From the NCBI GenBank assembly GCA_902796915.1, contig CADBQS010000086.1, positions 1 to 46,883 of the forward strand: a stretch of 46,883 bases of DNA, given 5' to 3'. The translations under genes were made by a program, and so were the position numbers. This DNA is from an uncultured Ruminococcus sp. (GTDB lineage: Bacteria > Bacillota > Clostridia > Oscillospirales > Acutalibacteraceae). Under the pieces are notes generated by a model. That model did not search any database. It was given only the letters and a program-made list of their open reading frames with translations, and was not told where the DNA came from. Of the stretch, positions 1-46,883 are shown in pieces (within the stretch, counting starts at the first letter, position 1; every line of letters starts with the position of its first letter).

Positions 1-1
1 G

Positions 2-1750
2 ATATATCTTTCAGCATTTTTATATGATTATGAATTTAATAGTGTAGAGAAAGTAAATAATAAAAAATCACCATATTACTATGCTTTGAAATTTAGAGAA
101 AAAATGTTATCGGTAACTAGATTTGTATTACCAGAAAGGCAAGCATCGGTTGCTAATGGAATACTTTTGGGAGATAAACATAGTATACCAGGAGATATAA
201 AAAAAGACTTTTTAGACGTTGAAGTATATCATTTATTAACGGTATCTGGAATACATGTTTCAATAGTATCTCAGATTTTAATATTTATATTAAAGAGATT
301 GAAAATAAATCAAAAAATATCTTCATTAATATCTATTGCTGTAATATTCGGTTTTATGGCTATTACGGGATTTACACCTTCAGTAATGAGAGCAGGAATA
401 ATGTCTATAATATACACTATCGGTGTTATTATAGGAAGAAATTCTGACTCTTTAAATTCGCTTGGATTTGCAGTACTAGTTTTATCCTTATTTAATCCCA
501 ACGTAGGTGGGGATATAAGGCTATGGCTTTCAGCATTATCCGTTTTAGGAATTATAACCTTTGCAAGACCAATAGAAATTAAATTGAAAGATTATTTTAG
601 TAAATATTTTAAAAGTAATAAATTATCTAATTACATATTAAAAAGTATATCAGTAACACTATCAGTAACGCTTGCATCAATGCCAGTAAATGTAATATTT
701 TTTAGGAATATATCATTAATATCACCAATTGCAAATATTTTGATGATGTTTCCTATATCTATTATGATATTTTGCACGATAGCTTTAGATATAGGTGTGA
801 TTTTGTGTTTACCAAAGATTATGATAATGCCATTTGGATTTATTTCGGGTGTAATTATAAATTATCTTACAATATGTGCCAGAGTGCTATCTAAGATAAA
901 TTTTGCAAGTATATCCATAGATTATCCATTTGTAATATTATGGGTTTCACTTACTCTCATATTAATTTCAATATGCGTATTATTTGGAAAAACTAGAAAA
1001 TATTCTAAGCTATTGACTTTTATTTCGGCTGATTTACTTCTTTTGGGTATAATATCTTATCAATTTACTATGCTAAACGTAACGAGAGTTAGCGTAGTAG
1101 ATTCAGGTAATGGCTCATCAGTTGTATTGAAGAAAAATGGACATACGGCAATAATATCCTGTGGAGGCGAATTGAAATGTAGTAATAGTGTTACTAATTA
1201 TTTGAGTAACACAAATACAAGAAACTTAGATTTTATATTAGTACCCTCTGAAGCAGAAGAGTGTAGTATGTTTTTTAGTGATATTGAAAGTCAGTATAAT
1301 GTGAATACAGTAATACTTCCTGTATCTACTACTCTTGGAAATAGCTTATCCGAAAGAAATGTTGCTGTAAAGGCAGTAAGATTTAAAGATAAAATAAATT
1401 CAAGTATATGGGGGAATGTTGAGACCTCAGTATTTAAATATGATGAATTTGTGTGGGTTTATTTAACTGTACAAGATGTAAGTCTATTAATATGTCCGAC
1501 TGGAGGAGATATAGATAAACTACCGGCTAAATATCGCAATTGTGATATTTTTATAGCCGGAGAATTACCAATGAATTATAATAGGCTAAATCCACTTAAT
1601 ACAGTAATATCTATGAATTCTCAATCGTGTAAAGTTAATGTTCCTAAATTATTGAAATATGGTATGAATACGTGCGCAACATCAGATTACGGTGCCGTAC
1701 ATATAGATATAAGTGATTCAAACCGTGTTTCAATAAGGAGGGAAATTTAA
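2..1750 (+). CDS. comEC: ComEC/Rec2-type DNA uptake channel, 5' end cut by window
   Basis: Polytopic membrane protein expected to form the channel for single-stranded DNA entry in natural transformation. The frame is open from base 2 with no stop before the first internal TTG/ATG near 86-104, so the true start lies outside the window. The Competence domain is recognisable by the HLLTVSGIHVS motif and by a run of about eight to nine hydrophobic segments up to about base 1090. The C-terminal part (VVDSGNGSSVVL, then IISCGG, then LDFILVPSEAEEC) follows the layout of the metallo-beta-lactamase domain of ComEC, but the usual HxHxDH metal motif is replaced by SEAEEC, so that domain looks catalytically dead. 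The gene precedes holA by 4 bases, and the holA ribosome site lies inside its last codons, as in many Clostridia. Identity is firm; nuclease function is doubtful. Confidence 0.88.
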   Translation: MYLSAFLYDYEFNSVEKVNNKKSPYYYALKFREKMLSVTRFVLPERQASVANGILLGDKHSIPGDIKKDFLDVEVYHLLTVSGIHVSIVSQILIFILKRLKINQKISSLISIAVIFGFMAITGFTPSVMRAGIMSIIYTIGVIIGRNSDSLNSLGFAVLVLSLFNPNVGGDIRLWLSALSVLGIITFARPIEIKLKDYFSKYFKSNKLSNYILKSISVTLSVTLASMPVNVIFFRNISLISPIANILMMFPISIMIFCTIALDIGVILCLPKIMIMPFGFISGVIINYLTICARVLSKINFASISIDYPFVILWVSLTLILISICVLFGKTRKYSKLLTFISADLLLLGIISYQFTMLNVTRVSVVDSGNGSSVVLKKNGHTAIISCGGELKCSNSVTNYLSNTNTRNLDFILVPSEAEECSMFFSDIESQYNVNTVILPVSTTLGNSLSERNVAVKAVRFKDKINSSIWGNVETSVFKYDEFVWVYLTVQDVSLLICPTGGDIDKLPAKYRNCDIFIAGELPMNYNRLNPLNTVISMNSQSCKVNVPKLLKYGMNTCATSDYGAVHIDISDSNRVSIRREI

Positions 1751-1754
1751 GGCT

Positions 1755-2804
1755 ATGCCTAAAATTACAGAATCGGATTTAAAAAAACAAATAAAGAATA
1801 ATAATTTAAGCAATTTTTACTTAATATATGGTAGCGAAAAATTTTTGATAAATTACTATGAAAAATTATTGGTAGAAAGTATAGTTGAAAAAAAACAAAG
1901 TAGTTTTAATTATAATTTATTTGATAAAGATGATATAGATATTAATCTATTAAAGACATGTATAGAAACATTTCCTATAAATTCTGATAAAAAATGCGTA
2001 TTAATAAAAAATCTTAATTTAGATGGAATGAATGCAAAGCAAATAACAGATATATGTGAAATAATTACAGACATACCAGATACATGTACGTTGCTAATAA
2101 TCCAAACAACAATTGAAGTAAACGAGAAGAAATCAAGCAAATGGAAAAAGTTCATTACTCATGTGTCTAAATTTGGTAACATTATAGAAATAAATCAAAA
2201 GACGCAAACATCATTAGAAAAACAAATTATTTCTTGGGCTAAAAAAAGAGATAAAATTTTATCTTCAGAAAATGCAAGCCGCATATTAAGTATGTGTGGT
2301 AAAAATTTAAATGATTTAAAAAATGAGATAGAAAAATTATGTGCGTTAGAAAGCGAGAGCGAAATTAAGTTAAGTACGATAGATAATATAGTTACAAAAA
2401 ATCTAGAATCAAACGTATTTGAACTTTGTAAATTATTAATTGCAGGTGATATAGCCAAAGCTTATGAATGCTTAGGCGTATTATTTTTTCAAAGAGAAGA
2501 GCCGATTATGATATTATCTGCAATTGCAAGTAATTATATTGATATGTATAGAGTAAAAGTGGCAATAGAAAGTGGACAATCTCCAACAGCAGTTTCAAGT
2601 ATTTTTGATTATAAAGGTAAGGACTTTAAAATTAAAAATGCTGAAAGAAATTTACGTTATATGTCATTAAATCAAATAAGACAGAGCATATATCTTTTGT
2701 TGGAAACAGATGTGAAATTAAAAAGCAGTAGAGTAGACGCAAGAATAATATTAGAAGAAATGATTGTAAAATTGATAAAAATAAGGAGAAATGATATTAA
2801 TTGA
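1755..2804 (+). CDS. holA: DNA polymerase III delta subunit (clamp loader)
   Basis: 349-residue HolA family protein, the delta subunit that opens the beta sliding clamp inside the clamp-loader complex. It starts with the family-typical segment that sets up the first Rossmann-like domain (FYLIYGSEKFLI, residues about 18-29), followed by the AAA+-like lid (SRILSMCGKNLNDLKNEIEKL, shortened here, about residues 175-195) and the helical collar domain at the C terminus. Delta subunits normally lack a working Walker A site, and none is seen here. Translation is probably coupled to comEC: AAGGAGGG at 1735-1742 precedes the ATG. The last codon and stop overlap the TTG start of the next gene. Length is normal for the family. 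Confidence 0.9.
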   Translation: MPKITESDLKKQIKNNNLSNFYLIYGSEKFLINYYEKLLVESIVEKKQSSFNYNLFDKDDIDINLLKTCIETFPINSDKKCVLIKNLNLDGMNAKQITDICEIITDIPDTCTLLIIQTTIEVNEKKSSKWKKFITHVSKFGNIIEINQKTQTSLEKQIISWAKKRDKILSSENASRILSMCGKNLNDLKNEIEKLCALESESEIKLSTIDNIVTKNLESNVFELCKLLIAGDIAKAYECLGVLFFQREEPIMILSAIASNYIDMYRVKVAIESGQSPTAVSSIFDYKGKDFKIKNAERNLRYMSLNQIRQSIYLLLETDVKLKSSRVDARIILEEMIVKLIKIRRNDIN

Positions 2805-3406
2805 TAAAAATAAGAGAGGCAATAATAGTAGAGGGGAAGTACGATAAAATAAAGTTATCTCAGATAGTTGATACTCTTATTATACAAACTAATGGATTTG
2901 GAATATTTAAAGATAATAAAAGGTTAGAAATGATAAGAAATATAGCTAAAACAAGGGGAATAATAGTTTTTACAGATAGTGATGCGGCTGGATTTGTGAT
3001 TAGAAATTATATACGCAGTTCCATAAAAGATGGTATTGTAAAGCATGCATACATACCTGAGATATACGGAAAAGAAAAACGAAAAATTACTTGCTCTAAG
3101 GAAGGAAAATTAGGTGTTGAAGGGATAGATAGTAAAATTATTTTGGAAATTATAAATAATTCAACTAAAGATAATGAAAAAAATGATAATATAGATTTTT
3201 ACAATTTTAGTAAATTAGATTTATATAATGCAAAATTGATCGGACATGAATCTAGCAAAATAAATAGAGAAAAATTGCTAAAAGAACTAAATTTACCACA
3301 ATACATATCTTCATCTGAGTTATTAAGAATAATAAATTCATTGGAGATAACGTTAGAAAATGATATAATATTAGAAAAATTTGATATAATAAAAAAATCC
3401 TCTTAA
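2801..3406 (+). CDS. rnmV: Toprim ribonuclease M5-like protein (5S rRNA maturation)
   Basis: 201-residue protein with an N-terminal Toprim fold: catalytic Glu in VEGKYDK (about residue 11) and the DxD motif in FTDSDAAG (about residues 58-65). The segment IIQTNGFGIF and the TRGIIVFTD block match RNase M5, the enzyme that cuts precursor 5S rRNA in Firmicutes. The C-terminal half (KLGVEGIDSKIILEII and onward) corresponds to the DUF4093 extension of this family. The start is TTG at 2801, overlapping the holA stop by 4 bases; AAGGAG lies about 13 bases upstream. A strong hairpin overlaps its stop codon. It could be a paralogous Toprim protein, but context and motifs favour RNase M5. Confidence 0.82.
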   Translation: MIKIREAIIVEGKYDKIKLSQIVDTLIIQTNGFGIFKDNKRLEMIRNIAKTRGIIVFTDSDAAGFVIRNYIRSSIKDGIVKHAYIPEIYGKEKRKITCSKEGKLGVEGIDSKIILEIINNSTKDNEKNDNIDFYNFSKLDLYNAKLIGHESSKINREKLLKELNLPQYISSSELLRIINSLEITLENDIILEKFDIIKKSS

Positions 3407-3427
3407 ATGATTGTATAGAGGATTTTT
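3393..3427 (+). terminator. Rho-independent terminator after rnmV
   Basis: An 11-base-pair perfect stem AAAAATCCTCT / AGAGGATTTTT (3393-3403 with 3417-3427) with a 13-base loop. The stem ends in a T run and overlaps the TAA stop of rnmV. It ends the comEC-holA-rnmV transcript. Confidence 0.8.
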
Positions 3428-3463
3428 GCATTATATAAATTATATGTTTTTTAAATCTTATAT

Positions 3464-3565
3464 TTAATTTTTAAAATCATTGTAAGCTTTTTCAAAAATA
3501 TTTTTTCCGTTAAGATCCGTGATAGGTTTGCTCAATGGTCCTTCTTGTTCACGCCTAATCTGATA
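3464..3565 (-). other. Coding-like 33-codon extension behind the in-frame TGA of the Nif11-type peptide gene
   Basis: Directly after the TGA at 3566-3568, and in the same frame, there are 33 sense codons ending at TAA (3464-3466). The predicted residues begin YQIRREQEGPLSKPITDLNG and end KAYNDFKN, which looks like protein rather than AT-rich spacer. Either the gene was once about 139 codons long and has a nonsense mutation, or the TGA is partly read through. No element that would promote readthrough was recognised, and TGA is a normal stop elsewhere in the window. Confidence 0.5.
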
Positions 3566-3883
3566 TCATAGAGCTGCACTACCAACAACATCTGCCGTAG
3601 CACCTAAAGTTATGCCAAGAGTTTTGCCTAACTTACCCCAAAATCCTGAACCTCCAGAGACGGCATCAAGACTAGCTTCATCCAATTCACCTTTTTTTTC
3701 AGATTGACTATTCTTTTCTTTATACAACTTAACAGTTTCACGAAGCTTGTGAGCCTCATCTAAAGATAATTTTACACCGTGTTTTTCAGCAAATAACTGT
3801 ACGTTTTCATCAGTATCTACTTGTGCTAGAATGTTTGCAAATTCTTTATCTGTGGCTAATGACAATAATTTTTTTTCATTCAT
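3566..3883 (-). CDS. Nif11/NHLP-type precursor peptide with double-glycine leader
   Basis: 105-residue precursor of a secreted, ribosomally made peptide. Residues 1-78 form a long acidic/helical leader of the Nif11-like class (FAEKHGVKLSLDEAHKL near 31-47) ending in ELDEASLDAVSGG, the double-glycine cleavage site for a C39 peptidase. The remaining 27 residues start SGFWGKLGKTLGITLG and end VVGSAAL: small, Gly-rich, amphipathic, with Ser and Thr but no Cys, so no lanthionine or sactionine rings are expected. The ribosome site AGGAGGTG sits 6-7 bases before ATG, behind a TTGACA-17-TATACT promoter. The likely exporter is encoded at 41-46 kb. A coding-like tail follows the TGA in frame, so this may be a shortened product. 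The activity of the mature peptide is unknown. Confidence 0.8.
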   Translation of the reverse strand: MNEKKLLSLATDKEFANILAQVDTDENVQLFAEKHGVKLSLDEAHKLRETVKLYKEKNSQSEKKGELDEASLDAVSGGSGFWGKLGKTLGITLGATADVVGSAAL

Positions 3884-3912
3884 AAAAACACCTCCTATTG
3901 ATTAATGATTTT

Positions 3913-3941
3913 AGTATACATTATATTTCTGCTGATGTCAA
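3913..3941 (-). promoter_or_regulatory. Consensus sigma-A promoter of the Nif11-type peptide gene
   Basis: On the minus strand, TTGACA (3936-3941) is separated by exactly 17 bases from TATACT (3913-3918). The spacing to the start codon at 3883 gives a 5' leader of roughly 20-25 bases that contains AGGAGGTG. One mismatch in twelve positions makes this one of the best promoters in the window. Confidence 0.8.
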
Positions 3942-3947
3942 TAGACA

Positions 3948-3967
3948 TTTTTTTTTTTTTTTTTTTT
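3948..3967 (+). repeat. 20-base homopolymer upstream of the peptide promoter
   Basis: An uninterrupted run of 20 T on the plus strand (A on the peptide gene's coding strand) starts 6 bases upstream of its -35 box. Its position matches an UP element, an A-tract bound by the alpha subunit C-terminal domain. A run this long is prone to slippage, so its length, and with it promoter strength, may vary between cells. Confidence 0.75.
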
Positions 3968-4024
3968 GAATATTATACTTTTTGATATATTAATATCGTA
4001 AATGGTGATTGCTAGCTAATTTAT

Positions 4025-4032
4025 GATATAAT
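4025..4032 (+). promoter_or_regulatory. Extended -10 promoter for polA
   Basis: TGATATAAT (extended -10, TGnTATAAT form) lies about 34 bases before the polA start codon. No good -35 box is found at the expected spacing, which fits an extended -10 type. The peptide gene promoter runs the other way in the same 180-base gap. Confidence 0.5.
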
Positions 4033-4065
4033 ATTTTAGAAAAATAAATTTTATGGAGGCATAGC

Positions 4066-6645
4066 GTGAAACTATTAGCTTTAGATGGAAACAGTATACT
4101 GAATAGAGCATTTTATGGGATTAAAATATTAACTACAAAAGACGGTCATTTTACTAATGCTATATATGGTTTTATGACAACATTAGAAAAATTAAAGGAT
4201 GAAGTGAAACCTGATGCAATAGCAATAGCTTTTGATTTACGTGAACCTACGTTTAGGCATAAAGCTTTTGAAAAATATAAAGCACAAAGAAAAGGAATGC
4301 CAGAGGAATTAGCTCAGCAATTACCTGTGTTAAAAGAACTATTGGTAAACTTAGGATATAAGTTAATTATGAGCCCGGGATATGAAGCTGACGATATATT
4401 AGGAACGTTAGCTCATGCATGTGATTTGAATGGATATGAATGTGTTATAGCGACTGGTGATAGAGATAGTTTACAGTTAGTTTCAAAAAACGTAACTGTT
4501 AGAATTGCTTCAACTAAATTGGGTAAGGCTGATATAAAAATTTTTGATGAAAATCAAATAATGGAAACTTATGGAGTATTACCACAACAATTAATTGATA
4601 TAAAGGCATTACAAGGAGATACATCAGATAATATACCGGGAGTAAAGGGAATAGGAGAGAAAACTGCTAAGGATTTAATACAAAAATATAAAAGCATAGA
4701 GTATATATATAATAATATAGAAGCTATAGATATAAAAGAAAGCGTAAAGAAGAAGCTTATAAATGATAAAGAAAATGCTTTTATGAGTAAAATGCTTGGC
4801 ACGATTGTAAAAAACGTACCGATTGATACTAAAGTCGAAAACTATGTTGTGAAAAAAATTGATATAGAAAATACATATAATATTATGTCCAAATTAGAGC
4901 TTTTTAGCCTAATGAAAAAATTAGGAATAGAAAATAATGTAAAAGAAGATTTAGATAATAGAAAAATAATAAATATAAAATTAAGTAAGAGTATTGATAA
5001 AATTTTAGATTTAAATAATTGTACATTTATAATTGATAATAATGAATCTAAATGTTTTATGATAATCTTATCAGAAGATAATGTATATATCACTATGCAG
5101 CAGAAAGATGAGTTTGAAAATACTATAAAGAAATTTTTAGAGAAAGATAGTATTTCAAAAAATGTATATAATTTAAAAAAACTATATACTGAAATTAATT
5201 GTGAATTTGTTGGTAATAAAGTATTTGACGTAATGCTTGCAGAGTATGTGTTAAATCCCTCGTTGACAGATTATAGCTTAGAAAGAATAATGAATAAATA
5301 TGATGTAACAGATCCTACGTTATCAGGAGATGAAGTAGATGATTATTTAAAAGACTTAGTAATTAAAGTATATAAATTAAGTGAAATAGCAAAATTACAA
5401 AAGTTGGAATTATCTGAAAATAATCAGGAGTTACTTTTAAATGATATTGAAGTACCTCTTTCTAAGGTTTTAAGCAGTATGGAGTCAATAGGTTTTAAGA
5501 TTGATAAAAATGGACTTAATGGTTATGGTAATGAATTAGGATTAAAGTTAGAAGTCTTAAAAAAAGAAATATATAAGATTGTAGGATATGAATTTAATAT
5601 TAATTCACCTAAACAATTAGGAGAAGTATTATTTGAAAAGTTGTGTTTACCTAAAGGTAAAAAGGGAAAAAATGGGTATTCTACAAATGCTGAGATACTT
5701 GAAGAATTACGTAATTATCATCCAGTTGTATCTATGATACTTGATTATAGGGCATTACATAAATTAAAATCGACATATTGCGATGGTATGATAAAATTGA
5801 TAAGTGAAGATGAAAGGATACATTCAAATTTTAATCAAACGGAAACCAGAACTGGTAGAATAAGCTCCACAGAGCCAAACTTGCAAAATATACCGATTAG
5901 AACGGAGTCTGGAAAAGTATTAAGAAAATATTTTTGTGCAGAAGATGGTTTTTTACTTATAGATGCAGATTATTCACAGATAGAACTTAGAGTACTGGCA
6001 CATTTATCTGGAGATAAAAATATGATAGATGCATTTATAAATAATGAAGATATACATGCAATTACAGCCTCTCAAATATTTAATGTACCAATAGAGATGG
6101 TAAATCCATCTATGAGGACAAAAGCGAAAGCAGTGAATTTTGGAATAGTTTATGGAATAGGAGCATTTTCTCTTTCTAAAGATTTAGGGATTATGGTAAA
6201 GGATGCAGATAGATACATTAAGGCATATCTTAACCATTATAGTGGCGTAGAGAGATATATGAAGGAAGTAACAGAAAAAGCAAAAAATCTTGGTTATTCA
6301 GAAACGATGCTTCATAGAAGGAGATATCTTCCAGAACTTAATTCATCTAATTTTAATATTAGGTCGTTTGGAGAGAGAGTAGCAAGAAATATGCCTATTC
6401 AAGGTACAGCGGCAGATATAATAAAGATAGCTATGATAAGGGTATATAAAAGATTAAAAGAAAAAAATATGAAATCCCGATTAATATTACAAGTACACGA
6501 TGAACTTATTTTAGAAGCTCATGAAAGTGAGGTAGAAGAAGTAGAAAAAATATTAATAGAAGAAATGGAAAATGCCGTAAAACTGGAGGTACCATTATTA
6601 GTGCATATAGACAAGGGGGCTACTTGGTATGACACTAAAGACTAA
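4066..6645 (+). CDS. polA: DNA polymerase I
   Basis: 859-residue family A polymerase for Okazaki fragment processing and repair synthesis. The 5'-nuclease domain occupies about residues 1-255 (AFDLREPTFRH, SPGYEADDILGTLA, GDTSDNIPGVKGIG). The middle domain is the vestigial 3'-5' exonuclease: the usual DTE motif is degenerate (FIIDNNES, near residue 325), as in Bacillus, so no proofreading is expected. The polymerase domain has motif A DADYSQIELRVLAHLSGD near residue 635, motif B RTKAKAVNFGIVYG near 685 and motif C QVHDE near 808. It starts with GTG 5-6 bases after GGAGG. It overlaps rimI by 17 bases and leads a polA-rimI-tsaD operon. Confidence 0.97.
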   Translation: MKLLALDGNSILNRAFYGIKILTTKDGHFTNAIYGFMTTLEKLKDEVKPDAIAIAFDLREPTFRHKAFEKYKAQRKGMPEELAQQLPVLKELLVNLGYKLIMSPGYEADDILGTLAHACDLNGYECVIATGDRDSLQLVSKNVTVRIASTKLGKADIKIFDENQIMETYGVLPQQLIDIKALQGDTSDNIPGVKGIGEKTAKDLIQKYKSIEYIYNNIEAIDIKESVKKKLINDKENAFMSKMLGTIVKNVPIDTKVENYVVKKIDIENTYNIMSKLELFSLMKKLGIENNVKEDLDNRKIINIKLSKSIDKILDLNNCTFIIDNNESKCFMIILSEDNVYITMQQKDEFENTIKKFLEKDSISKNVYNLKKLYTEINCEFVGNKVFDVMLAEYVLNPSLTDYSLERIMNKYDVTDPTLSGDEVDDYLKDLVIKVYKLSEIAKLQKLELSENNQELLLNDIEVPLSKVLSSMESIGFKIDKNGLNGYGNELGLKLEVLKKEIYKIVGYEFNINSPKQLGEVLFEKLCLPKGKKGKNGYSTNAEILEELRNYHPVVSMILDYRALHKLKSTYCDGMIKLISEDERIHSNFNQTETRTGRISSTEPNLQNIPIRTESGKVLRKYFCAEDGFLLIDADYSQIELRVLAHLSGDKNMIDAFINNEDIHAITASQIFNVPIEMVNPSMRTKAKAVNFGIVYGIGAFSLSKDLGIMVKDADRYIKAYLNHYSGVERYMKEVTEKAKNLGYSETMLHRRRYLPELNSSNFNIRSFGERVARNMPIQGTAADIIKIAMIRVYKRLKEKNMKSRLILQVHDELILEAHESEVEEVEKILIEEMENAVKLEVPLLVHIDKGATWYDTKD

Positions 6646-7105
6646 GATACTTGAAGATATAAAAATATGTAAAATGGAAAGAAAACATTTAGAACAAGTG
6701 GTAGAAATAGAAAAGCAGTTTTTTTCGGAAGCGTGGACAGTACAAAATTATATTAATGAGATAAGTAAGCCAAGTTCTTATTTAGTAGTTGCATGTATTG
6801 GAGAAAATGTTATTGGTCATGTTGGTATGTATACTGTTTTTTCAGAAGGCTATATACTCAATATAGCAGTAAGGGAAGGTTATCATAATTTAGGAATAGG
6901 CAAAATGCTTATGGAAGAAATGTTAGCTTATTCATTAGAAAACGAGTTGGAGTTTATAACATTAGAAGTAAGGAAATCGAATATTAATGCGATAAATTTT
7001 TATAAAAAATTAGAGTTTGATATAACCGGGGAAAGAAAGGATTTTTATAAATATCCAACGGAGGATGCTTATATAATGACAGGATATTTAAAGACAAAGG
7101 AGTGA
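6629..7105 (+). CDS. rimI: Ribosomal protein S18 alanine N-acetyltransferase (GNAT)
   Basis: 158-residue GNAT acetyltransferase. The acetyl-CoA binding loop appears as REGYHNLGIGKMLM (about residues 79-92), preceded by YILNIAV and followed by FITLEVRKSNINAINFYKKL, the characteristic RimI beta-4 to alpha-4 block. RimI acetylates the N terminus of S18 and is often next to the tsa genes, as here. The ATG at 6629 lies within the end of polA, with AGGGGG about 10 bases upstream, so translation is probably coupled. Stop TGA, then 4 bases to tsaD. RimI-like GNATs can have other substrates, but neighbourhood and length support this assignment. Confidence 0.88.
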   Translation: MTLKTKILEDIKICKMERKHLEQVVEIEKQFFSEAWTVQNYINEISKPSSYLVVACIGENVIGHVGMYTVFSEGYILNIAVREGYHNLGIGKMLMEEMLAYSLENELEFITLEVRKSNINAINFYKKLEFDITGERKDFYKYPTEDAYIMTGYLKTKE

Positions 7106-7109
7106 TAAA

Positions 7110-8114
7110 ATGAAAATATTAGCAATAGAGAGTTCATGCGATGATACAGCTGTTGCAGTAGTAGAGGATGGAAGAAATGTAATATCATCTAAAGTTAATT
7201 CTCAAATAGAAGAACATAGGATATATGGAGGAGTAGTACCGGAAATAGCATCAAGACGTCACATAGAAAATATATCTAATCTTACAAGACTTGTATTAAA
7301 AGATGCAGATTTATCATTTGAAGATATAAATGCTGTGGCCGTAACTTATGCTCCGGGGCTGATAGGTTCATTGTTAGTTGGAGTTAATTTTGCTAAGGGA
7401 ATTTCATTTGCAAGAAATATACCTTTAATACCTGTACACCATTTAAGATCACATATAGCTGCGAATTATATTACTAATCCATCTTTAAAGCCACCGTTTA
7501 TATGTCTTATAGTTTCAGGAGGGCATAGCCATATAGTAGAAGTAAAAGATTATACTAAAATGAAGATAATAGGTAAAACAAGAGACGATGCCGCCGGAGA
7601 AGCATTTGATAAAGCTGCGAGAATGATGGGATTGCCGTATCCCGGTGGTGTTATAATGGATAAAATGGCAGAGAGCGGAGATGAAAATAAATTTAGTTTG
7701 CCACATCCCAATATTACAAATGGTAAATATGATTTTAGCTTTTCTGGACTAAAAACAGCTATAATAAATCAAATACATAATATGAAACAAAAAAATCAAC
7801 AACTTCCCGTTAATGATTTATGTGCATCTTTTAGAAAAGCTGTTGTTGATTGTCTAATTACAAAATTTACATCAGCGGCTCAAAATCTTGGATATAAAAA
7901 ATTAGTAATAGCAGGAGGAGTTTCGGCTAATTCACTTTTAAGAAGAAACCTTGAATCAGAATGTAAAAAAAGAGATTGGGAACTTTATAAACCTAGCATA
8001 GATTTATGTGGAGATAATGCAGCTATGGTGGGGTCACAGGCGTATTATGAGTTTATGGATAACAACATAGCTAGCATGGATTTGAATGCTTATGCAACTA
8101 AGACAATAGAATAA
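7110..8114 (+). CDS. tsaD: tRNA threonylcarbamoyladenosine transferase TsaD
   Basis: 334-residue ASKHA-fold protein (Kae1/Qri7/YgjD family) that, with TsaB and TsaE, moves the threonylcarbamoyl group to A37 of ANN-reading tRNAs. Visible motifs are AIESSCDDTAVAVV at the N terminus, metal-site histidines in PVHHLRSH (about residues 109-114), VSGGHSHIV (about 136-144) and VAGGVSAN-type IAGGVSANSLLRR near 269-281, plus CGDNAAMV. The ribosome site AAAGGAG is 7-9 bases upstream of ATG. Its stop codon overlaps the first readable codons of a degraded precursor peptide gene, so sequence downstream of tsaD has been rearranged. tsaB and tsaE are not in the window. Confidence 0.96.
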   Translation: MKILAIESSCDDTAVAVVEDGRNVISSKVNSQIEEHRIYGGVVPEIASRRHIENISNLTRLVLKDADLSFEDINAVAVTYAPGLIGSLLVGVNFAKGISFARNIPLIPVHHLRSHIAANYITNPSLKPPFICLIVSGGHSHIVEVKDYTKMKIIGKTRDDAAGEAFDKAARMMGLPYPGGVIMDKMAESGDENKFSLPHPNITNGKYDFSFSGLKTAIINQIHNMKQKNQQLPVNDLCASFRKAVVDCLITKFTSAAQNLGYKKLVIAGGVSANSLLRRNLESECKKRDWELYKPSIDLCGDNAAMVGSQAYYEFMDNNIASMDLNAYATKTIE

Positions 8115-8401
8115 AAAAGAGGATTTAGAAAAAATTTGTTTAAATAAAGAAAATATAAATAAAATCTTACAAGCAAAAACAAAAGATGATATTAAAGAAT
8201 TGTTTGTTGAAAAGGGTATTGAGATTACAGATGAAAGATTCAGAGTTTTAAAGGATTCCTATTCAAAGGTTGTTGAGGAAGTAAAGAATTCTAGCCAAGA
8301 GGAATTGAAGAAGATTAGTGGAGAGCAATAAAATAAAAAGAGAAGGAATGAGGGGAGGCTTTGTGGGTGTGGTCTTCGGTGTAATTGATTCTGGTGTTTA
8401 A
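8110..8401 (+). pseudogene. Decayed Nif11-type leader peptide gene fused to the tsaD 3' end
   Basis: From 8110 an open frame encodes a Nif11-like leader: KKEDLEKICLNKENINKILQ, then IKELFVEKGIEITDERF, then EELKKISGEQ and TAA at 8329-8331. There is no start codon; a TAG in the same frame lies inside the last tsaD codons at 8107-8109. After the stop, the +1 frame continues with SNKIKREGMRGGFVGVVFG and IDSGV before TAA at 8399-8401, resembling a Gly/Val-rich core after a GG site. One missing or extra base near 8320-8330 would join leader and core. The gene has therefore lost its promoter, its start and its reading frame. Read as a relic of a third NHLP-type precursor; which core sequence was ancestral is inferred. 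Confidence 0.68.
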
Positions 8402-8419
8402 GAATAATTTTAAGTATGA

Positions 8420-8444
8420 AAACCACGCATTGAATGCGTGGTTT
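8420..8444 (+). terminator. GC-rich hairpin after tsaD and the peptide relic
   Basis: Perfect 11-base-pair stem AAACCACGCAT / ATGCGTGGTTT with a TGA loop. The following AAAAGTTTTAAT gives only a weak T tract. It is placed to end the polA-rimI-tsaD transcript. The sequence resembles a second hairpin at 46813-46835, and such AAACCACGC palindromes are also seen at ends of IS200/IS605-type elements, so it could be a leftover transposon end. Confidence 0.6.
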
Positions 8445-8484
8445 AAAAGTTTTAATCGATAAATAAAATCAAAAATTACATTTA

Positions 8485-8727
8485 TTATAAATCAGAATCT
8501 GTAGTTTTAATTACAAATGGTCCTTTATGTCCGACAGGTAACTTACCTAAGATAGGTTTTTTTACAATTTTAGGTAATTCATTTATTTTTGCTTCAAAGC
8601 TTTTTGCCTGTTCTTCAGTATCAAACTCTTTTGCATACTGGGGCACACAAATAAATTTTCCGTCCTTGGTTTCTATAATTTTACCACCTGATAGATTTTT
8701 TAAATTTTCATCATTAACTTTTTCCAT
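8485..8727 (-). CDS. Secreted peptide precursor with short double-glycine leader
   Basis: 80-residue protein whose first 15 residues, MEKVNDENLKNLSGG, match the short bacteriocin-type leader ending in a GG cleavage site for C39 peptidase ABC exporters. The 65-residue mature part starts KIIETKDGKFICVP, has one cysteine, a charged helical segment (KEFDTEEQAKSFEAKI) and a Pro/Gly-rich tail with KLPVGHKGPFVIKTTDSDL. A single Cys excludes an internal disulfide. The product is larger and more polar than typical class II bacteriocins, so a signalling or surface role is equally possible. AAGGAG lies 9 bases before ATG, behind a perfect TTGACA-17-TATAAT promoter. The relevant exporter candidate is at 41-46 kb. 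Confidence 0.75.
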   Translation of the reverse strand: MEKVNDENLKNLSGGKIIETKDGKFICVPQYAKEFDTEEQAKSFEAKINELPKIVKKPILGKLPVGHKGPFVIKTTDSDL

Positions 8728-8761
8728 AACTTACACTCCTTTTATTTAATTTTGTATATAT

Positions 8762-8790
8762 ATTATATAATAAATTTAATTGCGTGTCAA
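8762..8790 (-). promoter_or_regulatory. Perfect consensus promoter of the short-leader peptide gene
   Basis: Minus strand TTGACA (8785-8790), 17-base spacer, TATAAT (8762-8767): all twelve consensus positions match. The 5' leader would be about 25-30 bases with AAGGAG near its end. Strong, constitutive-type initiation is expected. Confidence 0.85.
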
Positions 8791-8824
8791 TAAAAATATG
8801 AAAATTTATGCAAAATTATATTTA

Positions 8825-8864
8825 AAATACTACATATTCTTTTAGCTAGAAATATGCAGTACTT
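8825..8864 (-). terminator. Terminator after galU
   Basis: Inverted repeat of 14 base pairs, 8825-8838 with 8851-8864, in which two positions are G-U type pairs, followed on the minus strand by a T-rich stretch. It sits just beyond the galU stop. Confidence 0.6.
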
Positions 8865-8877
8865 AATAATTATAGGT

Positions 8878-9750
8878 CTATTCAATTGTTTTAGAAATTT
8901 CTTTAATATATTCTTTAAAGGAAATACCTATTTCTCTATGCTGTAAAGCTAATTCTACGGATGCTTTCATAATACCTAATTTATTACCTATATCATATCG
9001 TTTACCAATAAAATCAACCATAGTCATTCCTTTAGTTTGAGCTAATTTACACATTGCATCTGTAAGTTGAATTTCTCCTCCAACTCCGGGAGAGGTATTA
9101 TCAAGGATATCAAATATTTCTGGCGGTAATATACATCTTCCTAATATTGAATAAAGAGATAAAACCTTATCAGGGGTAGGTTTTTCTACCATATCTGTAC
9201 ATTTAAATATATTATCTTTCAAAGGTTCAATCTTTAAGGAACCATATTTACATATATCTTCGGCAGGAACTTGCTTAGCACCTAATACGCCAAGACCAAA
9301 TTCGTCATAAGCTTTTATTAATTGTTTACATACAGGTTCTTTACTTATTATAACATCGTCGCCATATAAAACGGCAAATGGTTCATTACCAACAAATGAA
9401 CGTGCACAGTTTATGGCATGTCCTAGCCCTTTAGTTTCCTTTTGACGTAAAAAGAATATATTAGCTAATTTAGAACTGGCAATTACTCCGTCAAGGAGAT
9501 TTTCTTTTGCATGAGATATAAGATTTGCTTCAAGTTCAGGAGCTCTATCGAAATGATTTTCAATAATTTCTTTTCCTCTGTTAGTTATTATCAATATATC
9601 TGTTATTCCAGAAGCTACTGCTTCTTCTACTATATACTGTATAGCAGGCTTGTCTACAATAGGAAACATTTCTTTAGGCATTGCTTTAGTCGCAGGTAGC
9701 ACACGAGTTCCCAATCCTGCGGCAGGTATTACGGCTTTTGTAATTTTCAT
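8878..9750 (-). CDS. galU: UTP-glucose-1-phosphate uridylyltransferase
   Basis: 290-residue nucleotidyltransferase making UDP-glucose from UTP and glucose-1-phosphate for glycolipid, teichoic acid and polysaccharide synthesis. The family signature AVIPAAGLGTRVLPATKAMPKEM is present at residues 6-28, followed by PIVDKPAIQYIVEEAVASG, LGHAINCA, FAVLYGDDVI and GGEIQLTDA. Length is normal. It is a single-gene unit with its own TTGCAA-17-TAAAAT promoter and a terminator. The phosphohexomutase at 23.2-24.8 kb may supply its glucose-1-phosphate. Confidence 0.96.
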   Translation of the reverse strand: MKITKAVIPAAGLGTRVLPATKAMPKEMFPIVDKPAIQYIVEEAVASGITDILIITNRGKEIIENHFDRAPELEANLISHAKENLLDGVIASSKLANIFFLRQKETKGLGHAINCARSFVGNEPFAVLYGDDVIISKEPVCKQLIKAYDEFGLGVLGAKQVPAEDICKYGSLKIEPLKDNIFKCTDMVEKPTPDKVLSLYSILGRCILPPEIFDILDNTSPGVGGEIQLTDAMCKLAQTKGMTMVDFIGKRYDIGNKLGIMKASVELALQHREIGISFKEYIKEISKTIE

Positions 9751-9793
9751 ATTAAAAATCCTTCCAAAAAAATTTGTATTATGTTATATGGAT

Positions 9794-9822
9794 ATTTTAT
9801 TTTAAAAGATTGAATTTTGCAA
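9794..9822 (-). promoter_or_regulatory. Promoter of galU
   Basis: Minus strand TTGCAA (9817-9822), 17-base spacer, TAAAAT (9794-9799), about 45 bases before the galU start codon. Confidence 0.6.
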
Positions 9823-9889
9823 GAATAATTATTAAACTAAGAGTATTAGAATATGCGTTTTTAGTATGTGACATATTGGAGGTGATAAT

Positions 9890-10432
9890 ATGGATTATGA
9901 AAATAGAAGTAGCGAAATTATAGAAAGAGTACTTTTGGCTTTGGGAATATTTATGGGTGCGATTATTGTTGGTTATAATGCTTTCTTTGTACCGGGAATA
10001 AATTCTTCTACAGTAATCGAAACGAGTGCAGATGTGGAAAACAGTGAAATAAGTAATGATAATAGTAATGTTAATACTGACGAAAATAGTAAAGTTGATA
10101 ACGACAAAGTTGAAACTGAAGTTGATGCGAAGAAGGATAGCAATGAAAGTAAAAATAATGTTAGTTCTTCTAAAAGCAAAATAAGTAAGAGTAATAATAA
10201 ATCCAGTAATAAGAAAAGTAGTAATGCAAGTAGTACAAGTAAGGTGGATATAAATACTGCAACAGCAAGTGAACTTGCTGAAAATTTGAAAGGAGTTGGT
10301 GAAGCTATTGCGAAAAGAATAATTGATTATAGAAATAAAAACGGTGGTTTTGCAAATATAGACGAGCTAAAGAAAGTTAAGGGAATAGGAGATAAGATAT
10401 TTGAAAATATAAAAAATAACATATATGTTTAG
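9890..10432 (+). CDS. comEA: ComEA-type helix-hairpin-helix DNA receptor
   Basis: 180-residue membrane-anchored DNA-binding protein, the competence receptor that feeds DNA to ComEC. An N-terminal transmembrane segment (VLLALGIFMGAIIVGYNAFF, about residues 14-33) is followed by a long Ser/Asn/Lys/Asp-rich linker (about 40-120) that would span the wall, then a C-terminal double HhH domain: VDINTATASELAENLKGVGE, AIAKRIIDYRNKNGGF, IDELKKVKGIGDKIFENI. GGAGGTGATAAT precedes the ATG. It is divergent from galU and separated from comEC by about 8 kb, unlike the usual comEA-comEC order. The linker is lower in complexity than its neighbours, which is normal for the family. Confidence 0.87.
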   Translation: MDYENRSSEIIERVLLALGIFMGAIIVGYNAFFVPGINSSTVIETSADVENSEISNDNSNVNTDENSKVDNDKVETEVDAKKDSNESKNNVSSSKSKISKSNNKSSNKKSSNASSTSKVDINTATASELAENLKGVGEAIAKRIIDYRNKNGGFANIDELKKVKGIGDKIFENIKNNIYV

Positions 10433-10453
10433 TAAGAATACATATTAAAAATA

Positions 10454-10482
10454 TTGACGTAAATTGTGAATTAGTTTAACAT
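10454..10482 (+). promoter_or_regulatory. Probable promoter of metK-pheS-pheT
   Basis: TTGACG (10454-10459), 17-base spacer, TAACAT (10477-10482). The leader to metK is about 45 bases, too short for a SAM riboswitch or T-box, and none is seen. Confidence 0.5.
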
Positions 10483-10529
10483 ATTATAATATAAAATTTA
10501 TTAATAAAAATTAAAGCGAGGAATATAAA

Positions 10530-11732
10530 ATGCCAAGACGTTTATTTACATCAGAATCTGTTACAGAAGGACATCCAGATAAATTATGCGACCAAATATC
10601 AGATAGAGTTCTTGATGCAATACTTGAAAAGGACCCTATGGCACATGTTGCATGTGAAGTAACTGCAACAACGGGTATTATACATGTTATGGGCGAGATT
10701 TCTACAAATTGTTACATAGATATAGCCTCAGAGGCAAGAAAAGTTATAACATCTATAGGATATAATAGCCAACTAAGTGGATTTGATGGTAATACATGTG
10801 GTATAATTACGTCAATAGATTCACAGTCGCCAGATATAGCAATGGGTGTAAATTGTTCTCTTGAAAAGAAAGAGGGCGTGAATGAACAAGAAAATACTAT
10901 TGGAGCCGGAGACCAAGGTATGATGTTTGGCTTTGCATGTGATGAGACACCTGAATTGATGCCGCTTCCTATATCATTGGCTCATAGATTGGCGAAGCGT
11001 CTTACACAAGTTAGAAAAGACGAAACTTTAAATTATCTTGGACCAGATGGTAAAACTCAAGTGACAATAGAATATGATGAAGATGATAAACCTGTTAGAG
11101 TAGATACAATAGTTGTTTCGACTCAACATTCATCGGAAGTTAGCCTTGAAAATCTGAGAGATGATATTATAAAAAATGTTATCGAAGTAATCATACCAAA
11201 GAATATGATGGATGATGAAACTAAGATATTTATTAATCCAACAGGAAGATTTGTGATAGGGGGGCCCGTAGGTGATAGCGGTCTTACAGGAAGAAAAATA
11301 ATAGTAGATACATACGGTGGATATTCAAGACATGGTGGAGGAGCCTTTTCTGGTAAAGATGCAACAAAAGTAGACCGTTCAGCGGCTTATGCAGCAAGAT
11401 ATGTAGCCAAGAATATAGTAGGAGCAGGACTTGCAAAGAAGTGCGAAATACAAATAGCCTATGCAATAGGAGTAGCGAAGCCGGTTTCTGTAATGGTAGA
11501 TACGTTTGGAACATCTAGTGTTGGAGATGATGTTTTATCTAAGGCAGTAGAAAAAGTATTTGATTTACGCCCATCTGCGATTATAGAGTATTTAGATTTA
11601 CGTAAACCGATTTATAGTAAATTAGCAGCTTATGGTCACATGGGAAGAGAAGATTTAGGAGTAAATTGGGAAAAGCTTAATAAAGTTGATGATATAAAGA
11701 AGGCTGTTGATGATATATTAAATAATAAATAG
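10530..11732 (+). CDS. metK: S-adenosylmethionine synthetase
   Basis: 400-residue methionine adenosyltransferase forming SAM from methionine and ATP. Motifs are [20 protein letters not shown] at residues 6-25, [10 protein letters not shown] (about 126-135), [13 protein letters not shown] (about 248-260) and [19 protein letters not shown] (about 270-288), which contain the ATP, Mg and K sites. Length is standard. GCGAGGAA lies 7-9 bases before ATG. It is followed 21 bases later by pheS, so the three genes are probably one transcript; joining SAM synthesis with phenylalanyl-tRNA synthetase is not the classic arrangement. No SAM riboswitch is present upstream. Confidence 0.97.
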
Positions 11733-11753
11733 TTTTTTAGGAAGGAGATTTAT

Positions 11754-12770
11754 ATGTCAGAAATTTATGATGATATAAATAAACAAAAAGATATATTCTT
11801 AAAGGAAATTAAAGAAGTAAAGAATGTATCAGATTTGAAAACAATTAAGAGTAAATATTTGAAAGTATATACGAAAGACTTATATGCACAAATGAAAAAT
11901 ATTGAATCAGCTGAGGATAAAAAGCAGCTTGGAAAGGCTATAAATGATTTTAAAAAATATATAGAAGAACAATTAGAGATATTAAGTAATAACTTTAATA
12001 ACGATAGTTCTTCTGCGGTTAAATATGATGTTACAATGATAAAGAAAAATATATTTATTGGTGCAGAGCATCCATTAATAAAGTTTTATAAAAAAATTGA
12101 AAAAGTATGTATTAATATGGGATTTTCAGTAGTGCAAGGCCCAGAGATGGAACTGGATAAATATAATTTTGAAAAGCTTAATATACCGCCTCATCATCCT
12201 GCAAGAGATATGCAAGATACGTTCTATGTTACGCCTCCAAGTGTACTCCTAAGGTCACATACTTCATCAGTACAAGTAAGAACTATGGAAAAAGCTAAAC
12301 CACCCATACAAATTATATCTCCTGGTACGGTTTATCGTGTAGACGATATTGACCCACAACATACACCAATGTTTTATCAGGTTGAAGGGTTAATGATAGG
12401 GGAGAAAGTATCATTTTCAAATCTTAAAGCAGTTCTTATAAAGTTACTGAAAGAAGTATTTGGAGATAGTACTAAAGTTAGATTTAGACCATCATATTAT
12501 CCATATACAGAGCCAAGTGCAGCAATAGATATGTCATGTACAGAATGTGGAGGAAGTGGATGTAGAACTTGTGGAAACTCTGGTTGGATAACAGTTTTAG
12601 GTTCGGGTATGGTACATCCTAATGTTCTAGAGGGAGTTGGCTATGACAGCGAAAAATATACGGGATTTGCATTTGGCTTAGGTCTTAACAGATTAGCACT
12701 TTTATATTACGGATTAGGTGAGATACGTAAAATATATGAAAACGATATTAGTCTATGGAGACAATTATAA
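11754..12770 (+). CDS. pheS: Phenylalanyl-tRNA synthetase alpha subunit
   Basis: 338-residue catalytic subunit of the alpha2-beta2 enzyme. An N-terminal coiled coil (about residues 1-90) is followed by the class II catalytic core: motif 2 region VRTMEKAKPPIQIISPGTVYR with HTPMFYQVEGL, and motif 3 in FGLGLNRLALLYYG near the C terminus. A Cys-rich insertion, CTECGGSGCRTCGNSGW (about residues 262-278), has the CxxC pairs seen in many Firmicute PheS proteins. AGGAAGGAG precedes ATG. It is followed 16 bases later by pheT. Confidence 0.96.
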   Translation: MSEIYDDINKQKDIFLKEIKEVKNVSDLKTIKSKYLKVYTKDLYAQMKNIESAEDKKQLGKAINDFKKYIEEQLEILSNNFNNDSSSAVKYDVTMIKKNIFIGAEHPLIKFYKKIEKVCINMGFSVVQGPEMELDKYNFEKLNIPPHHPARDMQDTFYVTPPSVLLRSHTSSVQVRTMEKAKPPIQIISPGTVYRVDDIDPQHTPMFYQVEGLMIGEKVSFSNLKAVLIKLLKEVFGDSTKVRFRPSYYPYTEPSAAIDMSCTECGGSGCRTCGNSGWITVLGSGMVHPNVLEGVGYDSEKYTGFAFGLGLNRLALLYYGLGEIRKIYENDISLWRQL

Positions 12771-12786
12771 AGGAGGAATGATATAA

Positions 12787-14856
12787 GTGTTTAAGGTTTC
12801 TTTTGATTGGTTAAAAAAGTTTTGCAATAAGAATATAACTTATCGTGAGATTCTTAATATACTTGATTTACAGGGGTTTGAAGTAAAGGGAGAACAAGAT
12901 TTTGGTAATGATAAGGTTATAACAATAGAGGTAAAGGCTAACAGACCGGATATGCTTTCTCATATTGGCGTAGCAAGAGAAATATGTGCATATTTAGGAG
13001 AAAAAATTCCTGAGATAAATAAAAATAATTTGAAAATTGATAACGATAAATTTCCCATAAAGATAAATATAGAGGAATCAAAGGTATGTAAAAGATTTTG
13101 TGGATTAATTATAAACAATATAAATAATGAGGTAGAAACGCCTGAATATATAAAAGATTATTTGGAGAAATTAGGAATAAATTGTATAAATGCAGTAGTT
13201 GATATAGCAAACTATGTTATGCTAGATTTAGGCCAACCTATGCATACATATGATATAGATAAAATATCCTCAAATGAAATTAAAATAAGAAAAAGTGATA
13301 GTGAGTGTAAGGTTAATACGTTAGGAAATAAACCTGTTGATGTACAAAAAGGAGATATAGTAATATCAGATTCTGAGGATGTATTATGTATTGCGGGAAT
13401 AATTGGTTCAGAAAAATCTATGGTACAAAAAAATACTAAGAATATAATGATAGAGGCAGCTTGCTTTGACGAAGTAAGTATAAGGCTTACATCAAGAAGG
13501 CTTAAAGTATCTACTCCATCATCATTCAGGTTTGAAAGAGGAATAGATGAATCTCTATCTGCTGATATAATGTTAAGATGTGCAAAGCTTATAAATAAAA
13601 TTTGTGGTGGAGAATTTTGTAAAGTTGCTTTTGATTATTATCCTTACCCAAAGAAAAAGAACATTATTGATTTGAGAGTTTCAAGGACAAATGATTTATT
13701 GGGAATTAATATTAGTAAAGAAGATATTTATAGTTATTTAACGAAATATGATTTCAGATGCGAAAATATAAATAATGATATAATAAGAGTAGAGTGCCCT
13801 AGTTATAGGTTAGATTTACTAAAAGAAGTAGACTTAATAGAAGAAGTAGCTAGGATACATGGTTACGATAATATTGAACCTATTATGCCTAAAATTACAT
13901 CTCAATATAATAAAAATCAAGTTTGGGAGAATATGGATGTAATAAGAAAAATTCTAAGGGGCGTAGGCTTTAATGAAGTAATTAATTATTCATTTATACC
14001 GATTGATATTATGAACACTTTGAAAATTGAAAAAGAAAATCCATTATATTCAGAATTAACATTGAAAAACCCAATTGCTAGAGATTATGCACTAATGCGA
14101 CCAACATTAATTTATTCATTGTTAAATTGTTTGGCATATAATTATTCGAGAAATAATACGGATTTAGCCTTATTTGAAATAGGAAGATGCTATTTTGAGG
14201 ATAAAACTAAGGATACAGGTTGTAAAGAAGAGGATATGCTGGGAATGATAGTATCTGGAGCAAGAATAAAAAAAGGTTGGGGAATAGATAAAGATATAAA
14301 ATATAATTATTATGATATAATAAACTTTGTAGACTTACTATTTAATGAGTTTGGACAAAAGTATGAATTAAAAGAATCTAAATATGGCTTTTGCGAACCG
14401 GGTACTGGATTCGATATATTTGTATCTGGAAAAAGAGTAGGATTTATTGCGGAAATGAAAAAGGACGTAGTAAATAAAATACCTAATGTAAAGCTTATAA
14501 AAGATAAAATATTTTATTGTGAGTTAGCTTTAAAAGAACTTGATGAAAAGATAAAAAAATTACAATTTGAATCTAAATACCCTATGGTTAATAGATTATA
14601 TAATATTGTACAAAAGAAAAATGTATCTGCACAAAGAGTAATTGATATTATAAAATCTTCGTCTGACTTAATAAAAAGCGTTTTGGTAAGAGATGTATAT
14701 GAAGATAAAAAAATGAATCAAGATGAATATGCTGTGCTTTACGAAATAGATTATTGTAGTAAGACTCAAACATTGACCTCTGAACAAATAGAAAGTATAG
14801 AGAACATATTTTTGAATAAATTAAATAACGAGCTAAAGGCTGTAATAAAGAGATAA
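12787..14856 (+). CDS. pheT: Phenylalanyl-tRNA synthetase beta subunit, short form lacking the tRNA-binding OB domain
   Basis: 689 residues, roughly 110 fewer than the usual near-800. The N-terminal B1 segment (FKVSFDWLKKFC...LQGFEVKGEQDFG) runs straight into VITIEVKANRPDMLSHIGVARE, skipping the EMAP/tRNA-binding OB domain (B2) that normally sits between them. The B3/B4 editing region (VVDIANYVMLDLGQPMHTYD), B5 (SFRFERGID; RLDLLKEVDLIEEVARIHGY) and catalytic-like domains are present, and a C-terminal ferredoxin-fold anticodon-binding domain begins near KYPMVNRLYN. GTG start after AAAGGAGG. There is no frameshift, so the missing domain appears to be a clean architectural absence. Confidence 0.94.
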   Translation: MFKVSFDWLKKFCNKNITYREILNILDLQGFEVKGEQDFGNDKVITIEVKANRPDMLSHIGVAREICAYLGEKIPEINKNNLKIDNDKFPIKINIEESKVCKRFCGLIINNINNEVETPEYIKDYLEKLGINCINAVVDIANYVMLDLGQPMHTYDIDKISSNEIKIRKSDSECKVNTLGNKPVDVQKGDIVISDSEDVLCIAGIIGSEKSMVQKNTKNIMIEAACFDEVSIRLTSRRLKVSTPSSFRFERGIDESLSADIMLRCAKLINKICGGEFCKVAFDYYPYPKKKNIIDLRVSRTNDLLGINISKEDIYSYLTKYDFRCENINNDIIRVECPSYRLDLLKEVDLIEEVARIHGYDNIEPIMPKITSQYNKNQVWENMDVIRKILRGVGFNEVINYSFIPIDIMNTLKIEKENPLYSELTLKNPIARDYALMRPTLIYSLLNCLAYNYSRNNTDLALFEIGRCYFEDKTKDTGCKEEDMLGMIVSGARIKKGWGIDKDIKYNYYDIINFVDLLFNEFGQKYELKESKYGFCEPGTGFDIFVSGKRVGFIAEMKKDVVNKIPNVKLIKDKIFYCELALKELDEKIKKLQFESKYPMVNRLYNIVQKKNVSAQRVIDIIKSSSDLIKSVLVRDVYEDKKMNQDEYAVLYEIDYCSKTQTLTSEQIESIENIFLNKLNNELKAVIKR

Positions 14857-14860
14857 TTTT

Positions 14861-14901
14861 AAGATTATGCTTTAGGTGATTTTACTTTAAAGCATAATCT
14901 T
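14861..14901 (+). terminator. Hairpin after pheT
   Basis: Perfect 14-base-pair inverted repeat, AAGATTATGCTTTA (14861-14874) with TAAAGCATAATCTT (14888-14901), 13-base loop. Only a weak T tract follows, and the radical SAM start codon is 22 bases later, so it may act as a partial terminator or mRNA processing structure inside a longer operon. Confidence 0.6.
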
Positions 14902-14922
14902 GTTATATTGATAGGGAGGATT

Positions 14923-15606
14923 ATGGAAAGATATTCAGAAATAAAGGGAAATTTTGCGAGGGAATTTTTACTTTTACAAGGACAAGGCTGTAGATGGAAA
15001 AAATGTACGTATTGCGATTATTATAATGATATAAGTGGTAATGCTTATGAAATAAACAAAGAAGTATTAAAGAAAGTGACAGGTAAAACTGGGGTTATAG
15101 ACATAATAAATTCCGGGTCTATCATGGAAGTAGATAGTGATACAATAAATATGATAAAAGATGTGATAAAATCTAAGAATATAAATACAATTTGGTTTGA
15201 GGCACATTGGATGTATAGAAAGTACTTAAAAAAGTTTGCAAAGCAATTTGAAGGGATAGACGTAAAATATAGAGTAGGCGTGGAAACATTCGATACAAAA
15301 TTAAGAGATAAATGGAATAAGGGAATTCCAAGCGATGTTACGCCATTGGAAATAGCAAATTATTTTAATGGAGTATGCCTTTTAGTTGGAATAAAGGGAC
15401 AATCATTTGAATCTATAAAGAATGATATTGAAATAGCAAGTAAATACTTTGAATATTTTAGCGTTAACATATTTATAGAAAACAGTACAAATGAAAAACG
15501 AGATGAAGAATTAATAAAAAGATTTATAGAAGAAATATATCCATCATTGAAGGAGAATCCTAAGGCTGAGATATTGATTAATAATACAGATTTAGGAGTA
15601 GGATAA
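14923..15606 (+). CDS. Small radical SAM protein with CX4CX2C cluster motif
   Basis: 227 residues from ATG 14923; AGGGAGG directly precedes this ATG, whereas an upstream TTG at 14908 has no ribosome site. The cluster motif is CRWKKCTYC (about residues 24-32), giving CX4CX2C spacing instead of the canonical CX3CX2C, but retaining the aromatic residue before the last Cys. Later blocks IDIINSGSIMEVD, YRVGVETFD and FNGVCLLVGIKGQSFESI fit the beta strands of a radical SAM barrel. No SPASM or RRE-like domain is seen, and no substrate peptide is adjacent. The non-canonical spacing and small size recall queuine lyase QueL from Clostridia, but there are no other queuosine genes nearby, so that is a tentative idea only. 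Confidence 0.75.
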   Translation: MERYSEIKGNFAREFLLLQGQGCRWKKCTYCDYYNDISGNAYEINKEVLKKVTGKTGVIDIINSGSIMEVDSDTINMIKDVIKSKNINTIWFEAHWMYRKYLKKFAKQFEGIDVKYRVGVETFDTKLRDKWNKGIPSDVTPLEIANYFNGVCLLVGIKGQSFESIKNDIEIASKYFEYFSVNIFIENSTNEKRDEELIKRFIEEIYPSLKENPKAEILINNTDLGVG

Positions 15607-15677
15607 AAATTTTAGAATAAAGTTAATTACTTTCCTCATATATATGAATATGTTAAAAAAGGGGATAGTGATTAAAT

Positions 15678-16583
15678 ATGAAAGAAATAAAATTTGATTC
15701 TCGAATTCCAGATGAGGTAGTAAGAAACGAAATAATTAACGAGATAATGTGTAATTATGATTTTTTTAATTATGGTTTGCTATCTAAAAGTACATGTGGA
15801 AGGGAAATAAATTATATCCAAATTGGCGATAGGGAAAATATGGTTTTATTATCAGCAGGATTTCATGGTATGGAATGGCTTACAACTCTTTTACTTCTTA
15901 AATTTACAAATGAAATAGGTAAATGCTTAAAAACTGGACAAACTATTGCAGGAATAAATATAAGTGAATTTCTACAAAACAGAGGGATAATGATAGTACC
16001 GTGTGTTAATCCAGATGGTACAGAAATATCAATAAATGGCTATAAATCGGCATGCAAGTATTCAAATTTAGTAAAGAGAGTAAGCGGTGGAAATACAGAT
16101 AATTGGCAGGCTAATGCTAGAGGAGTAGATATAAATCATAACTTTAACGCGGGCTGGCACGAATTACATAAGCTTGAACAAAAATCTAATATAAATTGTC
16201 CGGGGCCAACAAGATACGGAGGAGAATATCCAGAAAGTGAGATTGAAACAAAGGCTATTACTAATTTGTGTAGAAATACGTATTTTAGACATGCAATAGC
16301 TTTTCATAGCCAAGGAGAAGAAATTTATTGGCAATATGGCGATGATATGTCGGAAAAGTCTGAATTAATAGCAAAAGTACTTTCGATAAGTAGTAAATAT
16401 AAAATGGCACAGCCTGAAGGATTGGCAATAGGCGGAGGTTTTAAAGATTGGTTTATAAAGGAATTTAAACGTCCGGGGTTAACAATAGAAATAGGCAAAG
16501 GAAAAAATCCTCTGCCGCTTAGTGATTTTAACGATATATATAATAGACTTGAAGAAATGCTAGTTTTAAGCGTAATTATATAA
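15678..16583 (+). CDS. M14-family zinc carboxypeptidase, gamma-D-Glu-mDAP type
   Basis: 301-residue metallopeptidase. Zinc ligands appear as HGME in SAGFHGMEW (about residues 63-71) and the later His in AFHSQGEEIYW (about 212-222); substrate residues in NARGVDINHNF (about 152-162); the catalytic Glu in LTIEIGKG (near 271-278). This layout fits M14C gamma-D-glutamyl-diaminopimelate peptidases, which cleave stem peptides in sporulating Bacillota. There is no signal peptide, suggesting action inside the cell or mother cell. Its stop overlaps the end of the convergent dpaB by 8 bases. The neighbouring dpa genes support a sporulation role. Confidence 0.85.
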   Translation: MKEIKFDSRIPDEVVRNEIINEIMCNYDFFNYGLLSKSTCGREINYIQIGDRENMVLLSAGFHGMEWLTTLLLLKFTNEIGKCLKTGQTIAGINISEFLQNRGIMIVPCVNPDGTEISINGYKSACKYSNLVKRVSGGNTDNWQANARGVDINHNFNAGWHELHKLEQKSNINCPGPTRYGGEYPESEIETKAITNLCRNTYFRHAIAFHSQGEEIYWQYGDDMSEKSELIAKVLSISSKYKMAQPEGLAIGGGFKDWFIKEFKRPGLTIEIGKGKNPLPLSDFNDIYNRLEEMLVLSVII

Positions 16584-17151
16584 ATACAGGCTGTATTTGC
16601 TTGTTTTTCATGGACATTTCTATGGTAGGTAAAATAAAGTCAAAATCTGCTACTAATGAATTAGGTTTTGTTATGGGATCGTCTTGCTTTATAGGTACAA
16701 AAAATATATTTTTAGTATTTATGGCTTTACCAAGATTTTCAGCTGAAGCACCTAATGCATCATTTGTTGCAAGAGTTATGACTAATGGACGTTGTATTCT
16801 TAGGTGTGATTTTGTTGCCATAGTTACGGGGGTATCTGTAACGGCATTACAAAGCTTACCGAGAGTATTACCTGTACAAGGAGCAATTAACATTATATCA
16901 GTCATTTTTTTAGGGCCAATAGGTTCTGCTTCTACTATGGAATGAATTATAGAACGTCCACAAATATCTTCTATAGTTTTTCTAAAGTCTTTGGCTTTAC
17001 CAAATTTAGTATCTGTATTATATGCGTTATGTGACATAATTGGTACTATACTATGTCCTAGTTCAGAGAGTTTACGCATTTGCTCTATTGCTTTAGAAAA
17101 TGTACAAAATGAACCGCACATAGCAAATCCAATAGTATATTTATTCATCAT
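16576..17151 (-). CDS. dpaB: Dipicolinate synthase subunit B
   Basis: 191-residue flavoprotein-like subunit (SpoVFB) that works with DpaA to oxidise dihydrodipicolinate to dipicolinic acid, the spore-core chelator. Family blocks are GFAMCGSFCTF at the N terminus, PIMSHNAYNTDTKFGKA, MLIAPCTGNTLGKL (the flavin-binding type loop) and ATNDALGASAENLGKA. Length is normal. Its start overlaps the end of dpaA by 11 bases, so the two are co-translated on the minus strand. This is direct evidence for an endospore former. Confidence 0.96.
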   Translation of the reverse strand: MMNKYTIGFAMCGSFCTFSKAIEQMRKLSELGHSIVPIMSHNAYNTDTKFGKAKDFRKTIEDICGRSIIHSIVEAEPIGPKKMTDIMLIAPCTGNTLGKLCNAVTDTPVTMATKSHLRIQRPLVITLATNDALGASAENLGKAINTKNIFFVPIKQDDPITKPNSLVADFDFILPTIEMSMKNKQIQPVFI

Positions 17152-18007
17152 TTTCTTCCTCCTTTAATATGTTATAAATAACATTTTTAATTATTTCGCC
17201 GGCTGTTTTAGGAAAATATTTACCGGGCAATGCTAGAGCGTGTATAGTCTTAATTCCCAACTCTTTGGCCGATGAGAAGTCTACACCGCCAGGCTTTGAA
17301 GCTAGATCTATAACAAGTGAATTTTCGTGTGTTGATTTTACAATCACATCTTTATTAAATATAAGATATGGTATAGTGTTAAAAACTATATCATATTTTT
17401 GCTTATCAGGTATATCATAAGTGTAAACGGAGCGGTAATTAAGAGAATTTATCCATGCAATATCTTTTGATTTTCTCGCACTTACAGTAACGTCTGTACC
17501 CATAGATTTAAGAATTCTTGCTAAAATTTTACCTATATGTCCGAATCCTGCGACTAAGCATTTACATCCATATAATGTTTCATTTCTTTCAGTAAGTGCT
17601 ATTTGTATAGCGGCTTCAGAAGTAGGAATTGCGTTGAGAATAGAAAAATCTTCTCTTTGAGCATAGTTATATAATTTTATATTTTTTAATTTATCATCGT
17701 TAATATTTATACCTGAAGGCATACCGTAAAATATTTTTTTATCTTTCGAGAGTTTTATAATTTCATCTAAGTAAATTACTTTGCTGGAAAAAGGTGAATA
17801 TATTATATTATCTTCAGAAATTGTAGGTACAGGAAGTATTATACATTTACTGGTTTCTATTAATTCGTTAATTGTATTTGTACATTTAATATCTGCCTTA
17901 TCGAATCCAAACATATTAACTTTTTGATTATTTGATATCATAGATTTAGCACAAAATATTTGGCGAGAATCTCCGCCGATTATTCCGAATTTGTAATTTT
18001 CTATCAT
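17141..18007 (-). CDS. dpaA: Dipicolinate synthase subunit A
   Basis: 288-residue Rossmann-fold subunit (SpoVFA). The N terminus FGIIGGDSRQIF and a central NAD(P)-type loop, LVAGFGHIGKILARILKSMG, are followed by VTVSARKSKDIAW and the C-terminal IDLASKPGGVDF block. Length matches the family. It is the first gene of dpaA-dpaB, behind AGGAGGG and a sigma-K-like promoter, so expression in the late mother cell is expected. Single-pair dpaAB without dapA or asd genes next to it is a common clostridial arrangement. Confidence 0.96.
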   Translation of the reverse strand: MIENYKFGIIGGDSRQIFCAKSMISNNQKVNMFGFDKADIKCTNTINELIETSKCIILPVPTISEDNIIYSPFSSKVIYLDEIIKLSKDKKIFYGMPSGININDDKLKNIKLYNYAQREDFSILNAIPTSEAAIQIALTERNETLYGCKCLVAGFGHIGKILARILKSMGTDVTVSARKSKDIAWINSLNYRSVYTYDIPDKQKYDIVFNTIPYLIFNKDVIVKSTHENSLVIDLASKPGGVDFSSAKELGIKTIHALALPGKYFPKTAGEIIKNVIYNILKEEENDE

Positions 18008-18041
18008 GTTTATTGAACCCTCCTATACTTTTTCTATTAGT

Positions 18042-18069
18042 TATAATATGGCGAAAAGTGGTTTCATGT
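18042..18069 (-). promoter_or_regulatory. Sigma-K-type promoter of dpaAB
   Basis: Minus strand CATATTATA (18042-18050) fits the sigma-K -10 consensus CATAnnnTA at every fixed position, and AC (18068-18069) lies 17 bases upstream as the -35 core. It is 34 bases before the dpaA start. The short -35 limits confidence. Confidence 0.55.
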
Positions 18070-18248
18070 GATAGTTTTACTAATATATAGATTATTGTTT
18101 TGCAAAATATAAATTGTTGATATTGTAAGTGGTAGAATAGTATGTGAGTATATAAAATTTAATTAAATATTTTTTTATGATATTGATTTACATTATAACT
18201 TGTGTAATTATATATTTTAATTATTAAAATGTTAGGGGAGTAAGGAAA

Positions 18249-19532
18249 TTGAAAAATTATATTAATATGAGTAAAAAAGAATTAATAGAAGAAAAAGAGA
18301 AAGTAATGCATGAATATCAAAAATTTAAATCATTGGGGTTAAAATTAGATATGTCCAGAGGAAAACCGTCTAAGGAACAAGTTAATTTATCCATGGATAT
18401 GCTTGATGTTATTAATAGTAAATCTGATTGTATATCACAAGATGGCATAGACTGCAGGAACTATGGAATTTTAGAGGGATTAAGGGAAATAAGAAAATTA
18501 TTTTCAGATATGATGGGAGTAAATGAAGATGATATTATAATAGGAGGCAATTCCAGCCTTAATATGATGTTTGACGTGATTTCATGTTTCATGACGCATG
18601 AAATATCAGGAGAAAAACCGTGGTTAAAACAAGAAAAAATTAAATTTCTTTGTCCGTCACCGGGATATGATAGGCATTTTGCAATATGTGAGTATTTTGG
18701 CATGGAGTTAATACCAATAAAAATGAATAGTGATGGACCTGATATGAATAAAGTAGAAAATTTAGTAGAAAATGATATAACAGTAAAGGGAATATGGTGC
18801 GTACCAAAATATTCTAATCCTCAAGGAATTGTATATTCAGATGAAGTAATAAAAAGATTGTCTAGCTTAAAGCCGAAGGCAAAAGATTTTAGAATATTTT
18901 GGGATAACGCATACTGTGTGCATGATTTAGAGGAAAGTGTAGAAATACTTAATATAATGGATGAATGTGTGAAAAATGGTAATGAAGAGTTGCCGATACT
19001 ATTTTCTTCAACATCTAAAATTACATTTCCTGGAGCAGGAATATCTGCACTAGCATGTAGAGGAAATAATATGGATATATTAAAAAAGCGATTTTCTATG
19101 CAAACAATTGGGTACGATAAAATAAATCAACTTAGGCATATAAGATATTTAAAAAATCTTGATAATTTAAAATTACACATGCTTAAGCACAGAAACATAT
19201 TAAAGCCTAAATTTGAATTAGTTATTTCAAAACTAAGAAAAGAATTTGAAGAAAATGAAATCATAAAATGGGATACACCAAAGGGTGGATATTTTGTAAG
19301 TGTATATGTAATGAATGGATGTGCTAAGGAAGTAGTAAGACTTTGCAAAGAAGCAGGAGTAATAATTACAAATGCCGGAGCAACCTATCCATATGGTAAA
19401 GACCCATTTGATAGCAATATAAGATTAGCTCCATCATATCCTGATATAAAAGAACTTGATAAGGCAATGGATTTGTTTATGATATGTGTAAAATTAGCAG
19501 CGTTAAATAAATTAATTGAAAGTAATGTGTGA
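18249..19532 (+). CDS. Class I aminotransferase of the MocR-like/aspartate type
   Basis: 427-residue PLP-dependent fold-type I enzyme. N-terminal LDMSRGKPSKEQ and the ordered blocks NYGILEGLREIR, IGGNSSLNMM, CVPKYSNPQGIVYS, FWDNAYCVHDL (Asp/Tyr pair contacting PLP) and SSTSKITFPGAGISAL, whose Lys should form the Schiff base, match the group annotated as Aminotran_MocR/type Ic aspartate aminotransferase without a GntR DNA-binding domain. Start is TTG at 18249 with GGGGAG 8 bases before it; an ATG six codons later lacks a ribosome site. Likely substrate is aspartate and 2-oxoglutarate, not proven by sequence. It stands alone between sporulation and cell-surface genes. Confidence 0.86.
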   Translation: MKNYINMSKKELIEEKEKVMHEYQKFKSLGLKLDMSRGKPSKEQVNLSMDMLDVINSKSDCISQDGIDCRNYGILEGLREIRKLFSDMMGVNEDDIIIGGNSSLNMMFDVISCFMTHEISGEKPWLKQEKIKFLCPSPGYDRHFAICEYFGMELIPIKMNSDGPDMNKVENLVENDITVKGIWCVPKYSNPQGIVYSDEVIKRLSSLKPKAKDFRIFWDNAYCVHDLEESVEILNIMDECVKNGNEELPILFSSTSKITFPGAGISALACRGNNMDILKKRFSMQTIGYDKINQLRHIRYLKNLDNLKLHMLKHRNILKPKFELVISKLRKEFEENEIIKWDTPKGGYFVSVYVMNGCAKEVVRLCKEAGVIITNAGATYPYGKDPFDSNIRLAPSYPDIKELDKAMDLFMICVKLAALNKLIESNV

Positions 19533-19688
19533 ATGAACATATATTTATTTTAATTATGGGTTTGTATTGCATATTAATTTTTAGTAAACTTTTTATCTTT
19601 TATTAATTCATATAATCTAGTTACAATTTACATAATAACATTATTGTGGTAATGTATTTTATGAACAATTAGAATTGGAGTGCCTTGT

Positions 19689-20393
19689 ATGAAAAAGTTT
19701 ATTGGAATAATATTTACATTTTTAGTAATTAGTTTGTATGGATTGAGTATATCTAATAAAGCGGTTGATGACGAGAAAAATTTATGCTTGTATGTTATGT
19801 CTTCTAATAACAAAAAAATTTGTGCATGGAGAAAAGATGTTATTGAGAACATAGCAAAGTATTATAAGGTAATTATTATATCTAATGGGGAATTAGACGA
19901 TAAATGTGATAATGCAGATAAAATTATAGTAAGGCCCAATGAAGGCTATGATTTTGGTGCTTGGAAAGAATATATTGTTGAAAATTATGATTATATAAAA
20001 CAATTTGATAACTTACTTATAGCAAATGATAGCTTTTACAAAGTAGCTTCTATGGATGAAGTAATAGAAAAAGGACTGAATAGTGATTTCGATTTATATG
20101 GTATTAAATATGGTGCTGACAGATTATTTTTAGAGTCATACTTTATTAATATAAAGAAAAGAGTAGTAAACTCTGAATGTTTTATAAATTTTTGGTTGAG
20201 TATGCCTGAAATCAAGTCATGGGGAGATGCATGTGGATATGGAGAAGCGCGGTTTACTGAATATTTTAGGAGTTATGGGTTCAGCAGCCAAGACTTTAAA
20301 AACACGGATGGTAATACGAACATTTATGATTGTGCTAGGTGGATGACGGACGAATGGGATTTTCCGATTGTAAAGAGAAAATCAGTAAAGTAG
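19689..20393 (+). CDS. Membrane-anchored RgpF-like glycan protein
   Basis: 234 residues from ATG 19689; GGAG lies 9 bases upstream of it, making the GTG at 19680 unlikely. A hydrophobic signal or anchor segment (FIGIIFTFLVISLYGLSIS) opens the protein. The remainder matches the rhamnan synthesis F (RgpF, PF05045-like) domain: LCLYVMSSNNKK, VIIISNG, ADKIIVRPNEGYDFGAWKEY, FDNLLIANDSFYKV and FDLYGIKYG. In streptococci such domains lie within large glycosyltransferases for wall polysaccharide; here the domain stands alone and apparently faces outward or is membrane-tethered. No polysaccharide cluster surrounds it. Exact reaction unknown. Confidence 0.72.
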   Translation: MKKFIGIIFTFLVISLYGLSISNKAVDDEKNLCLYVMSSNNKKICAWRKDVIENIAKYYKVIIISNGELDDKCDNADKIIVRPNEGYDFGAWKEYIVENYDYIKQFDNLLIANDSFYKVASMDEVIEKGLNSDFDLYGIKYGADRLFLESYFINIKKRVVNSECFINFWLSMPEIKSWGDACGYGEARFTEYFRSYGFSSQDFKNTDGNTNIYDCARWMTDEWDFPIVKRKSVK

Positions 20394-20474
20394 AAATTTT
20401 ACTGTGATTTAATAATAAATTTGAAATAATATAGTTTTTAATTTTTGTTTTAATATTTAATATTAGTAATTTTG

Positions 20475-20504
20475 TTGTAAGATAATGTAATTATATGTTA
20501 TAAT
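20475..20504 (+). promoter_or_regulatory. Promoter of the lysozyme gene
   Basis: TTGTAA (20475-20480), 18-base spacer, TATAAT (20499-20504), with TG one base before the -10 (extended -10 form). Transcription would begin near 20511. Confidence 0.6.
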
Positions 20505-20513
20505 GAACCTCAG

Positions 20514-20529
20514 ATTGTAAATTTACAAT
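20514..20529 (+). promoter_or_regulatory. Perfect 16-base palindrome between promoter and ribosome site
   Basis: ATTGTAAATTTACAAT reads the same on both strands. It lies just after the expected transcription start and one base before AGGAGG, where a bound repressor would block initiation or the RNA arm would mask little. An operator is plausible; the binding protein is unknown. Confidence 0.45.
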
Positions 20530-20543
20530 AGGAGGTTTTAAGT

Positions 20544-21953
20544 TTGTATTCATTCAAACTAAAGAAAGTAGTTATATTATCATCATTATTATTATTGTTT
20601 TCATTTAGTAAAGCGGGAGCGGTGAATTTAGAAAGAAATTTTATATATTTAAGTCAAGGTAAAAGTATGTTTATAAAAGCATCAGATACCAATTGCGTTG
20701 AATGGAATAGCAGTAATAATTCAGTAGCAGAAATAGACAGTAGGGGATTTATCAAGGCAAAAAATTTAGGAAGCTCAACAATTACAGCTAAAGATAAAAT
20801 TAATGGAGATTGTGCTTATTGTACGATTAATGTTACAAGGGAAGAACCAGTAAGATTTATTTATTGTTCTCAGAATAATTTTGAAGTAGGAAACAATATA
20901 GATATTTATGTAATAACGAGTAAGAATGCATCATCTGTGAAATGCGATGTATATAATAATGGAGCAAAATCAGAGCTTGATAGTTTTGTAAGAATAGATG
21001 AAGGAAATACTATTGTATGGAGAGGTAAAATCAATGTGAAAAATCGAAATTCATATAAGGTTATACCTTATGGTCTTTTAAATGGATTATGGACAAAAAG
21101 TGAAAATAATTTTATTGAAGTATTTGCATGCGAAAATGGTAATGAACAAGATTTAAGAAAAAGAATGGCTAGTGATAAATGTATAGATTTTATAGCTTCA
21201 TGCGAAGGCTTTGCTAACCGAATTTATTGCGATAAAATAGGTGGTAACGTATATACGATAGGATATGGACACGTAGTTAAGCCGTATGAAGAGTTTTTTG
21301 ATGTTATTAGTAGGAGAGAAGCAAAAGCACTTCTAAAAAATGACGTTAATAATAGAGAGTATTCAAGGTTCTTAAATGAGTTTTTGATAAAAAATAAAGT
21401 ATTGTGTAGTCAAAATCAGTTTGATGCGTTACTAAGTTTTACTTATAATCTTGGGGTAAGATGGATGTACAATAGTAAACTAAGTAATATAATATTAAAT
21501 TGTGGTAATGGAAATAGTAAAAATATTATAGGCACGGTAAAGTCTGATAATGGGTTGAATGTTAGAACTATGCCTGATGCAGGTTCTAAAAGAATATGTG
21601 CTTTAAGAAATGGCACGAGAGTTAATATTGTAGAAAAAAATAATATGAATAATGAATGGTATAAAGTAAAGCTTGATGACGGTAAGATAGGATATTGTTT
21701 CGCAGATTATATTAGTATAAGTGAAGAAAGTGAAGGATTGAAAAGGCTTTCAAATATAGATTCTCAGGAGTTTATAAAGATATTTTCGGCATATCACCAT
21801 GCATCTGGGCGCTGCTATTGGGGTCTATTGAATAGAAGATTTTATGAGTTAGATATTTTTTTCTATGGAGAATATGGATATAAAGGTAAGTTTGAGCCCA
21901 AATATGCAAATATACATAATTATCCCATTCCCGAATGCATAAAAGGTAAATAA
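20544..21953 (+). CDS. Secreted GH24-type lysozyme with Big_2 and inserted SH3 domain
   Basis: 469-residue secreted cell-wall hydrolase. TTG start 8 bases after AGGAGG; signal peptide about residues 1-27 (KKVVILSSLLLLFSFSKAGA). A Big_2-type Ig-like domain follows (about 30-97, VEWNSSNNSVAEIDSRGFIK), then a beta-rich segment to about 180. The phage-lysozyme domain begins at about 212: ASCEGF carries the catalytic Glu, YTIGYGH the Thr/Asp-type region, and NQFDALLSFTYNLG the central helix. It is interrupted after about residue 322 by an SH3b domain (GTVKSDNGLNVRTMPDAGSK, GKIGYCFADYISI) and resumes with ASGRCYWGLLNRRFYELDIF, the RRxxE block that ends GH24 domains. It may act in wall remodelling or against competitors. 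Confidence 0.8.
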   Translation: MYSFKLKKVVILSSLLLLFSFSKAGAVNLERNFIYLSQGKSMFIKASDTNCVEWNSSNNSVAEIDSRGFIKAKNLGSSTITAKDKINGDCAYCTINVTREEPVRFIYCSQNNFEVGNNIDIYVITSKNASSVKCDVYNNGAKSELDSFVRIDEGNTIVWRGKINVKNRNSYKVIPYGLLNGLWTKSENNFIEVFACENGNEQDLRKRMASDKCIDFIASCEGFANRIYCDKIGGNVYTIGYGHVVKPYEEFFDVISRREAKALLKNDVNNREYSRFLNEFLIKNKVLCSQNQFDALLSFTYNLGVRWMYNSKLSNIILNCGNGNSKNIIGTVKSDNGLNVRTMPDAGSKRICALRNGTRVNIVEKNNMNNEWYKVKLDDGKIGYCFADYISISEESEGLKRLSNIDSQEFIKIFSAYHHASGRCYWGLLNRRFYELDIFFYGEYGYKGKFEPKYANIHNYPIPECIKGK

Positions 21954-21974
21954 CTAATTGTTATTTACCTTTTA
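21940..21974. terminator. Bidirectional terminator between lysozyme gene and rarA
   Basis: Perfect 15-base-pair stem TAAAAGGTAAATAAC / GTTATTTACCTTTTA with a 5-base loop. It carries A-rich and T-rich flanks on both sides and overlaps the stop codons of both convergent genes. Confidence 0.88.
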
Positions 21975-23217
21975 TTTTATCCCAATATTCTTTAAATGCT
22001 ATTTCATTTTTATTTTTGCCATGTATGTAGTAAACATTGTTTAAAATTTTTTCTGGTAGATAATTTTGCTTAACCCAGTGATTATTATAATCGTGTGGGT
22101 ATAAGTAAGAAGAATCTTTGTTTGTTTTTTCACAGTTTATATTTTTTAAATGATTAGGAACCTCTTGAAATCCTATTTTATTTAAATCATCGATAGCACT
22201 GTTTATAGCCTTATATGCAGAATTAGATTTTGGAGAATTACAAATTAGAATAACAGCATTAGAAAGTGGGATTCTTGCTTCCGGCATACCAACTTGTAAT
22301 GCAATATCAACGCAAGATTTTACTATTGGCATTATCTGTGGATATGCTAATCCTACATCTTCGCATGCACACATTAATATTCGTCTACAAGCAGAAGAAA
22401 TATCGCCAGATTCTAATAACGTAGCTAAATAATATACAGCAGCGTTAGCGTCAGAACCTCTCATAGATTTATGAAATGCAGATAATGTATCGTAATGCCA
22501 ATTTCCGTTTCTATCATGAGGAATATTGACTTTTCCTAATATAGAATATGTTGATTCGTTATCTAAATTTTTTATACCATTTAAAGTGTCTGATGTTAAT
22601 ATGCAAATTTCTAATGTATTTAAAGCTTTTCTAACATCCCCACCGGAAAATATTGCAATACTTTGAACAGTATTATCATTTGTGATGATTTTACAATTTA
22701 TTTCATTTTCCACAAATTTTATAGCAGAGATTAAACACTCTTTTATTTCATTTACAGAAAGTAATTTAAATTCAAATACCGCACATCTGCTTAATAATGC
22801 ATTATAAATATAAAATGATGGATTTTCAGTAGTAGAAGCAATTAATATAATTCTACCTTGTTCGATTGCTTCGAGAAGTAGTTGTTGTTGCTTTTTATTA
22901 AAGTATTGTATTTCATCTAAGTAAAGCAAAACACGATTAGATGAAAATAGACTGTCAATATCTTTCAATATATCCTTTATATCAGATGATGATGCAGACG
23001 TACCATTAAGAAATTTGATGGGTATTCCTGATTTTTTAGATATAATTTTTGCTAGAGTTGTTTTACCGGTACCTGGAGGACCGTAAAATATCATATTTGT
23101 GATATAATTGTTGCTTATCAATTTTCTTAATGGTTTGTTTTTGCCTAATAAATGCTTTTGTCCGATAATATTTTCTATTGAATTTGGTCGAAATCGCTCC
23201 GAAAGAGGGACAGGCAT
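21961..23217 (-). CDS. rarA: Replication-associated recombination ATPase RarA
   Basis: 418-residue AAA+ ATPase of the RarA/MgsA/Mgs1 family acting at stalled forks. The N terminus PLSERFRPNSIENIIGQKHL, Walker A GPPGTGKTTLA (about residues 46-56), Walker B LYLDEIQYFNKKQQQ (about 98-112), sensor 1 IASTTENPSFYI and the C-terminal tetramerisation block RGSDANAAVYYLATLLESG with PEARIPLSNAVI are all present. Final residues lie within the terminator stem. It is 13 bases downstream of the phosphohexomutase on the minus strand, so both are probably one transcript. Confidence 0.95.
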   Translation of the reverse strand: MPVPLSERFRPNSIENIIGQKHLLGKNKPLRKLISNNYITNMIFYGPPGTGKTTLAKIISKKSGIPIKFLNGTSASSSDIKDILKDIDSLFSSNRVLLYLDEIQYFNKKQQQLLLEAIEQGRIILIASTTENPSFYIYNALLSRCAVFEFKLLSVNEIKECLISAIKFVENEINCKIITNDNTVQSIAIFSGGDVRKALNTLEICILTSDTLNGIKNLDNESTYSILGKVNIPHDRNGNWHYDTLSAFHKSMRGSDANAAVYYLATLLESGDISSACRRILMCACEDVGLAYPQIMPIVKSCVDIALQVGMPEARIPLSNAVILICNSPKSNSAYKAINSAIDDLNKIGFQEVPNHLKNINCEKTNKDSSYLYPHDYNNHWVKQNYLPEKILNNVYYIHGKNKNEIAFKEYWDKIKGK

Positions 23218-23230
23218 AAATTAAACACTC

Positions 23231-24775
23231 CTAAATATTTATTTTATGTGAATTTATATATTCATTTAAATTAGATAAATCTATACCTGGAAAATTTTCT
23301 AAAAATGGTTTTAGTGTTTTTAATATTCCAACTAAGCCATTGTTGACATAGCTTTCAATGTTAATAACTATTATAGGGTCATGTACACTCTTTCTAAGTA
23401 AACACCAGCCTTCTTGCCACCTAGCCCTAAATTTTATTCTCACACCTTCTAAATTGTTATTGTCTATTTCGCATGATTTCAATGTATTTACATGCAATTT
23501 AAGTTTAGAAAATATTTTATTACTGTATGATAGCACTTTTTTATCTGTAATTGGAATTCTAATTTCTAAGTGTTCCTTTGCTTCCACTAAATTGTCTAAC
23601 ATTCCTTCTAAAGATTTATTTTTATTTTTCATATTTACCATTTGAATAATAATTTTTGCAGCAAGGTATGCACCGTCATCTAAAAATCCATTTTCTTTTA
23701 AGGCTGCGTGTCCAGAACTTTCTATTGCCAATTGACAGTCTACACCGGAGTTATTAAGGTTCTGAGCAGCCTGTATAACATTTCTGTATCCACGTTTAAA
23801 TCTAAATTGCTTACCGCCCATATTTTCAATAAATTCTGTTAAGTAATCCGATGTGACTGAATCGGTTACAATAGTAGAATTTGGATGTTTTTCGAGAACA
23901 ATAGCCGAAGCAAGTGCAATTAACTTATTTCTATTTATAACTTGTCCATTAGAATCAACAAAAGCAGCTCGATCGACGTCTGTATCAAAAATAATACCCA
24001 AATTCGCGTTGGAATCGATAACTGCTTTAGATATAAATTCCATAGCTATATCATTTTCAGGATTTGGTATATGATTGGGAAAATTACCATCTGGTTCAAG
24101 GAATATGCTTCCTTCTATGTTAGCTCCTAAGGGTGCTAAAACATCATTAGCAAAGAACCCTCCAGCTCCATTGCCTGCGTCTACTATTATTTTATATCCA
24201 GATAAGGGTTTATCAAAGTTTGTTTTTGATTTTATACCATCTTTAATTAAATTACGTAATTTTTCACAATAGTAATCAATAGCCTTTATAGCTCTAACAT
24301 TTCCTTTTTTTGATACAGGAGGGAATTTATTATCTTGAGCAATTTCTAAAATTCTATCTATATTTTCTGGATTTAGTCCGCCGTCAGAAGTAAAAAACTT
24401 TAACCCATTACGATTTGATGGGTGATGACTAGCTGTGATTTGTATTGCTCCAATACAGGAAAGAGAAGAAATAGTCATAAACATAGAGGGTGTAGAAGAT
24501 AATCCACAGTCGTAAATATTTACGCCAATAGAGCGCAGAGTATTTATTATAATAGATTTTATTCTATCAGCAGAGATACGAGAATCATGTCCAACAGAAA
24601 TTGTCATAGCTTTAAAATCTAGTTTAGAAGTTTCAGCAAGCCATATGGCAAATCCGAGAGTTAATTTTTCAATTGCATCATTTGTTAAATTTATTATTTC
24701 TCCCTTTACGTTATCACTTGCAATACCTCTTATATCAGAACCGCTTTTAAATTGTTTCCAATATTTACCGATCAT
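23231..24775 (-). CDS. Phosphoglucomutase/phosphomannomutase family enzyme
   Basis: 514-residue alpha-D-phosphohexomutase that interconverts sugar 1- and 6-phosphates. Domain 1 carries SVGHDSRISADRIK and the catalytic serine loop QITASHHPSNRNGLKFF (TASHHP instead of the commoner TASHNP); domain 2 the metal loop FDTDVDRAAFVD; domain 3 the sugar loop ESSGHAALKENGFLDDGAY; domain 4 lies at the end with a phosphate-binding SVHDP-type loop. The substrate (glucose or mannose phosphate) cannot be fixed by motif. It could supply glucose-1-phosphate to GalU. First gene of a two-gene minus-strand unit with rarA. Confidence 0.9.
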   Translation of the reverse strand: MIGKYWKQFKSGSDIRGIASDNVKGEIINLTNDAIEKLTLGFAIWLAETSKLDFKAMTISVGHDSRISADRIKSIIINTLRSIGVNIYDCGLSSTPSMFMTISSLSCIGAIQITASHHPSNRNGLKFFTSDGGLNPENIDRILEIAQDNKFPPVSKKGNVRAIKAIDYYCEKLRNLIKDGIKSKTNFDKPLSGYKIIVDAGNGAGGFFANDVLAPLGANIEGSIFLEPDGNFPNHIPNPENDIAMEFISKAVIDSNANLGIIFDTDVDRAAFVDSNGQVINRNKLIALASAIVLEKHPNSTIVTDSVTSDYLTEFIENMGGKQFRFKRGYRNVIQAAQNLNNSGVDCQLAIESSGHAALKENGFLDDGAYLAAKIIIQMVNMKNKNKSLEGMLDNLVEAKEHLEIRIPITDKKVLSYSNKIFSKLKLHVNTLKSCEIDNNNLEGVRIKFRARWQEGWCLLRKSVHDPIIVINIESYVNNGLVGILKTLKPFLENFPGIDLSNLNEYINSHKINI

Positions 24776-24877
24776 TTTTACCTCAATCCTTTCAATAGCA
24801 TAGTATATAATAATGTTTGTATAATTAAATTATTATACCATATTGTAATTATATTTGAAATACGAATAAATGTAAAA

Positions 24878-24914
24878 AAATAAATTTTATATAAATTCTA
24901 TATAAAATTTATTT
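24878..24914. repeat. AT-only inverted repeat upstream of trkH
   Basis: Perfect 16-base-pair arms (24878-24893 with 24899-24914) around AATTC, 11 bases before the trkH -35 box. All pairs are A-T. It could be an operator, or a weak terminator; no known binding motif was recognised. Confidence 0.45.
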
Positions 24915-24924
24915 TTATGTATTA

Positions 24925-24952
24925 TTGACAATAATACATAAAGTGCTATAAT
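24925..24952 (+). promoter_or_regulatory. Promoter of the trkH operon
   Basis: TTGACA (24925-24930), 16-base spacer, TATAAT (24947-24952). Both hexamers are perfect. The leader to trkH is about 45 bases. Confidence 0.78.
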
Positions 24953-25002
24953 CAAATGTATTTAAATCTAAAAAGCATAGTTTATGATTGGGAGTGACTG
25001 TT

Positions 25003-26388
25003 TTGGAGAAGCTTAATAAGATTTCAGAAAAAATAAAGGGATATTCTGCTGTAAGAATAATAGTAGGAAGTTTTCTTTTTATGATTTTAATGGGTACACT
25101 ACTATTAATGTTGCCATTTTGTGCAAGAGACGGTAAAGGAACAGATTTACTTAGTTCATTTTTTACCGCAACATCTTGTACGTGTGTAACGGGTCTTGCA
25201 GTTTTTGATACGTGGAGTCATTGGTCTGTATACGGACAAATAGTTATGCTGCTTCTTATTCAACTTGGAGGTTTGGGATTAGTTTCATTTGCAACTGGTT
25301 TTACGTTGCTTTTTAGAGGTAGATTGGGACTTAGAGATATGAGAATATTTCAAGAGTGTACAAGTGGAAACATAATAGATATTTCGAGGCTTATAAAAAT
25401 AATATTTATATCTACTATATTATTTGAAATGATAGGGGCAATATTGCTTTGTATTAGACTTGTACCTAAATTTGGATATTATGGAATATGGGTATCGATA
25501 TTTTTAGCTGTATCAGCATATTGTAATGCTGGATTTGATATAACGGGATTTATTTCGCCGGGGGCTAGCTTGACTGTATTAAATGATGATCCGTTTGTAT
25601 TGACAGTAATATCGTTATTGATAATTATAGGTGGACTTGGTTTTATAGTAATGGTAGATATTTATGGATATTTTAAAAGAAAAATTGAATCTAATAATAA
25701 AAATACGCATATTAGCGTACATACAAATATAGTATTAAAGGTAAGTATTATATTGTTAATCATTGGTACAGTTTTATTTTTTATAGCTGAATATAATAAT
25801 ACGATGAAGGATTTTGGTTTTACTAGAAGATTAGCAACGTCATTTTTTCAATCATCAGCATCAAGAACTGCAGGTTTTTTTGCTGTAGATACTAGAAAGC
25901 AAACGGACTTAATTAAGTTTATAACAATAATATTGATGTTTATTGGAGCTTCACCATCATCAACTGGAGGAGGAGTAAAAACAACAACATTAGCAGTTAT
26001 GTTTTATTCTGTTTGGAGTATATTTAAAGGTTATGATGATACGGTTCTTAATGGTAAAAAAATAGAAAAAAGTACAGTGTATAAAGCAATGACAGTTTTT
26101 GTTGTGTTTATATTTATATCTTGCTTAGGAATTATTTGTATAGGTTTTGCAGAATCATTGACAAATATAACGATAATTGATATAATTTATGAAGTTATAT
26201 CTGCAATATCGACAACCGGATTGTCTACTGGTATAACTGCAGGGCTATCAGTTTTTTCAAAATGTTTGCTTGCTATTTTAATGTTTATTGGTAGAGTTGG
26301 ACCGATATCTTTGGTTTTGTCAATTATGGAAAGAAAAGGGGAGCATAAAAATAGTATGTTACCAGAAGGAAAATTAGTTATTGGATAA
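25003..26388 (+). CDS. TrkH/KtrB-type potassium transporter
   Basis: 461 residues from TTG 25003, which has GGGAGTGA 5-8 bases upstream; a TTG 15 bases earlier lacks a ribosome site. Membrane subunit of a K+ uptake system with repeated M1-P-M2 units. The selectivity-type loops are visible as TATSCTCVTGLAV (first), SAYCNAGFD (second), SSASRTAGFF (third) and SAISTTGLSTG (fourth), each with the conserved Gly. FIGASPSSTGGGVKTTT is the typical third-unit M2 region. The cytosolic regulatory TrkA/KtrA subunit is not encoded next to it. First gene of trkH-lemA-TPM-ogg, an unusual grouping. Confidence 0.92.
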   Translation: MEKLNKISEKIKGYSAVRIIVGSFLFMILMGTLLLMLPFCARDGKGTDLLSSFFTATSCTCVTGLAVFDTWSHWSVYGQIVMLLLIQLGGLGLVSFATGFTLLFRGRLGLRDMRIFQECTSGNIIDISRLIKIIFISTILFEMIGAILLCIRLVPKFGYYGIWVSIFLAVSAYCNAGFDITGFISPGASLTVLNDDPFVLTVISLLIIIGGLGFIVMVDIYGYFKRKIESNNKNTHISVHTNIVLKVSIILLIIGTVLFFIAEYNNTMKDFGFTRRLATSFFQSSASRTAGFFAVDTRKQTDLIKFITIILMFIGASPSSTGGGVKTTTLAVMFYSVWSIFKGYDDTVLNGKKIEKSTVYKAMTVFVVFIFISCLGIICIGFAESLTNITIIDIIYEVISAISTTGLSTGITAGLSVFSKCLLAILMFIGRVGPISLVLSIMERKGEHKNSMLPEGKLVIG

Positions 26389-26402
26389 AGGAGGACATAT
26401 TT

Positions 26403-26978
26403 ATGAAAAAATTATCAGGAGGAAAAATAGCATTAATTTCGATTTTAGGAGTATTGGTAATAATAGTAACAATGTTTGCTGGAAGTTATAATAATTTGGT
26501 TCAGATGAAAGAAAATGTTTCAAGTCAGCAGTCAAATATAGAGACTCAATTACAGCGTAGAGCAGATTTGATTCCTAATTTAGTAAGTACGGTAAAGGGA
26601 TATGCAGCTCATGAAACAGAGATAATGACGCAAGTTTCTCAAGCAAGAGCTAATTTATCTGGGGCTTCTACTATAGCTGAAAAGGCACAGGCTGATAGCG
26701 AATTAACGAGTGCATTAAACAGACTTATGGTTATAGTGGAAAATTATCCTGATTTAAAAGCAGATACTCAGTTTACGCGTCTTATGGATGAACTTTCAGG
26801 TACAGAAAATAGAATTTCTGTTGCAAGGACAGATTACAATAATGCTGTAAAAACTTATAACAATAAAGTAAAAACCTTTCCAACAGTAATAGTAGCGAAT
26901 ATGCTTGGTTTTGGTGAAGCACAGTATTTTGAGGCTTCTGAAGGAGCAAAATCTGTACCATCAGTAAGCTTTGAATAG
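26403..26978 (+). CDS. LemA family membrane protein
   Basis: 191-residue protein with one N-terminal transmembrane segment (IALISILGVLVIIVTMFA, about 8-25) and the LemA helical-bundle signature: YNNLVQMKENVSSQQSNIET, LQRRADLIPNLVSTVKGYA, LMVIVENYPDLKADTQF and ELSGTENRISVARTDYN. Function of LemA is unclear; it is often paired with TPM-domain proteins, as here, and may take part in envelope maintenance. GGAGG ends 7-9 bases before ATG; 14 bases separate it from trkH. Confidence 0.93.
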   Translation: MKKLSGGKIALISILGVLVIIVTMFAGSYNNLVQMKENVSSQQSNIETQLQRRADLIPNLVSTVKGYAAHETEIMTQVSQARANLSGASTIAEKAQADSELTSALNRLMVIVENYPDLKADTQFTRLMDELSGTENRISVARTDYNNAVKTYNNKVKTFPTVIVANMLGFGEAQYFEASEGAKSVPSVSFE

Positions 26979-26992
26979 GGAGGTTGTGCCCT

Positions 26993-27784
26993 ATGAAAAA
27001 AGCAGGTAAAATATTGGTAGCTTGTATATTTTTATTATTTATATTTATGGGCAGTGTATTTGCACTGCCTAATTTAACAGAGAGAGGTTATGTTAACGAT
27101 TTTGCAAATGTTTTAAATGAAGAAACTGAGAACTATATATGTTATCAAGGGATGGCATTAGAGGAAAAAACAGGTGCACAAGTTGTTGTTGCAACGGTAG
27201 AATCTCTAGAAGGAAAAGATATAAATGAATATTCAATAGAATTAGCAAGATATTGGCAATTAGGTAATAAAGATAAAAATAATGGTTTATTGATCTTACT
27301 TGCACCTAATGAAAGAAAAATTAAAGTAGAGGTAGGATATGGCCTGGAAGGCAAGATAAACGATGGTAAAGCTGGAGGCTTTATTGACGATTATGCAGTA
27401 CCATATTTAAAAAACAATGATTGGAATGGCGGAATTAAAAGTTTGTATACTATAATATTGAAAGAAGTATATGAAGAATATAATATTGAAATTCCTAGTG
27501 ATGTAGATAGTTTTATAAGTAGTGAAAATGAAAAGTTTAATTATTATAATGATACTAGTACAATGGAATCTTTCATAGGATTTGTACCAATAATTGTGAT
27601 AGTATTAATATTAATACTATCTACACGCAATAAGCGTGGTGGAGGCAATAGTGGTGGACATTCTGGTACCTGGTACGGCGGTGGCTTTGGATATGGCGGA
27701 TTTGGTAGTAGTGGCAGCAGCGGAGGCGGATTTAGTGGAGGTGGAGGAAGTTTTGGGGGCGGTGGAGCTTCCAGAGGTTTCTGA
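26993..27784 (+). CDS. TPM-domain (YgcG family) membrane protein
   Basis: 263 residues from ATG 26993, 9 bases after GGGAGG; the TTG three codons earlier is inside the ribosome-site spacing and less likely. Signal segment (KILVACIFLLFIFMGSVFA), then a TPM phosphatase-like domain (YVNDFANVLNEETENYI; TGAQVVVATV; NKDKNNGLLILLAPNERKIK; VEVGYGLEGKINDGKAG), then a transmembrane helix (FVPIIVIVLILILST, about 200-215) and a Gly/Ser-rich tail typical of the family. It is paired with lemA. The domain is linked to photosystem II repair in plants; in bacteria its role is unsettled. Confidence 0.9.
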   Translation: MKKAGKILVACIFLLFIFMGSVFALPNLTERGYVNDFANVLNEETENYICYQGMALEEKTGAQVVVATVESLEGKDINEYSIELARYWQLGNKDKNNGLLILLAPNERKIKVEVGYGLEGKINDGKAGGFIDDYAVPYLKNNDWNGGIKSLYTIILKEVYEEYNIEIPSDVDSFISSENEKFNYYNDTSTMESFIGFVPIIVIVLILILSTRNKRGGGNSGGHSGTWYGGGFGYGGFGSSGSSGGGFSGGGGSFGGGGASRGF

Positions 27785-27790
27785 TTATAT

Positions 27791-28624
27791 ATGAATAATT
27801 ATAATAATAAAAAACAAATAGTATTTGAAAACATAAAAGATTTTGATTTAGCTGAGACATTTGAATGTGGTCAATGTTTTAGATGGAACCCTCATAATGA
27901 TGAATATGAGGGTGTTTCATGTGGAAAAGAAGCTCATGTTAATATTTCAAATGGAAATCTAATAATATCTGTATTAGAAGAAAATCCAGACAAGGAATTT
28001 TGGGAAAAATATTTTGATGTGAATTTAGATTATCAAAAAGTTAAAGATGAAATTAAAGATATACATCCTGTATTGAAAGAAGCCTGTAAATATGCTCCTG
28101 GAATACGTATATTAAATCAAGAACCGTGGGAAACTTTGTGTTCTTTTATAATATCGCAGAACAATAATATACCGAGAATAAAAGGAATAATACACAGGTT
28201 ATGTGAAATATTTGGTGAAAAAATTGAAAATAATTATTCTTTTCCAAGTGCAGAGAAAATAGCTTTACTTTCAGAAGAAGATTTGAAACCGCTCAGATGT
28301 GGCTTTAGAGTACCTTATATACTCGATGCAGCAAAAAAAGTATCTAATAGAGAAGTAGATTTATTGTCTTTAAAGAATTTACCATTAGAGGATGCAAGAA
28401 AGGAATTAATAAAAATACATGGAGTAGGGCCAAAAGTAGCAGAATGTACGCTTCTTTATGGTCTACACAGATTAGATGCGTTTCCTATTGACGTTTGGAT
28501 GAAAAAAATAATGAATAAATTTTTTAAAAATGAATCCCCGCAAATCTTCGGAAGATTCGCAGGGATAGCTCAACAGTATTTATTTCATTATATTAGAATG
28601 AATCCTAAATTATTAGAAGAGTAA
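27791..28624 (+). CDS. ogg: 8-oxoguanine DNA glycosylase (OGG1 type)
   Basis: 277-residue bifunctional HhH-GPD DNA glycosylase/AP lyase removing 8-oxoguanine. The N-terminal OGG_N domain shows LAETFECGQCFRW. SFIISQNNNIPRIKGII is the helical start of the HhH-GPD core, and IHGVGPKVAECTLLYG contains the hairpin and catalytic Lys, followed by DAFPIDVWMKK with the conserved Asp. Both catalytic residues are intact. The stop codon abuts the stop of the convergent pckG gene with no spacer. Confidence 0.92.
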   Translation: MNNYNNKKQIVFENIKDFDLAETFECGQCFRWNPHNDEYEGVSCGKEAHVNISNGNLIISVLEENPDKEFWEKYFDVNLDYQKVKDEIKDIHPVLKEACKYAPGIRILNQEPWETLCSFIISQNNNIPRIKGIIHRLCEIFGEKIENNYSFPSAEKIALLSEEDLKPLRCGFRVPYILDAAKKVSNREVDLLSLKNLPLEDARKELIKIHGVGPKVAECTLLYGLHRLDAFPIDVWMKKIMNKFFKNESPQIFGRFAGIAQQYLFHYIRMNPKLLEE

Positions 28625-30388
28625 TTAAGAAAGATTATTAGATAATTCTGATAATTGTTTATCTAATTCTTTTGGTAATTTATCGCCGAATTTTTTATAG
28701 AATTCTTTAATGTTTTCACATTCTTTTTTCCAAAGCTCTTTATCAATATCTAATATTGCTTCTAAATCATTTTCTTTAATATCAAGGTTTTCTTGATTTA
28801 TATCTTTTGCAAAAGGAACATATCCTATTGGAGTTTCTTTTGCGTTTATTTTATTTTCGCATCTTTTTAGTATCCATTCGATAACACGCATATTTTCTCC
28901 GAATCCAGGCCATAAGAAATTACCATCTTCATCTGTTCTAAACCAATTTACGTTAAATATTTTTGGAGCTTTATTTCCAACTTCTTTTCCTATATTAAGC
29001 CAATGTTGGAAATATTCTCCCATATCGTATCCACAGAAAGGAAGCATTGCCATTGGGTCTCTACGTACAATTCCAACTTTACCAGTAGCTGCAGCCGTAG
29101 TTTCGGAAGCAATAATTGAGCCTATAAATACACCATTTTCCCAGTCTTTGGCCTCGTAAACAAGGGGAGTAGTATGATTACGTCTACCACCGAATATAAT
29201 AGCGGATATAGGTACACCTTCGGGATTTTCAAATTCTGGACTTATAGATGGACAGTTCTTAGCAGGAGAAGTAAACCTACTATTAGGATGTGCACCTTTT
29301 TCATCTGATTTTTTTCCATCCCAAGGTTCACCTTTCCAATTTAATGCATTTGAAGGAGGATTTTTATCAAGCTTTTCCCACCATACGGTATTATCTTCAA
29401 GATTTTGTACAACGTTAGTGAATATAGTATCAGACATAGTAGATTTTAATGCGTTAGGATTGGATTTTTCATTTGTACCTGGAGCAACACCAAAGAATCC
29501 GTTTTCTGGGTTTATAGCCCATAATCTACCGTCTTTACCCTTTCTAATCCAAGCTATATCGTCTCCAACACACCAAACCTTATATCCTTTGTTTTTATAG
29601 ATTTCTGGAGGTATTAACATAGCTAAATTTGTTTTTCCGCACGCAGAAGGAAATGCAGCACAAATATATTTAGTTTCGCCATCTGGATTTTGCACGCCAA
29701 GTATTAACATATGCTCTGCCATCCAGCCTTCATTTTTACCCATGAATGAAGCAAGGCGTAGGGCAAAACATTTTTTACCTAAAAGTACATTTCCTCCGTA
29801 TCCGGAATTTACAGATATAATTGTTTTATCTTCAGGAAAATGACAAATATATCTTTCTTTTTCATTAATATCACAAGAAGCGTGAAGTCCTCTTACCCAA
29901 TCATCACTGTTTCCGAGCATATCAAGAACTCGTTGACCGATTCTTGTCATTATAGCCATATTTAAAACTACGTATATGGAATCTGTAATTTCAATTCCTA
30001 TTTTAGAGAAATTAGAATTTATAGGACCCATACAATAAGGAATAATATACATAGTTTTTCCTTTATAACTATTTTTAGCAATACTGTATAACTTTTTGTA
30101 TGCTTCTTGAGATTCCCACCAATTATTCGTTGGTCCAACGGTTTCTTTATTTTTAGTACAAATGAAGGTTCTATCTTCAACTCTTGCAACGTCGTTTTGT
30201 TTGGTTCTATGCAAATAGCAACCCGGTAATTTTTCTTGATTAAGCTTTATAAGTTCACCAGATTCACATGCCTGTTTACGAAGACTTTCTAACTGTTTTT
30301 CTGAACCATCTATCCAAACTATATCTTTAGGTTGTACTAAATTTTGTATTTCTTCTATCCATTTGATTACAGATTTATTGTTTGTCAT
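28625..30388 (-). CDS. pckG: Phosphoenolpyruvate carboxykinase (GTP)
   Basis: 587 residues from ATG at 30388; AAAGGTGG lies about 8 bases before it, while the GTG four codons earlier overlaps that site. GTP-type PEPCK interconverting oxaloacetate and PEP. Signature P-loop FPSACGKTNLAMLIPP with the hyper-reactive Cys, then CVGDDIAWI (metal Asp), INPENGFFGVAPGT and FGGRRNHTTPLVYEA are all present. In fermenting anaerobes this enzyme often carboxylates PEP to oxaloacetate, which would feed the carboxyltransferase set at 37-40 kb and the PEP-dependent PTS next door competes for the same PEP. Single-gene unit with its own promoter. Confidence 0.96.
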   Translation of the reverse strand: MTNNKSVIKWIEEIQNLVQPKDIVWIDGSEKQLESLRKQACESGELIKLNQEKLPGCYLHRTKQNDVARVEDRTFICTKNKETVGPTNNWWESQEAYKKLYSIAKNSYKGKTMYIIPYCMGPINSNFSKIGIEITDSIYVVLNMAIMTRIGQRVLDMLGNSDDWVRGLHASCDINEKERYICHFPEDKTIISVNSGYGGNVLLGKKCFALRLASFMGKNEGWMAEHMLILGVQNPDGETKYICAAFPSACGKTNLAMLIPPEIYKNKGYKVWCVGDDIAWIRKGKDGRLWAINPENGFFGVAPGTNEKSNPNALKSTMSDTIFTNVVQNLEDNTVWWEKLDKNPPSNALNWKGEPWDGKKSDEKGAHPNSRFTSPAKNCPSISPEFENPEGVPISAIIFGGRRNHTTPLVYEAKDWENGVFIGSIIASETTAAATGKVGIVRRDPMAMLPFCGYDMGEYFQHWLNIGKEVGNKAPKIFNVNWFRTDEDGNFLWPGFGENMRVIEWILKRCENKINAKETPIGYVPFAKDINQENLDIKENDLEAILDIDKELWKKECENIKEFYKKFGDKLPKELDKQLSELSNNLS

Positions 30389-30440
30389 AACTTTAACCAC
30401 CTTTACATGTCAAATAGTATTATTATTTACACTATAAATG

Positions 30441-30469
30441 ATTATAATGCACAAAAAAGTATTTGGCAA
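30441..30469 (-). promoter_or_regulatory. Promoter of pckG
   Basis: Minus strand TTGCCA (30464-30469), 17-base spacer, TATAAT (30441-30446), about 52 bases before the start codon. Confidence 0.7.
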
Positions 30470-30529
30470 TATATTTTTTATTATATTTTTTAAAAGATAG
30501 ATAATTTTATTATATAAAATATTAAACTA

Positions 30530-30558
30530 TTGACTTTTATGCTTTATTGGTAGATAAT
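30530..30558 (+). promoter_or_regulatory. Probable promoter of the PTS operon
   Basis: TTGACT (30530-30535), 17-base spacer, GATAAT (30553-30558). It would leave a 5' leader of about 135 bases before ptsH. That leader is AT-rich and shows no antiterminator or riboswitch structure that I recognise; only a small AATAC-ATG-GTATT hairpin is seen at about 30662. Confidence 0.55.
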
Positions 30559-30699
30559 ACGAGGTGATATAATGCGTATTTATGAATAGTTAATATTTTT
30601 ATTTGGAATAATCATATTGTTAGAAATATATAAATTTATTAATAAATGAAAATATAAAAATAATACATGGTATTTTCTTGAGAAAGGAATAGATTATTA

Positions 30700-30963
30700 G
30701 TGATAGAGTTTACTTATAAAATTAAAGATGAAAATGGAATACATGCACGTCCGGCAGGTTTATTAGTAGGAGAAGCCAAAAAGTTTCAATCTAATATAAA
30801 AATTACTAATATAGTAAATGAAAAATCAGCAGACGCAAAGGGATTATTTGGCCTTATGGGTTTATGCGTAAAGAAAGATAATGAAATAAAAGTAAGCGTA
30901 GAAGGTGAAGATGAAAATGAAGCCGCAGAAACAATAAAAGATTTTCTGGAGGAAAATTTTTAG
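30700..30963 (+). CDS. ptsH: HPr phosphocarrier protein, regulatory serine replaced
   Basis: 87-residue PTS phosphocarrier. The phosphorylated histidine is His15 in NGIHARPAG. The region equivalent to Bacillus Ser46 (KSIMGVMSL) reads KGLFGLMGL here, with Gly48 in place of the serine, so HPr kinase could not modify this site. Start is GTG at 30700 with AAAGGA about 12 bases upstream. It heads ptsH-ptsI-IIA-IIBC, so it is clearly the sugar PTS HPr by context, yet appears unable to form P-Ser-HPr, the cofactor of CcpA in classic Bacillota carbon catabolite repression. Confidence 0.93.
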   Translation: MIEFTYKIKDENGIHARPAGLLVGEAKKFQSNIKITNIVNEKSADAKGLFGLMGLCVKKDNEIKVSVEGEDENEAAETIKDFLEENF

Positions 30964-30982
30964 ATGGGGGATGCTGTAAAAA

Positions 30983-32641
30983 ATGACAGTATTGAAAGGA
31001 AATGGCGTATTTGGCGGAATAGCATTTGGCAAATTATCATTTTATAAGCGTGAAGATGAGGAAATCAAATTAAAAAAGATTAAGGATGCCGAAGCTGAAG
31101 TAAAGCGTTATGAAGCAGCTAAAAATCAGGCTATAAATGAATTGGAAGAATTATATGAAAGTGCTTCCGAAAAGGTTGGAGAAGAAGAAGCAATGATATT
31201 TAAAATACATCAAATGATGCTTGATGATGTAGATTATTGCGAATCTATAATTAATATTATAAAATCAGAAAACGCTAATGCTGAGTATGCTGTGTGGGTT
31301 ACTGCAAGAAATTTTTCTAGTATGTTTTCGGACATGGACGATAGCTATATGAAAGAACGTGCTACTGACGTTATGGACGTATCAAAGCGTCTTATAAAAA
31401 TAATATGTGAAAGTGACGAAAATGTTCATAGCTATTCCGAGCCTTGCATAGTTGGAGCAGATGATTTAACTCCTAGTGAAACTGTGCAATTTAATGAAGA
31501 TACAGTAAAGGCTTTTGTTACAGCGTATGGTTCTACAAATTCACATACTGCCATTTTAGCACGAACTATGAATATTCCGGCTGTGGTGGGTATTGGAAAT
31601 GGACTAAAGAAGGAATTTGACGGCTGTGAAATTATAGTTGATGGCTATTCGGGAACTGTATATGTTTTACCAGATGTTACAACAATAGAAAGGCTAAAAA
31701 AGAAGCAAGAGCTTTGTGAATACGAAAATAAGCAATTACAAAGCTTAAAGGGAATAGAGAGTGTAACGAAAGACGGACAAAAGGTAAATTTATATGCAAA
31801 TATTGGTAGCCTTTCTGATTTGAAAATGGTATTACAAAACGGTGCAGAGGGAATCGGATTATTTAGAAGTGAATTTTTATATTTAAAAAGGCATAGCTAT
31901 CCAACTGAAGACGAACAATTTGATGCATATAAAAAGGTAATTGAGAAGATGGAAGGTAAAAGAGTAATAATAAGGACTCTTGATATAGGAGCAGATAAAA
32001 AAGTTAAATATTTTAATCTTCCTCAAGAAGAAAATCCTGCTATGGGATATAGAGCAATAAGAATATGCCTTGATAGAACGGAAGTTTTCAAAACTCAGCT
32101 AAGGGCAATATATAGAGCCTCAAAGTATGGCAAGGTATCGATAATGTTTCCTATGATTATATCAGTAGATGAAGTTTTAAAAATAAAAGATATAATAAAT
32201 GAAGTAAAGAAAGAACTGGACTTTAGTAATATTGAATATTCTGATGATGTAGAAATAGGGATAATGATAGAAACTCCAGCGGCAGTAATGATAAGTAATG
32301 AGTTAGCAAAAGAGGTAGATTTCTTTAGCATAGGTACGAACGATTTAACTCAATATACTTTGGCTGTGGATAGGCAAAATAATAAGATTAATTCAATGTA
32401 TGACCCAAATCATAAGGCAATATTGAGAATGATAAAAATTGCTGCAGATAATGCACATAAAAATGGTATTTGGATAGGTATATGTGGGGAGTTAGCGGCT
32501 GACGATTCTCTTACAGAAACATTTTTATCTATTGGAATAGATGAGTTATCTATGTCTGCGCCATTTATACTTAATATAAAGAAGAAAGTTTTAAATGCAG
32601 ATGTAAGTAAAATTAAGGAAAAAGTATTAAGTCAATTGTGA
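30983..32641 (+). CDS. ptsI: PTS enzyme I
   Basis: 552-residue PEP-protein phosphotransferase that starts the PTS chain by moving phosphate from PEP to HPr. The swivelling domain holds the active His in STNSHTAILARTMNIPAVVG (about residues 184-203). The PEP-binding barrel shows GIGLFRSEFLYL, RTLDIGADKK, ENPAMGYRAIR, MIETPAAVM, FSIGTNDLTQYTLAVDR and the catalytic Cys in GICGELAAD. Slightly shorter than the usual 570-575. Its ATG follows GGGGGAT by about 12 bases and ptsH by 19. Confidence 0.96.
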   Translation: MTVLKGNGVFGGIAFGKLSFYKREDEEIKLKKIKDAEAEVKRYEAAKNQAINELEELYESASEKVGEEEAMIFKIHQMMLDDVDYCESIINIIKSENANAEYAVWVTARNFSSMFSDMDDSYMKERATDVMDVSKRLIKIICESDENVHSYSEPCIVGADDLTPSETVQFNEDTVKAFVTAYGSTNSHTAILARTMNIPAVVGIGNGLKKEFDGCEIIVDGYSGTVYVLPDVTTIERLKKKQELCEYENKQLQSLKGIESVTKDGQKVNLYANIGSLSDLKMVLQNGAEGIGLFRSEFLYLKRHSYPTEDEQFDAYKKVIEKMEGKRVIIRTLDIGADKKVKYFNLPQEENPAMGYRAIRICLDRTEVFKTQLRAIYRASKYGKVSIMFPMIISVDEVLKIKDIINEVKKELDFSNIEYSDDVEIGIMIETPAAVMISNELAKEVDFFSIGTNDLTQYTLAVDRQNNKINSMYDPNHKAILRMIKIAADNAHKNGIWIGICGELAADDSLTETFLSIGIDELSMSAPFILNIKKKVLNADVSKIKEKVLSQL

Positions 32642-32668
32642 TATTTAATAAATATAGAGGTGGATTAA

Positions 32669-33148
32669 ATGTTTAACTTTTTTAAAAAAGCAAAGGATAA
32701 AGGAATATTAGCTCCGCAAAATGGAAAAGCTATACCTTTGAAAGAGGTTCCAGATGAGGTGTTTTCGCAAAAAATGTTAGGAGATGGCATAGCTATAATT
32801 CCTGAAGATGGAAAGGTTGTATCTCCTGTAGATGGAACGATTGCACAAATTACAGATACTCTTCATGCCTATGGAATAAAATCTGATGATGGATTAGATA
32901 TATTAATACATTGTGGAATTGATACTGTAAGTATGAACGGAGAAGGCTTTGACGTAAAAGTTAAGGAGGGTCAAAAAGTAAAAGTTGGGGATTTAATTGC
33001 AAACGTAAATATAAAGTTAATAAAAGAAAGGGGATTTAGTTTGCATACTCCACTTATAATAACAAATTTTGATGAAATAAAGGATTTTGAGCCAGTAATT
33101 GGGGATGTAAAATCAGGGGAAACAGTTGTTATAAAGTATAAAAAATAA
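32669..33148 (+). CDS. PTS glucose-type IIA component
   Basis: 159-residue single-domain IIA of the glucose class (Crr-like). The two active-site histidines appear in DTLHAYGIKS (about residue 70) and ILIHCGIDTVSMNGEGF (about residue 90). It accepts phosphate from HPr and passes it to the IIB domain of the next gene product. Flanking repeats such as VVSPVDGTIAQI and VKEGQKVKVGDLI are family blocks. AGAGGTGG precedes the ATG. The IIA being a separate gene rather than fused to IIBC is common in Clostridia. Confidence 0.94.
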   Translation: MFNFFKKAKDKGILAPQNGKAIPLKEVPDEVFSQKMLGDGIAIIPEDGKVVSPVDGTIAQITDTLHAYGIKSDDGLDILIHCGIDTVSMNGEGFDVKVKEGQKVKVGDLIANVNIKLIKERGFSLHTPLIITNFDEIKDFEPVIGDVKSGETVVIKYKK

Positions 33149-33188
33149 ACATAAATTAGTTTAAATATAAAGTGAAGGTGGTATTGTT

Positions 33189-34775
33189 ATGAAAGAACAA
33201 AGTGCAATTTTCAGCGTTTTACAGCGTATAGGACGTTCATTCATGTTCCCAATAGCTCTTTTGCCGGTTGCCGGATTATTATTAGGAATAGGTTCATCAT
33301 TTTCTAATGAACAAATGGTAGCTTCCTTTGGATTAGAATGGCTACTTGGTAGTGGAACCTTTTTGAATTTTGTGTTAGTAGTAATGAAAGAAGCAGGAAA
33401 TATAGTATTTGCAAATTTACCTATAATATTTGCAATGGGTGTAGCGTTAGGTATGGCAGAAAAAGAGAAAGCAACAGCAACATTGTCGTCAGCCATTGCT
33501 TTCTTTGTAATGCATCAATCTATATCATCCCTTTTAAAGCTTACAGGTAAATTAGAGTCAGGAGCAATGCTTGAAGGTACTATTGGCTCTGCTTGCGGTA
33601 TTGAAACATTGGAAATGGGAGTGTTTGGTGGAATTATAGTAGGATTAGGCGTTGCAGCTCTTCATAATAGATTTTATAAAATAAAATTACCAAATGTAAT
33701 CTCATTTTTCGGTGGAACAAGGTTTATTCCAATAATATCATCTTTGGTATATATATTTGTCGGTGCGTTAATGTTTTTTATATGGCCGTATATACAAAAC
33801 GCAATATATTCACTTGGTGGATTAGTAACAAATACAGGATATGCTGGAACATTAATTTATGGTATTATAGAGCGTGCATTGATACCTTTTGGGTTACACC
33901 ATGTATTTTATATGCCGTTTTGGCAAACGGGGCTTGGTGGAACAGCCGTAATAGATGGTGCATATATAACAGGAGCTCAAAATATATTCTTTGCAGAGTT
34001 AGCTTCTCCAAATACAACACGCTTTAGCGTAGATGCAGCAAGATTTATGGCAGGTAAATTCCCATTCATGATATTTGGTTTACCGGGAGCTGCATTGGCT
34101 ATGTATTCGGTAGCGAAACCATCAAAGAAAAAAGTAGCAGGTGGACTATTACTTTCTGCAGCCTTAACTTCAATGCTTACAGGAATAACAGAACCTCTTG
34201 AGTTTACATTTTTATTTGTAGCGCCTGTGTTGTATGCAATACATTGTGTTTTGGCAGGATTATCATTTATGCTTATGCATATATTAAACGTAGCAGTTGG
34301 AATGACATTTTCTGGAGGAATAATAGATTTATTACTATTTGGAGTATTGCAAGGAAACGATAAATCTAATTGGATATATGTAATACCAGTTGGAATTGTT
34401 TATTTTATCGTTTATTATTTCTTATTTAAATATGTTATAGAGAAGTTTAACTTTGTTACTCCGGGAAGAGAAGACGATGAGCAAGAAACTAAGCTTTATA
34501 CAAGGAAAGACGTTGACGCAGCGAAGCAATCCAATGTTTCCAAGATGATTGTAGATGGTCTTGGAGGAGCAGAAAATATTGAAGATTTAGATTGTTGTGC
34601 AACGAGATTAAGAGTTACTGTAGCAGACGGAGAAAAAGTAGATGAAGGCTTATTAAAACAAAGTGGTGCAGCAGGAGTGATAAAGAAAGGTACGGGAGTA
34701 CAAATAATTTATGGTCCAAGAGTTACCGTAATAAAAAGCGAAGTTGATGATTATATAACAAGCTTAGAAAAATAG
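33189..34775 (+). CDS. PTS glucose/N-acetylglucosamine-family IIBC permease
   Basis: 528-residue sugar permease. The IIC domain (about residues 1-410) has the family start LQRIGRSFMFPIALLPVAG, many transmembrane segments, the IERALIPFGLHHVFYMPFW loop and the TGITEPLEFTF substrate motif. The cytosolic IIB domain follows (about 440-528) with the phosphorylated Cys in DLDCCATRLRVTV (about residue 467; two adjacent Cys). Specificity cannot be fixed from sequence; glucose or GlcNAc is likely. The start follows GAAGGTGG. Last gene of the PTS operon and ended by a strong shared terminator. Confidence 0.93.
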   Translation: MKEQSAIFSVLQRIGRSFMFPIALLPVAGLLLGIGSSFSNEQMVASFGLEWLLGSGTFLNFVLVVMKEAGNIVFANLPIIFAMGVALGMAEKEKATATLSSAIAFFVMHQSISSLLKLTGKLESGAMLEGTIGSACGIETLEMGVFGGIIVGLGVAALHNRFYKIKLPNVISFFGGTRFIPIISSLVYIFVGALMFFIWPYIQNAIYSLGGLVTNTGYAGTLIYGIIERALIPFGLHHVFYMPFWQTGLGGTAVIDGAYITGAQNIFFAELASPNTTRFSVDAARFMAGKFPFMIFGLPGAALAMYSVAKPSKKKVAGGLLLSAALTSMLTGITEPLEFTFLFVAPVLYAIHCVLAGLSFMLMHILNVAVGMTFSGGIIDLLLFGVLQGNDKSNWIYVIPVGIVYFIVYYFLFKYVIEKFNFVTPGREDDEQETKLYTRKDVDAAKQSNVSKMIVDGLGGAENIEDLDCCATRLRVTVADGEKVDEGLLKQSGAAGVIKKGTGVQIIYGPRVTVIKSEVDDYITSLEK

Positions 34776-34777
34776 AA

Positions 34778-34810
34778 TAAATATCCACCAGCTATGCTGG
34801 TGGATATTTA
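34778..34810. terminator. Bidirectional terminator between PTS operon and small hydrophobic gene
   Basis: Perfect 15-base-pair stem TAAATATCCACCAGC / GCTGGTGGATATTTA with a TAT loop. It serves the plus-strand PTS operon and the convergent minus-strand gene. A degraded relative of this hairpin lies at 46770-46799. Confidence 0.9.
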
Positions 34811-35032
34811 TCAATTACAGTGTGAATCCATCATTCCCACAAGCACAGGTGCAGCTAACTTCCCCATAAATGTTGTCAAAGCATCCATAGAAATACCTAG
34901 AAAACCACATAATCCTTCTGTTCCCTTAAATAATAAACCACCACCTAACACAATGCCTCCAGTTAATGTGACAAATCTTACTATTGTAGCCATAGATTGT
35001 GAAAAAGCTTTTACTATTCTTGATTCTCCCAT
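34811..35032 (-). CDS. Small hydrophobic Gly-rich protein, unknown function
   Basis: 73-residue protein not recognised as a family. It has a short polar N terminus (MGESRIVKAFSQSM), a Gly-rich hydrophobic segment (FVTLTGGIVLGGGLLF, about residues 20-35), a middle containing one Cys (GLCGFLGISMDALTTF) and a second hydrophobic stretch (KLAAPVLVGMM), ending DSHCN. Two membrane passes or an amphipathic pore-like peptide are possible. The gene looks real: TTTACA-17-TATAAT promoter, GGGAG about 10 bases before ATG, and a terminator immediately after the stop. There is no double-glycine leader, so it would not be a substrate of the exporter at 41-46 kb unless leaderless. A bacteriocin-like or small membrane regulator role is speculative. 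Confidence 0.7.
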   Translation of the reverse strand: MGESRIVKAFSQSMATIVRFVTLTGGIVLGGGLLFKGTEGLCGFLGISMDALTTFMGKLAAPVLVGMMDSHCN

Positions 35033-35082
35033 GTTTTATATTCTCCCATTCTAATTTTTTACTTGTCTCAAATGACAGTTAT

Positions 35083-35111
35083 ATTATACATCATTGTTAT
35101 GCGAATGTAAA
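35083..35111 (-). promoter_or_regulatory. Promoter of the small hydrophobic gene
   Basis: Minus strand TTTACA (35106-35111), 17-base spacer, TATAAT (35083-35088), 50 bases before the start codon. Confidence 0.72.
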
Positions 35112-35260
35112 TACTATATTTTAATTTTTGGAAATATAGCAAGATTTATTGTTAGATGAAAATTTGGTAAATATATTTATTAATTTTTATAAAATTGAAT
35201 TGTCTTATTTTGATTTCTATTTTCATATAAATTATATGATTAGGAGTTGATAATATAAAA

Positions 35261-36403
35261 ATGGAGAGATTTTGGATTTTTAAAAGGTTATTTATAATTT
35301 TAATAATTTCTGTTTTATTATTTGAGAATTCGTACGTAAAAGGAATGGATATATCAGCAAAATCAGCAGTGCTAATATGTGCAGATACAGGAAGTATACT
35401 TTGGGGAAAAGAAGAAAATAAAGAACGTCCAATGGCTAGTACGACTAAAATAATGACGGCACTGTTAACCTTAGAACAAGCTCAGGCTTCAGACATAGAC
35501 GTAGAAATAACAGATGAAATGGTAAGAGTAGAAGGTACATCAATGGGACTAATGCCGGGTGATATAGTAAAGCTAGAGTCTTTAGCTAAAGGAATGCTAC
35601 TTCCCTCGGGAAATGATGCAGCCAATGCAGCTGCAATAACCTTAGCGGGAAGTAAGGAGAATTTTGCCACAGTAATGAACGAAAAAGCAAAACAAATAGG
35701 AATGAAAAACACGAAATTTGTTACGCCTTCTGGTTTAGATAGTGGCAATCATCATTCAACAGCGTATGATATGGCCATACTGGGTGCATTTGCTATGGAA
35801 AATGAATTATTTGCAAATATAGCATCAAAGAAGAACTTAAAAGTATCTTTTGTGAAGCCTGAAAAGTCTATAATATTACACAATCATAATAAATTACTTA
35901 AATTATATGATGGTTGTATTGGGATAAAAACAGGCTTTACAAAAGCTGCGGGGAGATGTCTGGTGTCTTGTGCAGAAAAAAATGGAGTTAGACTTGTAGC
36001 TGTGACACTAAATGCACCAAGTGATTGGGATGATCATATTAAGTTATATAATTATGGTTTTCAAAATACGGTTAATAAAGTATTTGATGATAGAGGATTT
36101 AAAATAAGTTTAAACGTATATAATGGAGAGGAAAGTGGAGTAATTGGATGTGGAGCAACGTGTTTTGATAGGAATTTTAAAATTGGAGATGAAGCTAAAG
36201 TAGAAAGAAAAATGGAAATACCAGAAAAAATAGAAGCTCCAATAGAAAGAGGACAAATTATTGGAAAAGTGGTATACTATTTAAATGGAAAGGAAATAGG
36301 AGAAAATAATATAATTTCCGAACAAGATATTAATAAAAAGCAGGTTAAAAAAAATATGTTTAATAGAATAATGGATTTTATAAAAAACATATTTAGGAAG
36401 TAA
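35261..36403 (+). CDS. D-alanyl-D-alanine carboxypeptidase (DacF/DacA type PBP)
   Basis: 380-residue secreted serine peptidase that trims the terminal D-Ala of peptidoglycan. N-terminal signal segment (LFIILIISVLLFENSYVKG, about residues 10-28). Active-site motifs are SxxK in ASTTKIMTAL (about 59-68), SGN in LPSGNDAANAA (about 113-123) and KTG in GCIGIKTGFTKAAGR (about 219-233). A C-terminal PBP5-like beta domain follows and the tail ends with a basic amphipathic segment for membrane attachment. AGGAG is 14 bases before ATG, a longer spacing than neighbours. Followed by rluB-like gene after 16 bases. In spore formers this type is often forespore-expressed, but no forespore promoter could be confirmed. 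Confidence 0.92.
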   Translation: MERFWIFKRLFIILIISVLLFENSYVKGMDISAKSAVLICADTGSILWGKEENKERPMASTTKIMTALLTLEQAQASDIDVEITDEMVRVEGTSMGLMPGDIVKLESLAKGMLLPSGNDAANAAAITLAGSKENFATVMNEKAKQIGMKNTKFVTPSGLDSGNHHSTAYDMAILGAFAMENELFANIASKKNLKVSFVKPEKSIILHNHNKLLKLYDGCIGIKTGFTKAAGRCLVSCAEKNGVRLVAVTLNAPSDWDDHIKLYNYGFQNTVNKVFDDRGFKISLNVYNGEESGVIGCGATCFDRNFKIGDEAKVERKMEIPEKIEAPIERGQIIGKVVYYLNGKEIGENNIISEQDINKKQVKKNMFNRIMDFIKNIFRK

Positions 36404-36419
36404 TGAACGGAGGATATTT

Positions 36420-37142
36420 TTGAAAAGCAGTGAAAAAGTAAGATTACAAAAATTTTTAGCAGATTGTGGCGTAGCCTCAAGAAGGAAATCTGAGCAGATG
36501 ATTATAGATGGAATGGTTAGGGTAAATGGAGTTATGGCAAGCATCGGGGATAAAGTTGACCCAATTAAAGATAAAGTAACTTTAAATAATAAAAGGATAT
36601 CTATGCCTAAGGAAAGTAAGTATTATATAATGCTACATAAACCACGTGGCTACATAACAACAATGAACGATGAACAAAACAGAAAATGTGTGGCAGATTT
36701 AATAAAAGATATAAATGCAAGGGTATATCCGATCGGTAGACTAGATAGAGAATCAGAAGGGCTTTTATTAATGACTAATGACGGTGAATTTGCAAATAAT
36801 ATAATACATCCGTCAAAGCATATAGAAAAAACATATAGAGTAACGATTAGGCCAAAAATAACAGAAGAGCAAATAACTAAAATGTGTATAGGTATGGAAA
36901 TTGACGGGAGAGAAACCGCTCCAGCTAGAGTTAGAGTGCTAGAAAGTGAACCAGGTAGGGTAGTCCTTGAGGTTATATTACAAGAAGGAAGAAACAGACA
37001 AATAAGAAAAATGTGTGAGGAGTTAGGCTTAGAGGTTGCAAGATTAAAAAGAGTTTCAATAGGGAGTCTGAAACTGGGAATGCTACAACCGGGTAAGTGG
37101 AGAAATTTAACTAAAGAAGAAATAAACAGCTTAAAAAAATAA
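36420..37142 (+). CDS. RluB/RsuA-family pseudouridine synthase
   Basis: 240-residue rRNA pseudouridine synthase. The S4 RNA-binding domain is at the N terminus (RLQKFLADCGVASRRKSEQM, about 8-27), followed by the catalytic domain with the nucleophilic Asp in PIGRLDRESEGLLLMTNDG (about 101-119) and the family block EGRNRQIRKMCEELG. TTG start 6 bases after GGAGG. Likely modifies 23S rRNA (RluB) by analogy with its Bacillus homologue next to dacB/dacF genes, a conserved neighbourhood. Confidence 0.92.
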   Translation: MKSSEKVRLQKFLADCGVASRRKSEQMIIDGMVRVNGVMASIGDKVDPIKDKVTLNNKRISMPKESKYYIMLHKPRGYITTMNDEQNRKCVADLIKDINARVYPIGRLDRESEGLLLMTNDGEFANNIIHPSKHIEKTYRVTIRPKITEEQITKMCIGMEIDGRETAPARVRVLESEPGRVVLEVILQEGRNRQIRKMCEELGLEVARLKRVSIGSLKLGMLQPGKWRNLTKEEINSLKK

Positions 37143-37215
37143 AAATGAGAATATTAAATATTAAAATGGGAAATATATAGAAAAGAACAGTCAAAGGAGG
37201 CAATAAGAAAGAGTA

Positions 37216-38568
37216 ATGAGCATGGATAGTGAGGTAAAGAAATATAAAGTTAATATAGAAGCTTCTGGTGGAGCTAAAATATTAAATCAATTGTTTGATA
37301 ATGGGGAATATCAAGAAATAGATATATTTTCTCGAAAGAGTGAAGAGAGCCCAGAATTACTTTGTGGATATGGCAATGTAAATGGCTGTAATGTATATGC
37401 ATTTGTACAGAATATTTCAAGTAATTATGCTGCAGTTGGCAGGAGCCAGGCTGAAAAGATATCGAAAATATATTCATTTGCTATGAAAACAGGTAACCCT
37501 ATAATAGGAGTATATGATTCGGACGGAGCATATCTTGAAGAAGGTAATCAAATTATGAAAGTATATTCAGATATATTATGCTCTTGTAATAAGCTATCCG
37601 GAGTAGTACCGCAAATATCGGTTATAGTGGGAAACTGTTATGGAATTAATGCCCAAATTGCCTCTTGTGCAGATATTGTAATTGTTACTAAGGATTCGCA
37701 TTTTGGCTTAGATATAGGTGGGAAAAGTAGTAGTTCAGATGAAGCTTTAAAATATGGTAATGCTCATATAGAATGTGGTGACAAAAAAGAAGCTATTAAT
37801 TCTGCAAGAGAGTTAATAAGAAGATTTCCTCAGAATAATTTATGTGAAGTAAAACAATTAGAATATAATAGACCGAAAATTAATGAAGATTTTGATATTA
37901 CTAACATAGAAGAAATAATAATAAATGTTGTAGACGATGGTAGTTTTATAGAACTGAATAAAGAATATGGTAAACATTTCAGAATTGGCATGGCAACGAT
38001 TTATGGAATTAGTTTTGGATTAATAATATCAGATGTTAATAATAGTGATATTATAGATGAAGAATCTTGCGATAAGGTTTGTAAATTTATAAAAGTTTGT
38101 GACTCATATTCTATTCCATTGGTTACCTTTATAAATGCTTCGGGAGCGGAAAAATTAAAGAGTATTAAATCTCTTTTTGGAGCTTATGCCGACTCAACTA
38201 CAGTAAAAGTTACGATTATAAGTGGAAAGGCATGCGGAATTATTTACACAACATTTTGTGGAAGTGCTAGTGCAGATATGGTACTATCGTGGCCAGATGC
38301 AGTAATATCTCCACTACCTCCGGGAACGGCTATAGAGGTTTTATATCATGATAAATTAAAAAATGATGATATAAGTAATAGAAAATCGAGAAAAGAATTA
38401 TTAGATGAATATTTGTTAGAAGAAGCCTCAAGTTTTAATGCAGCTAAAAATGGCATTGTAGATGATATAGTATTATTAAAAGAAACGCGAAATAAAATTT
38501 TTACATCAATAAATATGCTTTTGAGTAAAAGAGAAAATTATCCTAATAAAAAACATTCTAATATATAA
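37216..38568 (+). CDS. Divergent acyl-CoA carboxyltransferase (12S-like subunit)
   Basis: 450-residue double crotonase-fold carboxyltransferase of the AccD/MmdA/12S family, moving CO2 between biotin and an acyl-CoA or similar acceptor. The order of blocks fits the family: GRSQAEKISKIYSFAMKTGN, then GVYDSDGAYLEEG, then PQISVIVGNCYGINAQIAS in the first half; IADVNN-type ISDVNN, TFINASGAE, LFGAYADSTTVKVTII and VLSWPDAVISPLPPG in the second. Several positions that are normally strongly conserved differ (DSGGARxxEG becomes DSDGAYLEEG; the PCAGG loop becomes GNCYGIN), so CoA substrate and rate are uncertain. GGAGG is 15 bases before ATG. First of three genes with a biotin carrier and a 5S-like subunit. 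Confidence 0.82.
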   Translation: MSMDSEVKKYKVNIEASGGAKILNQLFDNGEYQEIDIFSRKSEESPELLCGYGNVNGCNVYAFVQNISSNYAAVGRSQAEKISKIYSFAMKTGNPIIGVYDSDGAYLEEGNQIMKVYSDILCSCNKLSGVVPQISVIVGNCYGINAQIASCADIVIVTKDSHFGLDIGGKSSSSDEALKYGNAHIECGDKKEAINSARELIRRFPQNNLCEVKQLEYNRPKINEDFDITNIEEIIINVVDDGSFIELNKEYGKHFRIGMATIYGISFGLIISDVNNSDIIDEESCDKVCKFIKVCDSYSIPLVTFINASGAEKLKSIKSLFGAYADSTTVKVTIISGKACGIIYTTFCGSASADMVLSWPDAVISPLPPGTAIEVLYHDKLKNDDISNRKSRKELLDEYLLEEASSFNAAKNGIVDDIVLLKETRNKIFTSINMLLSKRENYPNKKHSNI

Positions 38569-38587
38569 TTAATCCAGAGGTGGAGAA

Positions 38588-38971
38588 ATGAAGAATTTAA
38601 AAATTACAGTAAACGGAATAGAATATAAAGTTAAAGTTGAAGAAATAGAAGAGCAAGAAATGCTACAAGAGTCAAATAAGAATCCAAATAAACAAGAACC
38701 AGTACCTTTAAAAATAGAAAAAAATGATAATAAAAAAGATAGTAATCAAAGTGCTACTGGAGAGCCAATAAACGCACCAATGCCAGGTACAATAGTTTCA
38801 GTTAAGGTTTCTCAAGGACAATCAGTTTTAAAAGGCGATGTGCTTTTAGTATTAGAAGCGATGAAAATGGAAAATGAAATTATGTCCCCAAAAGATGCTG
38901 TGATTTCTTCAGTAAATGTAAAAAAAGGAGATTCAGTTGAAGCTGGAACACCGCTTATATTCTTAAAATAA
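38588..38971 (+). CDS. Biotin carboxyl carrier protein (1.3S-like)
   Basis: 127-residue biotin carrier. The N-terminal part ([20 protein letters not shown]) and a charged, Asn/Lys-rich linker (about 35-65) precede a biotinyl domain: [17 protein letters not shown], the biotinylation site EAMKMEN with the target Lys at about residue 93, and [15 protein letters not shown]. Such carriers serve oxaloacetate decarboxylases, methylmalonyl-CoA decarboxylases and transcarboxylases. AGAGGTGG precedes the ATG. It lies between the 12S-like and 5S-like genes. Confidence 0.93.
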
Positions 38972-38985
38972 GGGAGGGGAAGTCT

Positions 38986-40389
38986 TTGACTAAACGTAAG
39001 GTTGAAATTACTGAAACGATATTAAGGGATGCACATCAGTCATTAATAGCAACAAGAATGACGACAGAAGAAATGATTCCTATACTACCAAAGCTTGATG
39101 AGGTAGGATTTCATTCACTTGAATGTTGGGGAGGTGCTACATTTGATGCGTGTATAAGATTCCTAAATGAGGATACATGGGAGCGTTTAAGAATTATAAG
39201 AAAAAATTGTCCTAAAACAAAATTGCAAATGTTATTCAGAGGACAAAATATGTTGGGTTATAGACATTATGCAGATGATGTAGTCGAGTATTTTGTACAA
39301 CGTTCAGTTGCTAACGGTATAGATATAATAAGAGTTTTTGATGCATTAAATGATATAAATAATTTAAAGACAGCAATTAAGGCTACTAAAAAAGAAAAGG
39401 CTTATGCTCAGGCAGCAATATCGTATACGACAGGCCCTGTATTTACTGATGAATATTATGTTGATTATGCGAAAAGACTTGTAGATTTAGGCGTAGATTC
39501 CATATGTATAAAGGATATGGCTGCATTGTTAACACCGTACAAGGTAGAAAGTTTAATAAAGAAGATAAAACAATCTGTAAATATACCAATCCAGTTGCAT
39601 ACACATTATACGTCCGGTTTAGCGTCTATGTGTATACTTAAAGCCGTAGAATCTGGGGTGGAAATAGTTGATACGGCTATGTCCCCATTGGCATTAGGAA
39701 CCTCACATGCACCAACGGAGTCAATAGTAGCGGCATTAGAGGGAACTGATTATGATACAGGATTAAATTTAAATCTTCTCAGTGAGATAAGAGATTATTT
39801 TATGGGTTTACGTCAAAAATATATAGATAGTGGATTACTAGATACAAGAATGCTAACAGTTGACGTAAATGCATTAATATACCAAGTGCCTGGAGGAATG
39901 TTATCAAATTTATTATCACAACTTAAGCAAGCGGGCAAATCTGAAAAGTTACGCGAAGTAATGGAGGAAGTCCCAAGAGTACGAAAGGATGCAGGGTATC
40001 CACCGTTAGTCACGCCAACATCACAGATTGTAGGAACTCAAGCCGTGTACAACGTTATAACTGGGGAAAGGTATAAGATGTGTACAAATGAATTTAAGGG
40101 ACTAGTAGCCGGAAAGTACGGACAAACTCCTGTACCGATAGATGAATCGTTTAGGAAGAAAATAATAGGGGATGAGGCTGTAATAACATGCAGACCGGCA
40201 GATTTGTTGGAACCTGAGCTTGAAAAGTTGCGTAAAGAAATGAGTGAATGGGCAGAACAAGAAGAGGATGTACTTTCGTACGCCCAATTTCCAAAAGTAT
40301 CTATAGATTTCTTTAAAAAACGTAGAGATAAAAAATATCACGTTAATTCAAATGTTTATGAAAAAGGAAAAAATATTCATCCAGTTTAG
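38986..40389 (+). CDS. Pyruvate/oxaloacetate carboxyltransferase (5S-like, OadA type)
   Basis: 467-residue carboxyltransferase of the HMGL-like TIM-barrel family. Motifs are ETILRDAHQSLIATRM (metal and pyruvate site) at the start, ECWGGATFDACIRFL, FRGQNMLGYRHY, VFDALNDINN, the carbamylated-Lys region CIKDMAALLTPY and metal histidines in LHTHYTSGLA. The C-terminal PYC_OADA helical domain is present, but there is no fused biotinyl domain, which is supplied by the preceding gene. TTG start after GGAGGGG. Together with the 12S-like and 1.3S-like genes this matches transcarboxylase composition; no membrane OadB/OadG is present in the window. Confidence 0.93.
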   Translation: MTKRKVEITETILRDAHQSLIATRMTTEEMIPILPKLDEVGFHSLECWGGATFDACIRFLNEDTWERLRIIRKNCPKTKLQMLFRGQNMLGYRHYADDVVEYFVQRSVANGIDIIRVFDALNDINNLKTAIKATKKEKAYAQAAISYTTGPVFTDEYYVDYAKRLVDLGVDSICIKDMAALLTPYKVESLIKKIKQSVNIPIQLHTHYTSGLASMCILKAVESGVEIVDTAMSPLALGTSHAPTESIVAALEGTDYDTGLNLNLLSEIRDYFMGLRQKYIDSGLLDTRMLTVDVNALIYQVPGGMLSNLLSQLKQAGKSEKLREVMEEVPRVRKDAGYPPLVTPTSQIVGTQAVYNVITGERYKMCTNEFKGLVAGKYGQTPVPIDESFRKKIIGDEAVITCRPADLLEPELEKLRKEMSEWAEQEEDVLSYAQFPKVSIDFFKKRRDKKYHVNSNVYEKGKNIHPV

Positions 40390-40426
40390 CAATATTAAAT
40401 ATTATTTGATTTTTAAGGGTGATTTG

Positions 40427-40873
40427 ATGCATGAATATTTAAAGCAAACATATTATAATCGTAAAGCTAATCTGTCATCTAATAAGTTAGATTCATTTAC
40501 TAATTTAGAAAATGAAGTTTTAAAAATAGTAAATGAAGAACGCAAAAAAGTGGATTTACCTCCACTTTTTAATAATAAGCAATTAAATTTGGCGGCAAGA
40601 CAAAGAGCAAAGGAACAGAGTATAAAATTTGCACATCGTCGTCCGAGTGGGGACGATTGCTTTACTATAATAAAGCAATACAATATAAAATGCAGTGGAA
40701 TGGGAGAAAATCTAGCGATGGGACAAACATCACCATCTCAAGTTATGGAATGCTGGATGAATTCTGAGGGACATAGGAAAAATATATTATATGAAAAATT
40801 TCGAGAAATGGGAGTTGGCTTATACATAGATATAAATAAAAGGTATTATTGGGCACAAATATTTATATATTAA
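40427..40873 (+). CDS. CAP-domain (SCP/YkwD-like) protein without signal peptide
   Basis: 148 residues from ATG 40427, which has AAGGGTGAT 6-8 bases upstream; an earlier in-frame start within the 5S-like gene has no ribosome site. The CAP domain covers most of it: VLKIVNEERKKVDLPPL, LAARQRAKEQ, FAHRRPSGDDCFT, GMGENLAMGQTSPSQVMECW and GHRKNILYEKFREMGVGLY, with the usual His, Glu, Glu, His cavity residues. Bacillota CAP proteins such as YkwD normally have a signal peptide or SafA-like wall-binding domain, and none is present here. This could mean cytosolic or spore-localised function. A terminator follows. Confidence 0.85.
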   Translation: MHEYLKQTYYNRKANLSSNKLDSFTNLENEVLKIVNEERKKVDLPPLFNNKQLNLAARQRAKEQSIKFAHRRPSGDDCFTIIKQYNIKCSGMGENLAMGQTSPSQVMECWMNSEGHRKNILYEKFREMGVGLYIDINKRYYWAQIFIY

Positions 40874-40878
40874 ATTTT

Positions 40879-40909
40879 AAATCTAATCTTATTAGTTAAG
40901 ATTAGATTT
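40879..40909 (+). terminator. Terminator after the CAP-domain gene
   Basis: Perfect 13-base-pair stem AAATCTAATCTTA / TAAGATTAGATTT with a 5-base loop and T-rich end. It separates the carboxyltransferase/CAP transcript from the exporter promoter. Confidence 0.85.
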
Positions 40910-40921
40910 TTGTTAATTGTG

Positions 40922-40950
40922 TTGACAAGCGTGAATTAATGATATAAAAT
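40922..40950 (+). promoter_or_regulatory. Promoter of the NHLM exporter operon
   Basis: TTGACA (40922-40927), 17-base spacer, TAAAAT (40945-40950). The leader to the first gene is about 65 bases. The same TTGACA-17 layout drives the two intact GG-leader peptide genes. Confidence 0.72.
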
Positions 40951-41021
40951 ATATACTAATCAATATTATTATATTAATGTTGCTACATGATTGGATTTTT
41001 TATAGAAAGGAATGAATAAAA

Positions 41022-41588
41022 ATGGCAGAAAATGAACTTTTTAGAAAAACATCTTTGGAGAGGGTGTCATCTCCAGAACAGCTAAATGAGTACATAAAAA
41101 TTACAAACCCTAGTTTAATAGCAATATTAGTAGCGATATTTGCTATACTATCGGCGTGTGGATTTTGGATATTTTCAGGAAATATACCTAAATACGTAGA
41201 GTTAAATGGAGTTGCAGTTACTAAGAATGTAGGCGAGCAGGATATTTATTGTTATGTACCTATAACAACAGCCAAAAGACTTCAAGAGGGAATGAATGTA
41301 CAAATTTCAACAGAATATGCACCTAGGGAAGAGTATGGATTTAGAAATGGTACAATAAAAAATGTGGGAGAAGAAATCATTTCTTTGGATTACATAGAGG
41401 AAAATTTTGAAAATCCTAATATAGTTGTACCAGTTTTACCTAATGGAAATTATGTTGAAGTAGTTATAAGTCAGGGAGATTGGTCAAGTGAAAAGGGCGA
41501 AAGCGTAGAAATAAGCGATGGTTCTGTTTGTTCTTTATCTGTAGTTGTAGGAGAGCAGAAGCCTTATAAACTTATATTTAATTTTTAG
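41022..41588 (+). CDS. NHLM/NHLP-system secretion adaptor (short HlyD-like)
   Basis: 188-residue membrane-fusion-type protein. Its N terminus LFRKTSLERVSSPEQLNEYI is characteristic of the NHLP bacteriocin secretion protein family, followed by one transmembrane segment (LIAILVAIFAILSACGFWIF, about residues 32-51) and a beta-rich extracytoplasmic part (YCYVPITTAKRLQEGMNVQI; GNYVEVVIS). It is much shorter than full HlyD-like members near 400 residues: no long coiled-coil hairpin is seen. In a single-membrane cell this may be enough to bridge transporter and wall. First gene of the exporter operon; GAAAGGAA precedes its ATG. Confidence 0.88.
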   Translation: MAENELFRKTSLERVSSPEQLNEYIKITNPSLIAILVAIFAILSACGFWIFSGNIPKYVELNGVAVTKNVGEQDIYCYVPITTAKRLQEGMNVQISTEYAPREEYGFRNGTIKNVGEEIISLDYIEENFENPNIVVPVLPNGNYVEVVISQGDWSSEKGESVEISDGSVCSLSVVVGEQKPYKLIFNF

Positions 41589-41604
41589 TAGGGGGTGTTG
41601 AGCT

Positions 41605-43761
41605 GTGTTTAGGCATAAGTTTGCTAAAAAAGTGCCTGTTATCATGCAAATGGAAGCATTAGAATGTGGGGCGGCCTGCCTTTGCATGATAGCGGCATAT
41701 TATAAAAAGTGGATACCGCTAACTCAAGTTAGAGCGGATTGCGGAGTTTCAAGGGATGGCAGTGTAGCCAAGAATATCTTGAATGCTGGAAGGGCATATG
41801 GCTTTAAAGCTAGTGGATATAAATTAGAACCTTCAGACTTAAATGAACTACCATTACCGGCAATAATACATTGGGATTTTAATCACTTTGTAGTACTTTG
41901 TGGAGTAGATTTAAAAAAAGGAAAATTTGTAATTAATGACCCTGCAAGAGGTAGAGTAACCGTAACGATGGACGAGTTCGATAGGTCATTTACAGGAATA
42001 GCCTTAACCTTTGAGCCAACTGAAGACTTTAAGCCTGAAGGTAAGCCTAAAAGTGTTATTCAGTTTGCTAAAAAATGCTTAAAAGGAGCGATGTTCCCAT
42101 TTGTTTTAGCGGTTTTATTAAGTATTATCATGGCCCTTATAGGAATGATGTCTCCTGTTTCTGGCAAGATATTTATAGATAATATATTATCAGGAAAGAA
42201 CCCAGAATGGTTATTACCTTTCATAGGGATTATGTTGTTAATCCTATTGCTACAAACCTTAGTTGGAATAATAAAATCAATTTATTGGCTTAAAATAGAA
42301 GGTAAGTTTGCCGTTACGGCGAGTGCAGAGTTTATGTGGCACGTGTTGAGATTACCTATTGATTTCTTTTCTCAAAGGTATATCGGAGATATAGCTGGAC
42401 GTCAATCATCAAATGCTGATATAGCTTTAGCGTTAATACAGAAAATTGCTCCGATATTTGTTAACGTAGCATCAATAGTATTTTATTTATTCATAATGAT
42501 AAATTACAGCTGGCAACTTACTTTGATAGGCTTAATTACAACTATATTAAATATGTTTTTAGTACAATACACGTCAAAGAAGATGTTGAACTACCAAAGA
42601 GCATCAATTCCTAATGACGGTAAGTTAGCAAGTGTTACATATTCAGGAATAGAAATGATAGAAACAATAAAATCTACAGGTGCAGAGAACGGATATTTTG
42701 AACGTTGGGCAGGATATTATGCTAAGCAAAATAATGCAGCGACAAAGATGTCCAAGTTTACACTTTATTTTAGTGCTATACCTCAATTGTTACAGCAATT
42801 AGCATCAATAGCTTTAACTGTAAGCGGCGTATACATGATAATGAGTGGAAGCTTTACTATTGGTATGCTTACAGCCTTTAATGGATTTTTATCTTTATTT
42901 TTATCTCCAATTTCAGATTTAATAAGTGTATATAGTGATTTTGTTCAAATGAAATGTAGTATGGAGAGAGTAGAAGATGTAATGGAGTATCCTACTGATG
43001 TTGAATATAAGCAGGATGCAGCATTAAAAGAAGATAATAAATTGACAGGAAATGTAGAACTTAAAAATATAACATTCGGTTATAGTAAATTAGCACAACC
43101 GTTAATAAAAGATTTCTCATTAAAATTAAAACCGGGTTCTTCAGTGGCATTAGTAGGAGGAAGCGGAAGCGGAAAATCTACGATTGCAAAGTTAATAATG
43201 GGCCTTTACGATGTTTGGGATGGAGAAATATTATTTGATGGTAAAAAAATAAAGGATATAGACAGTTATAAATTCCATAGTTCAATATCTATGGTAGACC
43301 AAGACAAAATTATGTTTAATGATACAATAAAAAATAATATAAGAATGTGGGATGAATCCATAGAGGATTTCGCAGTAATGCTAGCAGCTAGAGATGCTGA
43401 TATACATGAAGCAATCATACAAAGACCAGATGGTTATAATCATGTTATGAGAGAGGGAGGAAAAGACTTCTCTGGTGGACAGTGTCAAAGAATGGAAATA
43501 GCAAGAGTATTAGCTCAGGAACCATCTATAATTATTCTTGATGAAGCAACATCTGCATTAGATGCGAAAACAGAAAATATTGTAATGAATAATATAAGAA
43601 AGTTAGGATGTACATGTATAGTAGTTGCACATAGGCTTTCTACTATAAGAGATTGCGATGAAATAATAGTACTAGATAGAGGACAAGTTGTTGAAAGAGG
43701 TACACATGATGAATTAATGAAAAACGGTGGAAGATATATGCAACTTGTTACAACAGAGTAG
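41605..43761 (+). CDS. NHLM peptidase-containing ABC exporter (ABC1)
   Basis: 718-residue peptide-exporting ABC transporter. The C39 peptidase domain (about residues 8-135) carries the catalytic Cys in ALECGAACLC (about residue 21), His in HWDFNHFVVLCG (about 96) and Asp in INDPARG (about 112); it would cleave GG leaders. Six membrane segments follow, then the ATPase with Walker A GGSGSGKST (about 517), signature SGGQCQRMEIARVL (about 622), Walker B IIILDEATSALD (about 642) and the H-loop VVAHRLST. GTG start. All catalytic residues are intact, so this is the probable processor of the GG precursors at 3.6 and 8.5 kb. No competing C39 exporter is in the window. Confidence 0.93.
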   Translation: MFRHKFAKKVPVIMQMEALECGAACLCMIAAYYKKWIPLTQVRADCGVSRDGSVAKNILNAGRAYGFKASGYKLEPSDLNELPLPAIIHWDFNHFVVLCGVDLKKGKFVINDPARGRVTVTMDEFDRSFTGIALTFEPTEDFKPEGKPKSVIQFAKKCLKGAMFPFVLAVLLSIIMALIGMMSPVSGKIFIDNILSGKNPEWLLPFIGIMLLILLLQTLVGIIKSIYWLKIEGKFAVTASAEFMWHVLRLPIDFFSQRYIGDIAGRQSSNADIALALIQKIAPIFVNVASIVFYLFIMINYSWQLTLIGLITTILNMFLVQYTSKKMLNYQRASIPNDGKLASVTYSGIEMIETIKSTGAENGYFERWAGYYAKQNNAATKMSKFTLYFSAIPQLLQQLASIALTVSGVYMIMSGSFTIGMLTAFNGFLSLFLSPISDLISVYSDFVQMKCSMERVEDVMEYPTDVEYKQDAALKEDNKLTGNVELKNITFGYSKLAQPLIKDFSLKLKPGSSVALVGGSGSGKSTIAKLIMGLYDVWDGEILFDGKKIKDIDSYKFHSSISMVDQDKIMFNDTIKNNIRMWDESIEDFAVMLAARDADIHEAIIQRPDGYNHVMREGGKDFSGGQCQRMEIARVLAQEPSIIILDEATSALDAKTENIVMNNIRKLGCTCIVVAHRLSTIRDCDEIIVLDRGQVVERGTHDELMKNGGRYMQLVTTE

Positions 43762-43776
43762 TTGGAGGTGAAAATT

Positions 43777-45939
43777 ATGAATAAAAGTTTTTTTGAGAGC
43801 CAAATAAATAAACGTAGAAGATGCGATGATGAAATGTATCAAGACGCTTTCTCGGATTTGCTTTCAATATTAGGTATAGAAGGTAAAAGGGCAATAAGAG
43901 AAGCAAAAAATGCCGTACAACAAATACTTAAATATTTAGGTAAAGAAATACCGGAAATACCAGAAAACGTTACGAAAATTGATGAACAATTAGAATACAT
44001 GCTAAGACCATCAGGAACAATGAGAAGAAGAGTAGAACTTTTGGGACAGTGGTGGAAAGATAGTACGGGCTGTCTTTTAGCAAGTACAAAAGACGGGCAA
44101 GTAATTGCTCTTATACCGGGAAAATGGTCTGGATATCAATACAAAGATAAAGATGGAAATACAGTAAAAATTAATAAAGAAACAGCAAAAAATATAAACG
44201 TAGATGCGTTTTGTTTTTATAAATCATTTCCATTAAAGAAGTTAAAAATTAGAGATTTACTTATATTTATGTTTAATAGTCTTTCTAGGATGGATATAGT
44301 ATTTGTATTGTGTGCATTTGCTTTAATACAGTTAATAGGAATGTTAAGTCCTTATACCACACACATCATATATGATATACTTATACCATCTGGGACAACT
44401 TCATTATTAGGTCCAGTAGCAGCATTATTAATTGGTGTTACAATAGGAAGTACGTTTTTGGGTATAACTAGAAGTATAATTTTAAATAGGTTTCAAAGTA
44501 AACTAAATTTATCAGTAAATAGTGCAATAATGATACGTATGTTTAGTTTACCAACAACGTTCTTTAAGGATTATAACGCAGGAGAGCTGGCAAATAAGAT
44601 GGGTTATATAGCATCACTTTGCCAAATGCTTTCAAATACAGTTGTTACAACTGGATTATCAACATTTTTCTCTTTGGGATATCTTTTCCAGATGAATAAG
44701 TATGCACCAACCTTAGTTGTACCAGGAATGGCAGTAATATTAGTGACAATAATTTTCCTAGTTGTTAGTACGCTCATGCAACAACAAATATATAAAAAGC
44801 GTATGGTTATTTCACCAAAGCTAGGTTCATTAGTATATTCACTTTTCGGTGGAATACAGAAAATAAAGGTTGCAGGAGCGGAAAAGAGAGCTTTCGCTAA
44901 GTGGTCTGAGTTATATTCAGAATCTGAAAAATTAACATATTCTCCTCCAATAATGATAAGATTATATGGTGTAATAAGTACTATAATATCATCGTTAGGA
45001 GTAATAGTGATTTATTATTTTGCAGCTACAACAAATGTATCGATCGCAGATTATTCAGCATTTAATGGAGCTTATGGAGCAATAACATCAGCACTATTAT
45101 CATTAAGCTCTGTTGCTTTAAGCTTAGCGAATCTTGGACCAATATTAGATATGATAAAACCTATAATGGAAGCTGAACCAGAAAATTCTGAAGGAAGAAA
45201 GATTGCAACATCACTTTCTGGAGATATAGAGGTAAATAATATAACATTTAGGTATGGAGATGGCCCTGTAATACTAGACGATATAAGCCTTAAAATAAAA
45301 AAAGGAGAATACGTTGCAATAGTAGGTAAAACAGGATGCGGAAAATCTACGCTTATGAGATTATTGTTAGGTTTTGAAACTCCTGAAAAAGGTGGAATAT
45401 ATTACGGTGGTAGAGATTTAAATACATTAGATTTAAGAAGCGTAAGGCAGAGAATAGGCGTAGTAATGCAAAATGGTTCTCTATTTCCGGGGGATATATT
45501 CTCCAATATAATAGTAACTGCACCTTGGAAAACTATGGGTGATGCATGGGAAGCAGCTAGACTTGCAGGTATTGAGCAGGATATACAAGCTATGCCAATG
45601 GGAATGCACACTATAATAGCCGAAGGCAGTGGAGGAATCTCCGGGGGACAAAAACAACGTTTAATGATAGCTAGAGCGGTAATAGGAAGACCGTCAATAT
45701 TGTTTTTTGATGAAGCAACATCTGCTCTGGATAATATTACGCAAAGCCATGTGGCTGAAAGTGTAGCATCATTAAAATGTACAAGGTTAGTAATAGCCCA
45801 TAGGCTATCGACTATAAAGCACTGTGACAGAATATTAGTGTTAGATAAAGGTAAAATAGTTGAGGAAGGGAACTATGAGAGTTTAATGGATAAAAAAGGA
45901 TATTTCTATGACTTAGCTAAGAGGCAGGTTGCTGAATAA
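43777..45939 (+). CDS. NHLM second ABC transporter (ABC2, no peptidase)
   Basis: 720 residues from ATG 43777, 6 bases after GGAGGTG; an earlier TTG overlaps that site. The N-terminal 165 residues replace the peptidase with the non-catalytic region of NHLM ABC2 proteins (GQWWKDSTGCLLASTKDGQ). Membrane segments run from about 165 to 460, then the ATPase: Walker A VGKTGCGKST (about 517), signature ISGGQKQRLMIARAV (about 621), Walker B ILFFDEATSALD (about 640) and IAHRLST. It is the expected heterodimer partner of ABC1. Last gene of the operon, followed by a hairpin. Confidence 0.93.
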   Translation: MNKSFFESQINKRRRCDDEMYQDAFSDLLSILGIEGKRAIREAKNAVQQILKYLGKEIPEIPENVTKIDEQLEYMLRPSGTMRRRVELLGQWWKDSTGCLLASTKDGQVIALIPGKWSGYQYKDKDGNTVKINKETAKNINVDAFCFYKSFPLKKLKIRDLLIFMFNSLSRMDIVFVLCAFALIQLIGMLSPYTTHIIYDILIPSGTTSLLGPVAALLIGVTIGSTFLGITRSIILNRFQSKLNLSVNSAIMIRMFSLPTTFFKDYNAGELANKMGYIASLCQMLSNTVVTTGLSTFFSLGYLFQMNKYAPTLVVPGMAVILVTIIFLVVSTLMQQQIYKKRMVISPKLGSLVYSLFGGIQKIKVAGAEKRAFAKWSELYSESEKLTYSPPIMIRLYGVISTIISSLGVIVIYYFAATTNVSIADYSAFNGAYGAITSALLSLSSVALSLANLGPILDMIKPIMEAEPENSEGRKIATSLSGDIEVNNITFRYGDGPVILDDISLKIKKGEYVAIVGKTGCGKSTLMRLLLGFETPEKGGIYYGGRDLNTLDLRSVRQRIGVVMQNGSLFPGDIFSNIIVTAPWKTMGDAWEAARLAGIEQDIQAMPMGMHTIIAEGSGGISGGQKQRLMIARAVIGRPSILFFDEATSALDNITQSHVAESVASLKCTRLVIAHRLSTIKHCDRILVLDKGKIVEEGNYESLMDKKGYFYDLAKRQVAE

Positions 45940-45950
45940 GATAATATAAA

Positions 45951-45994
45951 AAATTCCTACAAAGTAAAGCTCTATGTTTACCTTGTGGGAATTT
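45951..45994 (+). terminator. Terminator of the exporter operon
   Basis: 18-base imperfect stem, 45951-45968 with 45977-45994, with two non-Watson-Crick positions and an 8-base loop, starting 11 bases after the ABC2 stop and ending in AATTT. Confidence 0.7.
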
Positions 45995-46342
45995 AATACA
46001 TAAATAAAAAGGTTAAATTCTACGACTAATACTTAACTTTTTATAAATTCTTGGTATGCAATCTAATAACAAGTATTTATGATGGTTATAGCCGATAATG
46101 ATGTTTGCATTTTAACATAAACGACGCTAAACTACCAATTTCAAAACTAAACTGTTTCTAATATCTTATAGAATTATTATATGGAATCCACTTGTAAAAT
46201 AAAAAGAAGAATTTTTAATTTGTGTTTGAAATAAGGTATAAATAAATTGAATTTTTGATGTGTTTATATTAAAAGAATGTGTGACTTATATAGTGCTTAA
46301 TATAGTTACATCACAGAAAAATGTTTTTATGAGGTGATTATT
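45995..46342. other. 348-base stretch without a recognisable gene
   Basis: AT-rich spacer between the exporter terminator and the frameshifted gene. No frame longer than a few tens of codons with a ribosome site was found on either strand, and no leader-peptide motif. GAGGTGATT at 46331-46339 belongs to the next gene. Confidence 0.5.
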
Positions 46343-46724
46343 ATGAGTCAAAGTGAAAAAATAAAGCAAAATGAAACAGTTAATAAAAATAATAACAAAG
46401 AAAAAAGTAAAAATTTAGATTATTTTTTTAAAGAAGATTCTATAAAAAAAGAAGTCAAAAAAATGGTCAACAAATGATCTCGGAAATTATATTAAACAAG
46501 AAAAGAAAATTAACAAAAATTACAGTAATATTAATTTTATATCTAAAGCTTTATCTGAAAAAAGATTAAAAATTGCTAAAAATGAATATAATGTAAGAAA
46601 AATAGAGGAATATATCAAAAACCAGTTAAAACAAGGTGAGTTAGGAGAGCAACTAACATTTAGTAATACGACCCATTTAAGAGTAACAAGTAACAATTTT
46701 TTCGCAAGTGTAAGACCGTATTAG
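46343..46724 (+). pseudogene. Frameshifted Lys/Asn-rich small gene behind the exporter
   Basis: ATG at 46343 follows GAGGTGATT. The first frame runs 44 codons and stops at TGA 46475-46477. In the +1 frame the coding pattern continues without stop to TAG at 46722-46724. Removing one A from the 7-A run at 46457-46463 joins the two into a 126-residue protein with N-terminal MSQSEKIKQNETVNKNNNKE, central KWSTNDLGNYIKQEKK and LSEKRLKIAKNEYNVRKIEE, and ending TSNNFFASVRPY. It contains no cysteine, no GG leader and no recognised domain. Possible readings are a decayed gene, a sequencing slip in the homopolymer, or programmed frameshifting. Confidence 0.6.
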
Positions 46725-46769
46725 CTTCAATTAGAGGTGGCTAGTAGTACAGGGCTTTGCACGTTAAGG

Positions 46770-46799
46770 AAATATCCCCAGCCTAGATGGTGGATATTT
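46770..46799. repeat. Imperfect hairpin related to the PTS terminator
   Basis: AAATATCC (46770-46777) pairs with GGATATTT (46792-46799), and CCA with TGG inside, with one bulge. It shares the outer stem and the CCAGC/TGGTGG part with the perfect hairpin at 34778-34810. Confidence 0.5.
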
Positions 46800-46812
46800 A
46801 TTGTATATAGAA

Positions 46813-46835
46813 AACCACGCGATAGTCGCGAGGTT
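46813..46835. repeat. AACCACGCGA hairpin, possible mobile element end
   Basis: AACC pairs with GGTT and CGCGA with TCGCG around a TAG loop, with one A-A mismatch. The sequence AAACCACGC matches the hairpin at 8420-8444. Palindromes of this kind lie at ends of IS200/IS605-like elements, and the bases after it up to the window end (GGTTAACCGG, then AGCCTAGTGTGCTAAACTG) could be the leader of a transposase gene beyond the window. This is unproven. Confidence 0.4.
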
Positions 46836-46883
46836 CTAAAAAGGTTAACCGGTGAAAAAACAGCCTAGTGTGCTAAACTGAAA

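Follow-up and report, generated by a model that had tools for sequence, protein, structure and literature searches.

The peptide gene at 3464–3883 is probably a double-glycine-leader precursor that was recently truncated by a nonsense change and that belongs to a family evolving by birth and death. The window, meaning the whole stretch of DNA analysed here, is a single 46.9-kb contig of a draft genome (1.40 Mb, 145 contigs, 94.5% complete, 1.79% contamination), and this genome is the sole representative of its genus in the collection searched. The reading draws on expression signals that are intact by sequence, the coding character of the DNA beyond the interrupting stop, the standard decoding of TGA, the presence of other broken paralogues and an export cassette. 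Composition, core length and transcript layout suggest that the change went from a long form to a short one.

Layout of the Peptide Gene

Translation confirmed the coordinates and counts of the original prediction, in which the frame meets a TGA and then continues for 33 sense codons to a TAA (Table 1). The joined frame comprises 139 codons, from 3883 to 3464 on the minus strand. With the GG ending at residue 78, readthrough of the TGA would give a core of 61 residues, compared with 27 in the short form.

The signals around the gene appear to frame the long form. The best-scoring promoter site is located just upstream of the ribosome-binding site; it is proposed on its consensus match, as the scan returned about the same number of sites as in shuffled DNA. 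At the other end, a two-way hairpin is common to the precursor and a convergent Toprim-like gene. It is absent from the list of a simple terminator scan, and the fold of 3390–3470 reaches −11 kcal/mol (z = −2.84). The hairpin starts 36 nt past the TAA, so the long frame fills the predicted transcript, whereas the short frame would leave approximately 140 nt.

Table 1. Coordinates and supporting evidence for the features described in the window.
Feature	Position	Strand	Evidence or description
Terminator-like hairpin, two-way	3393..3427	.	11 bp, A/T flanks; inverted repeat I1 and fold
TAA, presumed original stop	3464..3466	-	Translation
33-codon coding-like tail, YQIRREQEGPLSKPITDLNGKNIFEKAYNDFKN	3467..3565	-	Codon log-odds, GC by codon position
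In-frame TGA	3566..3568	-	Translation
Precursor ORF as it stands	3566..3883	-	105 aa; leader of 78 residues with LDAVSGG at its end, then a core of 27, SGFWGKLGKTLGITLGATADVVGSAAL; translation
Ribosome-binding site AGGAGG	3891..3896	-	7 nt before ATG; read from sequence
Probable promoter TTGACA-17-TATACT	3913..3941	-	11/12 consensus matches
Decayed second precursor with leader, immediately behind tsaD	8116..8440	+	Leader profile E = 2.2e-10; three-frame translation
Small protein, short double-glycine leader (MEKVNDENLKNLSGG), intact	8485..8727	-	ORF
HlyD-like protein	41022..41588	+	TIGR03794, 86.9 bits, below cut-off 156.2; 188 aa only
C39-peptidase ABC transporter	41605..43761	+	TIGR03796, 910.8 bits, above cut-off
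Second ABC transporter	43762..45939	+	TIGR03797, 734 bits, above cut-off

Coding Character of the Tail

It had been proposed that an AT-rich spacer would rarely stay open and look polar, as the tail does. The openness of the tail by itself is weak evidence: a run of 33 sense triplets is expected by chance with P = 0.049 under the intergenic composition and P = 0.046 in shuffles of the tail. The gene-like codon composition is stronger evidence. When genes were compared with spacers, the tail scored a log-odds of +0.229 bits per codon, which is the 23rd percentile among in-frame 33-codon windows of the genes in the window. Scores this high occurred in 0.07% of intergenic windows and in 3–6% of genic windows read in a wrong frame, and the remaining five frames of the tail DNA all fell below zero. 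The GC content of the tail also fits genes rather than spacers. It is 31%, distributed over the codon positions as 42/27/24% (41/33/20% in the window genes). Intergenic DNA has 23%, and the 57 nt that follow the TAA have 16%. Among the 39 window genes, no other in-frame extension of at least 33 codons was found, save those running into a neighbouring gene or ORF.

The tail aligned to the paralogues no better than shuffled tails did, with a single exception, a 5-residue extension of the alignment to one paralogue (p = 0.023 among 20 trials). Orthologs of the joined protein were sought widely. Only generic leader matches, or none, were obtained in 198 relatives and the singleton genus, in 398 family genomes (approximately 600 genome look-ups for the relatives and the family, with some genomes common to both), in 85,000 species genomes and in viral contigs, phages and plasmids. 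The one hit to core plus tail among the species genomes, in a Chitinophagaceae contig, was intergenic and was rejected as a seed-driven chance match. In the 11 relatives inspected, whose polA N-terminus is 56–65% identical, other genes or nothing were found upstream of polA in place of the precursor. None of these searches yielded an ortholog in which the site is a sense codon, and the ancestral long form is thus deduced from composition rather than comparison.

A Large Leader Family with Broken Members

A leader profile was made from the precursor at 3566–3883 and eight relatives, and it matches 3650–3883 at E = 5.7e-24. A search with this profile located approximately 28 leader-bearing loci in the genome, mostly alone on separate contigs; of 398 genomes sampled from the family, 23 had matches as well, most of these being small. 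The paralogue cores are mutually unlike and are Gly-rich or polar. In the 22 intact paralogues, they range from 31 to 108 residues, with at least 44 where the leader is long. At 61 residues, the long core is inside this range, and the short core of 27 is shorter than all 22.

The "Nif11-type" label that had been given to the gene turned out to be loose. TIGR03798 scores 11.8 bits on the precursor (E = 0.22), below the curated cut-off of 32.3, and gave weak matches on six of 13 paralogues (best E = 5.2e-4). On the other side, a leader-end motif of the ELSxEELxxVxGG type, ELDEASLDAVSGG, stands before the core, and the genome contains a large family of paralogues whose cores vary. Since the leader is under the cut-off, "Nif11-like" is used here for how the leader works and not as a tested membership.

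At least four of the approximately 28 loci besides 3464–3883 are broken, by frameshifts, stops or loss of the 5′ end. One of them lies in the same window, 4.4 kb from the precursor. It is the copy behind tsaD, which is without a start codon; its leader ends ISGEQ-stop, and core-like GGFVGVVFGVIDSGV follows in another frame. Elsewhere in the genome, the leader at C79:23668 holds both a TAG and a TAA, and the locus at C6:28036–28175 has a frameshift within the leader. At C57:2834, leader and core are out of frame with the ATG that follows the ribosome site, and a TAG interrupts a CxxC motif that the neighbouring gene keeps. This locus is the middle one of three tandem short double-glycine precursors on contig C57 (~2600–3440), two of which have CxxC zinc-ribbon-like cores. 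In-frame stops occur in relatives' copies as well (TAG in G258, TAA in G208). Because the other loci carry heavier lesions, the single nonsense change at 3566–3568 is the mildest of the series. The multiple unrelated lesions in several of them are unexplained by one base error and thus point to real decay in the leader family.

Several further small or leader-bearing frames were observed. A frame of 424 aa at C64:42041–42253 (minus strand) carries the leader and is far beyond peptide-precursor length. The small intact protein at 8485–8727 matches no family of Pfam or NCBIfam. Between genes at 34811–35032 (minus strand), there is a 73-aa Gly-rich hydrophobic ORF, without a Pfam match, that may encode a further small secreted or membrane peptide.

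Export Cassette

The three genes at 41022–45939 make up an NHLM-type export cassette. Such systems were tied to NHLP and Nif11-type precursors by Haft and co-workers (PMC2887384). The HlyD-like protein is possibly a natural short form. On contig C115, the frame at 1351–3111 encodes a protein of ~543 aa in which a double-glycine-leader-like N-terminus is joined to an AAA ATPase domain (E = 1.1e-5 to PF00004; Torsin is matched weakly). This protein may be a large cargo of the peptide exporter.

Decoding of TGA

TGA is an ordinary stop codon in the window, as had been stated: the 39 genes end with TAA (23), TAG (11) or TGA (5). RF2 is present in the genome at 517 bits, over its curated cut-off. 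In this genome (94.5% complete), no SelB over the cut-off was found (best 184.9 vs. 242.25); the best match lies in a frame of 405 aa and is therefore probably EF-Tu. The best tRNA-Sec match likewise stayed below its cut-off (37.2 vs. 47). The tRNA-Trp anticodon is CCA, and none of the tRNAs that ARAGORN could read carries UCA; this leaves aside a few matches that resemble tRNAs but are weak or aberrant. Directly after the TGA, no SECIS-like hairpin was found, and 3505–3571 folds like its shuffles (z = +0.46). Three ways of reading the codon were rejected on these data: a code in which TGA means Trp (table 4/25), by tRNA-Trp, RF2 and the genes ending with TGA; a selenoprotein, by SelB, tRNA-Sec and the hairpin search; and a UGA suppressor tRNA, by the anticodons. 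With RF2 present and without SelB, tRNA-Sec, a UCA tRNA or a SECIS-like hairpin, readthrough is unsupported beyond background leakage.

A canonical-looking tRNA with the anticodon CUA was observed within a tRNA cluster on contig C21 (776–851, minus strand). It was also rejected as a TGA suppressor because it would read TAG. The contig is 3.3 kb long and carries homing-endonuclease and phage-like genes, and TAG ends 11 of the 39 window genes; the tRNA is probably phage-borne.

Proposed History and Alternative Explanations

The original gene would have had 139 codons, encoding a leader of 78 residues and a core of 61. One nonsense change would then have ended translation at codon 106. Because the promoter, the ribosome site and the leader appear intact, the 105-residue precursor is probably still made. 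Cleavage after the GG and export by the NHLM-type C39 ABC transporter could still yield a putative 27-residue peptide. The tail would be what is left of the old core, no longer translated, and the presumably recent date of the mutation would explain why it can still be recognised. Two possibilities were first put forward for this gene. The best-supported reading is that one base change removed the C-terminal half and left a core of 27 residues; readthrough giving two peptide forms found no support.

An intact 139-codon precursor with a sense codon at the site would also explain the data, if the TGA were an assembly or consensus error or came from mixed strains. The assembly is a draft of the metagenome type, its contig number, completeness and contamination allow for such errors, and a single base separates the two states while the rest of the frame is intact. 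This explanation is nevertheless unlikely, as a comparable interruption was found in none of the 39 window genes analysed and several other precursors have lesions that one wrong base does not account for. A gene that had its stop at the TGA from the beginning, with a tail that is open by chance or derives from unrelated old coding sequence, is rather improbable. Openness at the 5% level and a tail without a homologue agree with a native short gene. Published core lengths for Nif11-type and NHLP precursors in general are 23 and 27 (PMC2887384); a core of 27 residues is thus typical of them and not unusual by itself. Against this stand the tail's resemblance to genes in GC and in codon use, the latter rarely reached by intergenic windows, the placement of the terminator and the longer cores of 22 out of 22 intact paralogues in the genome.

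It is very improbable that the TGA is read through by suppression or recoding as a designed way of making both a short and a long peptide. Of the bacterial stop codons, TGA is the leakiest, and the tail is intact and coding-like. However, RF2 exceeds its cut-off, SelB and tRNA-Sec do not, and neither a suppressing anticodon nor a downstream hairpin was detected; the broken paralogues show TAG, TAA and frameshifts, with no consistent TGA. A deliberately used leaky TGA, giving mostly the short core and occasionally a long, polar-tailed one as a bacteriocin-like two-form product, is the most doubtful idea of all. If readthrough were the right explanation, a single precursor gene would give two products in a new way, but the data point in the other direction.

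A truncated precursor is fairly ordinary biology. The background is mildly interesting: the genome is rich in export-peptide genes, with approximately 28 leader-bearing ones scattered over it, of which approximately five are broken, each differently. With its different degrees of decay, this set is a modest example of birth-and-death evolution among precursors of exported peptides.

Comparison with Known Systems

The closest comparison is with the Nif11-type precursors (TIGR03798, N11P; Haft, Basu and Mitchell 2010, PMC2887384). They share with the present gene a leader of ~70–80 residues ending in a motif like the one found here, a variable core, membership of a large paralogous family and a C39 ABC export cassette in the genome. 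The differences are the sub-threshold TIGR03798 score, the mostly longer paralogue cores (44–108) and the position of the gene, which does not adjoin the export cassette. No modification enzyme for a Nif11-type RiPP core was recognised among the window genes. In the NHLP/NHLM system (TIGR03793, TIGR03794, TIGR03796, TIGR03797), the likeness lies in the transporters at 41605–45939, which exceed the cut-offs of TIGR03796 and TIGR03797. In contrast, the HlyD-like partner is short and below the cut-off of TIGR03794, and the leader is without a match to the NHLP leader model TIGR03793, which was matched by one of 13 family members only (E = 0.053). Class IIb bacteriocins (lactococcin G-alpha/enterocin 1071A, NF038035) resemble the precursor in that a short, hydrophobic core rich in Gly comes after a double-glycine site, and the match to NF038035 (E = 0.004–0.005) spans the leader end and the first core residues. 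However, this match reaches 16.9–17.2 bits against a cut-off of 37 and stops near residue 90, and the leader of the precursor described here is much longer.
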